The translations under genes were made by a program, and so were the position numbers. DNA of 64,000 bases, taken from contig NZ_SGWY01000002.1 of the NCBI RefSeq assembly GCF_004216665.1, positions 782,685 through 846,684 on the forward strand. The letters run 5' to 3'. Shown here in pieces: positions 1 through 64,000 of this stretch (position 1 is its first letter; every line of letters begins with the position of its first letter). The DNA comes from Agromyces ramosus (GTDB lineage Bacteria > Actinomycetota > Actinomycetes > Actinomycetales > Microbacteriaceae). A model generated the notes under the pieces. That model did no database searches and was not told where the DNA came from. It saw nothing but the letters and a program-made list of their open reading frames with translations.

Positions 1-1239
1 GCGGCCGTCGGATACTACGAGCGACCGCCCACCACCGGCATGACCGTCGAGACCCACTGGAGCGACATCTGGCTGGACCCCGATGACTGGGCCGCGGCGT
101 TCGAGGCGCCGGAACCCGGCACCCCGCACAACGAGGCTCGCGATCAGGTCTGGGACGAACTGCTGACGATCCTGATGGACCAGCAGGACGACGACGAGGA
201 CGTCGAAGACGACCTGCTCCGCAGGTCGCTCGAGCAGAACCGTGAGCTGCGCGCAGCCTTCAACCGGGCCTGGCCGCTGCTCGACGCGCCCGGCCTCGTC
301 GGAGACCTGTGGTCGGTACCGGCCTACCTGCGCACGTGCGCACCCTGGCTCCGTCCTGACGAGGTCGCGTCGCTGCAACGCGACGACGCCCGTGCGTGGA
401 CGGTCTCCGACCTGCCGCTGCTCGACGCGGCACGTCAGCGGATCGGCGACCCCGAGGCATCCCGACGCCGGCGTCGACGTGACGCCGCCCTCGCAGCCGA
501 ACGCGAGGTCATGGACCGCGTCGTCGACGACCTCATCGCCGCCGACGACTCCGAGCTGGGGGTCATGAAGATGCTGCGCGGAGCGGATGCCCAGCACTCG
601 CTGGTCGACGAGTCCGGACTCCCCAGCGCCGACCCCGACCAGCTCGCGGGACCGTTCGCGCACCTCGTCGTCGATGAGGCGCAGGAAGTGACGGACGCCG
701 AGTGGCAGATGCTGCTGCTGCGCTGTCCGTCGCGGAGCTTCACCATCGTCGGCGACCGCGCTCAGGCCCGGCACGGGTTCACCGAGTCATGGCAGGAGCG
801 GCTCGAGCGGATCGGGCTCGACCGGATCACCCTCGCCTCCCTGGGCATCAACTACCGGACGCCGGCAGAGGTGATGACGGTCGCCGAGCCGGTCATCCGC
901 GCCGTGCTCCCCGATGCCAACGTGCCGACGTCCATCCGCAGCAGTGGCCTCCCCGTGGTCCGCGGGGCCACGTCGGACCTGGGGTCCATCCTCGAGACCT
1001 GGCTCGCCGCACATTCCGAGGGGATCGCCTGCGTGATCGGCACCGAGCGGATCGACGACGCGTCCGGGCCGACGCCGCGCGTCCGGTGGCTGACACCGGA
1101 ACTGTCGAAGGGACTCGAGTTCGACCTGGTCGTGCTCATCGACCCCGAGGCGTACGGCACCGGCATCGAGGGAACCGTCGACCGCTACGTCGCGATGACC
1201 CGGGCCACGCAGCAACTCGTCATCCTCACGACGCCCTGA
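1..1239 (+). CDS. HelD/HelR-like RNA polymerase-recycling ATPase, C-terminal part
   Basis: The reading frame is open from base 1, so this is the 3' part of a longer gene; the visible part is 412 codons. It shows the C-terminal motor motifs of UvrD/HelD-like superfamily 1 ATPases: a Walker B-like LVVDEAQEVTDAEW, a motif III-like FTIVGDRAQ, NYRTPAEV, and near the end the motif V/VI pair LSKGLEFDLVVLIDP and YVAMTRATQQLVIL. The Walker A motif would be upstream of the window. HelD/HelR proteins remove stalled RNA polymerase and in some actinobacteria help resist rifampicin. Assignment to HelD rather than another UvrD-like helicase rests on the overall pattern; the N-terminal coiled coil that would settle it is not in view. 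Confidence 0.7.
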   Translation, partial: AAVGYYERPPTTGMTVETHWSDIWLDPDDWAAAFEAPEPGTPHNEARDQVWDELLTILMDQQDDDEDVEDDLLRRSLEQNRELRAAFNRAWPLLDAPGLVGDLWSVPAYLRTCAPWLRPDEVASLQRDDARAWTVSDLPLLDAARQRIGDPEASRRRRRRDAALAAEREVMDRVVDDLIAADDSELGVMKMLRGADAQHSLVDESGLPSADPDQLAGPFAHLVVDEAQEVTDAEWQMLLLRCPSRSFTIVGDRAQARHGFTESWQERLERIGLDRITLASLGINYRTPAEVMTVAEPVIRAVLPDANVPTSIRSSGLPVVRGATSDLGSILETWLAAHSEGIACVIGTERIDDASGPTPRVRWLTPELSKGLEFDLVVLIDPEAYGTGIEGTVDRYVAMTRATQQLVILTTP

Positions 1240-1473
1240 CTTCGCGGCCACGGCGGCGCACACGCCGGGGTCCGGCGCCCGGATCGCGAGCGACGGTTGC
1301 GCCCCACCATTCCATGTGGCAGACGGTACTCCCCGCGTCGAGCTGCGACAACGGCGCAGTCGCGCCCGCAGCGCCGGCCCCCTCCTCCCCCGCTCTCATC
1401 CTGATCCGGGCGTGCTGGAAAGCGCTATCCCGCGCCTGACGACGGTCGGTGGTCTGCGGGGCTTCGTCGGCGA

Positions 1474-2484
1474 TCAGACAGCGACGCGCGAGGGGGTCGC
1501 GACTCCCGTCGAGCGCGTCACCGCCGGCTCCAGCAGCGTGAGGGATGCCGCATCGGCGTCCATCTCCGCGAGCACTCCGATCGGAAGCGGCACGTTCGGC
1601 GGTTCATGCCCGATGTCGACATTGCCGAGCACGGGGATGTCGCGATCGCCGAGCACGTCGAGCACGATCTCGCGCAGCGTGCCCGGGCCCTCGTCGAGCA
1701 TCTCGACCGTACCCGTCGGTCCCACGATCATCCCGGCGATTCGGTCGAGCACCCCCGCCTGCCGGAGGACGTGCAGGTCGTTCCAGATGAACGAATCGGA
1801 GGTTCCGACCTCCTCCCAGAAGAGGAGCGCCCCGTCGAATCGTTCTGTGCTGAGCGCATGCGGGCCGGCCTGCAGGCGGATGAGGCGGTTGAGAAGCCCC
1901 CCGACCAGCCGACCGGTCGCCCGGCCGGGACGCCAGGTCTGCCAATCGCCGAGCTGCGGAAGGCGCACCGGATCGGGGTCGCCGGTGAGGACCCGCCGGT
2001 AGACGTCGTCGAGTTCCCGTCGTCGATCCTCGGCGAGTTCGCTCCAATAGCCGAAGCCGTGCGTGACGAGGTCGGAATGCACGGTCACGAGCCCGGTGCG
2101 CGCATACAGCGCGAGATGCAGCGCCGTGATGTCGCTGAATCCGAGCAGCGGCTTGGGATCGGCGCGCACGGCGTCGAAGTCGATGAGGTCGAGGTACGAG
2201 AGCGCCGCCCGTCCTCCGGTGAGTGCGAGGATCGCGCGCACCTCCGGATCGCGGAACAGCCCGTTCAGCTCCCCGGCGATCTCCGCCGGAGGCGCGGACA
2301 TCCACCATCGACGGCGACCGGGCTCCACCGATTGCGCGACCCGCACCGTGAAGCCGAGGCCCTCGACGGCTCGGATGCCCCGCTCGAACAGCTCGACCTC
2401 GTCGGGGTCGAGGCCGCTCGACAGCGCCGACACGGCGACCGTGTCACCGGTTTCGAGCGCCCTGGCGCGCAGCGGCAGCTCCAC
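1474..2484 (-). CDS. LD-carboxypeptidase (peptidase family S66)
   Basis: 336 aa with a GTG start, 1 nt after the stop of the upstream zinc-ribbon gene, so the two form an operon. S66 enzymes cleave the L-Lys/DAP-D-Ala bond of muropeptides in the cytoplasm during murein recycling; relatives (MccF) cleave microcin-type adenylates. Visible family marks are GFSDITALHLAL with S117 as the expected nucleophile, the acidic LLFWEEVGTSDSF (E224/E225), and GNVDIGHEPPN with H293 as the catalytic histidine. Length is typical. Whether it acts on peptidoglycan or as an immunity-type peptidase cannot be told from sequence. The 234 nt between its stop and the preceding gene hold nothing I can recognise. Confidence 0.85.
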   Translation of the reverse strand: MELPLRARALETGDTVAVSALSSGLDPDEVELFERGIRAVEGLGFTVRVAQSVEPGRRRWWMSAPPAEIAGELNGLFRDPEVRAILALTGGRAALSYLDLIDFDAVRADPKPLLGFSDITALHLALYARTGLVTVHSDLVTHGFGYWSELAEDRRRELDDVYRRVLTGDPDPVRLPQLGDWQTWRPGRATGRLVGGLLNRLIRLQAGPHALSTERFDGALLFWEEVGTSDSFIWNDLHVLRQAGVLDRIAGMIVGPTGTVEMLDEGPGTLREIVLDVLGDRDIPVLGNVDIGHEPPNVPLPIGVLAEMDADAASLTLLEPAVTRSTGVATPSRVAV

Positions 2485-2485
2485 G

Positions 2486-2842
2486 TCAGCGCTGCTCGGC
2501 CTCTTCGCGGGCTTCGCGTTCCTCGCGTTCCTCGAACTTCTCGAGTCGCCGGCCGGTCGCCGGCATTCCCAGCTCGTTGTAGGGGCCGGACACGTCGCGC
2601 TCGGGGAGCCGTTCGTCGGTGGGGCACACGAGCACGGTGTTCGGGGTGGAGTGGTCGATCACGTGCTCGAACATCGGGTGCCCGCAGATCGGGCAGGTCT
2701 GCTGGTCGGCCGGCACCGCGGGTCTCTCGTCTTCGGGAGACATCGGTGGAGCGCCGAACACGGGCTCGAGCGCCCGGTCGACGCGTTCGAAGAACCTCGT
2801 GAACGAGTTGCCCTCTGGCGGGCTCGCCTCCTCGCGTGCCAT
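2486..2842 (-). CDS. small zinc-ribbon-like protein, function unknown
   Basis: 118 aa. A CPICGHPMFEH segment followed by LVCP suggests a partial zinc ribbon in the middle. The C-terminus is strongly charged (EEREEREAREEAEQR) and probably helical. I do not recognise a characterised family. The ATG at 2842 is preferred because a TACCAT hexamer lies exactly 7 nt upstream, fitting a leaderless transcript, and no Shine-Dalgarno is present. It is the first gene of a two-gene unit with the LD-carboxypeptidase and is divergent from the SDR gene. Confidence 0.6.
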   Translation of the reverse strand: MAREEASPPEGNSFTRFFERVDRALEPVFGAPPMSPEDERPAVPADQQTCPICGHPMFEHVIDHSTPNTVLVCPTDERLPERDVSGPYNELGMPATGRRLEKFEEREEREAREEAEQR

Positions 2843-2849
2843 GCGCCCG

Positions 2850-2855
2850 ATGGTA
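2850..2855 (-). promoter_or_regulatory. -10 element, leaderless start of zinc-ribbon gene
   Basis: TACCAT on the minus strand, 7 nt before the ATG at 2842; no Shine-Dalgarno between. Confidence 0.5.
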
Positions 2856-2898
2856 CGCCCGCCCCCGGCGCTCGCGCCAGACCCGCGTTCGCGCGCCA

Positions 2899-2904
2899 TA
2901 GGCT
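2899..2904 (+). promoter_or_regulatory. -10 element, leaderless start of SDR gene
   Basis: TAGGCT on the plus strand, 7 nt before the ATG at 2912. An in-frame GTG at 2906 is too close to the hexamer to be the translated start if transcription begins at the usual distance. Confidence 0.5.
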
Positions 2905-2911
2905 GGTGAGC

Positions 2912-3676
2912 ATGCAGTCGGATGCCCCGCGCCGCCCGGTCACGATCATCACCGGGGCCAGCCGTGGCATCGGCGCCGCCGTCGCCGAGCGGCTCGCGGC
3001 CGACGGCCACGATCTCGTGCTCACGTATCGCGACCGGGAGTCCGACGCCGCCGAGGTCGCGCGGGCGTGCGAGGCATCCGGCGCCCGCGTCCTGCTCCTT
3101 CGCGTCGACCTCGCCGACCTCGATGCCGCCGCCGCGGTGGTTCCCGCTGCGGTCGAGCGATTCGGCACCGTGACGGGGCTCGTGAACAACGCGGGCATCA
3201 CCGGACGCATCGGTGGATTCCTCGACGGATCGATCGACGAGTCCGAGCTCCTGTTCCGCGTCAACGTGCTCGCTCCCATCGTGCTGACGCGCGCCGCGAT
3301 CGCGCACATGGCGACGGACCGGGGCGGCGCAGGCGGCTGCGTCGTCAACATCTCGTCGGGGGCGGCCACCACCGGCGCCCCCAACACGTACATCCCCTAC
3401 GCGATGAGCAAGGCCGCGCTCAACGCCCTCACGACCGGCACCTCGAAGGAGTTCGGTCCGGTCGGCGTGCGCGTGAACACGGTGTCACCCGGCACGACGC
3501 GAACCGAGATCCACGCGGCGGCCGGGCGGCCGAACGCACCCGACGAGCGCGCCCCCGGCATCCCCATGCGCCGCCCCGGCGAGGTGCACGAGATCGCCGG
3601 CGCCGTCGCCTACCTGCTCTCGGCGGATGCCTCGTACACGTCGGGCGCCGACATCCGCGTGGCCGGCGGCAACTGA
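2912..3676 (+). CDS. short-chain dehydrogenase/reductase
   Basis: 254 aa, the classical SDR length. The N-terminus carries the NAD(P) motif TGASRGIG (about residues 14-21), then NNAG, a catalytic serine in NISSGAA and the YAMSK tetrad motif. The C-terminal region reads VNTVSPGTTRTEIH and ends in the usual SGADIRVAGG. This is a cytoplasmic Rossmann-fold oxidoreductase; FabG-like and sugar or glucose dehydrogenase-like members share these marks, so the substrate is unknown. It stands alone on the plus strand between divergent and convergent neighbours. Confidence 0.85.
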   Translation: MQSDAPRRPVTIITGASRGIGAAVAERLAADGHDLVLTYRDRESDAAEVARACEASGARVLLLRVDLADLDAAAAVVPAAVERFGTVTGLVNNAGITGRIGGFLDGSIDESELLFRVNVLAPIVLTRAAIAHMATDRGGAGGCVVNISSGAATTGAPNTYIPYAMSKAALNALTTGTSKEFGPVGVRVNTVSPGTTRTEIHAAAGRPNAPDERAPGIPMRRPGEVHEIAGAVAYLLSADASYTSGADIRVAGGN

Positions 3677-3707
3677 GCGACCTACGGCATCCCGAGCCGG
3701 CGGCGGC

Positions 3708-4430
3708 TCAGGCCTCGCCGAAACCCGACTCGGCCAGCGCGGCGATGGCGTCGACGGCCGCGCGCCCGTCGGGATCGTCACTCGCGATCTCCACCGTCGC
3801 GCCCTTCGTGAGGCCGAGCGACATGATGGCGAGCAGGCTCTTCGCGTCGGTGCCGTTGACCGTCACCCGCTGCGGGAAGGTGCTGGCGAGCTTCACCAGT
3901 TCGGCGGCCGGGCGGGCGTGCAGGCCGTCGGCGTTCACGAGGGTGATGCTGCGAGCGTGAGCGGATGCCGCGCCGGCCGGTTCCCCGGGGCCCGGCGCAC
4001 CCGCGCCGCCATCGGGACCGGCAGCCCCGGTCGATGCCGCACCGCGTGCGGACTCCGCCGCGGCGACCACCTGCGCGAGGTCGTCGCCGGCCTCTGCCGA
4101 CACCGCGGCGGCCACGCCGCCCTCGACGAGGGGCGCGTCGACGATCCGGACCCGGGTGCGCACGTCGTCGTCGAGGAAGTCGAGCGCGGTCTCCGCAGTG
4201 AGGATCGCGGATCCCAGGTCGCAGAGCACCGCGACCCCCTCCCCCGCATCCGCCTCGCCGATGCCCGCACTCACGAGATCGAAGCTCGTGCCGATCCGGC
4301 CGTCGTCGGTGCCGCCCGCTGCCACCAGCGCCGCGCTCGGCGCCATCTGCCGGGCGAGGTCGACGAGGCCCTCCGCGATCCGTGCGGAGTGCGAGACGAA
4401 GACGATGCCGACCTTGCCGGGTGTCCCCAC
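3708..4430 (-). CDS. dhaM: dihydroxyacetone kinase phosphotransfer subunit DhaM
   Basis: 240 aa, GTG start 1 nt after the dhaL stop. DhaM passes phosphate from the PTS to the ADP bound in DhaL. The N-terminal part is a mannose-type EIIA domain (VGIVFVSHS, H14 expected to be phosphorylated; CDLGSAILTAE). A Gly/Ala/Pro linker at about residues 125-155 leads to an HPr domain with DGLHARPA, H171 being the phospho-histidine. Fusion of EIIA and HPr is known in the DhaM family; the PEP-utilising third domain found in E. coli is absent, so a separate enzyme I is needed and is not in this window. Third gene of dhaKLM. Confidence 0.9.
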   Translation of the reverse strand: MGTPGKVGIVFVSHSARIAEGLVDLARQMAPSAALVAAGGTDDGRIGTSFDLVSAGIGEADAGEGVAVLCDLGSAILTAETALDFLDDDVRTRVRIVDAPLVEGGVAAAVSAEAGDDLAQVVAAAESARGAASTGAAGPDGGAGAPGPGEPAGAASAHARSITLVNADGLHARPAAELVKLASTFPQRVTVNGTDAKSLLAIMSLGLTKGATVEIASDDPDGRAAVDAIAALAESGFGEA

Positions 4431-4431
4431 C

Positions 4432-5079
4432 TCACGCCCCCGCGGACGCGGACGCCGCATCGGACGCGGCCTGCAGCAGCAGGGCGGTCGACTGGGCGCC
4501 GGGGTCGCGGTGCCCGGCCGAGCGCTCGCCGAGGTAGCTCGCGCGACCCTTTCGGGCCACGAGCGGCTCGGTCGCCTCGGCGCCCGCCCACGCGGCATCG
4601 CTCGCCGCCGCGAGCACGGCCGCGGCATCCGACCCGTTCGACGCGGCGGCCTCGGCGGCATCGACCGCCGGCGTCCACGCGTCGATCATCGTCTTGTCGC
4701 CCGATTCGGCCTTCCCGCGCAGCACGATGCCGTCGCGCGCAGCGGCGAGCACCGCCGCGATCGCGGGACCGTCGAGCGACGCCGCCGAACCTGCCGCGAC
4801 CGCGCCCTTCAGGTAGGCGGTGCCGTAGAGCGGCCCGGCCGCTCCCCCGACGGTCGAGATGAGCGTCGTCGCGACGAGCTTCAGGACATCGCCCGGGGTG
4901 GACCCGGCCGGCAGGTCGTCGAGCTTCGGGAGCACGGCCTGGAAGCCGCGATCCATGTTCTCACCGTGATCGCCGTCGCCGATCTCACGGTCGAGCGTGA
5001 TGAGCTCGATCCGGTGCTCGGCGATCACGTCGGCGCTCAGCCGTACCCAGTCCACCGCCCAGGTGATGTCCAGACCCAC
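4432..5079 (-). CDS. dhaL: dihydroxyacetone kinase ADP-binding subunit DhaL
   Basis: 215 aa. DhaL carries a permanently bound ADP that is rephosphorylated by DhaM and passes phosphate to dihydroxyacetone held by DhaK. The magnesium-binding aspartates are visible as DREIGDGDHGE (D30, D35, D37, the same numbering as in E. coli DhaL), followed by GGAAGPLYGTAYL and a C-terminal motif around LGERSAGHRDPGA. GTG start, preceded by an AGGAGG Shine-Dalgarno at 6 nt, 9 nt after the dhaK stop. Confidence 0.92.
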   Translation of the reverse strand: MGLDITWAVDWVRLSADVIAEHRIELITLDREIGDGDHGENMDRGFQAVLPKLDDLPAGSTPGDVLKLVATTLISTVGGAAGPLYGTAYLKGAVAAGSAASLDGPAIAAVLAAARDGIVLRGKAESGDKTMIDAWTPAVDAAEAAASNGSDAAAVLAAASDAAWAGAEATEPLVARKGRASYLGERSAGHRDPGAQSTALLLQAASDAASASAGA

Positions 5080-5088
5080 GGATGCCTC

Positions 5089-6096
<1,008 letters not shown>

Positions 6097-6240
6097 CCCT
6101 TCACCATGGCTGCCGCACGCCGCGCGACCGTGCATCGGCGCCGACGCAGCACTCCCCAGTCAAACTACGCCCCACGGTGGGTCGGGGGTAAGAGCTTCCC
6201 GGAAATCGGAGAGCGCCCTCCACCAAATCCATCGCGCCCA

Positions 6241-6269
6241 TTCCCAGCGGATGCTCGGCTGAGTATGGT
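6241..6269 (+). promoter_or_regulatory. putative promoter of glpF
   Basis: TTCCCA at 6241-6246 and TATGGT at 6264-6269 are separated by 17 nt, giving a leader of about 45 nt before the glpF start. The rest of the 227-nt gap between dhaK and glpF shows no certain dhaK promoter. Confidence 0.4.
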
Positions 6270-6323
6270 GTGTGCTATCCGGGGGGCCGCAGGCTTCTCG
6301 TTACTCAGCGGAGAGGACGGGAC

Positions 6324-7118
6324 ATGAATCTGGGCGTCATATTCGTTTCGGAGTTGGTCGGCACGGCGATGCTGCTGCTGCTCGGCTGCGGCGTGGTCGC
6401 CAACGTCGCCCTGGCGAAGACCAAGGGCAACGGCGGCGGCTTCCTGTTGGTGAACTTCGGCTGGGGCCTTGCGGTCTTCGCCGGTGTCATCGTGTCGGTC
6501 GTGTCGGGTGCGCACATCAACCCGGCGGTCACCCTCGGCCTCGCGGCCAACATCCTGGGCAAGGGCGGCACGGAGTTCGTCGAGGGCATCCCGATCGACG
6601 CGGCCTCGATCTTCACCTACATCGGGGCCCAGCTCCTCGGCGCGATCATCGGCGCCGTGGCGGCCTGGCTCGCCTACAAGCAACACTTCGACGACGAGCC
6701 CGAGCCCGCGCTCAAGCTCGCGGTCTTCTCGACCGGCCCCGCCATCCGCTCCTACGCCTGGAACCTCGTCACGGAGATCATCGGCACGTTCGTGCTCGTG
6801 TTCGTCGTGATCGGCTTCGGCGTGTGGGGCGACCCCGACACGGTCACCCCCGCCGGGCTCGGCCCGCTCGGGGCGCTGCCCGTCGCGCTCCTCGTCGTCG
6901 GCATCGGCGCCTCGCTCGGTGGACCGACGGGGTACGCCATCAACCCCGCCCGTGACCTCGGCCCCCGCATCGCGCACGCCTTCCTGCCCATCAAGGGCAA
7001 GGGGGCCAGCGACTGGGGCTACTCGTGGGTGCCGGTCGTCGGTCCGATCATCGGCGGGCTCCTCGCGGGCTGGCTGTGGATCCCGCTCGGCGACATGGTC
7101 AGTGCCGCCATGGGATGA
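6324..7118 (+). CDS. glpF: glycerol facilitator (aquaporin family)
   Basis: 264 aa membrane channel for glycerol uptake. Both aquaporin half-helix motifs are present: GAHINPAVT near residue 66 and GYAINPARDLGPR near residue 205, the latter with the aspartate after NPAR typical of glyceroporins. About six hydrophobic segments are visible. The ATG follows an AGAGGA Shine-Dalgarno. It sits directly before glpK and opposite dhaKLM, so this cluster imports glycerol and phosphorylates glycerol or dihydroxyacetone. Confidence 0.93.
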   Translation: MNLGVIFVSELVGTAMLLLLGCGVVANVALAKTKGNGGGFLLVNFGWGLAVFAGVIVSVVSGAHINPAVTLGLAANILGKGGTEFVEGIPIDAASIFTYIGAQLLGAIIGAVAAWLAYKQHFDDEPEPALKLAVFSTGPAIRSYAWNLVTEIIGTFVLVFVVIGFGVWGDPDTVTPAGLGPLGALPVALLVVGIGASLGGPTGYAINPARDLGPRIAHAFLPIKGKGASDWGYSWVPVVGPIIGGLLAGWLWIPLGDMVSAAMG

Positions 7119-7126
7119 CTCGAGTG

Positions 7127-7151
7127 GGGCCGGTCCGATCAGGGCCGGCCC
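7127..7151 (+). terminator. GC hairpin between glpF and glpK
   Basis: GGGCCGG (7127-7133) pairs with CCGGCCC (7145-7151) around an 11-nt loop, just after the glpF stop. No U-tract follows. It could be a weak terminator or processing site that lowers glpK relative to glpF. Confidence 0.35.
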
Positions 7152-7181
7152 TCTCGCGTCCAGGCATCAGAGACACCAACA

Positions 7182-7205
7182 CCCGTCGACGTCGACGTCG
7201 ACGGG
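7182..7205. repeat. 24-bp perfect palindrome upstream of glpK
   Basis: CCC, then three GTCGAC units in tandem, then GGG: identical to its own reverse complement over 24 bp. It ends 22 nt before the glpK start, directly 5' of the Shine-Dalgarno region. Possible operator or RNA hairpin. Confidence 0.6.
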
Positions 7206-7227
7206 CGCAACGAACTGAGAGGAAGTC

Positions 7228-8748
7228 ATGGCCGACTACATCCTGGCGATCGACCAGGGAACGACGAGCACCCGCTCGATCATCTTCGACAAGAAGGGAT
7301 CGATCGTCGCGTCGGGGCAGCTCGAGCACGAGCAGATCTTCCCGAAGGCCGGCTGGGTCGAGCACGACCCCGCCGAGATCTGGCGCAACACGCGCGAGGT
7401 GATCGGGAACGCGCTCGGCAAGGCCGACCTCACCCGGCACGACATCGCGGCCGTCGGCATCACGAACCAGCGCGAGACCGCGGTGGTGTGGGACAAGAAC
7501 ACCGGCGAGCCCGTCTACAACGCGATCGTGTGGCAGGACACCCGCACGCAGCCCATCGTCGACCGGCTCGCGGCCGACGGCGGCGTCGAGCGGTTCAAGC
7601 AGGACGTCGGACTCCCGCTCGCGACGTACTTCTCCGGCACGAAGATCGCCTGGATCCTCGAGAACGTCGAGGGGGCCCGCGAGCGGGCCGAGGCGGGAGA
7701 CCTGCTCTTCGGCACCACCGACTGCTGGGTGCTCTGGAACCTCACGGGCGGCACCGAGGGCGGCGTCCACGCGACGGATGTCACGAACGCGAGCCGCACG
7801 ATGTTCATGGACCTCGAGACGCTCAGCTGGCGCGACGACATCCTCGCCGCGTTCGGCGTGCCCCCCTCGATGATGCCCCAGATCCGGAGCTCCTCCGAGG
7901 TCTACGGGCAGGTCGAGTCGTCCAGCCTGCTGCGCGAGGTGCCGGTCGCCGGCATCCTCGGCGACCAGCAGGCCGCGACCTTCGGCCAGGCGGCGTTCGA
8001 CGCCGGCGAATCGAAGAACACGTACGGCACCGGCAACTTCCTGATCTTCAACACGGACACCGAGATCGTGCACTCGAAGAACGGACTGCTCACGACGCTC
8101 GGCTACAAGCTGGGCGACCAGCCGGCGCACTACGCCCTGGAGGGCGCGATCGCCGTCACGGGTTCACTCGTCCAGTGGCTGCGCGACAATCTCGGGCTCA
8201 TCTCGAGCGCGCCTGAGATCGAGGAACTGGCGAAGACCGTGGAGGACAACGGCGGCGCGTACTTCGTACCGGCGTTCTCGGGGCTCTTCGCGCCGTACTG
8301 GCGTCCCGACGCGCGCGGTGCGTTGGTGGGCCTGACGCGGTACGTGAACAAGGGCCACATCGCCCGAGCCGCCCTCGAGGCCACGGCGTTCCAGACCCGA
8401 GAGGTGCTGGACGCCGTCAACGCCGACTCGGGCGTCGACCTCACGGAGCTGAAGGTCGACGGCGGCATGATCGCGAACAACACGCTCATGCAGTTCCAGG
8501 CCGACATCCTCGGAGTTCCGGTCGTGCGCCCGGTGGTCGCCGAGACCACCGCGCTCGGGGCCGCCTACGCGGCCGGGCTCGCGGTCGGCTTCTGGGCCGA
8601 CCTCGACGAGCTGCGCGCCAACTGGCAGGAGGACTCGCGGTGGGAGCCGAAGATGGAGACCGCGGAGCGCGAGCGGCAGATGCGCCTGTGGAAGAAGGCC
8701 GTCACGAAGACGTTCGACTGGATCGACGACGACGTGTCGCACGGCTGA
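7228..8748 (+). CDS. glpK: glycerol kinase
   Basis: 506 aa FGGY-family kinase converting glycerol to sn-glycerol 3-phosphate with ATP. The N-terminus has the phosphate-binding [13 protein letters not shown]; further on are WQDTRT, the FGGY-region [10 protein letters not shown], and the C-terminal [22 protein letters not shown] signature. Full length. Strong GAGAGGAAG Shine-Dalgarno. Follows glpF after a 109-nt gap holding a hairpin and a palindrome, and ends at a clear terminator. Confidence 0.96.
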
Positions 8749-8759
8749 CCTGAGCGACC

Positions 8760-8792
8760 CGAACGGCCCCGCGGCATCCGCGGGGCCGTTCG
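8760..8792 (+). terminator. intrinsic terminator after glpK
   Basis: A perfect 15-bp stem, 8760-8774 with 8778-8792, around a CAT loop; no U-tract, as is common in actinobacteria. The 71 nt that follow, up to the trpD stop, only repeat the local GGATGC word. Confidence 0.8.
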
Positions 8793-8863
8793 CATGCGCG
8801 GCGCCGACGACGGCGAGGCCCCAACGGATGCGGCGGATGCGACGGGCGCGGCGGATGCCGCGA

Positions 8864-9916
8864 TCAGGCCTTCGTGGCGGAGATCCACTGTTCGAGCTTG
8901 CGTGCGGCAGCGCCGCTGTCGATCGCCTCCTCGGCGACCGCCATCTTGTCGCGGAAGCGGTCGAGGACGGCGCGCTGGAACTGGCTCGGATCCTTGGCCA
9001 GCTCGAACGCGACGAGCCCCGCAGCCGCGTTCAGCACCACGATGTCGCGCACGGCGCCGCGCTCCCCCGCGAGCACCTCGTGCACGATCGCGGCATTGTG
9101 CGCGGCATCGCCGCCGACGAGGTCGTCGATGCTCGCGCGCGGGATGCCGAGCTCGCGCGGGTCGAGATCGTGCTCCTTGACCGTGCCGCGGGAGACCTCC
9201 CACATGTGGCTGTGGCCCGTCGTCGTCAGCTCATCGAGTCCGTCGTCGCCGCGGAAGACGAGCGCGGTGGCCCCGCGGGTCTGGAACACGCCGACGATGA
9301 GCGGCACGCGGTCTAAGTGGGCGACGCCCACCGCGGAGGCCTCTGGGCGAGCGGGGTTGCAGAGCGGACCCAGGAAGTTGAACACCGTCGGCACGCCGAG
9401 CTCGGCGCGCACCGCCCCCGCGTGCCGGAATCCGGGGTGGAACGCCCCCGCGAACGCGAAGGTGATGCCGGCCTCGCCGAGCACCTCCGCCACGCGTTCC
9501 GCCGGAAGCGAGAGGTCGAGCCCGAGGGCGGCGAGCACGTCGGAAGAGCCCGACGACGAGCTCGCGGCGCGGTTGCCGTGCTTGATCACGGGCACTCCGG
9601 ATGCCGCGGCGACGACGGAGGCCATCGTCGACACGTTCACCGTGCCGAACCGGTCGCCGCCCGTGCCGACGATGTCGAGCGCCATCGGGTCGACGGGAAG
9701 CGGCACCGCGTGCTCGAGCACGGCATCGCGGAACCCCACGATCTCGTCGACCGTCTCCCCCTTCACGCGGAGCGCGATGAGGAATCCGGCGAGCTGGGCG
9801 TGCGTGACGGTGCCCGTCATCACCTGCTCCATGCACCACGCTGCATCCGACACGCTGAGATCTTCGCCGTCGAGGAGCGAGGAGATGATGGTCGGCCAGG
9901 TCTGTGCGGCGGGCAT
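8864..9916 (-). CDS. trpD: anthranilate phosphoribosyltransferase
   Basis: 350 aa. Transfers phosphoribose from PRPP to anthranilate, second step of tryptophan synthesis. PRPP-binding DIVGTGGDRFGTVNVST and VIKHGNRAASSSSGSSD are complete, as are NFLGPLCNPARP and the acidic GDDGLDELTTTGHS region. No other trp gene is nearby; isolated trpD beside ctaE is an arrangement I recall from other actinobacteria. The start at 9916 has a -10-like TAGGAT 6 nt upstream and no Shine-Dalgarno. Confidence 0.95.
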   Translation of the reverse strand: MPAAQTWPTIISSLLDGEDLSVSDAAWCMEQVMTGTVTHAQLAGFLIALRVKGETVDEIVGFRDAVLEHAVPLPVDPMALDIVGTGGDRFGTVNVSTMASVVAAASGVPVIKHGNRAASSSSGSSDVLAALGLDLSLPAERVAEVLGEAGITFAFAGAFHPGFRHAGAVRAELGVPTVFNFLGPLCNPARPEASAVGVAHLDRVPLIVGVFQTRGATALVFRGDDGLDELTTTGHSHMWEVSRGTVKEHDLDPRELGIPRASIDDLVGGDAAHNAAIVHEVLAGERGAVRDIVVLNAAAGLVAFELAKDPSQFQRAVLDRFRDKMAVAEEAIDSGAAARKLEQWISATKA

Positions 9917-9922
9917 GCACCG

Positions 9923-9928
9923 ATCCTA
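9923..9928 (-). promoter_or_regulatory. -10 element, leaderless start of trpD
   Basis: TAGGAT on the minus strand, 6 nt before the ATG at 9916. Confidence 0.5.
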
Positions 9929-10042
9929 GCCATCGGATTCAGGGCGGATTCGCGGCGATCGCCCACCGGAGGTTAGGGTTCCCTTACCCTTCAGCGTCGA
10001 AATGCCTCCCCCTGTTGACGAAAACTCAGGCCTGATTTCAGC

Positions 10043-10048
10043 CATAAT
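10043..10048 (+). promoter_or_regulatory. -10 element, leaderless start of ctaE
   Basis: CATAAT, 7 nt before the GTG at 10056; a TTGACG lies at 10015-10020 but the 22-nt spacing is too long for a standard -35. Confidence 0.5.
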
Positions 10049-10055
10049 GGGGAGC

Positions 10056-10685
10056 GTGACGAGCACCTCAATCACTTATCAGGCGACCGCGCCCGTGATC
10101 AAGCGCCCCAACACCGTTGCTGTGGGCACGATCGTGTGGCTCGGCAGCGAGGTCATGTTCTTCGCGGGGCTCTTCGCGATCTACTTCACGCTGCGATCGA
10201 CCTCGCCCGAGCTGTGGGCGTTCGAGGCGGATCGCCTGAACTTCCCGTTCTCGCTGACGAACACGATCATCCTCGTGCTCTCGTCGTTCACCTGCCAGTT
10301 CGGCGTCTTCGCGGCAGAGCGACTCCAGCCGTACGCCACCGGATGGAAGCCGACGCAGTGGGGCATGGTGGAGTGGTTCTTCCTCACCTACGCCATGGGC
10401 GCCATCTTCGTCGCCGGCCAGATCTGGGAGTACGCGACGCTCGTCTCCGAGGGCATCGCCATCGACTCCAACTCCTATGGGTCCGCGTTCTACCTCACGA
10501 CCGGCTTCCACGGCCTGCACGTCACGGGTGGCCTGATCGCGTTCCTCCTCGTCATCGGCCGCGTGTTCGCCGTCAAGAACTTCGGCCACCGCGAGGCGAC
10601 GAGCGCCATCGTCGTCTCGTACTACTGGCACTTCGTCGACGTCGTCTGGATCGGCCTGTTCCTCGTCATCTACGTCCTCAAATAG
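10056..10685 (+). CDS. ctaE: cytochrome c oxidase subunit III
   Basis: 209 aa from the GTG at 10056; an in-frame ATG at 10047 overlaps the -10-like CATAAT and is therefore less likely. Integral membrane subunit of the aa3 oxidase with five hydrophobic segments, starting at [24 protein letters not shown], and [17 protein letters not shown] and [21 protein letters not shown] at the end. Short five-helix subunit III is the actinobacterial form. First gene of ctaE-qcrC-qcrA-qcrB. Confidence 0.95.
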
Positions 10686-10734
10686 CCGCAGCAGGAGCGC
10701 CACGAACAGCATGCCCGCGAACAGGAAGAAACTG

Positions 10735-11529
10735 ATGAACCGCTCGAAGCGACGCACCGGACGCCGGCATCCGCTCGCCACCGTCGCCCTGCTGGCGCTC
10801 GGACTCGTCTTCACGGGCGGCGCGTACGCGGCGCTCAGCAGCGGCACCGCTGCGCAGGCCGAGGCGGAGCCGACGTCGCAGGAGACGATCGAGCAGGGCA
10901 AGAAGCTCTTCCAGGCGAACTGCGCCACCTGCCACGGCCTCGAGGCCCAGGGCACCAACAACGGTCCGAGCCTCATCGGCGTCGGCGCGGCCGCCGTCGA
11001 CTTCCAGGTCGGCACCGGCCGCATGCCGATGCAGATGCAGGGCCCCCAGGCTCAGGAGAAGCCGCCGCAGTTCACCGATGAGCAGACGAAGCAGCTCGCC
11101 TACTACGTCGCCTCCCTCGGCCCCGGCCCCGACATCCCCGCCGACAGCCTCGTGAACGGCGGCGGCGACGCCGCCAACGGCGCGGAGCTCTTCCGCATCA
11201 ACTGCGCCATGTGCCACAACGTCGCCGGAGCCGGCGGCGCGCTCACCGAGGGCAAGTTCGCTCCCCCGCTCACCGACGTCTCGGGCGTCCACATCTACGA
11301 GGCGATGGTGACCGGTCCGCAGAACATGCCGGTGTTCAACGACCTGAACATCTCGCCTGAAGACAAGCGCGACGTCATCACCTACCTCAAGTACGTGCAG
11401 GACAACCGCTCGCCCGGCGGTTTCGAGCTCGGCTCGCTCGGGCCGGTCGCAGAGGGCCTGTTCATCTGGATCTTCGGCCTGGGCGCGATCGTCGCGGTCA
11501 CCGTGTGGATCACGGCGAAATCCAACTAG
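10735..11529 (+). CDS. qcrC: diheme cytochrome c subunit of bcc complex
   Basis: 264 aa from the ATG at 10735, which has an AGGAAG Shine-Dalgarno at 6 nt; an in-frame ATG at 10711 is less well placed. An N-terminal anchor/signal segment is followed by two class I cytochrome c domains with CATCH and CAMCH heme motifs and by a C-terminal membrane helix (LFIWIFGLGAIVAVTVWI). In actinobacteria this fused diheme protein replaces soluble cytochrome c and hands electrons directly to the aa3 oxidase in the bcc-aa3 supercomplex. Confidence 0.95.
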   Translation: MNRSKRRTGRRHPLATVALLALGLVFTGGAYAALSSGTAAQAEAEPTSQETIEQGKKLFQANCATCHGLEAQGTNNGPSLIGVGAAAVDFQVGTGRMPMQMQGPQAQEKPPQFTDEQTKQLAYYVASLGPGPDIPADSLVNGGGDAANGAELFRINCAMCHNVAGAGGALTEGKFAPPLTDVSGVHIYEAMVTGPQNMPVFNDLNISPEDKRDVITYLKYVQDNRSPGGFELGSLGPVAEGLFIWIFGLGAIVAVTVWITAKSN

Positions 11530-11561
11530 CGCCCGGCACCGAACACCCAAGAAGGAGAACC

Positions 11562-12638
11562 ATGGCCCAGGACGACCACAGCGGCACTGAACTCGCCGCT
11601 GCCGACTCGTCGCACGAGGCGCTCGCACCGACGGCCTCGCCGGGTACCGCCCTGATCTCATCCGACGCGTTCGAGAATCCGGGATTCCCGCCCCACCGTC
11701 CCCGCGTCACCGACGAGGACCCCAAGAAGGAGAAGCGCGCCCAGCGCACGGTCTACACGCTCTTCTACCTCTCGATCCTCGGCAGCGTCTGGGCCGTCGC
11801 GGCGTACATGCTGTTCCCGATCGAGTCGAACGACGTCGGGGCGGTGCGCCTCAACAACATGTTCATCGGACTGGGCGCCACGCTCGCACTCCTGGGCCTC
11901 GGATTCGGCATCGTCCACTGGGGCAAGGCGATCATGGACGACGTCGAGCTCGCCGACGAACGCCACCCGATCGGTGGATCGCCCGAGACGCAGGCCGCCG
12001 CGGCCAAGGTCTTCTCCGATTCCGACAAGGAGTCGGGCTTCACGCGCCGTTCGGTCATCCGCAACAGCCTCATCGGCGCGCTCATCGCCTTCCCGCTCCC
12101 CGCGCTGGTGCTCTTCCGCGGTTTCGCCCCCCAGGACCAGCTGCCCGTCGAGCTCCTCAGCCACACCATGTGGGCCAAGGGCACGCGACTCGCCCTCGAC
12201 CCGTCGGGCGTGCCGATCAAGGCGGCCGACGTCACCATCGGCAGCGCGTTCCACATCATCCCCGAAGGCCTCGCCGAGCTCGAGCACGGCAAGCTCGAGG
12301 AGAAGGCCAAGGCGGCCGTGCTCCTCATGCGCCTCGAGCCGAGCGAGCTCAACCAGGCACCCGATCGCGAGTCCTGGTCATACGACGGCATCGTCGCGTA
12401 CTCGAAGATCTGCACGCACGTCGGATGCCCCGTTGCTCTGTACGAGCAGCACACCCATCACCTGCTCTGCCCCTGCCACCAGTCGCAGTTCGACGTGGCG
12501 AACCACTGCGAGGTCATCTTCGGCCCGGCCAAGCGACCCCTCCCGCAGCTGCCCATCGCCGTCGACGACGAGGGCTACCTCATCGCGCAGAGCGACTTCA
12601 CCGAACCCGTCGGTCCGAGCTTCTGGGAGCGCAGTTGA
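11562..12638 (+). CDS. qcrA: Rieske iron-sulfur subunit of bcc complex
   Basis: 358 aa. Actinobacterial QcrA has three membrane helices before the Rieske domain; hydrophobic stretches fit at about residues 67-85, 103-125 and 167-185. The 2Fe-2S ligands are in CTHVGCPVALYEQ and LLCPCHQSQFD. The start follows a GAAGGAGA Shine-Dalgarno. Its stop codon overlaps the qcrB start. Confidence 0.95.
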   Translation: MAQDDHSGTELAAADSSHEALAPTASPGTALISSDAFENPGFPPHRPRVTDEDPKKEKRAQRTVYTLFYLSILGSVWAVAAYMLFPIESNDVGAVRLNNMFIGLGATLALLGLGFGIVHWGKAIMDDVELADERHPIGGSPETQAAAAKVFSDSDKESGFTRRSVIRNSLIGALIAFPLPALVLFRGFAPQDQLPVELLSHTMWAKGTRLALDPSGVPIKAADVTIGSAFHIIPEGLAELEHGKLEEKAKAAVLLMRLEPSELNQAPDRESWSYDGIVAYSKICTHVGCPVALYEQHTHHLLCPCHQSQFDVANHCEVIFGPAKRPLPQLPIAVDDEGYLIAQSDFTEPVGPSFWERS

Positions 12639-14242
12639 GCACCGCACCATCCACCCAGGTCACGCCGAAGCGATCGTTCACGGCTTCCGCATCTGTCTAC
12701 GTCAACGAGCGCACGAGCCTCGCGGGGTTCGTCAAGGAGCTCGGCCGCAAGGCGTTCCCCGACCACTGGTCGTTCCTGCTCGGCGAGATCGCCCTGTTCA
12801 GCTTCGTCGTCATCCTGATCTCGGGCACCTTCCTGACGTTCTTCTTCCAGGCGTCGATGGCCGAGGTGCACTACGACGGCTCGTACGTGCCCCTCAAGGG
12901 CGTCGAGATGTCGGTCGCGATGGCGTCGACGCTCGACATCTCGTTCGACATCCGCGGCGGCCTCTTCGTGCGCCAGATGCACCACTGGGCGGCCCTGCTG
13001 TTCGTCGCGGCGATCGGCCTGCACATGCTGCGCATCTTCTTCACGGGTGCGTTCCGCAAGCCGCGCGAGTTCAACTGGCTCATCGGCTTCACCCTGTTCA
13101 TCCTCGCGATGGGCGAGGGCTTCACGGGCTACTCGCTCCCCGACGACCTGCTCTCGGGCAACGGCCTCCGCATCATCGACGGCCTGATCAAGGGCATCCC
13201 GGTCATCGGCACCTGGACCTCGTTCCTGCTCTTCGGCGGCGAGTTCCCGGGCACGGCGATCGTCGGCCGGCTCTACACGCTCCACATCCTGCTGCTGCCC
13301 GCGATCGTGGTCGCGCTCATCGCGATCCACCTCGTGCTCGTCGTGGTGCACAAGCACACGCAGTACGCCGCGCCCGGCAAGACGCAGCAGAACGCGGTCG
13401 GCCCGCCCATCCTGCCGATCTACGCGGCGAAGGCCGGCGGCTTCTTCTTCATCATCTTCGGCGTCCTCGCCCTCATCGCGTCGCTGTTCACGATCAACCC
13501 GATCTGGAACTACGGCCCGTACGACCCTTCGCCGGTCTCCGCGGGTACGCAGCCCGACTGGTACATCGGCTTCGCCGACGGCGCCCTGCGACTGATCCCG
13601 CCGGGCTGGGAGTTCGTGTGGCTCGACCGCACCTGGTCGTTCAACATCCTCGTCCCGCTCATCGCGATCGGCATCTTCATCCTGCTCGTGGTCGCGTACC
13701 CGTTCATCGAGGCGTGGGTGAAGGGCGATCACCGGGAGCACCACATCGCCGACCGTCCGCGCAACGCGCCGACCCGCACGGCGATCGGTGCCGCCGGTGT
13801 CACGTTCTACGCGGGCCTGTGGGCCGCGGCGAGCTCCGACATCCTCGCGACCCACTTCTCGCTCACGATGGAGGGCGTCATCCACGCCCTCCAGGCCATG
13901 GTGATCATCGGGCCGTTCGTCGCCTACTTCATCGCCAAGCGGGTCTGCATCGCACTGCAGAAGAAGGATCGCGAGGTCGTGCTGCACGGCTACGAGTCCG
14001 GCCGCATCGTCAAGCTCCCCGGCGGCGAGTTCATCGAGGTGCACCAGCCACTCGATGAGTACGACCGCTGGAAGCTCGTGAGCTACGAGTCCTACGAACC
14101 GCTGATGATCCGCCCGAACGCGCGTGGCAAGATCACCGTCGGCCAGCGACTCCGTGCCGGCATGTCGCGGTGGTTCTTCGAGGACCGCATTGCACCGGTG
14201 ACGAAGGGCGAGCTCGAGGCGTCCCACTCCGCACACCACTGA
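12635..14242 (+). CDS. qcrB: cytochrome b subunit of bcc complex
   Basis: 535 aa with a TTG start embedded in the qcrA stop (TTGA, 4-nt overlap), implying translational coupling. Oxidises menaquinol. Heme b ligands are in MHHWAALLFVAAIGLHMLR and IAIHLVLVVVHKH; about nine hydrophobic helices and a hydrophilic C-terminal extension of about 120 residues are visible. The longer C-terminus is usual in the actinobacterial form. Upstream in-frame codons run through qcrA and are not part of the gene. Confidence 0.94.
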   Translation: MSTAPSTQVTPKRSFTASASVYVNERTSLAGFVKELGRKAFPDHWSFLLGEIALFSFVVILISGTFLTFFFQASMAEVHYDGSYVPLKGVEMSVAMASTLDISFDIRGGLFVRQMHHWAALLFVAAIGLHMLRIFFTGAFRKPREFNWLIGFTLFILAMGEGFTGYSLPDDLLSGNGLRIIDGLIKGIPVIGTWTSFLLFGGEFPGTAIVGRLYTLHILLLPAIVVALIAIHLVLVVVHKHTQYAAPGKTQQNAVGPPILPIYAAKAGGFFFIIFGVLALIASLFTINPIWNYGPYDPSPVSAGTQPDWYIGFADGALRLIPPGWEFVWLDRTWSFNILVPLIAIGIFILLVVAYPFIEAWVKGDHREHHIADRPRNAPTRTAIGAAGVTFYAGLWAAASSDILATHFSLTMEGVIHALQAMVIIGPFVAYFIAKRVCIALQKKDREVVLHGYESGRIVKLPGGEFIEVHQPLDEYDRWKLVSYESYEPLMIRPNARGKITVGQRLRAGMSRWFFEDRIAPVTKGELEASHSAHH

Positions 14243-14261
14243 TCCGACCGCACTCGGATTC

Positions 14262-14306
14262 GGGCACCGGTCCCATGTCGATCGACACGACATGGCTCCG
14301 GTGCCC
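14262..14306 (+). promoter_or_regulatory. long hairpin sequestering a start codon
   Basis: GGGCACCGG (14262-14270) pairs with CCGGTGCCC (14298-14306), and inside it CATGTCG (14274-14280) pairs with CGACATG (14288-14294), leaving a 3x3 internal loop and a 7-nt apical loop. The ATG of the methyltransferase gene (14275-14277) is in the inner stem. It begins 20 nt after qcrB, so it may double as a qcrB terminator. Confidence 0.6.
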
Positions 14307-15114
14307 GAACTGCTTCCAGGATCTCTCCGCGATCGATGATCGCGTCTACGGCTGCGCGGCCGGGCATCGCTTCGACCGCGCCAGGCCGGGCTACCTCACC
14401 CTGTTGCCGCCACGTGCCCCTCGCACGGTCGGCGACGATCGGAAGATGCTCGCCGCCCGTTCCGCCCTGCTCGACGGCGGTGCCTACTCCCCCATCGCCG
14501 CGGCGATCGCCGACGTCGTTGCGGCGGTGCCCCCGAGTCCACCGGGGGCGGCGCTCCGCATCGCGGACCTCGCCTGCGGAACCGGTTACTACTCGGCGAG
14601 CATCGCTCGTGCGGTCCCGGATGCCGCGTTCCTCCTCGCCGACCGTTCACCGGATGCCGTGCGGATCAGCCTGCGTGTCCTCCCGGCCGCCACCGGCGTC
14701 GTCCTGGACCTCTGGCGTCCACTCCCGATCCGGGACGGCGTCGTCGACGTCGCCCTCAATGTCTTCTCGCCGCGCAACGGCGCCGAGTTCGCACGGGTGC
14801 TCGGGCCGGACGGGCGGCTCATCGTCGTCGTCCCGGGCGACACCCACCTCCAGGAGCTCCGTCGAGATGGTGCGGTCCTGGAGGTACCCGCGGGCAAGGC
14901 CGAACGGGTCGGAGAGCAGCTCCAGCCCTTCGGATTCGAGCCGGCGTCGAGCACGTCGATCCAGTACCTGCTCGAGGCGGATGCCGCCACCCGCGCGCTC
15001 CTCGTCGGCATGGGCCCGTCGGCCCACCATGTCGACAGCCTGGCGGCAGCTGCGTCCGGCGATGAGCCGACGCGCGTCACGATCTCCGTCGATCTCCTCG
15101 TCTTCGCGCGCTGA
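14275..15114 (+). CDS. RlmA/TlrB-like 23S rRNA guanine-N1 methyltransferase
   Basis: 279 aa. The N-terminus has the RlmA-type zinc motif (LRCPNCFQDL, then YGCAAGHRFDRARPGYLTLLPP), followed by a Rossmann methyltransferase domain with IADLACGTGYYSASIA and, later, ALNVFSPRNGAEFARVL. RlmA(I)/RlmA(II) enzymes methylate G745 or G748 of 23S rRNA; in Gram-positives the RlmA(II)/TlrB type contributes to resistance to tylosin-like macrolides. The ATG lies inside a strong hairpin and has no free Shine-Dalgarno, which suggests regulated translation. It shares no obvious function with the flanking oxidase genes. Confidence 0.78.
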   Translation: MSIDTTWLRCPNCFQDLSAIDDRVYGCAAGHRFDRARPGYLTLLPPRAPRTVGDDRKMLAARSALLDGGAYSPIAAAIADVVAAVPPSPPGAALRIADLACGTGYYSASIARAVPDAAFLLADRSPDAVRISLRVLPAATGVVLDLWRPLPIRDGVVDVALNVFSPRNGAEFARVLGPDGRLIVVVPGDTHLQELRRDGAVLEVPAGKAERVGEQLQPFGFEPASSTSIQYLLEADAATRALLVGMGPSAHHVDSLAAAASGDEPTRVTISVDLLVFAR

Positions 15115-15197
15115 CCAGCCGCCGCTGCATGGGCCGATCGACGCGCATGCGCGCGGTCGACGTTCGTCGAGTTCGGGACGATCCAGCCCATCGGTTC

Positions 15198-15203
15198 CAT
15201 ACT
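15198..15203 (+). promoter_or_regulatory. -10 element, leaderless start of methyltransferase
   Basis: CATACT, 6 nt before the ATG at 15210; no Shine-Dalgarno. Confidence 0.45.
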
Positions 15204-15209
15204 GATCAC

Positions 15210-15866
15210 ATGGACGAGTGCTGCGGTCCACCGAGCGCCGACGGGTATTCGGAGGTCTTCGATACGCGATACGCCCACAACGCCGCGCGGCGATATCGCC
15301 GGCGAGGACTCACCCCGACGGAGCAGCGGCTCGTCGGCTTCCTCGCCTCGACGGGCATCGAGGGCGCCTCGGTGCTCGAGGTGGGCGGTGGCGTCGGCGA
15401 GGTGCAGCTGGAGCTGATGGCGAGAGGCGCGGCGCGCACGACGAACCTGGAGCTCTCGGGAGCCTACGAGGAGGATGCGAAGCGACTCATCGACGAGGCC
15501 GGGGTCGGCGGCCGCGTCACGAGGATCCTCGGCGTCGACCTCGCCACCTCACCGGACTCGGTCGACCGCGCCGACGTCGTCGTCATGCATCGGGTGGTGT
15601 GCTGCTATCCGGCGTACGAGCGCCTGTTGGGCGCCGCAGCGGATCGGGCCCGTCGAACGATCGTCTTCACCCACCCGCCCCGTACCATCTGGACGCGTGC
15701 GGCGGTCGGCATCAGCAATCTCATGGTCGGGTTCTCCGGGCGCAGCTATCGCGGATTCGTCCACCCACCCGAGGCCATGGCCGACGTGGTTCGACGGCAC
15801 GGCTTCGAGCTCCGCTACCGCCATCGCGGCCTGTCCTGGTGCATCGTAGGCGCGGTACGCGGTTGA
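15210..15866 (+). CDS. class I SAM-dependent methyltransferase
   Basis: 218 aa from the ATG at 15210 (upstream codons are in frame but follow no start signal, and a -10-like CATACT lies 6 nt before). The glycine-rich SAM motif VLEVGGGVGEVQLEL is at about residues 52-66, preceded by an N-terminal CCGPPSADGYSEVFD and ARRYRRRGLT. The later VVMHRVVCCYPAYERLL corresponds to motif IV. Substrate unknown. Ends convergently with ctaF across a hairpin. Confidence 0.75.
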   Translation: MDECCGPPSADGYSEVFDTRYAHNAARRYRRRGLTPTEQRLVGFLASTGIEGASVLEVGGGVGEVQLELMARGAARTTNLELSGAYEEDAKRLIDEAGVGGRVTRILGVDLATSPDSVDRADVVVMHRVVCCYPAYERLLGAAADRARRTIVFTHPPRTIWTRAAVGISNLMVGFSGRSYRGFVHPPEAMADVVRRHGFELRYRHRGLSWCIVGAVRG

Positions 15867-15904
15867 CCGCGAACACCTGCAGCACACGTGCGCCGCGGGA
15901 CGCG

Positions 15905-15935
15905 CGAAGCCCCGACGCGGTGCGCCGGGGCTTCG
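15905..15935. terminator. bidirectional terminator, methyltransferase / ctaF
   Basis: CGAAGCCCCG (15905-15914) pairs with CGGGGCTTCG (15926-15935) around an 11-nt loop between two convergent genes. Confidence 0.75.
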
Positions 15936-15954
15936 AAGCGTTGCGGGGTGCGGG

Positions 15955-16377
15955 TCAGCGGGCGAAGTTGCCGCGGTAGTACTCGTACACCCAGCCGACG
16001 AGCGCGACCACGACGATCGGGATCGCGAGGTACGTGATCCAGAACCCGATGGCCAGGCCGAGGAATCCGAGCGCGGCGCCGCCGGCGAGGATGATGGGCC
16101 ACCAGCTCCACGGGCTGAAGAATCCGAGTTCGGCGTCACCGTCGTCGATGTTCGCGTCCAGCCGGTCCTCGGGCAGCTCCGCCCCCTGCGCGCTGTGCAC
16201 GCGTCCCAGGTAGAAGGCGATGAAGGCGGCCAGGACGGTGGTCAGCGTCAGGGCGACGGTGCCGGCCGGCTCCATGCCGGGATCCTGCTCGTCGAGCGCG
16301 GACCACGCCGCGTACACCGCCGCCGAGAGGGCGAAGAACCCGGCGAGGATCCAGAAGAGGATGGCATTGGCGCGCAT
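15955..16377 (-). CDS. ctaF: cytochrome c oxidase subunit IV (actinobacterial)
   Basis: 140 aa membrane protein with an N-terminal helix (ILFWILAGFFALSAAVYAAW), a second helix near residues 42-60, and two more in the C-terminal half starting at WWPIILAGGAALGFLGLAIG. This small subunit is specific to actinobacterial aa3 oxidase. The ATG directly abuts the ctaD stop codon (TAA then ATG, no gap). Last gene of ctaC-ctaD-ctaF. Confidence 0.9.
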   Translation of the reverse strand: MRANAILFWILAGFFALSAAVYAAWSALDEQDPGMEPAGTVALTLTTVLAAFIAFYLGRVHSAQGAELPEDRLDANIDDGDAELGFFSPWSWWPIILAGGAALGFLGLAIGFWITYLAIPIVVVALVGWVYEYYRGNFAR

Positions 16378-18111
16378 TTACTTGACTTCCTTCGTCGCCG
16401 CGTCGTAGACCGGTGCCTGCGGCGCATCCTTCGCCGGGCCGATGCCCACCGGGATGCCCGCTTCGGGGTGGTTGAGGTCGAATGCCGGCGCCTCCGAGCG
16501 GATACGCGGGATCGACGTGAAGTTGTGCCGAGGCGGCGGGCAGCTCGTGGCCCACTCGAGCGAGCGACCGTAGCCCCACGGGTCGTTGACCGTGACCTTC
16601 GGAGCCCGCCGGGCGGTGATGTACACGTTCAGGAAGAACGGGATCATCGAGACGGCGAGGATGCCGGCGCCGATCGTGGACAACTGGTTCATCCAGGTGA
16701 TGTTGTCCTCGGGAAGGTACGAGTAGTACCGACGGGGCATCGCCACGACGCCCAGCCAGTGCTGGATCAGGAACGTCGTGTGGAACCCGATGAACAGCAA
16801 CCAGAAGTGCCACTTGCCCAGCGACTCGTTGAGCATCTTGCCGGTCCACTTCGGCCACCAGAAGTAGAAGCCCGCGAACATGGCGAACACCACGGTGCCG
16901 AAGACGACGTAGTGGAAGTGCGCCACGACGAAGTACGTGTCGGACACGTGGAAGTCCAGCGGCGGCGACGCGAGGATGACACCGGTCAGGCCGCCGAAGA
17001 CGAACGTGATGAGGAAGCCGATCGACCAGACGAGCGGCGTCTCGAAGGTGATCGATCCTCGCCACATCGTGCCGATCCAGTTGAAGATCTTCACGCCGGT
17101 CGGCACCGCGATGAGCATCGTCATGAGGGCGAAGAACGGCAGCAGCACCGAGCCGGTGACGTACATGTGGTGCGCCCACACCGTCACCGAGAGCGCGGCG
17201 ATCGCGATCGTGGCATAGATCAGCGTCTTGTAGCCGAAGATCGGCTTGCGGCTGAAGACCGGGAAGATCTCGGACACGATGCCGAAGAACGGCAGCGCGA
17301 TGATGTAGACCTCGGGATGCCCGAAGAACCAGAACAGGTGCTGCCACAGGATGACGCCGCCGTTGGCGGGATCGTAGATGTGGGCGCCGAAGATGCGGTC
17401 GGCACCGGCGGCCAGGATGGCGCCGGCCAGGACCGGGAACGCCATGAGCACGAGGATCGACGTGACGAGCGTGTTCCACGTGAAGATCGGCATGCGGAAC
17501 ATGGTCATGCCGGGCGCGCGCATGGTGATGATCGTGGTGATGAAGTTCACCGCGCCCAGGATCGTGCCGAAGCCCGAGAGGCCGAGGCCGAGCATCCAGA
17601 GATTGCCGCCGACGCCTGGCGAGAATGTCGTCGACGCGAGTGGCTGATAGGCGAACCACCCGAACGAGGCGGCGCCCTGCGGCGTGAAGAAGCCGGCCAC
17701 GGCGATCAGCGAGCCGAAGTTGAACAGCCAGTAGGCGAACGCGTTCAGGCGCGGGAACGCGACATCCGGCGCGCCGATCTGCAGGGGCATGAGCACGTTG
17801 GCGAAGCCGGCGAAGAGCGGTGTCGCGAACATCAGCAGCATGATCGTGCCGTGCATCGTGAACAGCTGGTTGTACTGCTCACGGGTCTGGACGATCTCGA
17901 GCCCGGGCTCGAAGAGCTGCGCGCGGATGATGAGGGCCATCACGCCGCCGATGCAGAAGTAGATGAACGCGGTGATCAGGTAGAGGTACCCGATGACCTT
18001 GTGGTCGGTGGAGGTGATCCACCGGACGAGGATGTTGCCCTTGCGTTCGACCTTGGGAGTGCCGAACGTCGAGGTGCTCGCAGGACGAGCCGGTGCGGTC
18101 GTGGTGCTCAT
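16378..18111 (-). CDS. ctaD: cytochrome c oxidase subunit I
   Basis: 577 aa, the catalytic heme a/a3-CuB subunit with about twelve helices. The Cu-B histidine and cross-linked tyrosine motif reads [14 protein letters not shown], the other Cu-B histidines are in WAHHMYVTG, and the heme ligand region near the C-terminal third is HFHYVVFG. The start is 6 nt from the ctaC stop. The low-complexity N-terminal 20 residues precede the first conserved segment. Confidence 0.97.
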
Positions 18112-18117
18112 CGCGGC

Positions 18118-19011
18118 TTACTCTTCCTCTTTCAGCTCGGGCTCGCCCGTACCGGGCAGGTTCTGGCGTCGGTCGTACTCGTTCGAGAGCTGGCCCTCCT
18201 GGCCCAGGTCGCGCAGCGACTCGATGTACTCCTCGTACTCGGCCTCGGAGACCACCTCGACGTTGAAGAGCATCATCGAGTGGTACTCGCCGCAGAGCTC
18301 GGCGCACTTGCCCTCGTACGTGCCCTCGCGTTCGGGCACGAACGACATGTAGTTCGTCTTGCCCGGGAACATGTCCTTCTTGTAGAGGAAGTCGACGACC
18401 CAGAACGAGTGGATGACGTCACGCGACTCCAGCTCGATCTCGACGTTCTGGCCGACGGGCAGGTAGAGCGTCGGGAGCTCCGACTGGACCAACGAGCCCG
18501 CCGGTCCCTCATCGGAGAGCTGGCCCTGGATTCCCGGCGAGTAGACGTCTTCGTTGACGTAGTTGAAGTCCCACGCCCACTGCTTCGCGATGACCTCGAC
18601 CTTGACGTCGATCTCGTCCTCCGCGAACCGCTGCTCGATGACCTGCTGGTCGCGGGCGGTGAAGGCGAAGAACCCGAGCACGAGGATCAGCGGCACGATC
18701 GTGTAGAAGACCTCGATCGGCATGTTGTAGCGCAGTTGCACCGGCAGGCCGGTCTGGCCCTTGCGGCGGCGATACGCGATGACCGCCCAGATGGTGAGGC
18801 CCCAGGTGATGACGCCGACGACCAGCAGCACGATCCACGACGTGACCCAGAGGCCCGACACGAGCTCGGTGTGGTTCGTGACCGGCGGCTCGCCCGCTTC
18901 GAACCCCGGGAGGAATCCGTTCAGCTGGGCCTGTGTGCATCCGGCGAGGACGAGGCTGAGCGACGCTGCGATCGGGATTGCAGCCCATCGGAGACGGCGA
19001 TTGTGGCGCAC
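18118..19011 (-). CDS. ctaC: cytochrome c oxidase subunit II
   Basis: 297 aa with a GTG start behind an AAAGG Shine-Dalgarno. The N-terminus is a lipoprotein signal peptide ending in LVLAGC, then two membrane helices (WVTSWIVLLVVGVITWGL and EVFYTIVPLILVLGFFAF) and the periplasmic cupredoxin domain. The CuA site is complete: HSFWVVDF, then CAELCGEYHSMM. Accepts electrons from QcrC. First gene of ctaCDF. Confidence 0.96.
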   Translation of the reverse strand: MRHNRRLRWAAIPIAASLSLVLAGCTQAQLNGFLPGFEAGEPPVTNHTELVSGLWVTSWIVLLVVGVITWGLTIWAVIAYRRRKGQTGLPVQLRYNMPIEVFYTIVPLILVLGFFAFTARDQQVIEQRFAEDEIDVKVEVIAKQWAWDFNYVNEDVYSPGIQGQLSDEGPAGSLVQSELPTLYLPVGQNVEIELESRDVIHSFWVVDFLYKKDMFPGKTNYMSFVPEREGTYEGKCAELCGEYHSMMLFNVEVVSEAEYEEYIESLRDLGQEGQLSNEYDRRQNLPGTGEPELKEEE

Positions 19012-19160
19012 CGGTGACCTTTCGGGAGACTCGAAGGCGCTTCTCAGCGAAGCGCGGTGATCGATGCCTAGCCTACTCCGACTCCGCGCCCCGGGTGTGC
19101 ACCCGCAGGCGGTGTCGGCGGTGCCAGAACGCGGATTCCCCGATCGATCTGCGGAAACAG

Positions 19161-19192
19161 CGGAGGGAGGCCGCGTGCGCGGCCTCCCTCCG
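19161..19192 (-). terminator. terminator after erpA
   Basis: A 14-bp perfect stem (19161-19174 with 19179-19192) with a 4-nt loop, 20 nt past the erpA stop and upstream of the ctaC promoter region. Confidence 0.75.
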
Positions 19193-19212
19193 GAGCTGGG
19201 TCGGGACTCGGC

Positions 19213-19563
19213 TCAGTGGAACGAGTCGCCGCACGCGCAGCTGCCCTGCGCGTTCGGGTTGTCGATCGTGAAGCCCTGCTTCTGGATCGTGTCCTCGAAG
19301 TCGATCGACGCGCCGTCGAGGTAGGGCACGCTCATCTTGTCGACCACGACCTCGACACCGGAGAAGTCGACGACGGCGTCGCCGTCGAGCAGCCGCTCGT
19401 CGAAGTAGAGCTGGTAGATCAGGCCGGAGCATCCGCCGGGCTGCACCGCGACGCGGAGGCGAAGGTCGTCGCGCCCCTCCTGTTCGAGCAGGCTGCGCAC
19501 CTTGTCGGCGGCGGGGTCGCTCAGCTTCACGCCGTGCGCGGTCTCGGTGATCGTGTCGCTCAT
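19213..19563 (-). CDS. erpA: iron-sulfur cluster insertion protein ErpA/HesB type
   Basis: 116 aa A-type carrier that delivers Fe-S clusters to apo-proteins. The three ligand cysteines are present: C45 in QPGGCSG and C109/C111 in the terminal GSCACGDSFH. Shine-Dalgarno GAGGAGAG precedes the ATG. A TACCAT hexamer about 45 nt upstream could be its -10. It could supply the Rieske protein or LipA, both encoded in this window, but no operon links them. Confidence 0.9.
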   Translation of the reverse strand: MSDTITETAHGVKLSDPAADKVRSLLEQEGRDDLRLRVAVQPGGCSGLIYQLYFDERLLDGDAVVDFSGVEVVVDKMSVPYLDGASIDFEDTIQKQGFTIDNPNAQGSCACGDSFH

Positions 19564-19644
19564 GTCTCTCCTCGGTGCGTCAGGGAACGCGGAACCCTCA
19601 CTCCCATGGTAACCGCCGAAACCGAGTGCACGTCCGGCCTCTGC

Positions 19645-21072
19645 TCAGGAAGTCGTCGCACGCGCGTCGAGGCGGGCGAGGATCAGCGCCTCGCTGAGCA
19701 GCGCGCGCTTGAAGACGCCCAGGTGGAGCGACTCGTTGGGGCTGTGCGCCCGGGAGTCGGGGTCCTCGACGCCGGTCACGAGGATCTGCGCCTGCGGGAA
19801 CTCCTCGACGAGCTCGGCGATGAACGGGATGGACCCGCCGACGCCGATCTCCACGGGCTCGCGGCCCCAGCCCTCGGCCATGGCGGCCCGGGTCTCCGCG
19901 ATCGCCCAGCCGCTCGTGTCGACGAGGAACGGCTGCCCGGTGTCGACCTCCTCGAAGGTCAGGCGCGCGCCGAACGGGGCGTTCGCCTCGAGGTGCGACC
20001 GGATGGCCGCGAAGGCCTCGTCCGCGTCCTGTCCGGGCGCGATGCGGGCGCTCACCCGCACGCGAACGCCGGGCGCCAGCGTGTTCGACGCGTTCGCGAC
20101 ATCCGGCGCGTCGATGCCCGTGACCGTGATCGCGGGCTTCGCCCAGATGCGCGACAGGATCGTGCCGTTGCCGATCGGCGACACGCCGTCGAGCAGGCCG
20201 GCCTCGGACCGCAGCTGCGCCTCGTCGTACTCGGGGGTCTCCAGGTCGGCGCTGCGCAGGCCGTCGACGGCGACCGAGCCGTCGGCCGCCCAGAGCGTGT
20301 CCAGCAGCCGGATGGCGGCGAGCATCGCATCGGGCACCGCTCCGCCGTACATGCCGGAATGCGACGCGTGGGTGAGCGTGTCGACGCGGAGGTTGAAGGC
20401 GACGGCGCCGCGGAGCGCGACCGTGATGGCCGGCGTCTCGAGGTCCCAGTTGCCGGAGTCAGCGACGATGATCGCGTCCGCGGCGAGCACGTCGCGGTGC
20501 TCGCGGAGGAAGTTCGCGAACGAGCGCGACGCCCACTCCTCCTCGCCCTCGATGAAGACCGCGATGCCGAGGTCGAAGTCGCCGGATGCCTCGGCGAAGG
20601 CGCGGATGGCTCCGACGTGCGCCATCACACCGGCCTTGTCGTCGGCGGCGCCGCGGCCGTGCAGGCGGTCGCCGCGCTGCGTCGGCTCGAACGGCGGCGT
20701 CTCCCAGTCCTCGTCCTTGCCGGGCGGCTGCACGTCGTGGTGGGCGTAGAGGAGCACGGTCGGTCGTCCGTCGCGTGCCGGGCGGCTGGCCACGACGGCG
20801 GGCTGGCCGAGTTCCGAACCGTCCTCGACGGGCGCGCGCCGCACCTCGACGAGCTCGAACACGCCCGTGCCGCGCAGGAGCTCGGCGACCGCCTCGGCGC
20901 TCTCGGCGACGTGCGTCGGATCGAACGCCGGCCAGGACACGGACGGGATGCGCACGAGCCTCGCGAGGTCGGCGACGGTGGCCGGGAAGCCCGCGTCGAC
21001 CGCCGCTCGGATGGCCTCGGTCGTGACTGGAGCGGCCGCAGCCATGGATTCGGTGGGATGGGGCTGGGTCAT
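19645..21072 (-). CDS. M20 family dipeptidase
   Basis: 475 aa. Zinc-dependent peptidase with the M20 metal ligands in VLLYAHHDVQPPG, HGRGAADDKAG and FIEGEEEWAS, and a dimerisation domain in the middle. The family includes PepV/CNDP-like dipeptidases and acetylornithine deacetylase; the GRGAADDKAG form and the length favour dipeptidase. The start at 21072 has TAAGAT 7 nt upstream and no Shine-Dalgarno; the same bases form the promoter of the divergent DUF3043 gene. Confidence 0.88.
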   Translation of the reverse strand: MTQPHPTESMAAAAPVTTEAIRAAVDAGFPATVADLARLVRIPSVSWPAFDPTHVAESAEAVAELLRGTGVFELVEVRRAPVEDGSELGQPAVVASRPARDGRPTVLLYAHHDVQPPGKDEDWETPPFEPTQRGDRLHGRGAADDKAGVMAHVGAIRAFAEASGDFDLGIAVFIEGEEEWASRSFANFLREHRDVLAADAIIVADSGNWDLETPAITVALRGAVAFNLRVDTLTHASHSGMYGGAVPDAMLAAIRLLDTLWAADGSVAVDGLRSADLETPEYDEAQLRSEAGLLDGVSPIGNGTILSRIWAKPAITVTGIDAPDVANASNTLAPGVRVRVSARIAPGQDADEAFAAIRSHLEANAPFGARLTFEEVDTGQPFLVDTSGWAIAETRAAMAEGWGREPVEIGVGGSIPFIAELVEEFPQAQILVTGVEDPDSRAHSPNESLHLGVFKRALLSEALILARLDARATTS

Positions 21073-21077
21073 GCCGG

Positions 21078-21085
21078 TAATCTTA
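21078..21085. promoter_or_regulatory. shared divergent -10 elements
   Basis: TAATCTTA holds TAATCT (21078-21083, plus strand, toward DUF3043) and TAAGAT (21085-21080, minus strand, toward the dipeptidase), overlapping by 4 bp. Confidence 0.5.
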
Positions 21086-21109
21086 AGGGCAACCGATCCG
21101 AGGACTCCC

Positions 21110-21694
21110 GTGGCAAAGAACCCCACCAACACCCCTGCGCCCGAAGCCGGCGCCGATGACGCAGCACCCGACACGACGAGGACCGGCAAGGGCGCACCCA
21201 CGCCGAGCCGGGCCCAGCAGGAGGCGGCGCGCAAGCGGCCGCTCGTGCCGAACGACCGCAAGGAGGCGGCGAAGCAGGCGCGCGCGAAGCAGGCCGAGGC
21301 GCGTGAGCGCGCCCGCGTCGGCATGGCCGTCGGCGACGACCGCTACCTGCCCACCCGCGACCGCGGCCCGCAGAAGAAGTACGTGCGCGACTACGTCGAC
21401 GCGCGGTTCAGCATCGGCGAGGTGCTCATCCCCGTGATGTTCCTCGTCATCCTGCTCACGCTCATCCCCGATGCGCAGGTGCAGACGATCGGCATCCTCG
21501 CCCTGTGGGCGTTCTTCATCGTCGCCGTGGTCGACGTCGTGATCCTCGGGTTCCTGGTGACGCGCAAGCTCAAGGCCAAGTTCGGCGAGGACAAGGCGGA
21601 GCGCGTGCGCTGGTACGCGGCGATGCGCGCCCTGCAGCTGCGTCCGCTGCGACTGCCGAAGCCGCAGGTCAAGCGGGGCCAGTACCCGTCCTGA
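21110..21694 (+). CDS. DUF3043 family membrane protein
   Basis: 194 aa from the GTG at 21110, preceded by GAGGA at 6 nt. The N-terminal half is cytoplasmic and highly charged (RKEAAKQARAKQAEARERAR), then a conserved RGPQKKYVRDYVDARF segment, two membrane helices (EVLIPVMFLVILLTLI and IGILALWAFFIVAVVDVVIL) and a basic C-terminus. This is the actinobacterial DUF3043 pattern; function unknown. Ends 8 nt from the convergent phosphatase gene with no terminator between. Confidence 0.8.
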   Translation: MAKNPTNTPAPEAGADDAAPDTTRTGKGAPTPSRAQQEAARKRPLVPNDRKEAAKQARAKQAEARERARVGMAVGDDRYLPTRDRGPQKKYVRDYVDARFSIGEVLIPVMFLVILLTLIPDAQVQTIGILALWAFFIVAVVDVVILGFLVTRKLKAKFGEDKAERVRWYAAMRALQLRPLRLPKPQVKRGQYPS

Positions 21695-21702
21695 GCCGGG
21701 GG

Positions 21703-22851
21703 TCACTCCCTGGCGTACGCTCCGCCGCGCACCAGCGGCACGCGGATCTCCTCATCGCTGAGCGACCCGTGCTGGCCGATCATTGCCTCCGCCTGGCGGT
21801 TCGGCTCCCGCCGGTCGTAGTAGGCGACGCCCGCCCGCGCGGCGATGAGCACGTCGCCGATCCGCGGGCGCACCTCGTCGGCGACCGGTCCGTAGACGCC
21901 GGCCGCGATCGCCTCGTCGCGGGAGACGACCCACGCGCGATGCTCCTCCGCCTCGCGCCAGCCGGCCAGCAGCGATGCACGTGCCGGTTCCTCGAGGCCG
22001 GATTCGAAGTAGAGCGACACGAATCGAGGCTCGCCGCCCACGTGGCGCACGCCGTCGAGCAGGTCGGGACGGGCGTCGACGAACACGTGACGGTGCGCCG
22101 GCACGTCGACGACGCCGTGGTCGGCGGTGACGAGGAGGCCCGTGCCTCGCGGCATCCGTCGTTCGAAGGCGGCGAGCTCGGCGTCGAGCTGCTCGAGGAT
22201 CGCGAGCCACTTGTCCGACTCCCAGCCGTGCGCGTGCGCGGCCTGATCGAGTTCGGGAACGTAGAGGTAGACGAGCGCGCCGGCCTGTCCCTCGAGCAGC
22301 GAACGGGCCTCGGCGAAGCGGTCGGCGATCGTCGCCGCCGGCCGGTACTCCGCGCCGCGCAGCACGGCGTGCGTGAAGCCGGAGTCGGCGTAGCGCGGGG
22401 CACCGACCGCGAAGCTCCGGATGCCGCGGGCCGACGCCGTCTCGAAGATCGTCTCCGCGCGCTGCCACGTCTCGGGCACCATGCCGGCGTCCCAGCCGTT
22501 CAGCTGGTTGACGAGGCGGTCGTGCGCGGCGTCGAGCACCCGGTATCCGACGAGCCCGTGCTCGCCCGGCATCCGCCCGGTCGTGAAGCTCGCGATGGCC
22601 GCAGCGGTCGTCGACGGCGTCACCGTGCGGATCACGTCGCGGCGCGCCATCCGCGTGGACAGGAACCGCGCATGGCCGGCTCGCGCCTGGATGTTCGCAG
22701 CGCCGAGGCCGTCGACGAGCACGACCACCGCGCCGGATGCCGCGGGGAGCCCGAAGTCGTTCGCCTCGCCCGTGAGACTGGCGACCGAACTGCCGAGCAC
22801 CCCGGCAAGCCTCGGAGCGGTGACGGCGGGCACCGGTAGCATTGCTGGCAT
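21703..22851 (-). CDS. alkaline phosphatase superfamily protein (nucleotide pyrophosphatase/phosphodiesterase type)
   Basis: 382 aa. Metal ligands and nucleophile of the superfamily are visible: [13 protein letters not shown], the nucleophile region [29 protein letters not shown], and [11 protein letters not shown]. The set matches type I phosphodiesterase/nucleotide pyrophosphatase proteins rather than classical PhoA. No signal peptide, so probably cytoplasmic. The start at 22851 has CAGACT 7 nt upstream; a second in-frame ATG is at 22842. Confidence 0.82.
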
Positions 22852-22858
22852 CGCGCCC

Positions 22859-22864
22859 AGTCTG
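22859..22864 (-). promoter_or_regulatory. -10 element, leaderless start of phosphatase gene
   Basis: CAGACT on the minus strand, 7 nt before the ATG at 22851. Confidence 0.4.
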
Positions 22865-22926
22865 GCACAGGCCGGGCGCGCCCCCGTTCCCCCGCGTGCA
22901 CCGCACGCCAGCACCAGAGAACACGG

Positions 22927-25401
22927 ATGACCCGAGCAAAGAACCCGCCCGCCGACGAGACGATCGTCGAACGCATCGAAGACGTCGACGTCGCCACCGA
23001 GATGCAGGGCTCGTTCCTCGAGTACGCCTACTCGGTCATCTACTCGCGGGCCCTGCCCGACGCGCGCGACGGCCTGAAGCCCGTGCAGCGCCGCATCCTC
23101 TACCAGATGACCGAGATGGGGCTGCGCCCCGACCGCGGCCACGTGAAGTCGGCCCGGGTCGTGGGCGAGGTCATGGGCAAGCTGCACCCCCACGGCGACA
23201 CGGCGATCTACGACGCGCTCGTGCGCATGGCGCAGGCGTTCACGCTGCGCGTGCCCCTCATCGACGGCCACGGCAACTTCGGCTCGCTCGACGACGGCCC
23301 GGCCGCGCCGCGATACACGGAGGCACGGCTCGCCTCCCCCGCGCTCGCGATGACCGAGGGGCTCGACGAGGACGTCGTCGACTTCGTCCCGAACTACGAC
23401 AACCAGCTCACGCAGCCCGACGTGCTGCCCGCCGCCTACCCGAACCTCCTCGTGAACGGCGCGAGCGGCATCGCGGTCGGCATGGCCACCAACATGGCGC
23501 CGCACAACCTCATCGAGGTGGTCGGCGCGGCCCGCCACCTGATCGCCCACCCGAACGCCACCCTCGACGAGCTCATGGAGTTCGTGCCCGGCCCCGACCT
23601 GCCGACGGGCGGCACGATCGTCGGACTCGCCGGCATCAAGGACGCCTACGCCACCGGGCGCGGCAGCTTCAAGACCCGCGCCAAGGTGACCGTCGAGAGC
23701 ATCACCGCCCGCAAGACCGGCCTCGTCGTCACCGAGCTGCCCTACCTCGTGGGCCCCGAGAAGGTCATCGAGAAGATCAAGGACGGGGTGAACGCCAAGA
23801 AGATCAGCGGCATCTCCGATGTCACCGATCTCACCGACCGCACCAACGGCCTCCGCCTCGTCATCGGCATCAAGACCGGCTTCAGCCCCGACGCGGTGCT
23901 CGAGCAGCTCTACCGGCTGACGCCGCTCGAGGACTCCTTCAACATCAACAACGTCGCGCTCGTCGACGGCGGACCGCAGACGCTCGGACTCCGCGAGCTG
24001 CTGCAGGTGTACGTCGGGCACCGCATCGAGGTCGTTACGCGACGCTCGCAGTACCGGCTCGCACGCCGCCGGGAGCGCCTGCACCTCGTCGAGGGCCTCC
24101 TCATCGCGATCCTCGACATCGACGAGGTGATCCAGGTCATCCGCACGAGCGACGAGGCCGAGCAGGCACGCACCCGCCTCATGGACGTCTTCGACCTCAG
24201 CCAGGTGCAGGCCGAGTACATCCTCGAGCTGCGCCTGCGGCGACTCACGCGGTTCTCGCGCATCGAGCTCGAGGCCGAGCGCGACAAGCTGCGCACCGAG
24301 ATCGAGGAGCTCGAGCTCCTGCTCGCGAGCCGCCATCGCATCGAGGCCCTCGTCTCCGATGAGCTCGCCGAGGTGGCCGAGCGGTTCGGCACGCCGCGTC
24401 GCACCCTGCTGACCGACGCACGGCCGAGCATCGCGGGTGCGGCCACGAAGCGGGCGGCAGCCGTCCTCGAGGTGGCGGATGTCCCGTGCCGCGTCTTCCT
24501 GAGCGCCACGGGGCGCATCGCGCGCGTCGACCTGCCCGATGGCCCCGACGGGCCGCCGAGCATCAGCCCGCCCCCGCGCCGCAGCAGGCACGACGCCATC
24601 CGCTCGACGCTCGACACCACGAGCCGCGCCGAGATCGGGGCCGTCACGAGCCTCGGTCGACTCATCAGGTTCACGCCGGTCGACCTCCCGATGCTGCCGC
24701 CGACGTCGGTGCAGCTCGGCGCGGGCGTGCGGATCGGCGACTATCTGGCGCTCCCCAACCGCGACGAGAAGGTGCTCGCGATCGTCTCGCTCGAGGCCGA
24801 CCGCTCGATCGCCCTCGGCACGAAGCAGGGCATCGTGAAACGCGTCTCGACGGGCGCCTACCCGAACAAGCCCGAGTTCGAGGTGATCGGCCTCAAGGCC
24901 GGCGACGAGGTCGTGGGCGCCGTGCAGGGCGACGAGACCGACGAGCTCGTGTTCGTGGCATCCGACACCCAGCTGCTGCGATTCGCGGCCGCCTCGGTGC
25001 GGCCGCAGGGGTGTCCGGCCGGCGGCATGGCCGGCATCAACCTCGGTTCGGGCGCGCACGTCATCCACTTCACGAGCATCCCGGCGGATGCCGCGGCCGA
25101 CGCCGTGGTCGTCACGATCGCGGCGAGCAACGAGACCCTGCTCGGCACCGACCCGGGCAGCGCGAAGGTGAGCCCCTTCAGCGAATTCCCCGCCAAGGGC
25201 CGCGCGACCGGTGGCGTCCGCTCGCAACGCCTCCTGAAGGGCGAGGACGCGCTGCACCTCGCCTGGGTCGGCCGCTCCCCCGCCCTCGCGGTGGGCAGCG
25301 ACGGCTCGGCGCGCCAGCTGCCCGACGGCGGGGCCAGGCGCGACGCGTCGGGTCAGCCGCTCGAGGGCGTCGTGGCCGCGATCGGCGTCCGCATCGCCTG
25401 A
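22927..25401 (+). CDS. parC: DNA topoisomerase IV subunit A
   Basis: 824 aa type IIA topoisomerase breakage subunit. The catalytic tyrosine is Y130 in APRYTEARL; the quinolone-determining stretch [10 protein letters not shown] has T92 and D96 at the positions of GyrA S83 and D87. The C-terminal beta-pinwheel lacks the GyrA box (QRRGGKG-like), which supports ParC over GyrA. The matching B subunit lies 1.5 kb downstream on the other strand. Weak Shine-Dalgarno. Confidence 0.88.
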
Positions 25402-25417
25402 CACCCCCGCCCTCGGC

Positions 25418-25446
25418 TTGACGCCGACGCGATCGAGGGGCAGATT
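25418..25446 (+). promoter_or_regulatory. promoter of the BBE oxidase gene
   Basis: TTGACG (25418-25423) and CAGATT (25441-25446) are separated by exactly 17 nt; the leader is about 60 nt and the start has a GGAGG Shine-Dalgarno. Confidence 0.55.
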
Positions 25447-25512
25447 CGGCGATGGCCGGTCCGAACGGCGAGGGGTTCGTCGTCGGCCGGGTTTCGGCGG
25501 ACGGAGGCATCG

Positions 25513-26853
25513 GTGACGCGGACGAGCTTGCAGGCGGCGATCCAGGGCAGCGTGCTGGGGCCGGGCGACCCCGGCTACGACGAGGCCCGCGCGGTGTGGA
25601 ACGGGATGATCGATCGACGGCCGCGGTACGTCGTGCAATGCGCGGAGGCGGCCGATGTCGTCGCGGCCGTGCGATACGGCGCGGATCTGGGCCTCGAGAT
25701 CGGCGTCCGCTGCGGCGGGCACGGCATCGTCGGACACGCCGTGCCCGACGACGGGCTCATGATCGACCTGCGGCCGATGGGGGGCGTGACGGTCGACCCC
25801 CTCACCAGGCGCGCTCGCGTGCAGGGCGGGGCGCTGCTCGGCGCGCTCGACCGTGCGTCGCAGGCGCACGGGCTCGCGACGACCGCGGGGAACGTCTCGC
25901 ACACCGGCGTCGGCGGCCTCACCCTCGGCGGGGGCATGGGCTGGCTCGCCCGTCGGCATGGGCTCGCCTGCGACAACGTCGCGTCGTTCGAGCTCGTGAC
26001 GGCGAGCGGCGACCTGATCCACGTCGACGCGGAGTCGCATCCCGACCTGGACTGGGCGCTCCGCGGAGGCGGCGGGAACTTCGGGATCGTCACCGCCTTC
26101 GACTTCGACCTGCATCCCGAGCCGGGGCAGGCGATCTCGGCCGAGCTCCTCTTCCCGCTCGAGGACGGGCGAGCCGCCGCGGCGATGCGGCGTTGGCGCG
26201 ACCTGAGCGTTGACGCCCCCCGGGAGGCGACCTTCACCGCGACGATCTCCGGCACCATGGTGGCGCTCGGCCTCGTGTGGGTCGGCGACCCCGTCGTCGG
26301 GCGCACCCGGGTCTCCGAGCTCGCGGATCGGCTCACCGGCGCGGCCGAACCGGCGGGACGTGCGATCGACCCGATGACGTACCTGCGACTGCAGACCCGT
26401 GAGGACGACGTCGAGGGCCATCACTGGCGTCGGTACTGGAAGGGGCATTACTTCAGCGAACTCGGCGATGCCGTCATCGACGCGCTGCTCGCCCGCGACG
26501 GCGCAGACCTGCCCGATGTCAGCCTGCAGGCGTACGGCGGCGCGATCGCGGACGTGGCCGACGAGGAGACCGCATTCTCGCGTCGCGACGCCGCATTCGA
26601 GTTCGTCGCGGCGTCGCGGTGGAGCAGCCCCGACGACGATGAGCGGCGGATGTCGGCGGCCCGCCGCTATGCCGGAACCATGGACCGGTTCGCGAGCGGC
26701 GCCTACGTCAACGTGCTCGGCGACGACGGCGAGGCGGGGATCCGGCGCGCCTACACGCCCGGGAAGCTCGCGCGCCTGACGGCGATCAAGGACGCGCACG
26801 ATCCCGGCAACCTGTTCCACCTGAACCAGAACATCCGCCCCTCCGCGGGGTGA
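25513..26853 (+). CDS. FAD-linked oxidase, berberine bridge enzyme-like
   Basis: 446 aa, GTG start with GGAGG at 6 nt. The FAD-binding PCMH-type N-terminal domain contains the flavin-attachment histidine in RCGGHGIVGHAV and the TGVGGLTLGGGMGWLARRHGL signature; the BBE-type C-terminal domain has YVNVLGDDG and ends HDPGNLFHLNQNI. At the place where bicovalent BBE enzymes have a second flavin-linked cysteine this protein reads NVSHTGVGG, so a single covalent link is likely. Substrate unknown. It separates parC from parE. Confidence 0.82.
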   Translation: MTRTSLQAAIQGSVLGPGDPGYDEARAVWNGMIDRRPRYVVQCAEAADVVAAVRYGADLGLEIGVRCGGHGIVGHAVPDDGLMIDLRPMGGVTVDPLTRRARVQGGALLGALDRASQAHGLATTAGNVSHTGVGGLTLGGGMGWLARRHGLACDNVASFELVTASGDLIHVDAESHPDLDWALRGGGGNFGIVTAFDFDLHPEPGQAISAELLFPLEDGRAAAAMRRWRDLSVDAPREATFTATISGTMVALGLVWVGDPVVGRTRVSELADRLTGAAEPAGRAIDPMTYLRLQTREDDVEGHHWRRYWKGHYFSELGDAVIDALLARDGADLPDVSLQAYGGAIADVADEETAFSRRDAAFEFVAASRWSSPDDDERRMSAARRYAGTMDRFASGAYVNVLGDDGEAGIRRAYTPGKLARLTAIKDAHDPGNLFHLNQNIRPSAG

Positions 26854-26872
26854 CGGCCGGGCCGCACGACCG

Positions 26873-28951
26873 TCAGGCGTCGATGCGGTCGCGCTCGAGC
26901 GCGTCGGAGCTGTCGATGATGAACTCCTTGCGCGGCGCGACCTCGTTGCCCATGAGGAGCTCGAAGACGCGGCCCGCGTTCTCCGCGTCGCCGATGCCGA
27001 CGCGGCGCAGCGTGCGCTGGCGACGATCCATGGTGGTCGTCGCGAGCTGGTCGGCATCCATCTCGCCGAGGCCCTTGTAGCGCTGGATCGGGTCCTGGTA
27101 CCGGCGGTTCTGCTTCTTCAGCGTCGCGAGCACGCCCTGCAGCTCGGTCTCGGAGTAGGTGTAGATGGTCTCGTTGGGCTTCGTGCCGGGGTTCATCACG
27201 ACCACGCGGTGCAGCGGCGGCACGGCCGCGAAGACGCGACCCTCCTCGATCATCGGCCGCATGTAGCGGAAGAAGAGCGTGAGCAGCAGTGTGCGGATGT
27301 GCGCGCCGTCGACGTCGGCGTCGCTCATGATGATGACCTTGCCGTAGCGCGCCGTCGAGAGGTCGAAGCTCCGGCCCGAACCCGCGCCGATCACCTGGAT
27401 GATGGAGGCGCACTCCGCGTTGCCGAGCATGTCGGAGACGCTGGCCTTCTGCACGTTGAGGATCTTGCCGCGGATCGGCAGCAGCGCCTGGTGCTCGCTG
27501 TCGCGTGCGAGCTTCGCGGTGCCGAGCGCCGAGTCGCCCTCCACGATGAAGAGCTCGCTGTGCGCCACGTCGCTCGAACGGCAGTCGACGAGCTTCGCGG
27601 GCAGCGACGAGCTCTCGAGTGCGTTCTTGCGCCGCTGCGTCTCCTTGTGGGCCCTCGCGGAGATGCGCGACTTCATCTCGGCGACGACCTTGTCGAGCAG
27701 CAGCGCCGACTGCGCCTTGTCGTCGCGCTTCGTCGACGTGAAGCGTGCCCCGAGCTCCTTCGTGAGCACGTTCGCCACGATGGCCCGCACCGCGGGAGTG
27801 CCGAGCACCTCCTTGGTCTGGCCCTCGAACTGCGGCTCGGGCAGGCGCACGGTGATGACCGCCGTGAGTCCGGCCAGCACGTCGTCCTTCTCGAGCTTGT
27901 CGTTGCCGGCCTTCAGGCGCCGCGCGTTCTGCTCGACCTGCAGGCGCAGGAACCGGAGCAGTCCCTGGTCGAACCCGGTCTGGTGGGTGCCGCCCTTCGG
28001 GGTCGCGATGATGTTGACGAACGACTTCACGACCGTCTCGTAGCCGGTGCCCCATCGCAGCGCGATGTCGACGTGGCACTCGCGCTGCAGCTCGGTCGGC
28101 ACCATGGCGCCGCCGTCGGTGAGCACGGGCACGGTCTCGGTGAAGCCGCCGGTGCCGGTGAGCCGCCACACGTCGGTCAGCGGGGCATCCGTGGCGAGGT
28201 GCTCGACGAACTCGGAGATGCCGCCGTCGAACTGGAAGGACGTCGTGTGCGGCTCGGCGCCGCGCTCGTCGGTGACGTCGATGGCGAGGCCGGGCACGAG
28301 GAACGCCGTCTGGCGGGCGCGCCCGAGCAGCTCGTCGGTCTGGAACTCGGCGCCCTTCGTGAAGATCTGGCGGTCGGCCCAGTAGCGGATGCGCGTACCG
28401 GTGACGCCCTTGGCGACCTTGCCGACCACGCGCAGCTCGCTGCGCACCTCGAACGGGGTGAACGGGGCGTCGGGCGACGGGGAGCCGGCATCGGCGAACA
28501 CGCCGGGCTCGCCACGGTGGAACGACATCGCCCACGTCTTGCCGTCGCGGTCGACCTCGACGTCGAGGCGTTCGGAGAGGGCGTTCACCACGGAGGCGCC
28601 GACGCCGTGGAGTCCGCCGGAGGCCGCGTACGAGCCCGAGCCGAACTTGCCGCCCGCGTGCAGCTTGGTGAAGACGACCTCGACGCCCGACAGGCCCGTC
28701 TTCGGCTCGATGTCGACCGGGATGCCGCGAGCCCGGTCGCGGACCTCGACGCTCCCGTCGGGGTGCAGGATGACGCCGATCTCGGCGCCGTGCCCGCCCA
28801 GGGCCTCGTCGACCGAGTTGTCGATGATCTCCCAGAGGCAGTGCATGAGCCCGCGCGAGTCGGTCGACCCGATGTACATGCCGGGTCGTTTGCGCACCGC
28901 CTCGAGTCCTTCGAGGACGGAGAGATGGCGGGCGGAATAGTCGGAGCTCAC
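26873..28951 (-). CDS. parE: DNA topoisomerase IV subunit B
   Basis: 692 aa from a GTG at 28951; upstream in-frame codons precede the promoter-like element and are not used. ATPase and TOPRIM subunit. GHKL motifs: EIIDNSVDEAL, and GGLHGVGASVVNALS; TOPRIM motifs: FIVEGDSALGTAKLARD, and IMSDADVDGAHIRTLLL. ParE rather than GyrB is inferred from pairing with the nearby parC lacking a GyrA box. TAGGCT lies 8 nt before the start. Confidence 0.88.
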   Translation of the reverse strand: MSSDYSARHLSVLEGLEAVRKRPGMYIGSTDSRGLMHCLWEIIDNSVDEALGGHGAEIGVILHPDGSVEVRDRARGIPVDIEPKTGLSGVEVVFTKLHAGGKFGSGSYAASGGLHGVGASVVNALSERLDVEVDRDGKTWAMSFHRGEPGVFADAGSPSPDAPFTPFEVRSELRVVGKVAKGVTGTRIRYWADRQIFTKGAEFQTDELLGRARQTAFLVPGLAIDVTDERGAEPHTTSFQFDGGISEFVEHLATDAPLTDVWRLTGTGGFTETVPVLTDGGAMVPTELQRECHVDIALRWGTGYETVVKSFVNIIATPKGGTHQTGFDQGLLRFLRLQVEQNARRLKAGNDKLEKDDVLAGLTAVITVRLPEPQFEGQTKEVLGTPAVRAIVANVLTKELGARFTSTKRDDKAQSALLLDKVVAEMKSRISARAHKETQRRKNALESSSLPAKLVDCRSSDVAHSELFIVEGDSALGTAKLARDSEHQALLPIRGKILNVQKASVSDMLGNAECASIIQVIGAGSGRSFDLSTARYGKVIIMSDADVDGAHIRTLLLTLFFRYMRPMIEEGRVFAAVPPLHRVVVMNPGTKPNETIYTYSETELQGVLATLKKQNRRYQDPIQRYKGLGEMDADQLATTTMDRRQRTLRRVGIGDAENAGRVFELLMGNEVAPRKEFIIDSSDALERDRIDA

Positions 28952-28959
28952 GTCGCACA

Positions 28960-28965
28960 AGCCTA
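28960..28965 (-). promoter_or_regulatory. -10 element, leaderless start of parE
   Basis: TAGGCT on the minus strand, 8 nt before the GTG at 28951. Confidence 0.45.
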
Positions 28966-29095
28966 CTGACGGCCGGGGACACCACGCGCGAGGCGCTACG
29001 CGCTGAGCGAAATGCCCGCCAAACGGAAGGATGTGCGCCGGTCCCGTGTTTTCATTGATGCACGGATTATTCGAGCGTGAGCAGGAGGAGGAGCC

Positions 29096-29332
29096 ATGAC
29101 GAACTACACCGACACAACCGGTGCGGTCGACGAACTCGACACCCCGTATGAGCTCACGGCACTCGACCGCTGCGATGCATGCGGCGCCCAGGCGTACATC
29201 CGCGTCGTCGTCGCGAGCGGCGAACTCCTCTTCTGCGCCCACCACGGCCGCAAGCACCAGGAGAAGCTCTCGCAGATCGCCCACAGCTGGCACGACGAGT
29301 CGAGCCGACTCCTCGTCGACGGCCGCGACTGA
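29096..29332 (+). CDS. DUF7455-type small zinc-binding protein
   Basis: 78 aa. The pattern LTALDRCDACGAQAY, then ELLFCAHHGRKHQEKL, supplies two cysteines and a Cys/His group for one zinc. This short actinobacterial family is usually near sigA and topoisomerase genes; function unknown. An AGGAGGAG Shine-Dalgarno precedes the ATG, in contrast to the many leaderless neighbours. Terminator follows. Confidence 0.8.
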   Translation: MTNYTDTTGAVDELDTPYELTALDRCDACGAQAYIRVVVASGELLFCAHHGRKHQEKLSQIAHSWHDESSRLLVDGRD

Positions 29333-29348
29333 CCACACCGACTCGAAC

Positions 29349-29381
29349 ACGAACGCCCCGGCTCTCCGCCGGGGCGTTCGT
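29349..29381. terminator. terminator between DUF7455 and gatD-like gene
   Basis: A 13-bp stem (29349-29361 with 29369-29381) with a 7-nt loop between convergent genes. Confidence 0.75.
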
Positions 29382-29414
29382 CGTCTGCGGGCCGAGGGGT
29401 GCGGCCTCCGTGCG

Positions 29415-30158
29415 TCAGGCGTCGGTGGCGGATGCCGCGGCTCGCGTCGCTCCGAGGAGCGCCTCGCGCGCAGCCGACGCGTAGGCGTCGACGGCCGCGG
29501 CGCGTTCACCGGGCGCGTACTCGAGGCCCGCTCGCTCGGCCATGATGCCCAGCAGGAGGTCGGCGAACGCCGGATTCTTCGCGAGCACGGGACCGTGCAG
29601 GTGGGTGCCGATCACGGCTCCCATCACGACGCCCTCCTGGCCGGAGTCGCGACCGTTGCCGCTGCCGGAGCGCACGCGTCCGACGGGCGAGCCCTCCGCC
29701 CGTACGTAGTCGCGGGCGTGGTTCTCGAAGCCCACCAGGAGGCCGAAACGAGGCGAGGCGACGACGAGGTCGCCGGTGACCCGCCCGGAACGCGGCACCG
29801 CACGGCCCGGGACGATCCCGAGTCCCTCGATGCTCGAGCCGTCGGCGCGCTCGACGCCCCAGCTCAGCAGCTCCCATCCGCTACCGACGGCGAGGATGGG
29901 CACGCCCTCGGTGCCCCAGCGCCGGAGCTCGTCGTGCATCGTGAGCAGGATGTCGCGGCTCGCCTCGAGCGATGCGTCGCTGCCCGAGCCGAGCACGACC
30001 GCGTCGACCCGCTCGGGAAGGTCGTCACGCGAGTCGACGCGCACGACGCGGGCGGCGAGGCCGGCCCACTCCGCGCGCCTGGCGAGCACGGCCGCGTTCT
30101 CGGCGTCGCCGTTGGTGTTCTGCAGTCCGGGCAGGAGCGCTGCGATCGTGAGGGTCAT
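29415..30158 (-). CDS. GatD-like glutamine amidotransferase homologue lacking the catalytic cysteine
   Basis: 247 aa, ATG overlapping the murT-like stop (ATGA), so translationally coupled. It aligns with GatD/CobB-type class I amidotransferases, which release ammonia from glutamine for MurT. The histidine is kept (GTHLHGPVLAKNP, H188) and so is SIEGLGI, but the nucleophile region, normally AVCGGYQLL, reads AVGSGWELL: G92 stands where the cysteine should be. The whole protein has no cysteine. Glutaminase activity is therefore not expected; a structural or substrate-positioning role for its MurT-like partner is more likely. The frame is intact, with normal codon use. Confidence 0.85.
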   Translation of the reverse strand: MTLTIAALLPGLQNTNGDAENAAVLARRAEWAGLAARVVRVDSRDDLPERVDAVVLGSGSDASLEASRDILLTMHDELRRWGTEGVPILAVGSGWELLSWGVERADGSSIEGLGIVPGRAVPRSGRVTGDLVVASPRFGLLVGFENHARDYVRAEGSPVGRVRSGSGNGRDSGQEGVVMGAVIGTHLHGPVLAKNPAFADLLLGIMAERAGLEYAPGERAAAVDAYASAAREALLGATRAAASATDA

Positions 30159-31411
30159 TCCGCTCCCGAGAGTCCGAGGTGGGCGCGCGTGCGACGCATC
30201 GCGTCGGCCGAGAACACGATGGTCTTCACGCCGTGCGCGGGGGCGGGCGATGCGAGGAAGTCGTCGAGCGCGCGGCCGAGGTCGGGCTCGACGCGGTCGA
30301 TCTCCACGCCGTCGTAGGCGAGCATGAGCGCCGCCTCGGGTGCCTTCGACCCGCTGACGATCGCCACGCGGCCGAGCGACGAGGCATCCGTCGGCCAGAA
30401 GTAGGAGGGATCGCGCACGTCGGAGCCGATCGCGAAGAGGATCTGCTCGGTGCCGGGCTCGATGCTGTCGACGTTCAGCTGGTAGCTCGCGGGATTCTGC
30501 ACGAGCACGAACTCGACCTCCTGGCCGCGCACGTGCACGCGCTCCCCACGGCCGAAGACGGCCGGGATCTCGCTCAGGGCGTCGGCCGCGGTGGTCGGCG
30601 AGAATCGCTCCCCGAGCACGACCTCGGCGGTCGCGTACGCGGCCGCGGCGTCGACGGCGTAGTGCGTGCCGCGCGCGGGGAGCCTGATGTGCACGGATGC
30701 CGCGCCGTCGCGCAGCACGGCCGAGGCTCCCTCGACCGAGTCGACGATCACGCCGGCGCCGGCGGCGAGCCGGTCGCGCCGGGTCTCGGTGTACCCGAGT
30801 CCGCGCGGCGACCGGGCGAGCACGCCCGCGGAGACGCCGAACCGGTGCACGGCGACCCCTGGGCCGACCGCCGCGGCGAGGCGCTCGAGGTTGGCGTCGT
30901 CGGCGTTGACGACGACGGCCTCGTGTGCACGCTCGGCGATGCGGGCGAGCATGCCCGCGACCATCTCCGAGTCGTGGAACCGGTCGATCTGGTCGACCAT
31001 CACGTTCGTGAGGGCGACGACGCGGGCGTCGACACCCTGCATGACCACGGCGCCGTGACCCTCGTCCATCTCGAGCACCGCGACGTCGCCCGGCACCCTG
31101 CCCGTCCAGTCGGCGCGCTCGAGGAGCGCCGACGTCAGGCCCTGGCTGATGTTCGCCGTCGACGGGTTGGTGAACACGTCGACGCCGTGCGCGCGGAGGA
31201 TGGCGACGAGCATCTTCGTGGTCGTCGACTTGCCGCTCGACCCCGACACCACCACGAGGCCCTGCGGGAATCCCGACAGGGTGCGCTTGAGGTAGCCCGG
31301 CGCGATCGTGTTGACGACCAGGCCCGGAACAGCCGATCCGCCGCCGGGCTTGCGCAGCCGGGCGGCGAATCGAGTGAGCCTGCCGACGAGGATCGCCGGC
31401 GCGTAACGCAC
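30155..31411 (-). CDS. MurT-like Mur ligase family protein without zinc ribbon
   Basis: 418 aa, GTG start 7 nt after the sigA stop. MurT with GatD amidates the alpha-carboxyl of D-Glu in lipid II. Present here: P-loop VVSGSSGKSTTTKML (residues 57-65 core), NPSTANISQGLTSALLE, VLEMDEGHGAVV, TNVMVDQIDRF and NADDANLERL. The segment after NADD that in usual MurT carries a four-cysteine zinc ribbon is replaced by a short cysteine-free stretch (about residues 190-235), and the protein has no cysteine at all. The usual KNP motif reads VQNPASYQLN. Together with the cysteine-less GatD partner this points to altered chemistry. Confidence 0.85.
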   Translation of the reverse strand: MRYAPAILVGRLTRFAARLRKPGGGSAVPGLVVNTIAPGYLKRTLSGFPQGLVVVSGSSGKSTTTKMLVAILRAHGVDVFTNPSTANISQGLTSALLERADWTGRVPGDVAVLEMDEGHGAVVMQGVDARVVALTNVMVDQIDRFHDSEMVAGMLARIAERAHEAVVVNADDANLERLAAAVGPGVAVHRFGVSAGVLARSPRGLGYTETRRDRLAAGAGVIVDSVEGASAVLRDGAASVHIRLPARGTHYAVDAAAAYATAEVVLGERFSPTTAADALSEIPAVFGRGERVHVRGQEVEFVLVQNPASYQLNVDSIEPGTEQILFAIGSDVRDPSYFWPTDASSLGRVAIVSGSKAPEAALMLAYDGVEIDRVEPDLGRALDDFLASPAPAHGVKTIVFSADAMRRTRAHLGLSGAE

Positions 31412-31418
31412 CTGCGGC

Positions 31419-32861
<1,443 letters not shown>

Positions 32862-33018
32862 TCGTTGAACCTCTCCTACCGTCGCGCGGCACGTGCCCTC
32901 GCAGGCGTCGGCTCGTGCACTCGGCCCGGTCGTTTTCGGACACTATGAGGACCCATGTCAAGTCCGCGTGAACGGCGCGAGCGTGTCGCGCCGGCAGACC
33001 AGAACGGGTCCTGCCCCC

Positions 33019-33024
33019 ATTATA
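33019..33024 (-). promoter_or_regulatory. sigA promoter -10
   Basis: Perfect TATAAT on the minus strand; no good -35 at 17 nt. The roughly 150-nt leader down to 32861 also holds TTGACA at 32961-32956 without a clear partner -10. The 274-nt gap between sigA and the PAC2 gene contains nothing else I can identify. Confidence 0.55.
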
Positions 33025-33135
33025 CAGTCATGCGGGCCTGCGAACGTCCGTGCGACCCGCGCATTCATCGTCGTTCTTCCCCGCTGAGTACAACGTTGAG
33101 GGCCCCCGCCGCATTCCCCCTGGGCGGGTCGCCGG

Positions 33136-34062
33136 TCAGGCGCCGAGCGGGCCGTCGTCGTCGCGCGTGCGCCGGTAGGCCAGGAACTTCTCGAGCTCGG
33201 CCGCGATCTCGTCGGCCGAGGGCAGCTCGCCGTCCTCGTCGGTGAGCGGCGACCGGAGGGTCGTGCCCTCCATGTACGAGTCGTGGCGCTCCTCGAGCGT
33301 GCCGACGAGCTTGGCGAGCTCGCCGTTCTCCGCGACCTGCTCGTCGATGCGTGCGACGAACTCGCGGCCCTGCTCGCGCAGCGCGTCGGTCGGGAAGATC
33401 CGACCGGTGGACGCGCTGATGGCCTCGAGCGCCGCGACGGCCGCGGTCGGGTACTCGGCGTCGGACAGGTAGTGCGGGACCAGGAGCACGAACCCGGTCG
33501 TCGGATGCCCCTCCTCCTGCAGGCGGTACTCCACGAGGTGCAGCGCGTTCGACGGCACCTGGGTGGTCGGTCGCCAGATGGACATGGCCTCGATGAGGTC
33601 TGCGCGATTGCCGCTCACGGTCATGCCGATCGGCCGTGTGTGGGGCACCGGCATGGGGATCGAGTTGATCCAGGTGGTCGACGACACCTCGAGCGCGTCG
33701 ATGAGCCCCAGCACGGCCGCACCGAACCGCTCCCACTGGAAGTCGGGCTCGTAGCCGGTCAGCATCAGGAACTGCTGGCCGATCTCGTCGCGAGCCAGGT
33801 CGAGGCTGAGCCGCGGCGGGCGGTAGTCGGCGAGGTGATCGCCCTGGAACAGGATGATCGGCCGCCGGGCGCGGTAGTCGAGCAGCTCGTCCGCGTCGAA
33901 CGTCGCGACGACCGTGGTGTCGAGCGTCGACAGCAGGTACTCCGTCGTCTGGGCGACCGCGGACCCGGCGTCGGCGAACCCCGTCAGGCCAGCGACGAGC
34001 GGCAACCCGGGCGGCACCTGCACGTCGGGGTTGAGCTCGTAGAGGGAGCGGGGATCGCGCAT
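33136..34062 (-). CDS. PAC2 family protein
   Basis: 308 aa. Matches PAC2 (proteasome assembly chaperone 2-like) proteins of actinobacteria: LPLVAGLTGFADAGSAVAQTTEYLL, PIILFQGDHLADYRPP, VPHTRPIGMTVSGN and GFVLLVPHYLSDAEYP. The C-terminal third is charged and helical. Actinobacteria with proteasomes have such proteins but this family also occurs without a proteasome; role unproven. Start at 34062 has TAGGCT 6 nt upstream. Confidence 0.82.
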   Translation of the reverse strand: MRDPRSLYELNPDVQVPPGLPLVAGLTGFADAGSAVAQTTEYLLSTLDTTVVATFDADELLDYRARRPIILFQGDHLADYRPPRLSLDLARDEIGQQFLMLTGYEPDFQWERFGAAVLGLIDALEVSSTTWINSIPMPVPHTRPIGMTVSGNRADLIEAMSIWRPTTQVPSNALHLVEYRLQEEGHPTTGFVLLVPHYLSDAEYPTAAVAALEAISASTGRIFPTDALREQGREFVARIDEQVAENGELAKLVGTLEERHDSYMEGTTLRSPLTDEDGELPSADEIAAELEKFLAYRRTRDDDGPLGA

Positions 34063-34068
34063 GCGTCC

Positions 34069-34074
34069 AGCCTA
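34069..34074 (-). promoter_or_regulatory. -10 element, leaderless start of PAC2 gene
   Basis: TAGGCT on the minus strand, 6 nt before the ATG at 34062. Confidence 0.5.
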
Positions 34075-34136
34075 CTGACGCGGGCGGAGCCGTCCCCGGA
34101 TCCCGGCCCGCGCGGATGATGCCGAGAGCGAACACG

Positions 34137-34142
34137 TACCAT
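34137..34142 (+). promoter_or_regulatory. -10 element, leaderless start of pepA
   Basis: TACCAT, 7 nt before the ATG at 34150; no Shine-Dalgarno. Confidence 0.5.
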
Positions 34143-34149
34143 CGGCAGC

Positions 34150-35616
34150 ATGACCGCGCCCGAACTCTCCTGCTCGTCCGACCCCGTGAGCGGCTCCGAC
34201 GCCGACGTCGTGCTGCTCGCAGCCCGGCCCGGCGACGACGGACCCGTGCTCCTCGCGCCCGACGGCTACGAATGGGTGGCGCCCCTGCTGTCGCGCCTGG
34301 GCGCGAAGGGCGCGGCGGACGAGTTCACGCGCATTCCCGCGCAGGGCGCCGGCCCGCAGGTGGTCGCCGTCGTCGGGCTCGGCGACCGGTCGGATGCCGC
34401 CGGCCTCCGCCTCGCCGCCGGGGGTGCCGTGCGGCAGCTCACGGGCACGGACTCGCTCGCCGTCGCGGTGCCCGTCGACGACGCGGACGCGGCGGAGGCG
34501 CTCCTCGAGGGCGCCGCGCTCGGCGCCTACGCGTTCTCCGCCTACCGTGCCGAGCCGAAGGAACCCGTGCGGCGGATCACCCTGCACGCCACCCTCGACG
34601 ACGCGCGCCTCGAGCGCGTGCGCTCGGTCGTCGGCGGCGTCGCACGCACCAAGGACCTCGTGAACACGCCCCCAGCCGACCTCTCGCCCGAGCGGTTCGC
34701 CGAGCTCGCCGTCGAGGCGGCGGATGCCGCGGGCGTCGCCTCCCGTGTCTGGGACGAGGCGGCGCTCGAGGCCGACGGGTTCGACGGCATCCTCGGCGTC
34801 GGTCGCGGCTCGAGCCGTGGGCCGAGGCTCGTCCGGCTCGAGTACGCGCCGTCCGGGGCATCCGTGCACCTCGCGCTCGTGGGCAAGGGCATCACGTTCG
34901 ACTCGGGCGGACTCTCCCTGAAGCCCGGCGCCTCGATGGTCGGCATGAAGAGCGACATGGCGGGGGCGGCCGCCGTGCTGTCGGCGATCGTCGCGCTGGC
35001 CGAGCTCGCCGTGCCCGTGCGAGTCACCGGCTGGCTGTGCCTCGCCGAGAACATGCCGTCCGGCACCGCCATCCGGCCGAACGACGTGCTGCGGATCCAT
35101 GGCGGCACCACGGTCGAGGTGCTCAACACCGACGCCGAGGGACGTCTCGTGATGGCCGATGCCCTGGCCGCCGCGAGCGACGAGCACCCCGACGCGATCG
35201 TCGACGTCGCGACCCTCACGGGCGCCCAGGTCGTCGCACTGGGCCACCGCATCGCGGGGCTGATGGGCGACGACGAACTGGTGGATCGCGTCCGCACCGC
35301 CGCCGGCGACGTCGACGAGGCCGTCTGGCCGATGCCGCTCCCCCGCGACCTCAAGGCACTGCTGAAGTCGGATGTCGCCGACCTGGCGAACACGAAGCTG
35401 GGCATGACCGTGCCGGGCATGCTGCTGGCCGGAGTGTTCCTGCGCGAGTTCGTCGGCTCGAAGGCCGACTCGGACGAGCGGATCCCGTGGGCGCACCTCG
35501 ACATCGCCGGCCCCGCGTTCAACACCGGCGGGGGTTGGGGATTCACCGGTTCGGGGGGCACCGGAGTGGCCGTGCGCACCCTCGTGCGGCTGGGCGAGCA
35601 GCTCTCCGCAGGGTAG
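34150..35616 (+). CDS. pepA: leucyl aminopeptidase (M17)
   Basis: 488 aa cytosolic manganese/zinc aminopeptidase. The catalytic C-terminal domain is complete: VGKGITFDSGGLSLKP, MKSDMAGAAAVL, the signature NTDAEGRLVMADAL and DVATLTGAQVVALGH. The N-terminal domain is the less conserved macro-like part. Removes N-terminal residues from peptides. Upstream of lpdA by 99 nt, which holds a separate promoter candidate (TAAGGT at 35618). Confidence 0.94.
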   Translation: MTAPELSCSSDPVSGSDADVVLLAARPGDDGPVLLAPDGYEWVAPLLSRLGAKGAADEFTRIPAQGAGPQVVAVVGLGDRSDAAGLRLAAGGAVRQLTGTDSLAVAVPVDDADAAEALLEGAALGAYAFSAYRAEPKEPVRRITLHATLDDARLERVRSVVGGVARTKDLVNTPPADLSPERFAELAVEAADAAGVASRVWDEAALEADGFDGILGVGRGSSRGPRLVRLEYAPSGASVHLALVGKGITFDSGGLSLKPGASMVGMKSDMAGAAAVLSAIVALAELAVPVRVTGWLCLAENMPSGTAIRPNDVLRIHGGTTVEVLNTDAEGRLVMADALAAASDEHPDAIVDVATLTGAQVVALGHRIAGLMGDDELVDRVRTAAGDVDEAVWPMPLPRDLKALLKSDVADLANTKLGMTVPGMLLAGVFLREFVGSKADSDERIPWAHLDIAGPAFNTGGGWGFTGSGGTGVAVRTLVRLGEQLSAG

Positions 35617-35715
35617 TAAGGTCGTATGGGCGAGAACGTCGCCCATACAGCCTGCCCCCGACTACGAACCGGCGGCAGTCCGTGTCGCAGATCGATTGCG
35701 CAAGGGAGATTGCGG

Positions 35716-37089
35716 TTGTCCGAGCAGAACTTTGACATTGTCATCCTCGGTGGCGGCAGCGGAGGGTACGCGGCGGCGCTGCGTGCCGTCGAGCTCGGCT
35801 TCACCGTCGGCCTGGTCGAGAAGGACAAGCTGGGTGGCACGTGTCTGCACCGTGGGTGCATCCCGACCAAGGCCCTGCTCCACGCGGCCGAGATCGCGGA
35901 CAACACCCGTGAGTCTGCGAGGTTCGGCGTCCGCTCCACGTTCGACGGCATCGACGTCGCCGCCGTCACGACGTACCGCGAGAGCATCGTCTCGAGCAAG
36001 TTCAAGGGTCTGCAGGGCCTCGTGAAGGCCCGTGGCATCACGGTCATCGAGGGCGAGGGGCGCCTCGTCGCCGCCAACGCCGTGCAGGTCGGCGACGACC
36101 GGATCGTCGGCAAGAACGTCATCCTGGCCACCGGCTCCTACTCGCGGTCGCTGCCCGGCCTCGAGATCGGCGGTCGCGTCATCACGAGCGAGCAGGCACT
36201 CGAGCTCGACTTCGTGCCGGGCAAGGTCGCCGTGCTCGGCGGCGGCGTCATCGGCGTGGAGTTCGCGAGCGTCTGGAAGTCCTTCGGCGCGGAGGTCACG
36301 ATCATCGAGGCGCTCCCCCACCTCGTGCCCAACGAGGAGGAGTCGGTCTCGAAGCAGCTCGAGCGCGCGTTCCGCAAGCGCGGCATCGAGTACAAGCTCG
36401 GCGCCCGCTTCCAGGGCGTCACGCAGGACGACAACGGCGTCGTGGTCACGCTCGAGAACGGCGAGACGGTCGAGGCCGAGCTGCTGCTGGTGGCCGTCGG
36501 CCGCGGACCCGTCACCCAGGGCCTCGGCTACGACGAGGTCGGCGTCACGATGGACCGCGGCTTCGTCATCACGAACGAGCGCCTCGCCACCAACATCCCC
36601 GGCGTCTACGCCGTCGGCGACATCGTCCCCGGCCTCCAGCTCGCGCACCGCGGCTTCCAGCAGGGCATCTTCGTGGCCGAGGAGATCGCCGGCCTCAACC
36701 CGATCGTCGTCGAGGACGTCAACATCCCCAAGGTCACGTACTGCGAGCCCGAGGTCGCGTCCATCGGCTACACCGAGGCGAAGGCGGGGGAGAAGTTCGG
36801 CGCCGACCAGGTCTCGGCCTACGAGTACAACCTCGCCGGGAACGGCAAGAGCCACATCCTCGAGACGAGCGGCTCCATCAAGGTGGTTCGCGTGAACGAC
36901 GGCCCGGTGGTCGGCGTGCACATGATCGGAGCCCGCGTCGGCGAGCTGATCGGCGAGGCGCAGCTCGCGGTGAACTGGGAGGCGTACCCCGAGGACATCG
37001 CCCCCTTCATCCACGCCCACCCGACGCAGAACGAGGCGCTCGGCGAGGCATTCCTGAAGCTCGCCGGCAAGCCGCTGCACGCGCTCTGA
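35716..37089 (+). CDS. lpdA: dihydrolipoyl dehydrogenase (E3)
   Basis: 457 aa from the TTG at 35716, placed there by an AGGGAG Shine-Dalgarno and by homology (SEQNFDIVILGGGSGG); an in-frame ORF from 35626 has no such support. FAD-binding GGGSGGYAAALRA, redox disulfide GGTCLHRGCIPTK, NAD-binding VLGGGVIGVEFASVW, and the C-terminal catalytic HAHPTQNEALGEA. Reoxidises dihydrolipoamide of the E2 encoded next. Confidence 0.95.
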   Translation: MSEQNFDIVILGGGSGGYAAALRAVELGFTVGLVEKDKLGGTCLHRGCIPTKALLHAAEIADNTRESARFGVRSTFDGIDVAAVTTYRESIVSSKFKGLQGLVKARGITVIEGEGRLVAANAVQVGDDRIVGKNVILATGSYSRSLPGLEIGGRVITSEQALELDFVPGKVAVLGGGVIGVEFASVWKSFGAEVTIIEALPHLVPNEEESVSKQLERAFRKRGIEYKLGARFQGVTQDDNGVVVTLENGETVEAELLLVAVGRGPVTQGLGYDEVGVTMDRGFVITNERLATNIPGVYAVGDIVPGLQLAHRGFQQGIFVAEEIAGLNPIVVEDVNIPKVTYCEPEVASIGYTEAKAGEKFGADQVSAYEYNLAGNGKSHILETSGSIKVVRVNDGPVVGVHMIGARVGELIGEAQLAVNWEAYPEDIAPFIHAHPTQNEALGEAFLKLAGKPLHAL

Positions 37090-37115
37090 GCCGGACCCTG
37101 GAAACACGACTGCAA

Positions 37116-37142
37116 TAAGCTAGAAAGCGTCACACGCTGTGA
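37116..37142 (+). promoter_or_regulatory. -10 and inverted repeat upstream of the E2 gene
   Basis: TAAGCT at 37116-37121 is a -10 candidate. TCACA-CGC-TGTGA at 37130-37142 is a perfect 5-bp inverted repeat near the expected transcription start, just before the Shine-Dalgarno; a possible operator. Confidence 0.35.
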
Positions 37143-37155
37143 AGGAGACAAGCGC

Positions 37156-38754
37156 ATGAGCGAATCCGTCAGCCTCCCGGCACTCGGGGAGAGTGTCACG
37201 GAGGGCACGGTCACCCGCTGGCTGAAGAATGTCGGCGACCGTGTGGAGGTCGACGAGCCGCTGCTCGAAGTGTCGACCGACAAGGTCGACACCGAGATTC
37301 CATCACCGGTGGCCGGAGTGATCGAGGCCATCCTCGTCCAGGAGGACGAGACCGTCGAGGTCGGCACGGCCCTCGTGACCATCGGCGACGGTTCCGCTGC
37401 TGCCGCCGAGCCGTCCGCACCCGCGGAGGCGGCTCCTGCCGCTGAAGCGGCGCCCGCCGCGCCGGCTCCGGAGGCCGCGCCCGCCGCGCCGGCTCCCGCC
37501 GCTGAGGCGGCGCCGGCGCCCGAGGCAGCCCCACCGGCACCTGCGGCTGAGGCGGCACCCGCGGCACCCGAAGCCGCGCCCGCAGCACCGGCAGCACCCG
37601 CAGCACCGGCACCCGAGGCCGCACCGGCTGCACCGGCACCCGAAGCCGCACCGGCAGCGCCGGCCCCTGAGGCGGCGCCCGCGGCGCCGGCTCCCGAAGC
37701 CGCCCCCGCCGCACCCGCCCCGGCAGCTGAGGCTGCCCCCGCCGCACCGGCCCCGGCAGCTGAGGCCGCCCCCGCCGCGCCGGCCCCGGCGACTCCTGCG
37801 GCTCCCGCCCCTGCGGCCGAGACGGCGCCCGCAGCGTCTGCGTCGGGCGCGCACGCCGGCACCAGCGGCTACGTGACCCCGATCGTCCGCAAGCTCGCGA
37901 ACGAGCAGGGCGTCGACCTCGCGAACGTCACCGGAACCGGTGTCGGCGGGCGCATCCGCAAGCAGGACGTCATCTCCGCGCAGGTGGCACCCGCCGCTCC
38001 CGCCGCCGCTCCCGCCCGCACGCCGCTCGAGACCTCGCCGCTGCGCGGCACCACGGTCCCGATGACCCGCCTCCGCAAGGTCGTCGCCGAGCGCGCCGTC
38101 GTGTCCATGACGTCGACCGCCCAGCTGACCACCGTCGTCGAGGTCGATGTCACGCGCATCGCGCGCCTGCGTGATCGCGTCAAGGGCGCGTTCCTCGAGA
38201 AGACCGGCAACAAGCTGTCATTCCTCCCGTTCTTCGCCCTGGCGGCCGCGGAAGCGCTCCGTGCCTACCCGATCGTCAACTCGACGGTCGACGGAGACAG
38301 CATCGTCTACCCGGCGACCGAGAACATGAGCATCGCGGTCGACACCGAGCGCGGCCTGCTGACCCCGGTCATCCGTGACGCCGGCGAACTCGACATCGCC
38401 GGGCTCGCCGCGCAGATCGCCGACCTCGCCGAGCGCACCCGCAACAACCAGCTGAAGCCCGACGAGCTCTCGGGCGGCACGTTCACGCTGACGAACACCG
38501 GCTCACGCGGCGCGCTGTTCGACACGCCGGTGGTGTTCCTGCCCCAGTCGGCCATTCTCGGCACCGGCATCGTCGTGAAGCGTCCGGTCGTGGTGAAGCA
38601 GGACGGCGACGATGCGATCGCCATCCGCTCGATGGTCTACCTGGCGCTCTCGTACGACCACCGCATCATCGACGGCGCCGACGCGGCGCGCTTCCTCACG
38701 GCGGTCAAGGAGCGCCTCGAGGAGGGCGACTTCGAGTCCGAGCTCGGAATCTAG
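37156..38754 (+). CDS. sucB: dihydrolipoamide acyltransferase (E2)
   Basis: 532 aa. One lipoyl domain (residues 1-78, lipoyl lysine K43 in TDKVDTEI), a very long Ala/Pro/Glu linker (about 80-235), a peripheral subunit-binding domain ([19 protein letters not shown]), and the acyltransferase domain ending in [15 protein letters not shown] with H502 and D506 catalytic. Annotated SucB in most actinobacteria, but the E2 of this group is thought to serve the AceE-type pyruvate dehydrogenase, and aceE is in this window. Its stop overlaps the convergent kinase-like gene in the tetramer CTAG. Confidence 0.93.
37393..37860 (+). repeat. Ala/Pro/Glu repeat linker within E2 gene
   Basis: Imperfect tandem units encoding EAAPAAPAP over about 155 codons. 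The DNA repeats are diverged by synonymous changes, indicating selection at the protein level. Flexible linker between lipoyl and binding domains, unusually long for a single-lipoyl E2. Confidence 0.8.
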
Positions 38755-40334
38755 CCGAACACCTCGCGCAAGCGCCATCCGGCCTCGCCCCTCACCATGA
38801 GGAGCGAGGCCGGTTCGCGTCCGGGGGCGGTCGCCACGCGCACCAGCACGGCCGCGCCCATCTCCGCGGTCACCTCGACCGTCGCGGGGTCGAACGGGGC
38901 CGCCACCGACTCCGCCCCATCGCGGGCGGCGGACAACGCCAGCCGATCGGAGGCCTCGATCGCCGATCCCGGCTGGGCCACCGACTCGAGGCAGGCGAGA
39001 TCGAGCGTGTCGAAGCACTTCGCGCGACGTTCGAGCAGCGAGCGAGCCGCCGTCACGGGATCAGCGTCGGTCGAGGTGGACTGATCGGGGTCGCGGCCAT
39101 CGGGTCCAGGACCTGGTCCCGTCTCTGCCCGAGCCGCCGGCGGCGGCGTGGTGGACTCGAGCGATGCCGCGTCGGGCGCGACGACCGGCGGTCCGCCCTC
39201 GGCGGTCGCGGGCGGCACCAGGGTGAGCAGCAGGACCAGCATCGCGCCGCCGACGAGTCCGCCGAAGGCCAGTGAACGCCCGCGACCTCGGAGGATCGCG
39301 GCGAGCCGTCGGCGCGCAGGACCGCCGGGGTCCCGGTCGGCAGCGGCCGCCAGGCGGTCGACGAGGTCGTCGGGGCCCTGGGCCAGCGCGAGCATTCGGC
39401 GGAATCCGGCGCCGATCGCCCCTCCCCGCGCGTCGCCGGAAGCCGGCGGACCGGTGAGGACCGCGGCGTCCGCCGCCGGAGCGGTGATGCGGGCGGGCAG
39501 TCGCGGCGGTCGCGCCCGCACCTCGAGGCCGCGCACCGGCTCGGGAACGGCAGCCGCGAACAGGCGACGCTCCAGCTCCGCCTCGCACGGCTCGAACGGG
39601 CGCGCATCGAGCCGCTCGCGAAGGAACGCGAGCGGCCCCGCGAGCGCCCCGGCCGGGCTGACCGCGGCAGCGACATCCTCCACGAGCCGGGCCAGGACGG
39701 CGTGGCCGTTCCGCGCCAGGGCGACCCGCTCGAAGCCGTCGCCCGGCAACCGTCGCAGCGCGCCCAGCCCGACGAGTCGCGGACGGCCCGCGTCGTCGAG
39801 GAGCACGTCGGTCGCGGCGAGTCGCGCGTGCACGAGCCCGGTTCGCGCCAGTTCCGCGACGGCGACCACGATGGGCGCGAGGATGGTGACCGCCTCACCG
39901 GGGCTGAGCGTGCGCTCGGCGATGACCCGGGAGAGCGCGGGACCACCGAGCCGCTCGACCACGAGACAGCATCGCCCGTCGTCGAGCGTCGCGACGTCGA
40001 GGAGCGCAGGCAGCGTGCCCGAGGCATCCGTCGACATCGCCTCCACCTCGGTGGTGATGGTCTCCCCCGGAACGTCGGCGTCGTAGACACGGAGCACGAC
40101 GACGACCGGACCCGGACGGCCGGCAGCCCGACCACCGTCGACGACCTCGGGTGGGCTGGATGAGGAGTGCGGCTCGTGGTCGTCGACCACGGCGAGGTAC
40201 ACGTCGGCCCGCTCACCGGAGGCGATGCGCCGCAGCAGCCGATAGCCGACGAGCCTGGCCTCGAGCGAACGCGCGGGCGCGGCGACGTCGGGCTCGGGCG
40301 ACGCGGCGCTGGCACGGCGTGGACGGCGTCTCAT
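38751..40334 (-). CDS. membrane-anchored protein pseudokinase
   Basis: 527 aa. Residues 28-240 follow the Ser/Thr kinase fold, with [20 protein letters not shown] and [15 protein letters not shown], but the key residues are gone: the VAIK lysine position is R82 (VVVVLRVYD), HRD is HAR (169-171) with LAATDVLL after it, and DFG is replaced by VGLGA (188-192). A single membrane helix (about 354-374) separates it from an extracytoplasmic domain (377-527) that starts with a Pro/Thr-rich stretch and resembles a small NTF2-like domain. Probably a signalling pseudokinase; partners unknown. The start at 40334 is the best available ATG, with only a weak CAGCAT hexamer upstream. Confidence 0.7.
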
Positions 40335-40472
40335 GCCGGCAATGCTGCAGCCGCGAACGCGCGGTCGGCGACCGGTCCGCGTCGGGAACGCCGCCGCCCG
40401 CCGACGACCTCGATGTGGAGGACGAGTCGAAGGACCTGCGCGACCGTGCGCCGCCGCATCCGACGACCGACC

Positions 40473-40478
40473 TAGACT
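40473..40478 (+). promoter_or_regulatory. -10 element, leaderless start of lipB
   Basis: TAGACT, 7 nt before the ATG at 40486. Confidence 0.5.
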
Positions 40479-40485
40479 GGACGCC

Positions 40486-41127
40486 ATGCTCGACTTCGTC
40501 GTCGCGGGGCTAAGCGCCAACTCCGTGCCGTACATCGAGGGTCTCGACCTTCAGCGCGCCGTCCATCGCGCGGTGGTCGCGGGCGAACGCCCCGACACCG
40601 TCATCCTCCTGGAACACCCCTCCGTCTACACCGCCGGGAAGCGCACCGCGCCCGACGAACGGCCGACCGACGGAACCCCCGTCGTCGACGTCGACCGCGG
40701 CGGCAAGATCACGTGGCACGGCCCGGGTCAGCTCGTCGGCTACCCGATCCTCCACCTCGCCGAGCCGATCGACGTGGTCGGCTACGTGCGCCGGCTCGAG
40801 GGCATCCTCATCGACGTCCTCGCCGAGCTCGGCGTGGAGGGGCGCCGGGTCGACGGACGCTCGGGCGTGTGGGTCGGCGAGCCCGGCCGCGAGAACAAGA
40901 TCGCGGCCATCGGCATCCGCGTCGCCGACGGCGTCACGATGCACGGCTTCGCGCTGAACTGCAGCAACTCGCTCGAGCCCTACGGGAGGATCGTCGCGTG
41001 CGGCATCCGCGACGCCGGCGTGACGACCATCAGCCGGGAGCTCGGCCGCGACGTCACCCCCGAGGACCTCGTCGCGCCGATCACGCGCCGGTTCCTGGCC
41101 GGGGCCGAGACGGCGGCCGCCGCATGA
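40486..41127 (+). CDS. lipB: octanoyltransferase LipB
   Basis: 213 aa. Moves octanoyl from ACP to the lipoyl domain lysine. Conserved [17 protein letters not shown], the lysine in ENKIAAIGI and the thioester cysteine in GRIVACGI. The ATG overlaps no Shine-Dalgarno but has TAGACT 7 nt before. Followed by lipA with a 4-nt ATGA overlap. It serves the E2 encoded upstream and, in principle, GcvH. Confidence 0.95.
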
Positions 41128-42113
41128 GCACCGCACCCGAGGGGCGCCGGATGCTGCGCCTCGAGGTCCGCAACGCCCAGACGCCCATCGAGCGCAAGCC
41201 CGAGTGGATCAAGACCCGGGCGAAGATGGGACCGGAGTACCGGCAGCTGCAGCAGCTCGTGAAGGGCGAGGAGTTGCACACCGTGTGCCAGGAGGCCGGC
41301 TGCCCGAACATCTACGAGTGCTGGGAGGACCGCGAGGCCACGTTCCTCATCGGCGGCTCGCAGTGCACCCGTCGGTGCGACTTCTGCCAGATCGACACCG
41401 GCAAGCCCGCCGACTACGACGTCGACGAGCCGCGACGCGTCGCCGAATCGGTGGTGCGGATGCAGCTGCGGTACTCCACCGTCACGGGCGTCGCGCGCGA
41501 CGACCTGCCCGACGAGGGCGCATGGCTCTATGCGGAGACGATCCGCGAGATCCACCGCCAGTCCCCCGGCACCGGAGTGGAGATCCTCGTCCCCGATTTC
41601 TCGGGCAATGCCGACCACCTGGGTGAGGTGTTCTCCGCGCGGCCCGAGGTGTTCGCCCACAACGTCGAGACGGTGCCGCGCATCTTCAAGCGCATCCGCC
41701 CGGCGTTCCGGTACGACCGGTCGCTCGACGTGATCACCCAGGGCCGCGACGCGGGGCTGATCACCAAGTCGAACCTGATCCTGGGCATGGGAGAGGAACG
41801 GGAGGAGATCTCGCAGGCCCTGCGCGACCTCCACGACGCCGGCACCGACATCATCACCATCACGCAGTACCTGCGACCGAGCCCGCGACACCTGCCCGTC
41901 GATCGCTGGGTGCGACCCGAGGAGTTCGTGGAGCTGAAGGAGGAGGCCGAGGAGATCGGGTTCCTCGGCGTGCTCGCGGGTCCGCTGGTGCGATCGTCGT
42001 ACCGAGCGGGTCGACTGTGGGCGCAGTCGATGCACGCGAAGGGGCGCGAACTGCCCGCGTCGCTGTCCCACCTCGCGGACGCCTCGCTCGGCTTCGCGCA
42101 GGCGGTGGGCTGA
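41124..42113 (+). CDS. lipA: lipoyl synthase LipA
   Basis: 329 aa radical SAM enzyme that inserts two sulfurs into octanoyl groups. Auxiliary cluster cysteines C55, C60, C66 ([14 protein letters not shown]) and the radical SAM cluster C81, C85, C88 (CTRRCDFC) are all present, with the C-terminal VRSSYRAG serine. Translationally coupled to lipB through ATGA. Confidence 0.97.
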
Positions 42114-42173
42114 CGACTGCGGATGCCGCCTCCGCCCATCGAGAACACGGTCGGAGGCGGCCGCCGCCGCCGG

Positions 42174-42179
42174 TATCCT
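42174..42179 (+). promoter_or_regulatory. -10 element, leaderless start of DUF4191 gene
   Basis: TATCCT, 7 nt before the ATG at 42187. This argues against the in-frame GTG at 42181. Confidence 0.5.
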
Positions 42180-42186
42180 TGTGACC

Positions 42187-42900
42187 ATGGCACGCACGAA
42201 GGACAAGACGTCCGCTCCGAAGGAGCCCGGCCGCATGAAGCAGATGTGGCAGGTCTTCCAGATGACCCGCCGCTACGATTCGAGCGCGCAGTGGCTCATG
42301 CTCCTCGGATTCCTCGCCCCCGTGCTCGTCGGCCTCGGCCTCGCGCTCTGGCTGGGCGAGGGCAACGGCTTCACGATCGCGCTGTGGGTCGTCGCCGGCG
42401 TGCTCGCCGGCGTGCTGATCGCGCTGCTCATCCTCGGACGACGCGCGGAGCGCGCCGCCTACGCCCAGATCGAGGGCCAGCCCGGCGCGGTCGGCGCGGT
42501 GCTCCGCAGCGGCCTGCGCGGCGGCTGGGTCGGCAACGAGATGCCGATCGCCGTCAACGGCAAGACGCAGGATGCGGTCTACCGCGCCGTCGGTCGCGGT
42601 GGGGTCGCGCTCATCAGCGAGGGCCCCGTCACCCGCACGAAGCGCATGCTCGACGACGAGCAGCGCAAGGTCGCCCGCATCCTGCCGAATGTGCCCGTCA
42701 CGCTGATCTCGGTCGGCCACGACGAGGGCTCGATCGAGCTCCACCGCCTCCCGGCGACGCTGCGCAAGACCAAGCGCACGCTCACCAAGCCCGAGGTGCT
42801 CGCGGTGTCGAACCGACTCAACTCGCTGCAGACCGCGTTGCCGATCCCCAAGGGCATCGACCCGATGAAGGCGCGGCCGCAGCGCGGCAAGATGCGCTGA
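42187..42900 (+). CDS. DUF4191 family membrane protein
   Basis: 237 aa. Basic N-terminus, two adjacent membrane helices (about residues 35-55 and 60-80), then a conserved cytoplasmic domain with GLRGGWVGNEMPIAVNGKTQ and RAVGRGGVALISEGP, ending MKARPQRGKMR. DUF4191 lies next to lipA in many actinobacteria; function unknown. Confidence 0.82.
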   Translation: MARTKDKTSAPKEPGRMKQMWQVFQMTRRYDSSAQWLMLLGFLAPVLVGLGLALWLGEGNGFTIALWVVAGVLAGVLIALLILGRRAERAAYAQIEGQPGAVGAVLRSGLRGGWVGNEMPIAVNGKTQDAVYRAVGRGGVALISEGPVTRTKRMLDDEQRKVARILPNVPVTLISVGHDEGSIELHRLPATLRKTKRTLTKPEVLAVSNRLNSLQTALPIPKGIDPMKARPQRGKMR

Positions 42901-42916
42901 CCGCAGGCACGACTCG

Positions 42917-42952
42917 CGATGCGGCATCCGTTGGTCGACGGATGCCGCATCG
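42917..42952. terminator. bidirectional terminator, DUF4191 / RDD
   Basis: A perfect 15-bp stem (42917-42931 with 42938-42952) with a 6-nt loop; both arms contain the GGATGCC/GGCATCC word. Confidence 0.8.
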
Positions 42953-42957
42953 GCGTC

Positions 42958-43392
42958 TCAGGAGCGGATCAGGACCGTGCCGGCGACCTTGTCGTGGAAG
43001 CCGCGCTGGTCGGAGTCCCAGACGAGCGCGGGCACCACGACGATGAGCAGCAAGGTGCGCACGAGCGGTCGCCAGAGGCCGACCCAGCCGCCGGTGAGCG
43101 GCACCACGCGCATGCCGGTGAGGCGATGGCCGACGCTGCCGCCGATCGTGGGAATGAAGACGACCTGCATGATCGCGAAGACCGCGAGGGTCAGCCAGGA
43201 GTGCAGCAGCGAGCTGTACGGGGCGAAGAGCAGGGCGATCAGGAGCGCCACGACCCAGTCGATCGCGATCGCGCCGATCCGCCGGCCGACGCGGCCCACG
43301 GAACCGGGACCGGAATCGGGCAGGCCCAGCCGCTCCCCCGGCCACCGGCTCGGCTCGAGGTCGCCGAAGGTACGGGGCGTCGCGTCAGGCAT
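42958..43392 (-). CDS. RDD family membrane protein
   Basis: 144 aa. RDD-type motif GRRIGAIAIDWVVALLIALL, then helices at about 64-85 and 108-125, and the C-terminal QRGFHDKVAGTVLI. RDD proteins are small membrane proteins of mostly unknown function, some proposed as transporters. The start at 43392 has TAGACT 6 nt upstream. It shares its upstream region, including a GlnR site, with glnA. Confidence 0.85.
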   Translation of the reverse strand: MPDATPRTFGDLEPSRWPGERLGLPDSGPGSVGRVGRRIGAIAIDWVVALLIALLFAPYSSLLHSWLTLAVFAIMQVVFIPTIGGSVGHRLTGMRVVPLTGGWVGLWRPLVRTLLLIVVVPALVWDSDQRGFHDKVAGTVLIRS

Positions 43393-43398
43393 CCGACG

Positions 43399-43404
43399 AG
43401 TCTA
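43399..43404 (-). promoter_or_regulatory. -10 element, leaderless start of RDD gene
   Basis: TAGACT on the minus strand, 6 nt before the ATG at 43392, overlapping an inverted copy of the glnA promoter segment. Confidence 0.5.
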
Positions 43405-43420
43405 TCGACCCGGGCTGCGC

Positions 43421-43458
43421 GTAACATGGCGGAAACATTCGCGTCACGGCAGGGAAAC
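43421..43458. promoter_or_regulatory. GlnR binding box upstream of glnA
   Basis: GTAAC (43421), GAAAC (43432), GTCAC (43443) and GAAAC (43454), each separated by 6 nt, reproduce the actinobacterial GlnR consensus gTnAC-n6-GaAAC repeated twice. Supports nitrogen-dependent control of glnA. Confidence 0.85.
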
Positions 43459-43468
43459 CGCGGGTCGA

Positions 43469-43474
43469 TAGCGT
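43469..43474 (+). promoter_or_regulatory. putative -10 of glnA
   Basis: TAGCGT preceded by CGGGTCGA; the same 11 bp occur inverted at the RDD promoter. Leader of about 50 nt; the GlnR box centre is about 41 nt upstream of the inferred start. Confidence 0.4.
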
Positions 43475-43531
43475 CACTTACGGCTGTGCACGTCCGTCCG
43501 CCCCACCCGCCCCTCTTGGAGATTCCGTCAC

Positions 43532-44956
<1,425 letters not shown>

Positions 44957-44974
44957 CCCCACCCCCTGCAGTCC

Positions 44975-45014
44975 CGGACGGGCCCGCATCGCCTCGGCGG
45001 TGCGGGCCCGTCCG
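44975..45014 (+). terminator. terminator after glnA
   Basis: A 14-bp perfect stem (44975-44988 with 45001-45014) with a 12-nt loop, between glnA and the convergent glnE. Confidence 0.8.
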
Positions 45015-45072
45015 CGTGGGTGACGGTGCGCCACCGGGCCCGAACCCGTCCGGCCGACGATCCGACCGGCGC

Positions 45073-48000
45073 TCAGCCCGTGGTGGGCTCCCGGCGCGGC
45101 CCCACGCCGTAGAAGCCGCGCTCGAACACCGCGCGGGCGCGGCGCGTGACCTGGAGGTACTCGTGCTCGAGGCGGGTCGCCGAGCCCGGCGGGTACCCCA
45201 TGATCCGGGCCACGCCCTCGAGCTGGGAGCGCTCGACCGGCAGCACGTCGGTGGTGCGGTCGAGCCACAGGGTGAGCGCCGATCGTGCTCGCGACGCGAA
45301 CACCCACGCGGCACGGAGCGTGCGCGCGTCGTCGGCCGCGATCAGGTCGTGCTCGACGGCCGCCGCGAGCGCGTCGAGCGTCGACGGCGTGCGCAGTGAC
45401 GGCTCCTCGGCACCGTGCTCGAGCTGCACCAGCTGCACGAACCACTCCACGTCGGAGAGGGACCCGCGGCCCAGCTTGAGGTGCCGGGTCGGGTCGGCCC
45501 CCTGCGGCAGCCGCTCGTTCTCGACGCGCGCCTTGATGCGCTTGACCTCGCGGATGTCCTGCTCGGAGATCTCGCGCGGATACCGCACGGTGTCGGCGAG
45601 CTCGATGAAGTCGTGGGTGAGGGCGTCGTCGCCCGCGACGCCGCGGGCGCGCAGCAGCGCCTGCGCCTCCCACGTGAGCGACCAGCGCGCGTAGTACGCC
45701 CGATAGGCGTCGAGTGATCGGGCGACGACGCCGTTGCGTCCCTCGGGGCGCAGGTCGGCGTCGAGCTCGAACGGCAGTCGTGCGTCCTCGCTGAGCCGGA
45801 CGAGCTCCGACACGATGCGCAGCGCCCGGTTCTGCGCCGCGCCCGACTCGGCGTCCAGCGGACGGAAGACGTAGACGATGTCGGCGTCCGAGCCGATGCC
45901 GAGCTCGCGCCCGCCGAACCGGCCCATGCCGATGACCGCGAACTCGATGCCGTCGGGCTCGCCGCCGCGGATCGCGGTGACGAGCGCGGAGATGTGGCTC
46001 TGCGTCACGTCGGAGAGCCCGTGGCCCAGTTCCTCGACGGTGCAGACGTCGAGGATCGCCGACAGGGCGAGCCGGAGCACCTCGCGGCGACGGATGGCTC
46101 GGAAGACCTTCGCGGCCGCGTCCGCGTCGCCGTGTCGGCCGAGCACCGCCCGCTTCTCGTCGTCGAGCGCGGCGAGCGACCGCGGCCGCAGCTCGTCGAG
46201 GTCCTCGAGCCAGGCCACCGCCTCCGGGGTGCGCTCCAGCAGCTCGCCGGCGAACCGCGAACCCGAGAGCACGCGGGTGAGGCGCAGCGCGGCATCCGAC
46301 GAGTCCCGCAGCAGCCGAAGGTACCAGTGCGTCGTGCCGAGCGTGTCGCTCAGCCGGCGGAACGAGAGCAGCCCGTAGTCGGGATCGGCGCCGTCGGCGA
46401 ACCACGAGATGAGCACGGGCATGAGGTGCCGCTGGATGGTGGCTCGACGCGAGACTCCCGCGGTCAGCGCGCCGATGTGCGACAACGCACCCGTGGGGTC
46501 GCGGAAGCCGATCGCCGCGAGACGGGCCTCGGCCTGCTCGCTCGTGAGCTCGAGCCCGCTGGAGGGCAGGGCCGCGACGGCCGACAGGAGCGGCCGGTAG
46601 AACAGGCGCTCGTGCAGGCCCCGCACGCGCTGGCGCGTGGTCTGCCACAGCGAGGCGAGGCCCGCGGCGTCGCGCGCCAGGCCTGAGGAGCGAGCGAGCG
46701 TGCGGAGCTCCGCGTCGCCGCGCGGCATGAGGTGCGTGCGGCGGAGGCGTTCCAGCTGGAGGCGATGCTCCAGCACGCGCAGGATCCGGTAGTCGCGGGC
46801 GAACTCCGCCGCCTCCTCGCGTCCGACGTAGCCGTGCTCGGCGAGGGCGGACAACGCGGGCAGCGTGCCCGGCTGGCGGATCGCGGCATCTGTGGCGCCG
46901 TGCACCAGTTGCAGCAGCTGCACGGTGAACTCGATGTCGCGCAGTCCGCCGGGGCCGAGCTTCACCTGCACCTCGACCTCGGCGGCGGGGATGTGCTCGG
47001 TGACCCGTTCGCGCATGCGCTGCACCGACTCGACGAAGCCGTCTCGGCCCGAGCTGGCCCACACCTTGGGCGCCACGCCCGCGGCGTACCGATCGCCGAG
47101 CTCGCGGTCGCCCGCGAGCGGGCGCGCCTTCAGCAGCGCCTGGAACTCCCAGCTCTTCGCCCAGCGGTCGTAGTACTGGAGGTGCGACTCGAGCGTGCGC
47201 ACGAGGGCGCCGTCCTTGCCCTCGGGCCGCAGGTTCGGGTCGACCTCCCACAGGGGCGGTTCGATGCCGGGCTCCGAGATCACCCGCATCGCGACCATCG
47301 CGAGCCTGGTCGCGATGTCGAGCGAGCGCGGGGTGGTGACGTGCTCCTCGTCGGCCGACTCGGCGACGAAGATCACGTCGACGTCGCTCACGTAGTTGAG
47401 CTCTCGTGCGCCCGCCTTGCCCATGCCGATGACCGCGAGGCGCGTCGCCGCGACCTCGTCCGCGGGATACCGGCCGGGGACGGCCGGGTCGCCCTCCGCG
47501 CGGGCGGTGGCGCGGCGCGCCGTCTCGATCGCGGTGTCGAGCGTCGCGCCGGCGAGGTCGGCCAGTCCCGCGGCGACGGAGTCGACGGCGTCGATCGCGT
47601 CGGGCCGGGTCAGGTCGTACACCGCGACGCCGGCGAGGAGCCGGCGATAGCGCACCCGGATGGCGGATGCCGCCGCCTCGAGGTAGCGCACGGCGGGCAC
47701 GTCCACCTCGTCGAGCGCCGCCAGCATCACGGTGCGTGCGTCCTCGGTGCCGAGCGGGGGCATCGGCACCTCCTGCAGCACGGCGACCTCCCGCGGATGC
47801 CGCATCAGGAAGTCGGCGAACCCCCGCGACGCGCCGAGCAGCAGCGCCATCCGCTCAGCCGACGCGTCGTGGCCGAGCACCGCCGCGACCTCGTGCGGAG
47901 CGCGCTCCTGGAGGCGGCGGGTCGCGACGAGCGCCTCGTCGGGATCGCCGGCGTGCGAGTAGGCCGTGAGCAGGCGCTCCTCGTCGACGCCGGTCGCCTC

Positions 48001-48090
48001 CGCAAGGGCCTCGAGCCCCGCGGCGGCGGCGGCGAGGTCGTCGAACCCCGCCCGTGCGAGTCGTCCGAGGGTCTGCGCCTGGCGTGACAT
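45073..48090 (-). CDS. glnE: glutamine synthetase adenylyltransferase GlnE
   Basis: 1005 aa, typical length. Two nucleotidyltransferase domains arranged head to tail: the N-terminal one with YVSDVDVIFVAESADEE and the C-terminal one with LGIGSDADIVYVF, each followed by a regulatory helical domain (KLGPGGLRDIEFTVQLLQL and KLGRGSLSDVEWFVQLVQL). Adds and removes AMP on GlnA Tyr402. 10 nt downstream of glnA2, so co-transcribed with it. Confidence 0.95.
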   Translation of the reverse strand: MSRQAQTLGRLARAGFDDLAAAAAGLEALAEATGVDEERLLTAYSHAGDPDEALVATRRLQERAPHEVAAVLGHDASAERMALLLGASRGFADFLMRHPREVAVLQEVPMPPLGTEDARTVMLAALDEVDVPAVRYLEAAASAIRVRYRRLLAGVAVYDLTRPDAIDAVDSVAAGLADLAGATLDTAIETARRATARAEGDPAVPGRYPADEVAATRLAVIGMGKAGARELNYVSDVDVIFVAESADEEHVTTPRSLDIATRLAMVAMRVISEPGIEPPLWEVDPNLRPEGKDGALVRTLESHLQYYDRWAKSWEFQALLKARPLAGDRELGDRYAAGVAPKVWASSGRDGFVESVQRMRERVTEHIPAAEVEVQVKLGPGGLRDIEFTVQLLQLVHGATDAAIRQPGTLPALSALAEHGYVGREEAAEFARDYRILRVLEHRLQLERLRRTHLMPRGDAELRTLARSSGLARDAAGLASLWQTTRQRVRGLHERLFYRPLLSAVAALPSSGLELTSEQAEARLAAIGFRDPTGALSHIGALTAGVSRRATIQRHLMPVLISWFADGADPDYGLLSFRRLSDTLGTTHWYLRLLRDSSDAALRLTRVLSGSRFAGELLERTPEAVAWLEDLDELRPRSLAALDDEKRAVLGRHGDADAAAKVFRAIRRREVLRLALSAILDVCTVEELGHGLSDVTQSHISALVTAIRGGEPDGIEFAVIGMGRFGGRELGIGSDADIVYVFRPLDAESGAAQNRALRIVSELVRLSEDARLPFELDADLRPEGRNGVVARSLDAYRAYYARWSLTWEAQALLRARGVAGDDALTHDFIELADTVRYPREISEQDIREVKRIKARVENERLPQGADPTRHLKLGRGSLSDVEWFVQLVQLEHGAEEPSLRTPSTLDALAAAVEHDLIAADDARTLRAAWVFASRARSALTLWLDRTTDVLPVERSQLEGVARIMGYPPGSATRLEHEYLQVTRRARAVFERGFYGVGPRREPTTG

Positions 48091-48100
48091 CCGGAGCGGG

Positions 48101-49438
48101 TCAGAGGATCTCGAGGTTGCGCTGCAGCTCGAAGGGCGTCACCTGCGAGCGGTAGTCGCGCCACTCGGAGCGCTTGTTCGCGAGCACGAAGTTGAACACC
48201 TGCTCGCCGAGCGTCTCGGCGACGAGCTCGGATTCCTCCATGTACTCGATGGCGTGGTCGAGGCTCGCCGGCAACGGGTGGTAGCCGAGCGCGCGGCGTT
48301 CGCTGTCGGTCAGGGCCCAGACGTCGTCCTCCGCCTCGGGCGGCAGCTCGTATCCCTCCTCGATGCCCTTCATGCCGGCAGCGAGCAGCAGTGAGAAGGC
48401 GAGGTACGGGTTGGCGGCCGAGTCGATGGCGCGGTACTCGACGCGCGCGCTCTGCCCCTTGTTCGGCTTGTAGAGGGGCACCCGCACGAGCGCGGAACGG
48501 TTGTTGTGGCCCCAGCAGATGAAGCTGGGGGCCTCGTCGCCGCCCCAGAGCCGCTTGTACGAGTTGACGAACTGGTTGGTGACCGCCGAGATCTCGTTGG
48601 CGTGCCGGAGCAGTCCGGCGATGAACTGGCGGCCGATCTTCGAGAGCTGGTACTGCGAGCCCGCCTCGTAGAAGGCGTTCGCATCCCCCTCGAACAGCGA
48701 GAGGTGGGTGTGCATGCCGCTGCCGGGATACTGCGAGAACGGCTTCGGCATGAAGGTCGCGTACACACCCTGCTCGATCGCCACCTCCTTGATCACGGTG
48801 CGGAACGTCATGATGTTGTCGGCCGTGGTGAGGGCGTCGGCGTAGCGCAGGTCGATCTCGTTCTGGCCGGGCCCCGCCTCGTGGTGGCTGAACTCCACCG
48901 AGATCCCGAGGTCCTCGAGCATTCGCACGCTGCGGCGGCGGAAATCGTGCGCCGTGCCGCCGGGCACGTTGTCGAAGTAGCCGGCGGAGTCCACCGGCAG
49001 CGGCCCCTCCTCGCCGTACTTCGACGAGCGCAGCAGGTAGAACTCGATCTCGGGGTGCGTGTAGAACGTGAAGCCGCGATCCGCAGCCCGTGCGAGCGTG
49101 CGCTTGAGCACGTTGCGCGGATCCGCGACGGCGGGCTCCCCGTCGGGCGTCGTGATGTCGCAGAACATGTGCGCCGTCGGGTCGATGTCGCCGCGCCACG
49201 GGAGCGTCTGGAACGTGGTGGGGTCGGGGTACGCGAGCAGGTCGGATTCGAAGGAGCGGCTCAACCCCTCGATCGCGGACCCGTCGAACCCGATCCCCTC
49301 GGTGAACGCCCCCTCGACCTCGGCCGGGGCGATCGCCACCGACTTCAGGGTGCCGACGACGTCGGTGAACCAGAGCCTGACGAACTTGACTCCTCGCTCC
49401 TCGATGGTCCGGAGAACGAAGTCGCGCTGCTTATCCAT
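48101..49438 (-). CDS. glnA2: glutamine synthetase type I, second copy
   Basis: 445 aa from the ATG at 49438, which matches the usual MDKQRDFVLRTIEERGVKF beginning and has a GAGAGGG Shine-Dalgarno; in-frame GTG codons at 49456 and 49444 are alternatives, the first with TACCCT 5 nt upstream. Complete active site: GIGFDGSAIEG, HPEIEFYLL, HHEAGPGQNEIDLRY, MPKPFSQYPGSGMHTHLSL, NRSALVRVP. In mycobacteria GlnA2 is not the main ammonia-assimilating enzyme; role here unproven. Operon glnA2-glnE. Confidence 0.92.
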   Translation of the reverse strand: MDKQRDFVLRTIEERGVKFVRLWFTDVVGTLKSVAIAPAEVEGAFTEGIGFDGSAIEGLSRSFESDLLAYPDPTTFQTLPWRGDIDPTAHMFCDITTPDGEPAVADPRNVLKRTLARAADRGFTFYTHPEIEFYLLRSSKYGEEGPLPVDSAGYFDNVPGGTAHDFRRRSVRMLEDLGISVEFSHHEAGPGQNEIDLRYADALTTADNIMTFRTVIKEVAIEQGVYATFMPKPFSQYPGSGMHTHLSLFEGDANAFYEAGSQYQLSKIGRQFIAGLLRHANEISAVTNQFVNSYKRLWGGDEAPSFICWGHNNRSALVRVPLYKPNKGQSARVEYRAIDSAANPYLAFSLLLAAGMKGIEEGYELPPEAEDDVWALTDSERRALGYHPLPASLDHAIEYMEESELVAETLGEQVFNFVLANKRSEWRDYRSQVTPFELQRNLEIL

Positions 49439-49513
49439 CCACACCCTCTCTCGCACCTCTCAGGGTAGCGGCTCGGCGACCGGCGGAGCGCCGAGCCCGG
49501 ATGCCGCGTGTGC

Positions 49514-49519
49514 CAGACT
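49514..49519 (+). promoter_or_regulatory. -10 element, leaderless start of panB
   Basis: CAGACT, 6 nt before the ATG at 49526. Confidence 0.4.
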
Positions 49520-49525
49520 GGCGGC

Positions 49526-50425
49526 ATGTCAGAGCAGCCCGTGAACGACGCAGCTTCCGAGACCTCGAACGCGGCCTCGGCCACCGCGGAGACGAACCCC
49601 TACGGCGGCGCGGCGGCATCCGGCGGACCGAAGCGCGTACGCACCCGCCACTTCCAGAATGCCAAGCGCGAGGGCATCAAGATCACCGGCCTCACGAGCT
49701 ACGACATGCTGACGGCGCGCATCTTCGACGAGGCCGGCATCGACTTCCTGCTCGTGGGCGATTCGGCCGGCAACAACGTGTTCGGCTACGAGACCACGCT
49801 GCCGGTGAAGGTCGACGACCTGATCCCGCTCACGCGGGCCGTGGCGGGTGCGGTGAAGCGGGCGTTCGTCGTGGCGGACATGCCGTTCGGGTCGTACGAG
49901 AACGGGCCCGAGGAGGCACTGCACACCGCCGTGCGATTCATGAAGGAGACGGGCGCGCACGCGGTGAAGCTCGAGGGCGGCGAACGCAGCCACAAGCAGA
50001 TCCGGCGCATCGTCGGCGCGGGCATCCCGGTCATGGCGCACATCGGCTACACCCCCCAGAGCGAGCACGGGCTCGGCGGACACGTCATCCAGGGTCGCGG
50101 CGAGGGCGTCAAGCAACTCCTCGCCGATGCGCGATCCGTGCAGGAGGCCGGCGCGTTCGCGGTGGTGCTCGAGATGGTGCCGGCGGATGCCGCGAGGCAG
50201 GTCACCGAGCTCCTCGAGATCCCGACCATCAGCGTGGGCGCGGGGCCGCACACCGACGGCCAGCTGCTCGTGTGGACCGACTGGGCCGGACTCACGATCG
50301 GGCGCGTGCCGAAGTTCGTGAAGCAGTACGCCGACCTCGCGGGGATCCTCAGCCAGGCGGCGAGGGAGTGGCGCGAGGACGTCGAGTCGGGCAGCTACCC
50401 GAACGCCGAGCACAGCTACGAGTAG
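49526..50425 (+). CDS. panB: 3-methyl-2-oxobutanoate hydroxymethyltransferase
   Basis: 299 aa. First step of pantothenate synthesis, forming ketopantoate. An extra N-terminal tail of about 37 residues (Ala/Thr-rich) precedes the conserved core KITGLTSYDMLTARIFDEAG. Magnesium ligands and active site: VGDSAGNNVFG, VVADMPFGSYE, VKLEGGE, MAHIGYTPQSEHGLGGH. Pantothenate supplies the phosphopantetheine of the ACP encoded in this window, though far away. No panC nearby. Confidence 0.94.
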   Translation: MSEQPVNDAASETSNAASATAETNPYGGAAASGGPKRVRTRHFQNAKREGIKITGLTSYDMLTARIFDEAGIDFLLVGDSAGNNVFGYETTLPVKVDDLIPLTRAVAGAVKRAFVVADMPFGSYENGPEEALHTAVRFMKETGAHAVKLEGGERSHKQIRRIVGAGIPVMAHIGYTPQSEHGLGGHVIQGRGEGVKQLLADARSVQEAGAFAVVLEMVPADAARQVTELLEIPTISVGAGPHTDGQLLVWTDWAGLTIGRVPKFVKQYADLAGILSQAAREWREDVESGSYPNAEHSYE

Positions 50426-50432
50426 CGGACGC

Positions 50433-50618
50433 TCAGTCCTCGGCGGCTTCCTCCTCGGCCCACTTCGCGCTGTTCGCGCGCAGGATCTCGAGCGCCCGCT
50501 CGGCCTCGGCGCGCGTCTCGAACGGGCCGACCCGATCGACCGACGGCGACACGAATCCCTGCTCCACCTCACCGGTGTGCATGTTGTACCAGAACTGGTG
50601 CTCCACATCCTCGGCCAT
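50433..50618 (-). CDS. small SPOR-like actinobacterial protein
   Basis: 61 aa. The pattern FWYNMHTGEVEQGF, then DRVGPFETRAEAERALEILRAN, is a short actinobacterial family often called SPOR domain-containing or methionine aminopeptidase neighbour; function unknown. The start codon is only 11 nt from the divergent map start, and its -10-like TAGGAT overlaps the first base of the map ATG. Confidence 0.75.
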   Translation of the reverse strand: MAEDVEHQFWYNMHTGEVEQGFVSPSVDRVGPFETRAEAERALEILRANSAKWAEEEAAED

Positions 50619-50630
50619 AGGCTGATCCTA
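50618..50630. promoter_or_regulatory. interlocked divergent -10 elements of map and SPOR-like gene
   Basis: Plus strand TAGGCT (50618-50623) is 6 nt before the map ATG; minus strand TAGGAT (50630-50625) is 6 nt before the SPOR-like ATG. Each hexamer shares one base with the other gene's start codon. Confidence 0.55.
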
Positions 50631-51493
50631 TGCCCAAGGATGCCGCCGGCCATCTGATCCCCGGACGCCTGTCGCCGACCCGCGCCGTCCCCGCATCCAT
50701 CGCCCGTCCCGAGTACGTCGGGCGCCCTGCGCCCGCCGAGAACCGCGCCGGCGACACCTACACCCCCGACGAGGTGGAGCGCATCCGCGCCGCCGGGCGC
50801 ATCGCGGCGCGGGCGATCGAGGCCGCGGCATCCGCCATCCGTCCGGGGGTCACCACCGACGAGCTCGACCGCATCGCGCACGAGTTCGTCGTCGCGCACG
50901 GCGCGTACCCCTCGACGCTCGGCTACCGCGGCTACCCGAAGTCCTCGTGCACGTCGGTCAACGAGGTGATCTGCCACGGCATCCCCGACGACACCGTGCT
51001 CGACGACGGCGACCTCGTGAACCTCGACGTCACCGCGTACCTCGACGGGTACCACGGCGACCTCAACCGGACCTTCCTCGTCGGCGCCGCGAGCGAGGAG
51101 GCCGTCCTGCTCGTCGAGCGCACCGGCGAGGCGCTCGCCCGCGGCATCCGCGCCGTCGCACCCGGTCGGCAGGTGAACGTCATCGGCCGCGCGATCGAGG
51201 CGTACGCGAGGCGCTTCGGCTACGGGGTGGTGCGCGACTACACCGGCCACGGGGTCGGCCGCGCATTCCACACGGGCCTCGTCATCCCCCACTACGACGC
51301 ACCCGAGTTCGACACGATCATGGAGCCCGGCATGGTCTTCACGATCGAGCCGATGCTCACGCTCGGTACGATCGAGTGGGACGTCTGGGACGACGACTGG
51401 ACGGTCGTCACGCGCGACCGGGAGCTCACCGCGCAGTTCGAGCACACGCTCGTCGTCACGGAGCGCGGCGCGGAGGTCCTGACCCTCCCCTGA
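50630..51493 (+). CDS. map: methionine aminopeptidase type I
   Basis: 287 aa, with an N-terminal extension of about 45 residues before the catalytic domain, as in the longer actinobacterial MetAP (MapB type). The five metal ligands are visible: two Asp in [18 protein letters not shown], His in [10 protein letters not shown], Glu in FTIEPML and Glu in QFEHTLVV. Removes initiator methionine. Leaderless-type start. Confidence 0.95.
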
Positions 51494-51515
51494 GCGTCTC
51501 CCGAGCGGCCCGCGA

Positions 51516-51521
51516 TAGTGT
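51516..51521 (+). promoter_or_regulatory. -10 element, leaderless start of ppgK
   Basis: TAGTGT, 6 nt before the ATG at 51528. Confidence 0.5.
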
Positions 51522-51527
51522 GGCGCC

Positions 51528-52283
51528 ATGGCGACTGAGCACGCGATCGGCATCGACATCGGCGGCACGGGCATCAAGGGGGCGGTCATCGATCTCGCGA
51601 CCGGCGAGCTCGTCACGGAGCGATGCAAGGTGCGCACCCCCGAGGGCGGCAGGCCCGCCGACCTCCTGCGCGCGACCGAGGAGCTGCTCACGACGATCGA
51701 CGCCATGGTCGGGGAGCAGAAGCTGCCGCTGGGCGTCTGCTTCCCCGCGATCGTGAAGCGCGGGCGCACGCTGTCGGCGGCGAACATCTCGAAGGAGTGG
51801 ATCGGGCTGCCCGCCGAGGAGCTGTTCGAGGAGGCGCTCGGCCGCCGCATCCACTTCATCAACGACGCGGATGCCGCCGGCTACGCCGAGTCGCGCTTCG
51901 GCGCGGCGGCGGGCGTCGACGGCCTCGTGATCCTGACGACGCTCGGCACCGGCATCGGATCGGCGCTCATCTACGACGGCGTGCTCGTGCCGAACTCCGA
52001 GCTGGGGCACCTCGAGATCGACGGCCACGACGCCGAGAGCCGCGCCGCCTACTCGGCGAGGGAGCGCGAGGAGCTGACCTGGGAGAAGTGGGCGAAGCGC
52101 CTGCAGCGCTACTACGCCCACGTCGAGTCCATCTTCTCCCCCGACCTGTTCGTGGTCGGCGGGGGCGTCTCGAAGCACCACGAGGAGTTCCTGCCGCTCC
52201 TCGACCTGAAGACCCCGATCGTGCCGGCCGTGCATCGCAACAACGCGGGCATCCTGGGCGCCGCGGCGCTGGCGATCAGGTAG
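51528..52283 (+). CDS. ppgK: polyphosphate glucokinase
   Basis: 251 aa ROK-family kinase that phosphorylates glucose with polyphosphate (and usually ATP). GIDIGGTGIKGA at the N-terminus, NDADAAGYAE with the catalytic Asp, TTLGTGIGSALIYDG and a SELGHLEIDGHDAE segment. The length and the GxGIGSAL motif fit the actinobacterial strict PpgK. Convergent with the RNase P RNA gene, 4 nt apart. Confidence 0.9.
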   Translation: MATEHAIGIDIGGTGIKGAVIDLATGELVTERCKVRTPEGGRPADLLRATEELLTTIDAMVGEQKLPLGVCFPAIVKRGRTLSAANISKEWIGLPAEELFEEALGRRIHFINDADAAGYAESRFGAAAGVDGLVILTTLGTGIGSALIYDGVLVPNSELGHLEIDGHDAESRAAYSAREREELTWEKWAKRLQRYYAHVESIFSPDLFVVGGGVSKHHEEFLPLLDLKTPIVPAVHRNNAGILGAAALAIR

Positions 52284-52287
52284 GGGC

Positions 52288-52665
<378 letters not shown>

Positions 52666-52673
52666 GCCCTCTC

Positions 52674-52679
52674 AGGCTA
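52674..52679 (-). promoter_or_regulatory. rnpB promoter -10
   Basis: TAGCCT on the minus strand, preceded by TG, 8 nt before the inferred RNA 5' end at 52665. Confidence 0.5.
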
Positions 52680-52714
52680 CAGGCCGCAGCTGAGGCCCGC
52701 CTCCACGTCGGCGG

Positions 52715-53452
52715 TCAGATCCCCGACTCGTCGGTGCGCACCAGGATGCGGTCGCACTCGGGACAGAGGAGGACGTCGTCGGATGCCGCGCGCCGCACGT
52801 TCTCGAACGCGGATCCGGTGAGCGTGATCGTGCATCCGCCGCACGTGCGATGGCTCAGCAGGGCGGCGCCGACTCCCCCGCCGCGCACCCGGCGCTGCTC
52901 GTAGAGCGCGAGCAGGTCTGCCGGGATGCCGCCTGCGACGACGCGACGGTCGCGCTCGGCCGCGTCGCGCTCGGTGGCGAGGCCGGCCGCAGCCTGATCG
53001 CGCTCGGACTCGAGGGTCGCGACCTCGGCCGCGATCGTCGCGCGCTCGGCGTCGATGCCGTCGACCGCCGCCTCAGCCGCCTCGACGCGCTCCATGACGA
53101 CGAGCTCCTGGTCCTCGAGGTCGGAGAGGCGCTTCGCGAGGGAGGCCAGCTCCGCCTCGAGTGCGGCGACGTCCTTGGTCGAGGAGGTGTGCTGCAGGCG
53201 GTCGCCGTCGCGCGCGATGCGCGCCTCGACCACGGCGACGTCGGACTCGAGGCGCTTCAGCTCGGCGCGTGCGTCCTCGAGGCCGCCGATCGCCTCCGCG
53301 CGAGTGCCGCGCACGGCCGTGTCGCGCGTGGCGAGCTCGGCGAGCGGTGCCGCCTGCGGCAGGGACCCGAGGCGATGGGCGAGCTGCTGCAGGCGGGTGT
53401 CGAGGGACTGGAGCCGCAGCAGTTCCTGCTGTTCGGACGGGCTTGCCTTCAC
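52715..53452 (-). CDS. coiled-coil zinc-ribbon protein (C4-type, DUF164-like)
   Basis: 245 aa, GTG start with GAGGAG at 6 nt. Residues 1-180 are a long antiparallel coiled coil (LLRLQSLDTRLQQLAHRLG; LEAELASLAKRLSDLEDQE). The C-terminal zinc ribbon has CGGC and CPEC. This family is encoded next to Nif3 in most actinobacteria; related proteins from other bacteria bind nucleic acid or flagellar parts, but no function is established here. Confidence 0.82.
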   Translation of the reverse strand: MKASPSEQQELLRLQSLDTRLQQLAHRLGSLPQAAPLAELATRDTAVRGTRAEAIGGLEDARAELKRLESDVAVVEARIARDGDRLQHTSSTKDVAALEAELASLAKRLSDLEDQELVVMERVEAAEAAVDGIDAERATIAAEVATLESERDQAAAGLATERDAAERDRRVVAGGIPADLLALYEQRRVRGGGVGAALLSHRTCGGCTITLTGSAFENVRRAASDDVLLCPECDRILVRTDESGI

Positions 53453-53489
53453 GTGGTGCTCCTCGCGGGGGACGGGGTGGAAGTGGTCA

Positions 53490-54308
53490 TCATTGCACGA
53501 CCTGGAAGTCCCATGGATCGGTGCGGAGCTCGCTGACGCGCACGTCGAGCTCAGCGTGGGCGGTGCGGAGCTCGGCGGCGGCGGCATCGAGCCAGAGCCA
53601 CTCGCTCGCCCAGTGCGACACGTCGACGAGCGCGGGACCCCCGCCCACGAGCGCCTGCTCTCGGGCCTCGGATGCCGGGTGGTGCCGCAGGTCGGCGGTG
53701 ATGTACACGTCGGCGGCCCGCACGGCGGGGTCGCCCAGCAGCGAGTCGCCGGCACCGCCGCAGAGGGCGACCGTCTCGACGACATCGTCGTATCCGCCGG
53801 CGGCGCGGACCCCCGTCGCGGTGGGCGGCAGGAGGTCGGCGAGCAGGCGCGCCAGCCGGCCGAGCGTGGTGGGCTCGGGCAGTCGGCCGACGCGGCCGAG
53901 GCCGAGGGCCGGGTCGGCGCCCGGCACGATCGGGCGCGGGTCGACGAGGCCGAGTCGCGCGGCGAGGACCGCCGACGTGCCGCGCTCGACGACGTCGGCG
54001 TTGGTGTGCGCGGCGAGCAGGGCGCAGTCGGCACGGATGAGCCGCGCCAGCAGCGCGCCCTTGTACCGGTCCTCCGCGATGCTGGTGACGCCCCGCAGGA
54101 GCAGCGGATGGTGCGCGATGAACAGGTCGGCGTCGAGCCCGATCGCCTCGTCGACGGTCGCGCCGACGGCGTCGACGGCGAGGAGCACGCGCTCCACCTC
54201 GGCAGCCGGATCGCCGGCGACGAGGCCGGGGGCATCCCACGGCTCCGCGCCCTCGATCGGCCAGAGTCGATCGATCGTCGTCATGACCTCGGCGAGAACG
54301 GCTGGCAC
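53490..54308 (-). CDS. Nif3-like dinuclear metal centre protein
   Basis: 272 aa, GTG start with TAGGCT 6 nt upstream. The Nif3/NGG1p-interacting-factor-3 fold: metal ligands in LFIAHHPLL, AHTNADVVERG and, near the C-terminus, VDVSHWASEW; GGAGDSLL and DVYITADLRHH between. The inserted PII-like domain of longer homologues is absent. Some members act as GTP cyclohydrolase-like or folate-related proteins; role unknown. Confidence 0.85.
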   Translation of the reverse strand: MPAVLAEVMTTIDRLWPIEGAEPWDAPGLVAGDPAAEVERVLLAVDAVGATVDEAIGLDADLFIAHHPLLLRGVTSIAEDRYKGALLARLIRADCALLAAHTNADVVERGTSAVLAARLGLVDPRPIVPGADPALGLGRVGRLPEPTTLGRLARLLADLLPPTATGVRAAGGYDDVVETVALCGGAGDSLLGDPAVRAADVYITADLRHHPASEAREQALVGGGPALVDVSHWASEWLWLDAAAAELRTAHAELDVRVSELRTDPWDFQVVQ

Positions 54309-54314
54309 CCGCCC

Positions 54315-54320
54315 AGCCTA
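54315..54320 (-). promoter_or_regulatory. -10 element, leaderless start of Nif3 gene
   Basis: TAGGCT on the minus strand, 6 nt before the GTG at 54308. Confidence 0.5.
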
Positions 54321-54354
54321 GCGTCGCAGCGCACCGCGCCGAGGTCGGGAGGGG

Positions 54355-54427
54355 TGGGCCCTGCCGGGCTCGAACCGACGACATCCACGGTGTAAACGTG
54401 GCGCTCTACCAACTGAGCTAAAGGCCC
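54355..54427 (-). tRNA. tRNA-Val (anticodon TAC)
   Basis: 73 nt cloverleaf on the minus strand: acceptor GGGCCTT with AGGGCCC, D-arm GCTCAGTTGGTAGAGC, anticodon arm CCACG-TTTACAC-CGTGG giving TAC, and T-arm GTCGG-TTCGAGC-CCGGC. The CCA end is not encoded. A lone tRNA between protein genes. Confidence 0.95.
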
Positions 54428-54491
54428 CCACGCGCGGCGCGGGTTGGACGCCCGCCCCGCGCGGCGCACGCCCATGATATCGGAGCGTCCA

Positions 54492-54497
54492 TAGACT
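54492..54497 (+). promoter_or_regulatory. -10 element, leaderless start of membrane protein
   Basis: TAGACT, 7 nt before the ATG at 54505. Confidence 0.5.
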
Positions 54498-54504
54498 CCT
54501 GCGC

Positions 54505-55203
54505 ATGGAGCCGGTGACGCAGCATGCGACTCGCACCGCCGAACCCGAGTACCGCTGGCCCGCCGTCGGCGCGCTGCTCGTGGCGCTCGCGCTGTACGCG
54601 TTCCTGCCGAACGAGCTCGTCGGCGTCCAGCGATTCGTCGTGGTGACCGCCGGGGTCCTGCTGCTCATCCCGCTCTCCGTCGTGAATCCGCACCGGCTGA
54701 CCCGCCAGACGACCTGGTCGAGGGTGCTGTCGGTCGCCCTGTCGCTGGTGCTCGTGCTGGCCAACCAGGTCACGCTCGTGATCCTCGTGTTCAAGCTCGT
54801 CAGCGGCCGGCACGACGCCCCCGGACTCCTGCTCGCCGCCCTGCAGGTCTGGGTCGCGAACGTCATCGGATTCGCGCTGCTCTACTGGGAGATCGATCGC
54901 GGCGGTCCGGTCGTGCGCACGACGTGGGCGCGGACCGAGCTGCCCGCGGCGGACTTCCGCTTCTCGCAGGACGAGGACCGGGACGCGATCGACGAGGTCG
55001 CGAAGGGCTCGGCAGCGCGGGTGGACTGGACGCCGCGATTCATGGACTACTTCTACACGTCGCTCTCGAACTCGATGGCGTTCAGCGCGAGCGACGCGAT
55101 GCCGCTGCGACAGCGCACGAAGCTCCTCATGGGCCTGCAGGCCTTCGGCGGGTTCGTCATCCTGGCGCTCGTCATCGCGCGCTCGGTCGGCATCCTCGAC
55201 TAG
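54505..55203 (+). CDS. integral membrane protein, DUF1345-like
   Basis: 232 aa with about six hydrophobic segments (for example AVGALLVALALYAFLP, VLSVALSLVLVLANQVTLVIL and a final FGGFVILALVIARSVGIL). The stretch FYTSLSNSMAFSASDAMPLRQRTKLLM before the last helix resembles the pore-like region of DUF1345 and two-helix channel families; the assignment to either is tentative. Leaderless-type start. Ends 5 nt before a terminator. Confidence 0.65.
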   Translation: MEPVTQHATRTAEPEYRWPAVGALLVALALYAFLPNELVGVQRFVVVTAGVLLLIPLSVVNPHRLTRQTTWSRVLSVALSLVLVLANQVTLVILVFKLVSGRHDAPGLLLAALQVWVANVIGFALLYWEIDRGGPVVRTTWARTELPAADFRFSQDEDRDAIDEVAKGSAARVDWTPRFMDYFYTSLSNSMAFSASDAMPLRQRTKLLMGLQAFGGFVILALVIARSVGILD

Positions 55204-55208
55204 CGATG

Positions 55209-55228
55209 CCGGATGCCGCGGCATCCGG
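55209..55228. terminator. terminator between membrane protein and peroxiredoxin genes
   Basis: 20-bp perfect palindrome made of one GGATGCC and one GGCATCC arm, abutting the stop codon of the peroxiredoxin gene. Confidence 0.6.
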
Positions 55229-55684
55229 TCAGCTCGCGAGGGCCGCGCGGTACTGCTCGAGCGTGCGCGCCTCCCCCGGCGCGGTCGCGAAGCTGGAGCG
55301 GATGACGCCGTCGACGTCGATCACGAACGTCGCCCGGCTCGCGTAGCCGCGCTCCTCGTTGAACGCGCCGTACGCACGCGCCACCTCGCCGTGTGGCCAG
55401 AAGTCGGCCAGCAGCGGAAAGTCGTACCCCTGCTCCTCCGCCCACGCCCGGAGCGAGTGCTTCGAGTCGACCGAGATCGCGACGAGCCGGGAGCCGGCGT
55501 CGGCGAACAGCTCGAGGTGGTCGCGCAGCTCGCAGAGCTCGCCCTGGCAGGTGCGTGAGAAGGCGAGCGGGAAGAAGACCAGCGTCAGCGGCGACACGCC
55601 GCGGAAGTCGCCGAGGGCCACCGTGCGGCCGAACTGGTTCGGGAGCGCGAAGTCGGGCGCCGCGGTGCCGGGTTCGAGGATCAT
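55229..55684 (-). CDS. peroxiredoxin, AhpE/Bcp type
   Basis: 151 aa thiol peroxidase. The peroxidatic cysteine is C46 in PLAFSRTCQGEL; C51 follows at the CX4C spacing seen in atypical two-cysteine Bcp proteins, whereas mycobacterial AhpE is one-cysteine. The rest (FPLLADFWPHGEVARAYGAF) is AhpE-like. Reduces hydroperoxides. An 11-codon ORF overlaps its start. Confidence 0.88.
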   Translation of the reverse strand: MILEPGTAAPDFALPNQFGRTVALGDFRGVSPLTLVFFPLAFSRTCQGELCELRDHLELFADAGSRLVAISVDSKHSLRAWAEEQGYDFPLLADFWPHGEVARAYGAFNEERGYASRATFVIDVDGVIRSSFATAPGEARTLEQYRAALAS

Positions 55685-55716
55685 CGTGGTTCGGCTCCCG
55701 GGTGTTCGTGCGGCAT
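55681..55716 (-). CDS. candidate leader ORF before the peroxiredoxin gene
   Basis: Codes MPHEHPGAEPR; its TGA overlaps the peroxiredoxin ATG as ATGA. The ATG at 55716 is 11 nt after a TAGGCT hexamer, so it would be nearly at the mRNA 5' end. No homology can be claimed for so short a peptide. Confidence 0.35.
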   Translation of the reverse strand: MPHEHPGAEPR

Positions 55717-55727
55717 CGACGGCGCCC

Positions 55728-55733
55728 AGCCTA
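55728..55733 (-). promoter_or_regulatory. -10 element toward the peroxiredoxin gene
   Basis: TAGGCT on the minus strand; only 18 bp separate it from the divergent TAGAAT of aceE. Confidence 0.4.
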
Positions 55734-55751
55734 GCCCCGACGTGGGAGGCA

Positions 55752-55757
55752 TAGAAT
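55752..55757 (+). promoter_or_regulatory. -10 element of aceE transcript
   Basis: TAGAAT, 7 nt before the ATG of a 31-codon ORF at 55765 and about 100 nt before aceE. Confidence 0.5.
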
Positions 55758-55764
55758 CACTAGG

Positions 55765-55860
55765 ATGGCGTGGTGCCACGCGACCGTGATCCGGTCCCTC
55801 CGTCGTGCGCACGCCCCACACCCGCAGGCAGAACCTGCTGAAGAGAGAGGTCGAGTGTGA
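55765..55860 (+). CDS. candidate leader peptide of aceE
   Basis: 31 aa, Arg/His/Ala-rich, beginning [16 protein letters not shown]. Its TGA overlaps the aceE GTG as GTGA (55857-55860). The TAGAAT 7 nt before its ATG implies a leaderless mRNA starting at this codon. The aceE Shine-Dalgarno (GAGAGAGG) lies inside it, so ribosome traffic over the leader would couple to aceE translation. Coding status is inferred only from this arrangement. Confidence 0.45.
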
Positions 55861-58583
55861 CTGTCAACGACCAGGACCCCTACTCGGTCGAGGCGATGGA
55901 CTCCGATCCCGACGAGACATCGGAATGGGCCGAATCCCTCGACGCTCTCGTCGCCGAGAAGGGGCACCAGCGCGGGCGCGAGATCATGCTCAGCCTGCTG
56001 AAGCGCTCGAAGGAGCTGCACCTCGGCGTGCCGATGGTCCCCACGACCGACTACCTCAACACGATCGCGCCCGAGAACGAGCCCGAGTTCCCCGGTGACG
56101 AAGAGGTGGAGCGCCGCTACCGCGCGTGGATCCGCTGGAACGCCGCCATGCTCGTGCACCGCGCGCAGCGGCCGGGGATCGCGGTCGGCGGCCACATCTC
56201 GACGTACGCATCGTCCGCCGCCCTCTACGAGGTCGGCTTCAACCACTTCTTCCGCGGGCAGGACCACCCCGGCGGCGGCGACCAGATCTTCATCCAGGGG
56301 CACGCCTCCCCCGGCACCTACGCGCGCGCCTTCCTCGAGGGCCGCCTCAGCGCCGACCAGCTCGACGGGTTCCGCCAGGAGAAGTCGCACGCCCCCGACG
56401 GCCTGTCGTCGTACCCGCACCCGCGGCTCATGCCCGAGTTCTGGCAGTTCCCCACGGTCTCGATGGGCCTCGGCCCGATCAACGCGATCTACCAGGCCCA
56501 GGCCAACCGGTACCTCACCAACCGCGGCATCAAGGACGCATCCGACCAGCACGTCTGGGCGTTCCTCGGCGACGGCGAGATGGACGAGGTCGAGAGCCGC
56601 GGCCAGCTGCAGGTGGCCGCGAACGAAGGCCTCGACAACCTCACGTTCGTCATCAACTGCAACCTCCAGCGCCTCGACGGCCCGGTGCGCGGCAACGGCA
56701 AGATCATCCAGGAGCTCGAGAGCTTCTTCCGCGGGGCCGGATGGAACGTCATCAAGGTCGTCTGGGGCCGCGAGTGGGACGACCTGCTCGCGCGCGACCA
56801 CGACGGCGCGCTGCGCAACCTGATGAACGTCACTCCCGACGGCGACTACCAGACCTACAAGGCGGAGTCGGGCGCCTACGTGCGCGAGAACTTCTTCGGC
56901 CGCGACCCGCGGGCGCTCGAGCTCGTGAAGGACCTCTCCGACGAGCAGATCTGGAACCTCAAGCGCGGCGGCCACGACTACCGCAAGGTGTACGCGGCGT
57001 TCAAGGCGGCCATCGAGCACAAGGGCCAGCCCACCGTCATCCTGGCGAAGACGATCAAGGGCTACGGCCTCGGTCCGAGCTTCGAGGGCCGCAACGCGAC
57101 CCACCAGATGAAGAAGATGACGCTCGAGAACCTCAAGACGTTCCGCGACGCGATGCGCATCCCGATCACCGACGCGCAGCTCGAGGAGAACCCGTACCTG
57201 CCCCCGTACTACCACCCGGGCGAGCAGGACGAGGCGATCCAGTACCTGCACGAGCGTCGCCGCGAGCTCGGCGGCTACCTGCCCGAGCGCCGCGCGAACC
57301 ACACCGCGCTCGCGCTGCCCGACGACTCGGCGTACGCCATCGCGAAGAAGGGCTCGGGCACGCAGGAGATCGCCACGACCATGGCGTTCGTGCGACTGCT
57401 GAAGGACCTCATGCGGGCGAAGGACTTCGGCAACCGCATCGTGCCGATCATCCCCGACGAGGCCCGCACGTTCGGCATGGACGCGTTCTTCCCGAACGCG
57501 AAGATCTACAACCCGAACGGCCAGCACTACACCTCCGTCGACCGCGAGCTCCTCCTCGCCTACAAGGAGAGCCCGCAGGGCCAGATCGTGCACGTCGGCA
57601 TCAACGAGGCGGGCGCGCTCGCCGCGTTCACCGCGATCGGCACCTCGTACTCCACCGAGGGCGAGCCGCTCATCCCGATCTACGTGTTCTACTCGATGTT
57701 CGGATTCCAGCGCACGGGCGACGCCATCTGGGCGGCCGGCGACCAGATGGCGCGCGGCTTCATGATCGGCGCGACGGCCGGTCGCACCACGCTCACGGGC
57801 GAGGGCCTGCAGCACGCCGACGGCCACTCGCTGCTGCTCTCGTCGACGAACCCGGCGACCGTGTCGTACGACCCCGCCTACGGCTACGAGATCGGCCACA
57901 TCGTGCGGTCGGGCCTCGATCGCATGTACGGCGGCGCGCACCCCGATCCCAACGTCATGTACTACCTCACGGTCTACAACGAGCCGATCGTGCAGCCCGC
58001 CGAGCCCGAGGGCGTCGACGTCGAGGGCATCGTGCGCGGCATCCATCGCATCTCGGAGTCGACGGTGCAGGGACCGAAGGCCCAGCTCCTCGCATCGGGC
58101 GTGGCGGTGCCGTGGATCCTCGAGGCCCAGCACCTCCTCGAGTCGGACTGGGGGGTGTCGGCGGATGTCTGGTCGGTGACGAGCTGGACCGAGCTCCGCC
58201 GCGACGGCCTCGCCGCCGACGAGCACAACTTCCTGAACCCCGACGCCGAGCGTCGGTCCGCCTACCTCACGCAGAAGCTGTCGGGTGTCGGCGGTCCGTT
58301 CGTCGCGGTGTCGGACTACATGCACGCGGTGCCCGACCAGATCCGCGCCTACGTGCCCGGCGACTATGCGACGCTCGGCGCCGACGGGTTCGGGTTCTCG
58401 GACACGCGTCCCGCAGCGCGCCGCTTCTTCAAGATCGACGGACCGTCGGTCGTGGTGCGCGCGCTGGAGGTGCTCGCCGACCGCGGCGAGGTCGACCGCT
58501 CGCTCCCGGCGCAGGCCATCGAGAAGTACCGGCTGCACGACGTGAACGCCGGCACCACCGGATCGGCCGGCGGCGAGAGCTAG
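55857..58583 (+). CDS. aceE: pyruvate dehydrogenase E1, homodimeric type
   Basis: 908 aa, GTG start behind GAGAGAGG. Decarboxylates pyruvate and acetylates the lipoyl group of E2. Thiamine diphosphate motif [20 protein letters not shown] ending near [31 protein letters not shown] and [10 protein letters not shown] are typical. The E2 and E3 genes lie 18 kb away in this window. No E2 lies beside it, as usual in actinobacteria. Confidence 0.97.
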
Positions 58584-58594
58584 CAGGCGACGAG

Positions 58595-59806
58595 GTGGCG
58601 ACGAAGCCCAGGACGAAGGCGGAGACGCTCGCGTGGTTGCGGACCATCGCGGGTGAGCTCTCCACCCAGACGCTGAAGCGCCTCGAGGACACGCTGCCGT
58701 GGTACGGCGACATGCCGCCGAGCCGCCGATCGGCCGTGGGCCTCGTCGCGCAGGCCGGCATCTCGTCGTTCATCGCCTGGTTCGAGGATCCCCGGTCGAC
58801 GCCCTGGATCGCCGCCGACGTGTTCGGCGCGGCGCCGCGCGAGCTGCTCCGCTCCGTGAGCCTGCAGCAGACGCTGCAGCTCATCCGCGTCACGGTCGAG
58901 GTCGTCGAGGAGCGGGTCCGCGACGGCGGCGAGCCGCTCCGCGAGGCGATCCTGCTCTACTCGCGCGAGATCGCCTTCGCCGCCGCCGACGTCTACGCCC
59001 GGGCCGCCGAGGCGCGGGGGCTCTGGGACGCGCGCCTCGAGGCGCTGGTGGTCGACTCGATCCTCTCCGGCGAGTACGACGACGAGCTGCCGAGCCGGAT
59101 CGCCGCCCTCGGCTGGCACGGCCACGGGGAGGTCGCCGTGCTCGTCGGCACCGCACCGAAGCAGCTCGACGTCGACCACGTGCGCCGCGCCGCCCGGCAC
59201 ATGCACGCCGATGTGCTCATCGGCGTGCAGGGCAACCGCCTCGTGCTCGTGATCGGCCGATCGGACCCGCTGGGCCAGGAGCCCGAGGAGACCATCGGCA
59301 CCGCTCCCGCGCTCACCTTCATGGAGATCGCGACGCAGCTCGAGCCGCACTTCGGCCCCGGCCACCTGGTGCTCGGTCACGAGGTGCCCAACCTCGTCGA
59401 CGCGTCGAAGAGCGCGAAGGCGGCGCTCGCGGGGTTCGCCGTGGCGCGGTCGTGGCGGCACGCCCCGCGGCCCGTGCACGCCGACGACCTGCTGCCCGAG
59501 CGCGCCCTGGCCGGCGACCCCCTCGCACGAGCGACCCTCGTGCACCGCATCTACCGACCGCTGCAGGCGCACTCGACCGAACTGCTGACCACGCTCTGGA
59601 GCTACCTCGACAACGGTCGCTCGCTCGAGGCGACCGCCCGCGAGCTGTTCGTGCATCCGAACACCGTGCGCTACCGCCTGAAGCGGGTCTCCGACGTCAT
59701 CGGGTGGGACGCCACCGGCGCGCGGGAGGCGCTCATCCTCCAGGCGGCGCTCATCATCGGCTCGATGAGCGACCACGAGCACCAGCCGCGACGCCGCCCG
59801 AGCTGA
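58595..59806 (+). CDS. fasR: FasR-like PucR family transcriptional regulator
   Basis: 403 aa from a GTG 11 nt after aceE. A central GGDEF-like PucR domain is followed by a C-terminal helix-turn-helix: TTLWSYLDNGRSLEATAREL, then FVHPNTVRYRLKRVSDVIGWD. In Streptomyces FasR (PucR type) sits directly before fabD-fabH-acpP-fabF and activates it; the same order holds here, so this is very likely its orthologue. Close coupling to aceE would tie acetyl-CoA formation to fatty acid synthesis. Confidence 0.85.
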   Translation: MATKPRTKAETLAWLRTIAGELSTQTLKRLEDTLPWYGDMPPSRRSAVGLVAQAGISSFIAWFEDPRSTPWIAADVFGAAPRELLRSVSLQQTLQLIRVTVEVVEERVRDGGEPLREAILLYSREIAFAAADVYARAAEARGLWDARLEALVVDSILSGEYDDELPSRIAALGWHGHGEVAVLVGTAPKQLDVDHVRRAARHMHADVLIGVQGNRLVLVIGRSDPLGQEPEETIGTAPALTFMEIATQLEPHFGPGHLVLGHEVPNLVDASKSAKAALAGFAVARSWRHAPRPVHADDLLPERALAGDPLARATLVHRIYRPLQAHSTELLTTLWSYLDNGRSLEATARELFVHPNTVRYRLKRVSDVIGWDATGAREALILQAALIIGSMSDHEHQPRRRPS

Positions 59807-59880
59807 TCCCGCCTCCCCGAGGATGGCGCGCCCGCGCGGCATCCGGGAGCTCGCCGCCCGCTGCGGCATGTCGGGCACGC

Positions 59881-59904
59881 ACAAGGCTTCCGGCGAGAGC
59901 TTGT
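59881..59904. promoter_or_regulatory. candidate operator upstream of fabD
   Basis: ACAAG (59881-59885) and CTTGT (59900-59904) form an inverted repeat with a 14-nt centre, about 35 nt upstream of the fabD -10. Possible FasR site; the 145-nt gap holds no other symmetric element. Confidence 0.3.
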
Positions 59905-59938
59905 GGCATCGACACACACCCGAGGTGGCCGTGCTTGG

Positions 59939-59944
59939 CAGGAT
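59939..59944 (+). promoter_or_regulatory. -10 element, leaderless start of fabD
   Basis: CAGGAT, 7 nt before the GTG at 59952; the GGGAGG directly abutting the GTG is too close to act as a Shine-Dalgarno. Confidence 0.4.
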
Positions 59945-59951
59945 AGGGAGG

Positions 59952-60872
59952 GTGATCGTCGTCGTCTGCCCTGGACAGGGCTCGCAGACCCCCGGATTCC
60001 TCGCCCCCTGGCTCGCCGACCCCGCCGCTGTCGAGCAGCTCGCCGCGTACTCCGAGGCGGCCGGCGTCGACCTCGCGACACACGGCACCGTGAGCGACGC
60101 CGACACCATCCGCGACACCGCCGTCGCCCAGCCGCTCATCGTCGCGGCGGGCCTGCTGACCCTCCGACCCCTCCTCGCCGACGGCCGCGCCGAGCGCATC
60201 GGCGGCATCGCCGGCCACTCGGTGGGCGAGATCACGGCCGCCGCAGCGGCCGGCGTGCTGGCCGAGGCCGACGCCATGCAGTTCGTCGCCGAGCGGGGCC
60301 GGGCGATGGCGGATGCCGCGGCACTCGAGCCCACGGGCATGAGCGCCGTGCTCGGCGGCGACGAAGCCGCCCTCGTCGCGCGCCTCGACGAGCTCGGCCT
60401 GGAGCCCGCGAACTTCAACGGCGGCGGCCAGGTCGTCGTCGCGGGCGCCCTCGACGCGCTCGAGCAGCTGAAGGCCGAGCCGCCCGCCGGGGCGCGCGTC
60501 ATCCCCCTGCAGGTGGCCGGAGCCTTCCACACCCGGTACATGCGGCCCGCCGTCGAGCGACTCGCGACCGTCGCCGCGGCGCACGACGTGTCCGACCCCG
60601 GCGTCACCCTGTGGACCAACAACGACGGCAGCGTCGTGACCTCCGGCGCCGCGTTCGTCGACCTCCTCGTCGGACAGGTCTCCTCCCCCGTGCGCTGGGA
60701 CCGCTGCATGGAGTCGTTCGCGGCGGCCGGCGTGACCGGCATCATCGAGGTCGCGCCCGCCGGAGCGCTCGTCGGCCTCGCCAAGCGTGCGCTCAAGGGC
60801 GTGCCCGCGGTCGCCGTGAAGACGCCCGACGACCTGCCCGCCGCCATCGAGCTCATCGAGCAGGCCGCCTGA
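59952..60872 (+). CDS. fabD: malonyl-CoA:ACP malonyltransferase
   Basis: 306 aa from the GTG at 59952 (VIVVVCPGQGSQTPGF is the usual N-terminus; in-frame codons upstream are not conserved). Catalytic serine S90 in GIAGHSVGEITAA and histidine in VAGAFHTRYM. Loads malonate onto ACP for FabF. First gene of fabD-fabH-acpP-fabF. Confidence 0.95.
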   Translation: MIVVVCPGQGSQTPGFLAPWLADPAAVEQLAAYSEAAGVDLATHGTVSDADTIRDTAVAQPLIVAAGLLTLRPLLADGRAERIGGIAGHSVGEITAAAAAGVLAEADAMQFVAERGRAMADAAALEPTGMSAVLGGDEAALVARLDELGLEPANFNGGGQVVVAGALDALEQLKAEPPAGARVIPLQVAGAFHTRYMRPAVERLATVAAAHDVSDPGVTLWTNNDGSVVTSGAAFVDLLVGQVSSPVRWDRCMESFAAAGVTGIIEVAPAGALVGLAKRALKGVPAVAVKTPDDLPAAIELIEQAA

Positions 60873-60898
60873 ACCGGGCGACGACGAGAAAGCCGAGC

Positions 60899-61903
60899 AT
60901 GACGAAGCACACCCTCCAGCAGTCCCACGGACCCGCCTACACCCGCATCTACGCGGTCGGCGCGGCCCGCGGCGAGAACGCGGTGCCGAACGAAGACCTG
61001 ATCGGCCCGATCAACTCGTCCGACGAGTGGATCCAGCAGCGCACCGGCATCGTGACGCGCACGCGCGCCGGCGCCGAGGTCTCGGCCACCGACCTCGCGA
61101 CGGATGCCGCGCAGGAGGCGATCGCGAAGTCGGGCATCGCGCCCGAGCTCATCGACCTCGTGATCATCGCCACTATCTCCAACGTCCGGCAGACGCCGTC
61201 GATGGCCGCCGTGGTCGCCGACCGCGTCGGCGCGAACCCCGCCGCCGCCTACGACACCAACGCGGCCTGCGCGGGCTACGCCTACGCGGTGGCCCAGGCC
61301 GATGCGCTCATCCGCGCGGGCGCCGCCCACTTCGCACTCGTCATCGGAGCGGAGAAGCTCTCCGACGTCATCGACCCGACCGACCGCTCGATCTCCTTCC
61401 TCCTCGGCGACGGGGCGGGCGCGATCGTCATCGGCCCGAGCGACTTCCCCGGGATCGCCCGGACGATCTGGGGCTCCGACGGTTCGAAGGCGGGCGCCGT
61501 GGGCATGAACTACACGCTCACCGAGTTCCGCGACGGGGCATCCGAGTGGCCGACGCTGCGCCAGGAGGGCCAGACGGTCTTCCGCTGGGCGGTGTGGGAC
61601 ATGGCGAAGGTCGCCAAGCAGGCGCTCGACGCCGCGGGCGTCACGAGCGCCGACCTCGCCGCGTTCATTCCCCACCAGGCGAACATGCGCATCATCGACG
61701 AGTTCGCGAAGCAGCTGAAGCTCCCCGAATCCGTGGTGATCGCGCGCGACATCGCGACGACCGGCAACACGTCGGCGGCGTCCATCCCGCTCGCGACCCA
61801 CCGGCTGCTCGAGGAGCATCCGGAACTCTCGGGGGGACTGGCCCTCCAGATCGGCTTCGGCGCCGGCCTCGTGTTCGGCGCCCAAGTGGTGGTTCTGCCC
61901 TGA
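60899..61903 (+). CDS. fabH: beta-ketoacyl-ACP synthase III
   Basis: 334 aa. Starts chain growth by condensing acyl-CoA with malonyl-ACP. Catalytic triad: C124 in DTNAACAGYAYA, His in FIPHQANMRI, Asn in TTGNTSAAS. 26 nt after fabD. Confidence 0.96.
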   Translation: MTKHTLQQSHGPAYTRIYAVGAARGENAVPNEDLIGPINSSDEWIQQRTGIVTRTRAGAEVSATDLATDAAQEAIAKSGIAPELIDLVIIATISNVRQTPSMAAVVADRVGANPAAAYDTNAACAGYAYAVAQADALIRAGAAHFALVIGAEKLSDVIDPTDRSISFLLGDGAGAIVIGPSDFPGIARTIWGSDGSKAGAVGMNYTLTEFRDGASEWPTLRQEGQTVFRWAVWDMAKVAKQALDAAGVTSADLAAFIPHQANMRIIDEFAKQLKLPESVVIARDIATTGNTSAASIPLATHRLLEEHPELSGGLALQIGFGAGLVFGAQVVVLP

Positions 61904-61923
61904 ACCACCGACCTCTGTCCATC

Positions 61924-61929
61924 TAGACT
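61924..61929 (+). promoter_or_regulatory. putative internal promoter -10 before acpP
   Basis: TAGACT at 61924-61929 in the 66-nt gap, with a 5-bp hairpin (61933-61948) at the start of the resulting leader and an AAGGAG Shine-Dalgarno before acpP. Would allow extra acpP transcription. Confidence 0.4.
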
Positions 61930-61969
61930 GTCTCTCGGTCAAACGAGACACCCTCAAGGAGAAGAACCA

Positions 61970-62218
61970 ATGGCATTGTCCACCGAAGAAGTGCTTGCCG
62001 GCCTGGCCGAGCTCATCAACGACGAGACCGGCATCGCGACCGACACGGTTGAGCTGGACAAGTCGTTCACCGATGACCTCGACATCGACTCCATCTCGAT
62101 GATGACGATCGTCGTCAACGCCGAGGAGAAGTTCGACGTCAAGATCCCCGACGAAGAGGTGAAGAACCTCAAGACCGTCGGCGACGCCGTCGACTTCATC
62201 GTCAAGGCCCAGGCCTAG
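61970..62218 (+). CDS. acpP: acyl carrier protein
   Basis: 82 aa acidic carrier. The phosphopantetheine serine is S41 in DDLDIDSISMMTIV; the usual DSL is DSI here. Strong AAGGAG Shine-Dalgarno. Followed by a terminator-like hairpin before fabF. Confidence 0.97.
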   Translation: MALSTEEVLAGLAELINDETGIATDTVELDKSFTDDLDIDSISMMTIVVNAEEKFDVKIPDEEVKNLKTVGDAVDFIVKAQA

Positions 62219-62227
62219 TCGCTGATC

Positions 62228-62259
62228 GGGCGGGCGGGCACGATGCGTGCCGCCCGCCC
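62228..62259 (+). terminator. partial terminator/processing hairpin between acpP and fabF
   Basis: 14 base pairs with one bulged G (62228-62242 with 62246-62259) and a 3-nt loop, 9 nt after acpP. Likely lowers fabF relative to acpP. Confidence 0.55.
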
Positions 62260-62297
62260 ATCCGCGTGACCCTTCCCTCCCACGGAGTGCTTTCGTT

Positions 62298-63533
62298 ATG
62301 ACCAAGAAGATCGTGATCACCGGCATCGGCGCGACCTCGCCGCTCGGCGGAACAGCCCGCGACAGCTGGAACGCGCTGCTCGCCGGCGAGTCCGGCGCCC
62401 GCCACCTCGAGCAGGAGTGGGTCACCGAACTCGAACTGCCCGTGACCTTCGCGGCGACCGCGAAGCAGCCGACCTCCGAGGTGCTCGAACGCCACGAGCA
62501 GAAGCGGCTCGACCCGTCGAGCCAGTTCGCCCTGATCGCCGGCCGTGAGGCCTGGGCCGACGCGGGAGCACCCGAGGTCGCCCCCGAGCGCCTCGCCGTC
62601 GACTGGTCGACCGGCATCGGCGGGGTCTGGACGCTGCTCGACGCCTGGGACACCCTGCGCGAGCGCGGCCCCCGGCGAGTGCTGCCCATGACCGTGCCGA
62701 TGCTCATGCCGAACGGGCCGGGTGCGGCGATCGGCATGGACCTGCACGCCCGCGCGGGAATCCGCACCGTGGTCTCGGCCTGCGCATCGAGCACCGAGGC
62801 GCTGGTGAACGCGTACGACCACCTGCAGCAGGGCCTCGCCGACGTCGTCATCGCCGGCGGCTCCGAGGCGGCCATCCACCCGCTTCCCATCGCGGCGTTC
62901 GCCTCGATGCAGGCGCTGTCGCGTCGCAACGACGACCCGGCGGTCGCGTCGCGCCCCTACGACCTGGGCCGCGACGGCTTCGTGCTCGGCGAGGGCGCGG
63001 CCGCGCTCGTGGTCGAGACCGAGGAGCACGCCAAGGCCCGAGGCGCACGCATCTACGCCGAGCTGCTCGGCGGCGCGGTCACGAGCGACGCCTATCACAT
63101 CACCGCTCCCGACCCCGAGGGCTCCGCTGCCGCACGCGCGATGAAGGCGGCCATCGAGGGCGCCGGAGCATCGCTCGCCGATGTCCGGCACGTCAACGCG
63201 CACGCCACGAGCACGCCGGTGGGCGACATCGCCGAGTACAACGCCGTGCGTCGCGTCTTCGGCGACCTCCTCGACGGGATCGCCGTCACCGCCACGAAGG
63301 CCTCGACCGGGCACCTGCTCGGCGGCGCCGGCGCGATCGAGGCGCTCTTCACGGTGCTCGCCCTGCACGAGCGCACGGCTCCGCCGACGATCAACCTCAC
63401 CCAGCAGGACCCCGAGATCCCGCTCGACGTCGTCACCTCGCCGCGCGCGCTCGGCGAAGGCGAGCTCATCGCCATCTCGAACTCGTTCGGCTTCGGCGGC
63501 CACAATGCCGTCGCCGCGTTCCGCACCGCCTGA
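62298..63533 (+). CDS. fabF: beta-ketoacyl-ACP synthase II
   Basis: 411 aa. Elongating condensing enzyme. Cys-His-His triad: C162 in VVSACASSTEA, His in VNAHATSTPVGD, His in ASTGHLLGGAG; GFGGHN near the end. ATG at 62298 gives the conserved MTKKIVITGIGATSPLG. Last gene of the fab cluster. Confidence 0.96.
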   Translation: MTKKIVITGIGATSPLGGTARDSWNALLAGESGARHLEQEWVTELELPVTFAATAKQPTSEVLERHEQKRLDPSSQFALIAGREAWADAGAPEVAPERLAVDWSTGIGGVWTLLDAWDTLRERGPRRVLPMTVPMLMPNGPGAAIGMDLHARAGIRTVVSACASSTEALVNAYDHLQQGLADVVIAGGSEAAIHPLPIAAFASMQALSRRNDDPAVASRPYDLGRDGFVLGEGAAALVVETEEHAKARGARIYAELLGGAVTSDAYHITAPDPEGSAAARAMKAAIEGAGASLADVRHVNAHATSTPVGDIAEYNAVRRVFGDLLDGIAVTATKASTGHLLGGAGAIEALFTVLALHERTAPPTINLTQQDPEIPLDVVTSPRALGEGELIAISNSFGFGGHNAVAAFRTA

Positions 63534-63559
63534 GCGGATGCCGCGGGGCGCACGCCCGT

Positions 63560-63598
63560 GAGAAGACCCCGGTCGCCGTGAGGCGCCGGGGTCTTCTC
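63560..63598 (+). terminator. terminator of the fab operon
   Basis: 13-bp stem (63560-63572 with 63586-63598) capped by a further CGCC/GGCG pairing, 26 nt after fabF. Confidence 0.8.
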
Positions 63599-63684
63599 GT
63601 CATGGTCCGCGGGGTTTCGTCTCATGCGCCGCCGGGAAGCCACCACCGACCTCGCGTCACGCCACCGCGCGGACCGCGTCGCCC

Positions 63685-64000
63685 TCAGCCCACCTGGTGC
63701 AACCAGACGACCGGGGCGAAATCACTGGCGTGGCGGAACGGCTCGAGCTCGTCGTCCCACGCCTGTCCCAGCGCGAGGCGGAGCTCGCGGTGCAGTTCGA
63801 GGGCGTCGTTGCCGGCGACCTCCATCGCGTAGCGGATGCGATCCTCGGGGATCACGGCGTTGCCCGCGGTGTCGGTCTGGACGTAGAACACGCCGAGCTC
63901 GGGCGTATGCATCCATCGGGCACCGTCGGTGCCCGGCGTCGGATCCTCGGTCACCTCGAACCGCAGCTGCTCCCAGCCGCGAAGTGCCGACGCGAGCTTC
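63685..64000 (-). CDS. DUF3145 family protein, C-terminal part
   Basis: 105 codons visible; the frame is open to the window end, so the start lies beyond 64000. DUF3145 marks: ALRGWEQLRFEVTEDP, PELGVFYVQTDTAGNAVIPED and LGQAWDDELEPFRHASD, ending VVWLHQVG. Found beside the fab cluster in other actinobacteria too; function unknown. Confidence 0.85.
   Translation of the reverse strand, partial: KLASALRGWEQLRFEVTEDPTPGTDGARWMHTPELGVFYVQTDTAGNAVIPEDRIRYAMEVAGNDALELHRELRLALGQAWDDELEPFRHASDFAPVVWLHQVG

Follow-up and report, generated by a model that had tools for sequence, protein, structure and literature searches.

A cysteine-less MurT/GatD pair and a CofE-fold protein share a genomic slot in Microbacteriaceae and are candidate ligases for the group B peptidoglycan bridge

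Introduction

What can a MurT/GatD pair do once its glutaminase subunit has no catalytic cysteine? MurT/GatD enzymes are known to catalyze amidation, and in group B cell walls the alpha-carboxyl of D-Glu is used for the bridge. To our knowledge, no enzyme has been assigned to this alpha-carboxyl cross-link, and a literature search showed none. A pair of this kind lies behind sigA in a 64,000-nucleotide stretch of the Agromyces ramosus genome (the window, meaning the whole stretch analyzed). A first-pass annotation of the window had proposed that the pair was repurposed as an amino-acid ligase and that loss of the cysteine tracks the group B wall; we examined both proposals across Microbacteriaceae and the other families of the order.

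In published descriptions, the wall is of type B2gamma in Agromyces aureus (PMC5217419), Herbiconiux (PMC10011130) and Cryobacterium, B10 in Glaciihabitans and type B with Lys and Orn in Salinibacterium (PMC7033078 for the last three), B2beta in Rhodoluna (PMC4156110) and type B with DAB in Leucobacter (PMC4804768, PMC4511665), while Microbacterium walls contain D-Orn, L-Lys or DAB (PMC10757982).

Results

A MurT/GatD-like pair between sigA and parE

All of the features described here are on the minus strand of the window. As the first-pass annotation had it, the pair follows sigA closely and both reading frames are intact. The sigA ORF (31419..32861) ends 7 nt from that of a MurT-like ligase (MurT', 30155..31411; 418 aa, GTG start), which overlaps by 4 nt the frame of a GatD-like protein (GatD', 29415..30158; 247 aa, ATG start) with a class I glutamine amidotransferase fold lacking the nucleophile. 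We refer to the space between sigA, whose C-terminal 70 aa are near-invariant across the family loci read and which forms the conserved left edge, and parE (topoisomerase subunit B, 26873..29509), which forms the right edge, as the slot. The listed parE frame overlaps gatD', and its start lies far upstream of the conserved part.

GatD' matched PF07685 (E=6e-16) and the S. aureus GatD structures 5n9m and 6gs2 (E=2e-28), and MurT' matched PF08245 (E=4e-13) and the MurT structures 6fqb, 6gs2 and 7q8e (E about 3e-18). Against PF08353, MurT' scored 22.9 bits in one search (E=9e-5; cut-off 25) and 26.1 bits in the genome search. The lipid II isoglutaminyl synthase MurT/GatD of S. aureus and S. pneumoniae shares with the window pair its fold, gene order, ATP site and the equivalents of GatD His189 and MurT Asp349; the window pair differs in lacking the GatD cysteine, in altered amine-side residues and in scores far under the NCBIfam equivalog cut-offs (115.1 of 450 bits for GatD' and 79.2 of 800 bits for MurT'). 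The archaeal pMur ligases of pseudomurein synthesis showed weak Mur ligase similarity, with matches to the central P-loop domain that were far below the cut-offs. The existence of a second, canonical pair elsewhere in the genome, which had been raised with the first-pass annotation, was addressed by a profile search of the genome (3.84 Mb, 6 contigs), in which neither a second GatD nor a second MurT was found: the single MurT_C match was MurT' itself, and the three other GATase_3 matches are what we take to be PdxT-, PurQ- and HisH-like frames and therefore add no GatD.

The glutaminase site of GatD'

By alignment, Gly92 of GatD' (codon 29883..29885) occupies the site of the catalytic Cys94 of S. 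aureus GatD, and His188 (codon 29595..29597) matches the catalytic His189. Neither GatD' nor MurT' contains any cysteine, in agreement with the first-pass annotation. In the S. aureus study, the GatD variants C94G and C94S abolished amidation, and a triad of GatD Cys94 and His189 with MurT Asp349 was proposed (PMC6113224). Because C94G kills the S. aureus activity and the natural change amounts to the same mutant, the GatD' glutaminase is almost surely dead. The motif G[ST]GWELL is common to the window GatD', four other members of the genus and one locus of another genus (g3), and this recurrence makes the motif look conserved rather than decayed; one further genus member (L309) has GTGYELL in its place.

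An order-wide search covered 198 genomes and gave a GatD match in 73, 64 of them outside Microbacteriaceae. All 64 of these other-family GatDs were read and 63 were aligned, one short match that has the cysteine (L308) being excluded for its length; both Cys and His were kept in all 63. Within the family, GatDs were read from 56 regions, fetched along with four from other families, and from the named loci of a scan that used the near-invariant last 70 residues of SigA as the query and returned at least 80 loci, which are a sample of the family and through which some genomes enter the GatD counts twice. Among the matches listed, the cysteine was present in none of the 102 GatDs from sigA-containing Microbacteriaceae loci, where the Cys94 column instead held Gly (71), Ala (13), His (9), Ser (4), Asn (2), Thr (2) or Gln (1); the catalytic His was kept in 56 of these and replaced in 46. 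Own-family loci without sigA had a Cys-bearing GatD in 10 of 16 cases, the sole one placed by name being Leucobacter chromiireducens (L205). Among the examined genomes, which belong to one order, the Cys-less form was thus absent outside group B and the loss was limited to the group B family. In the first set of loci, sigA adjoins the pair at 53 of the 62 GatD loci from Microbacteriaceae vs. none of 28 from other families, and parE is also present in 37 of the 53 sigA-containing loci, which are short.

MurT' keeps its ATP site and has an altered amine end

A comparison of 20 diverse MurT' proteins with 13 canonical MurTs showed which parts of the ligase are retained. The P-loop Lys, the Mg-binding Glu (Glu114 in the window), one Arg and two Asp are invariant in the 20 proteins, and MurT' should for this reason still activate a carboxyl. 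The P-loop reads GSSGKSTTT in the window (31217..31243) and GS[SN]GKSTTT across the 20 proteins, vs. GTNGKTTTT in the canonical proteins. At the amine end, the canonical NVxRDQLDRFGE is NVxVDQLxRFxE in MurT' (RDQ to VDQ), and GxYNxxNAAAA is GxHYAxDAAAA (YNxxN to HYAxD), the His being His250 in the window (codon 30662..30664). Asp334 (codon 30410..30412) corresponds to Asp349 of S. aureus MurT. Relative to canonical MurT (INDxYADGRDMSW), the loop preceding this Asp has lost 3 residues in MurT', and it reads DVRDPSY in the window vs. the canonical YADGRDMSW. This rebuilt loop is where GatD meets MurT.

MurT' also lacks the zinc ribbon, which the first-pass annotation had counted as a special trait. 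This part of the annotation did not hold up: of the 34 MurTs with a Cys-bearing GatD next to them, 26 have fewer than four cysteines, and the S. aureus study places a zinc finger in a subset of MurTs only (PMC6113224). Since the Cys4 ribbon is confined to a subset, it does not define MurT, and we dropped its loss as a mark of new function.

The family contains a second Cys-less form, which we call type 3. Its MurT, read in L105, has a zinc ribbon and a canonical P-loop, its GatD has lost both Cys and His (LFTHNALEVLG, TSLIGP), and it adjoins sigA in 9 of 9 fetched loci and in L105. A tree built from 68 MurT rows showed MurT' as one clade (100/100) that included two long rows (L218 and L222) and type 3 as a clade (99/97) apart from it, with Cys-bearing lineages flanking each of the two clades. 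A single Cys-less clade was not rejected by the AU test on this tree (p=0.129).

A CofE-fold protein occupies the slot in species without MurT

The pair is not universal within the group B family. A scan of 299 Microbacteriaceae genomes, in which 6 candidates per genome were scored, found a MurT-type match (E<=1e-25) in 243, a class that pools MurT' and type 3 with canonical and a few divergent proteins, and none in 56, which led us to reject a universal need for MurT'. In addition, 49 genomes reached via the named loci were rescored whole with at most 37 candidates each, and 46 were searched again with type 3 as the query, every candidate being scored. MurT was present in 32 of the 49 and absent in 17 (among the matches listed), of which two are Brevibacterium and 15 come from the 45 genomes with a Microbacteriaceae label: nine Microbacterium, two Salinibacterium, Pseudolysinimonas yzui, Microcella alkaliphila, a Yonghaparkia sp. 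and Gulosibacter chungangensis. G135, a species from the genus of the window, likewise has no MurT.

All 15 of these MurT-less Microbacteriaceae (again among the matches listed) carry after sigA another conserved protein, about 230 aa long, which the first-pass annotation had not foreseen. The representative P0003 matched PF01996, the CofE fold, with E=4e-13 and 50 bits (cut-off 25). Its structural model (pLDDT 84.7), when compared with the PDB by Foldseek, returned only CofE structures at E<=0.001 (2phn, 2g9i and 7uld), the best being 2phn at E=9e-9. P0003 thus shares fold and family with CofE, the F420-0:gamma-glutamyl ligase, from which it differs in having about 18% identity to solved CofE, a score far under the TIGR01916 equivalog cut-off (30.7 of 180.65 bits) and a place behind sigA: sigA is adjacent in 28 of 30 fetched CofE-like loci, the exceptions being L246 and L251.

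The two kinds of ligase rarely meet. CofE-like genes occur in 49 of the 299 genomes and in 46 of the 56 that are MurT-less, and two further genomes outside the 299-genome set carry one (G176 and G197). Both kinds were present together in three of the 299, the CofE-like copy being weak each time (1e-28 to 1e-30), and the genome-wide exclusion of MurT-type and CofE-like genes had a Fisher p of 2e-40, with kinship ignored. The 64 named loci with a family-type sigA, among the matches listed, held a MurT-type gene in 36 cases, a CofE-like gene in 24, both in none and neither in four (three Leucobacter and one MAG). These 64 include loci labelled Stenotrophomonas (L122), Actinomycetes (L123) and Cellulomonadaceae (L129), all three with a family-type sigA, and the slot-locus counts contain duplicate genomes (L040/L110, L050/L097, L057/L134, L073/L144 and L088/L116).

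Thirteen genera, including that of the window (through G135), hold the two kinds in different species, and Salinibacterium, Microcella and Microbacterium each show both slot states. On the host tree, the slot state changed at least 10 times, with 8 changes forced by starred branches. This is a quick tree of flanking host proteins, that is, of the slot's neighbors, so a transfer shared with the slot is possible for its markers.

Either a MurT-type gene (canonical pairs counted) or a CofE-like gene is present in 289 of the 299 genomes. The slot ligases are not found in every group B relative: Leucobacter has neither, and 10 of the 299 genomes have neither kind of gene. In four of these 10, the sequence behind sigA was read and nothing related was found there, one of the stretches being only 1.2 kb long. 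The slot ligase was also absent in G200, G209, G211, G218, G240, G252, G271, G276, G331 and G360, none of which scores above the canonical class for MurT.

CofE-like proteins fused to AsnB-type amidotransferases

Outside Microbacteriaceae, the other families of the order have a CofE-like homologue in 16 of 183 genomes, always within a frame of 809-1016 aa. Ten of the 16 long frames were read and four were scanned by Pfam, which identified a class II glutamine amidotransferase and asparagine synthase front part in three of the four (L310, L312 and L313); the fourth (L316) had no Pfam match and looks degenerate. The CofE-like part went unnamed by Pfam in all four, and its assignment therefore rests on the 40-46% identity to P0003 by which it was found. 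AsnB/LtsA-type amidotransferases act on peptidoglycan. The fusions resemble them in that Asn_synthase and GATase_6/7 domains precede the CofE-like part, and differ from them in L311, L312 and L314, where the start Met is no longer followed by Cys. Across the ten fusions read, the amidotransferase begins Met-Cys-Gly in four, Met-Ser-Gly in three and with neither in three. GatD was found in none of the 16 genomes with an AsnB-CofE fusion (Fisher p=0.0015; kinship is ignored, and a single family accounts for 12 of the 16).

A class-wide search of 296 genomes added homologues in four genomes of a distant family (f35) and one of another family (f33). Most of the f35 homologues lie in frames of 228-372 aa and are therefore stand-alone copies, which are thus not restricted to Microbacteriaceae. 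Within the order, judging from gene content, two unrelated ligases that each have an amidotransferase partner elsewhere appear in Microbacteriaceae without a working one, because the GatD cysteine is lost and the CofE-like protein, AsnB-fused elsewhere, is here unfused.

Wall chemistry, racemase-fold genes and Leucobacter

Genera with B2gamma walls in which we found MurT' are Agromyces (a MAG), Herbiconiux and Cryobacterium. Of all named loci, that of the Agromyces MAG was the closest match to the window (80% over 5.7 kb). A pair of racemase-fold genes, one encoding Ala_racemase_C alone and the other Ala_racemase_N+C, accompanies the ligase in 15 of the 36 MurT-type and 15 of the 24 CofE-type named loci, among the matches listed. 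In L123, one racemase-fold gene was visible, and parE lies outside the locus in L119 and L123. No racemase-fold gene was found in the window's own sigA-parE gap.

In Leucobacter, the slot held neither enzyme in three of three loci, and the only MurT in each of the three genomes was one of canonical score located elsewhere (both among the matches listed). The one Leucobacter GatD read, that of L. chromiireducens, has its cysteine and stands beside a MurT. The first-pass annotation's proposal that cysteine loss tracks group B thus fits the split between the family's sigA loci and the other families of the order (0 of 102 vs. 63 of 63 with Cys, among the matches listed), but Leucobacter, which is of type B and yet has a Cys-bearing GatD in the one species read, led us to reject a strict link.

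Discussion

We consider it fairly probable that the MurT/GatD complex of these bacteria was turned from an amidotransferase into a ligase for the amino acid of the group B bridge, and that a CofE-fold ligase performs the same step in relatives. As in MurT, MurT' would spend ATP on converting the D-Glu alpha-carboxyl of a peptidoglycan precursor into an acyl phosphate. The attacking amine would be supplied by the residue that begins the group B cross-bridge rather than by glutamine-derived ammonia; in the probable relatives of the window, this residue would be a diamino acid such as D-diaminobutyrate. GatD' would not hydrolyze glutamine and may have a structural part, as a lid giving the amine pocket its shape where GatD' meets MurT'. 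In the relatives, the stand-alone CofE-fold ligase would carry out the step from the same sigA-parE slot. That an unrelated ligase fills the same genome slot in relatives suggests that both now attach the cross-linking amino acid.

The mechanism put forward in the first-pass annotation is therefore plausible, although its strict tie to group B fails. The loss of the cysteine, the retained ATP site, the rebuilt loop and the racemase-fold genes in half of the named slot-ligase loci (among the matches listed) all speak for an amino-acid ligase, and the proposal appears better supported in a wider form that includes the CofE-fold ligase. We are evenly divided on a more general statement, in which the sigA-parE gap would hold the missing group B enzyme and MurT with its dead GatD and a CofE-fold protein formerly joined to AsnB would have been converted separately and now swap, possibly according to the first amino acid of the bridge. 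Microbacterium bridges contain Gly, and that a Gly-first bridge goes with the CofE-like protein and a D-diamino-acid-first bridge with MurT' is an idea only.

Several observations count against a bridge ligase: the situation in Leucobacter, the 10 of 299 genomes with neither kind, the mixed slot states within genera, the retention of the catalytic His in 56 of 102 GatDs (among the matches listed) and the stand-alone copies in f35. Some of these would be expected if the pair modified the D-Glu carboxyl as a side modification, for example with Gly on uncross-linked stems, and did not build the bridge. A non-essential role of this kind fits the patchy distribution and the switching and loss seen inside genera, Leucobacter manages without a slot ligase, and Gly is reported on the D-Glu alpha-carboxyl of Intrasporangium calvum, a group A actinomycete (PMC3035309). 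The occurrence of a MurT-type match (canonical pairs included) or a CofE-like gene in 289 of 299 family genomes argues the other way, as do the neighboring racemase-fold genes, which point to a D-amino acid, and we regard a side modification as unlikely.

It is improbable that the pair still amidates D-Glu, drawing on free ammonia or on a supply from some other protein, with GatD' as a scaffold only. The retained MurT fold, ATP site and Asp349 equivalent speak for it, as does the fact that amidation is what the family is known to do. Against it, the amine-side residues and the loop changed together throughout the clade; the D-Glu alpha-carboxyl serves the bridge in group B walls; and a glutaminase domain, to which relatives of the CofE-like protein in the order are fused, is absent from the CofE-like protein found in the slot.

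The sigA-parE slot could also be a simple replacement site, in which case the exclusion of MurT' and CofE-like genes would be purely positional and their functions unrelated. Both kinds do occupy the gap, and racemase-fold genes come and go there as well. The exclusion extends genome-wide, beyond the gap, however; both kinds are amide ligases related to amidotransferase systems; and AsnB-CofE fusions and GatD exclude one another elsewhere too (the 0 of 16 genomes given above, kinship ignored), making a functionally neutral hot spot a poor explanation. That GatD' works through another nucleophile or that the pair is decaying seems highly improbable, as the former, which could appeal to the His kept in 56 of 102 GatDs (among the matches listed), meets a Cys94 column of Gly, Ala, His, Ser, Asn, Thr or Gln with no constant nucleophile, and the latter meets intact frames conserved across many genera.

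With conversion to a bridge ligase as the preferred reading, one place in the genome offers two candidate enzymes for the alpha-carboxyl cross-link of group B peptidoglycan. The reading makes a clear prediction, that these are ligases that lost their glutaminase, and the replacements within genera provide natural comparisons. If it is true, the family would reveal a route by which a Mur-type amidotransferase comes to use an amino acid in place of ammonia as its nucleophile.

Variants and neighbours of the sigA-parE locus

The gap between sigA and parE in Microbacteriaceae usually holds either the MurT-like ligase MurT' and its partner GatD', which lacks the glutaminase cysteine, or a stand-alone ligase of the CofE fold (CofE-like). 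We observed the two systems together in genus g120 (loci L216 and L217): the gene for a CofE-like protein is in a row with those for a divergent MurT and for a GatD missing both Cys and His, and in L216 the row adjoins sigA.

Placement of the Cys-less pair varied. Loci L043, L051 and L054 each carry such a pair with sigA absent, and those of L043 and L051 (Amnibacterium setariae) are second copies. In Naasia lichenicola (L098, genome G464), MurT' occupies the gap next to a transporter-like gene and GatD' lies ~7 kb away. MurT' is split between two frames in L037 (G433), as is GatD' in L309 (G471), either through an error in the assembly or because the genes are truly broken. The Microbacterium-type sigA, CofE-like and parE region of L122 is on a contig that bears the name Stenotrophomonas maltophilia, probably a mislabelled or contaminated record.

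Two neighbouring alanine-racemase-fold genes (L148:8099-9801 and similar), one encoding only the C-terminal domain and the other both domains, are located close to the ligase in half of the ligase-bearing loci among the 64 with a family-type sigA. The pair is a candidate diamino acid racemase.

Family f8 has an additional MurT/GatD-like pair (L025, L031 and L095), with a VCAGMQ-type GatD and a CxxC-containing MurT; a related Cys-bearing pair is present in some Microbacteriaceae (L219-L221). Families f12, f17 and f6 encode AsnB-CofE fusion proteins (L310-L319). Since the class II nucleophile Cys is gone from several of these fusions and the AsnB part is degenerate in some, glutaminase loss appears to be in progress among them as well.
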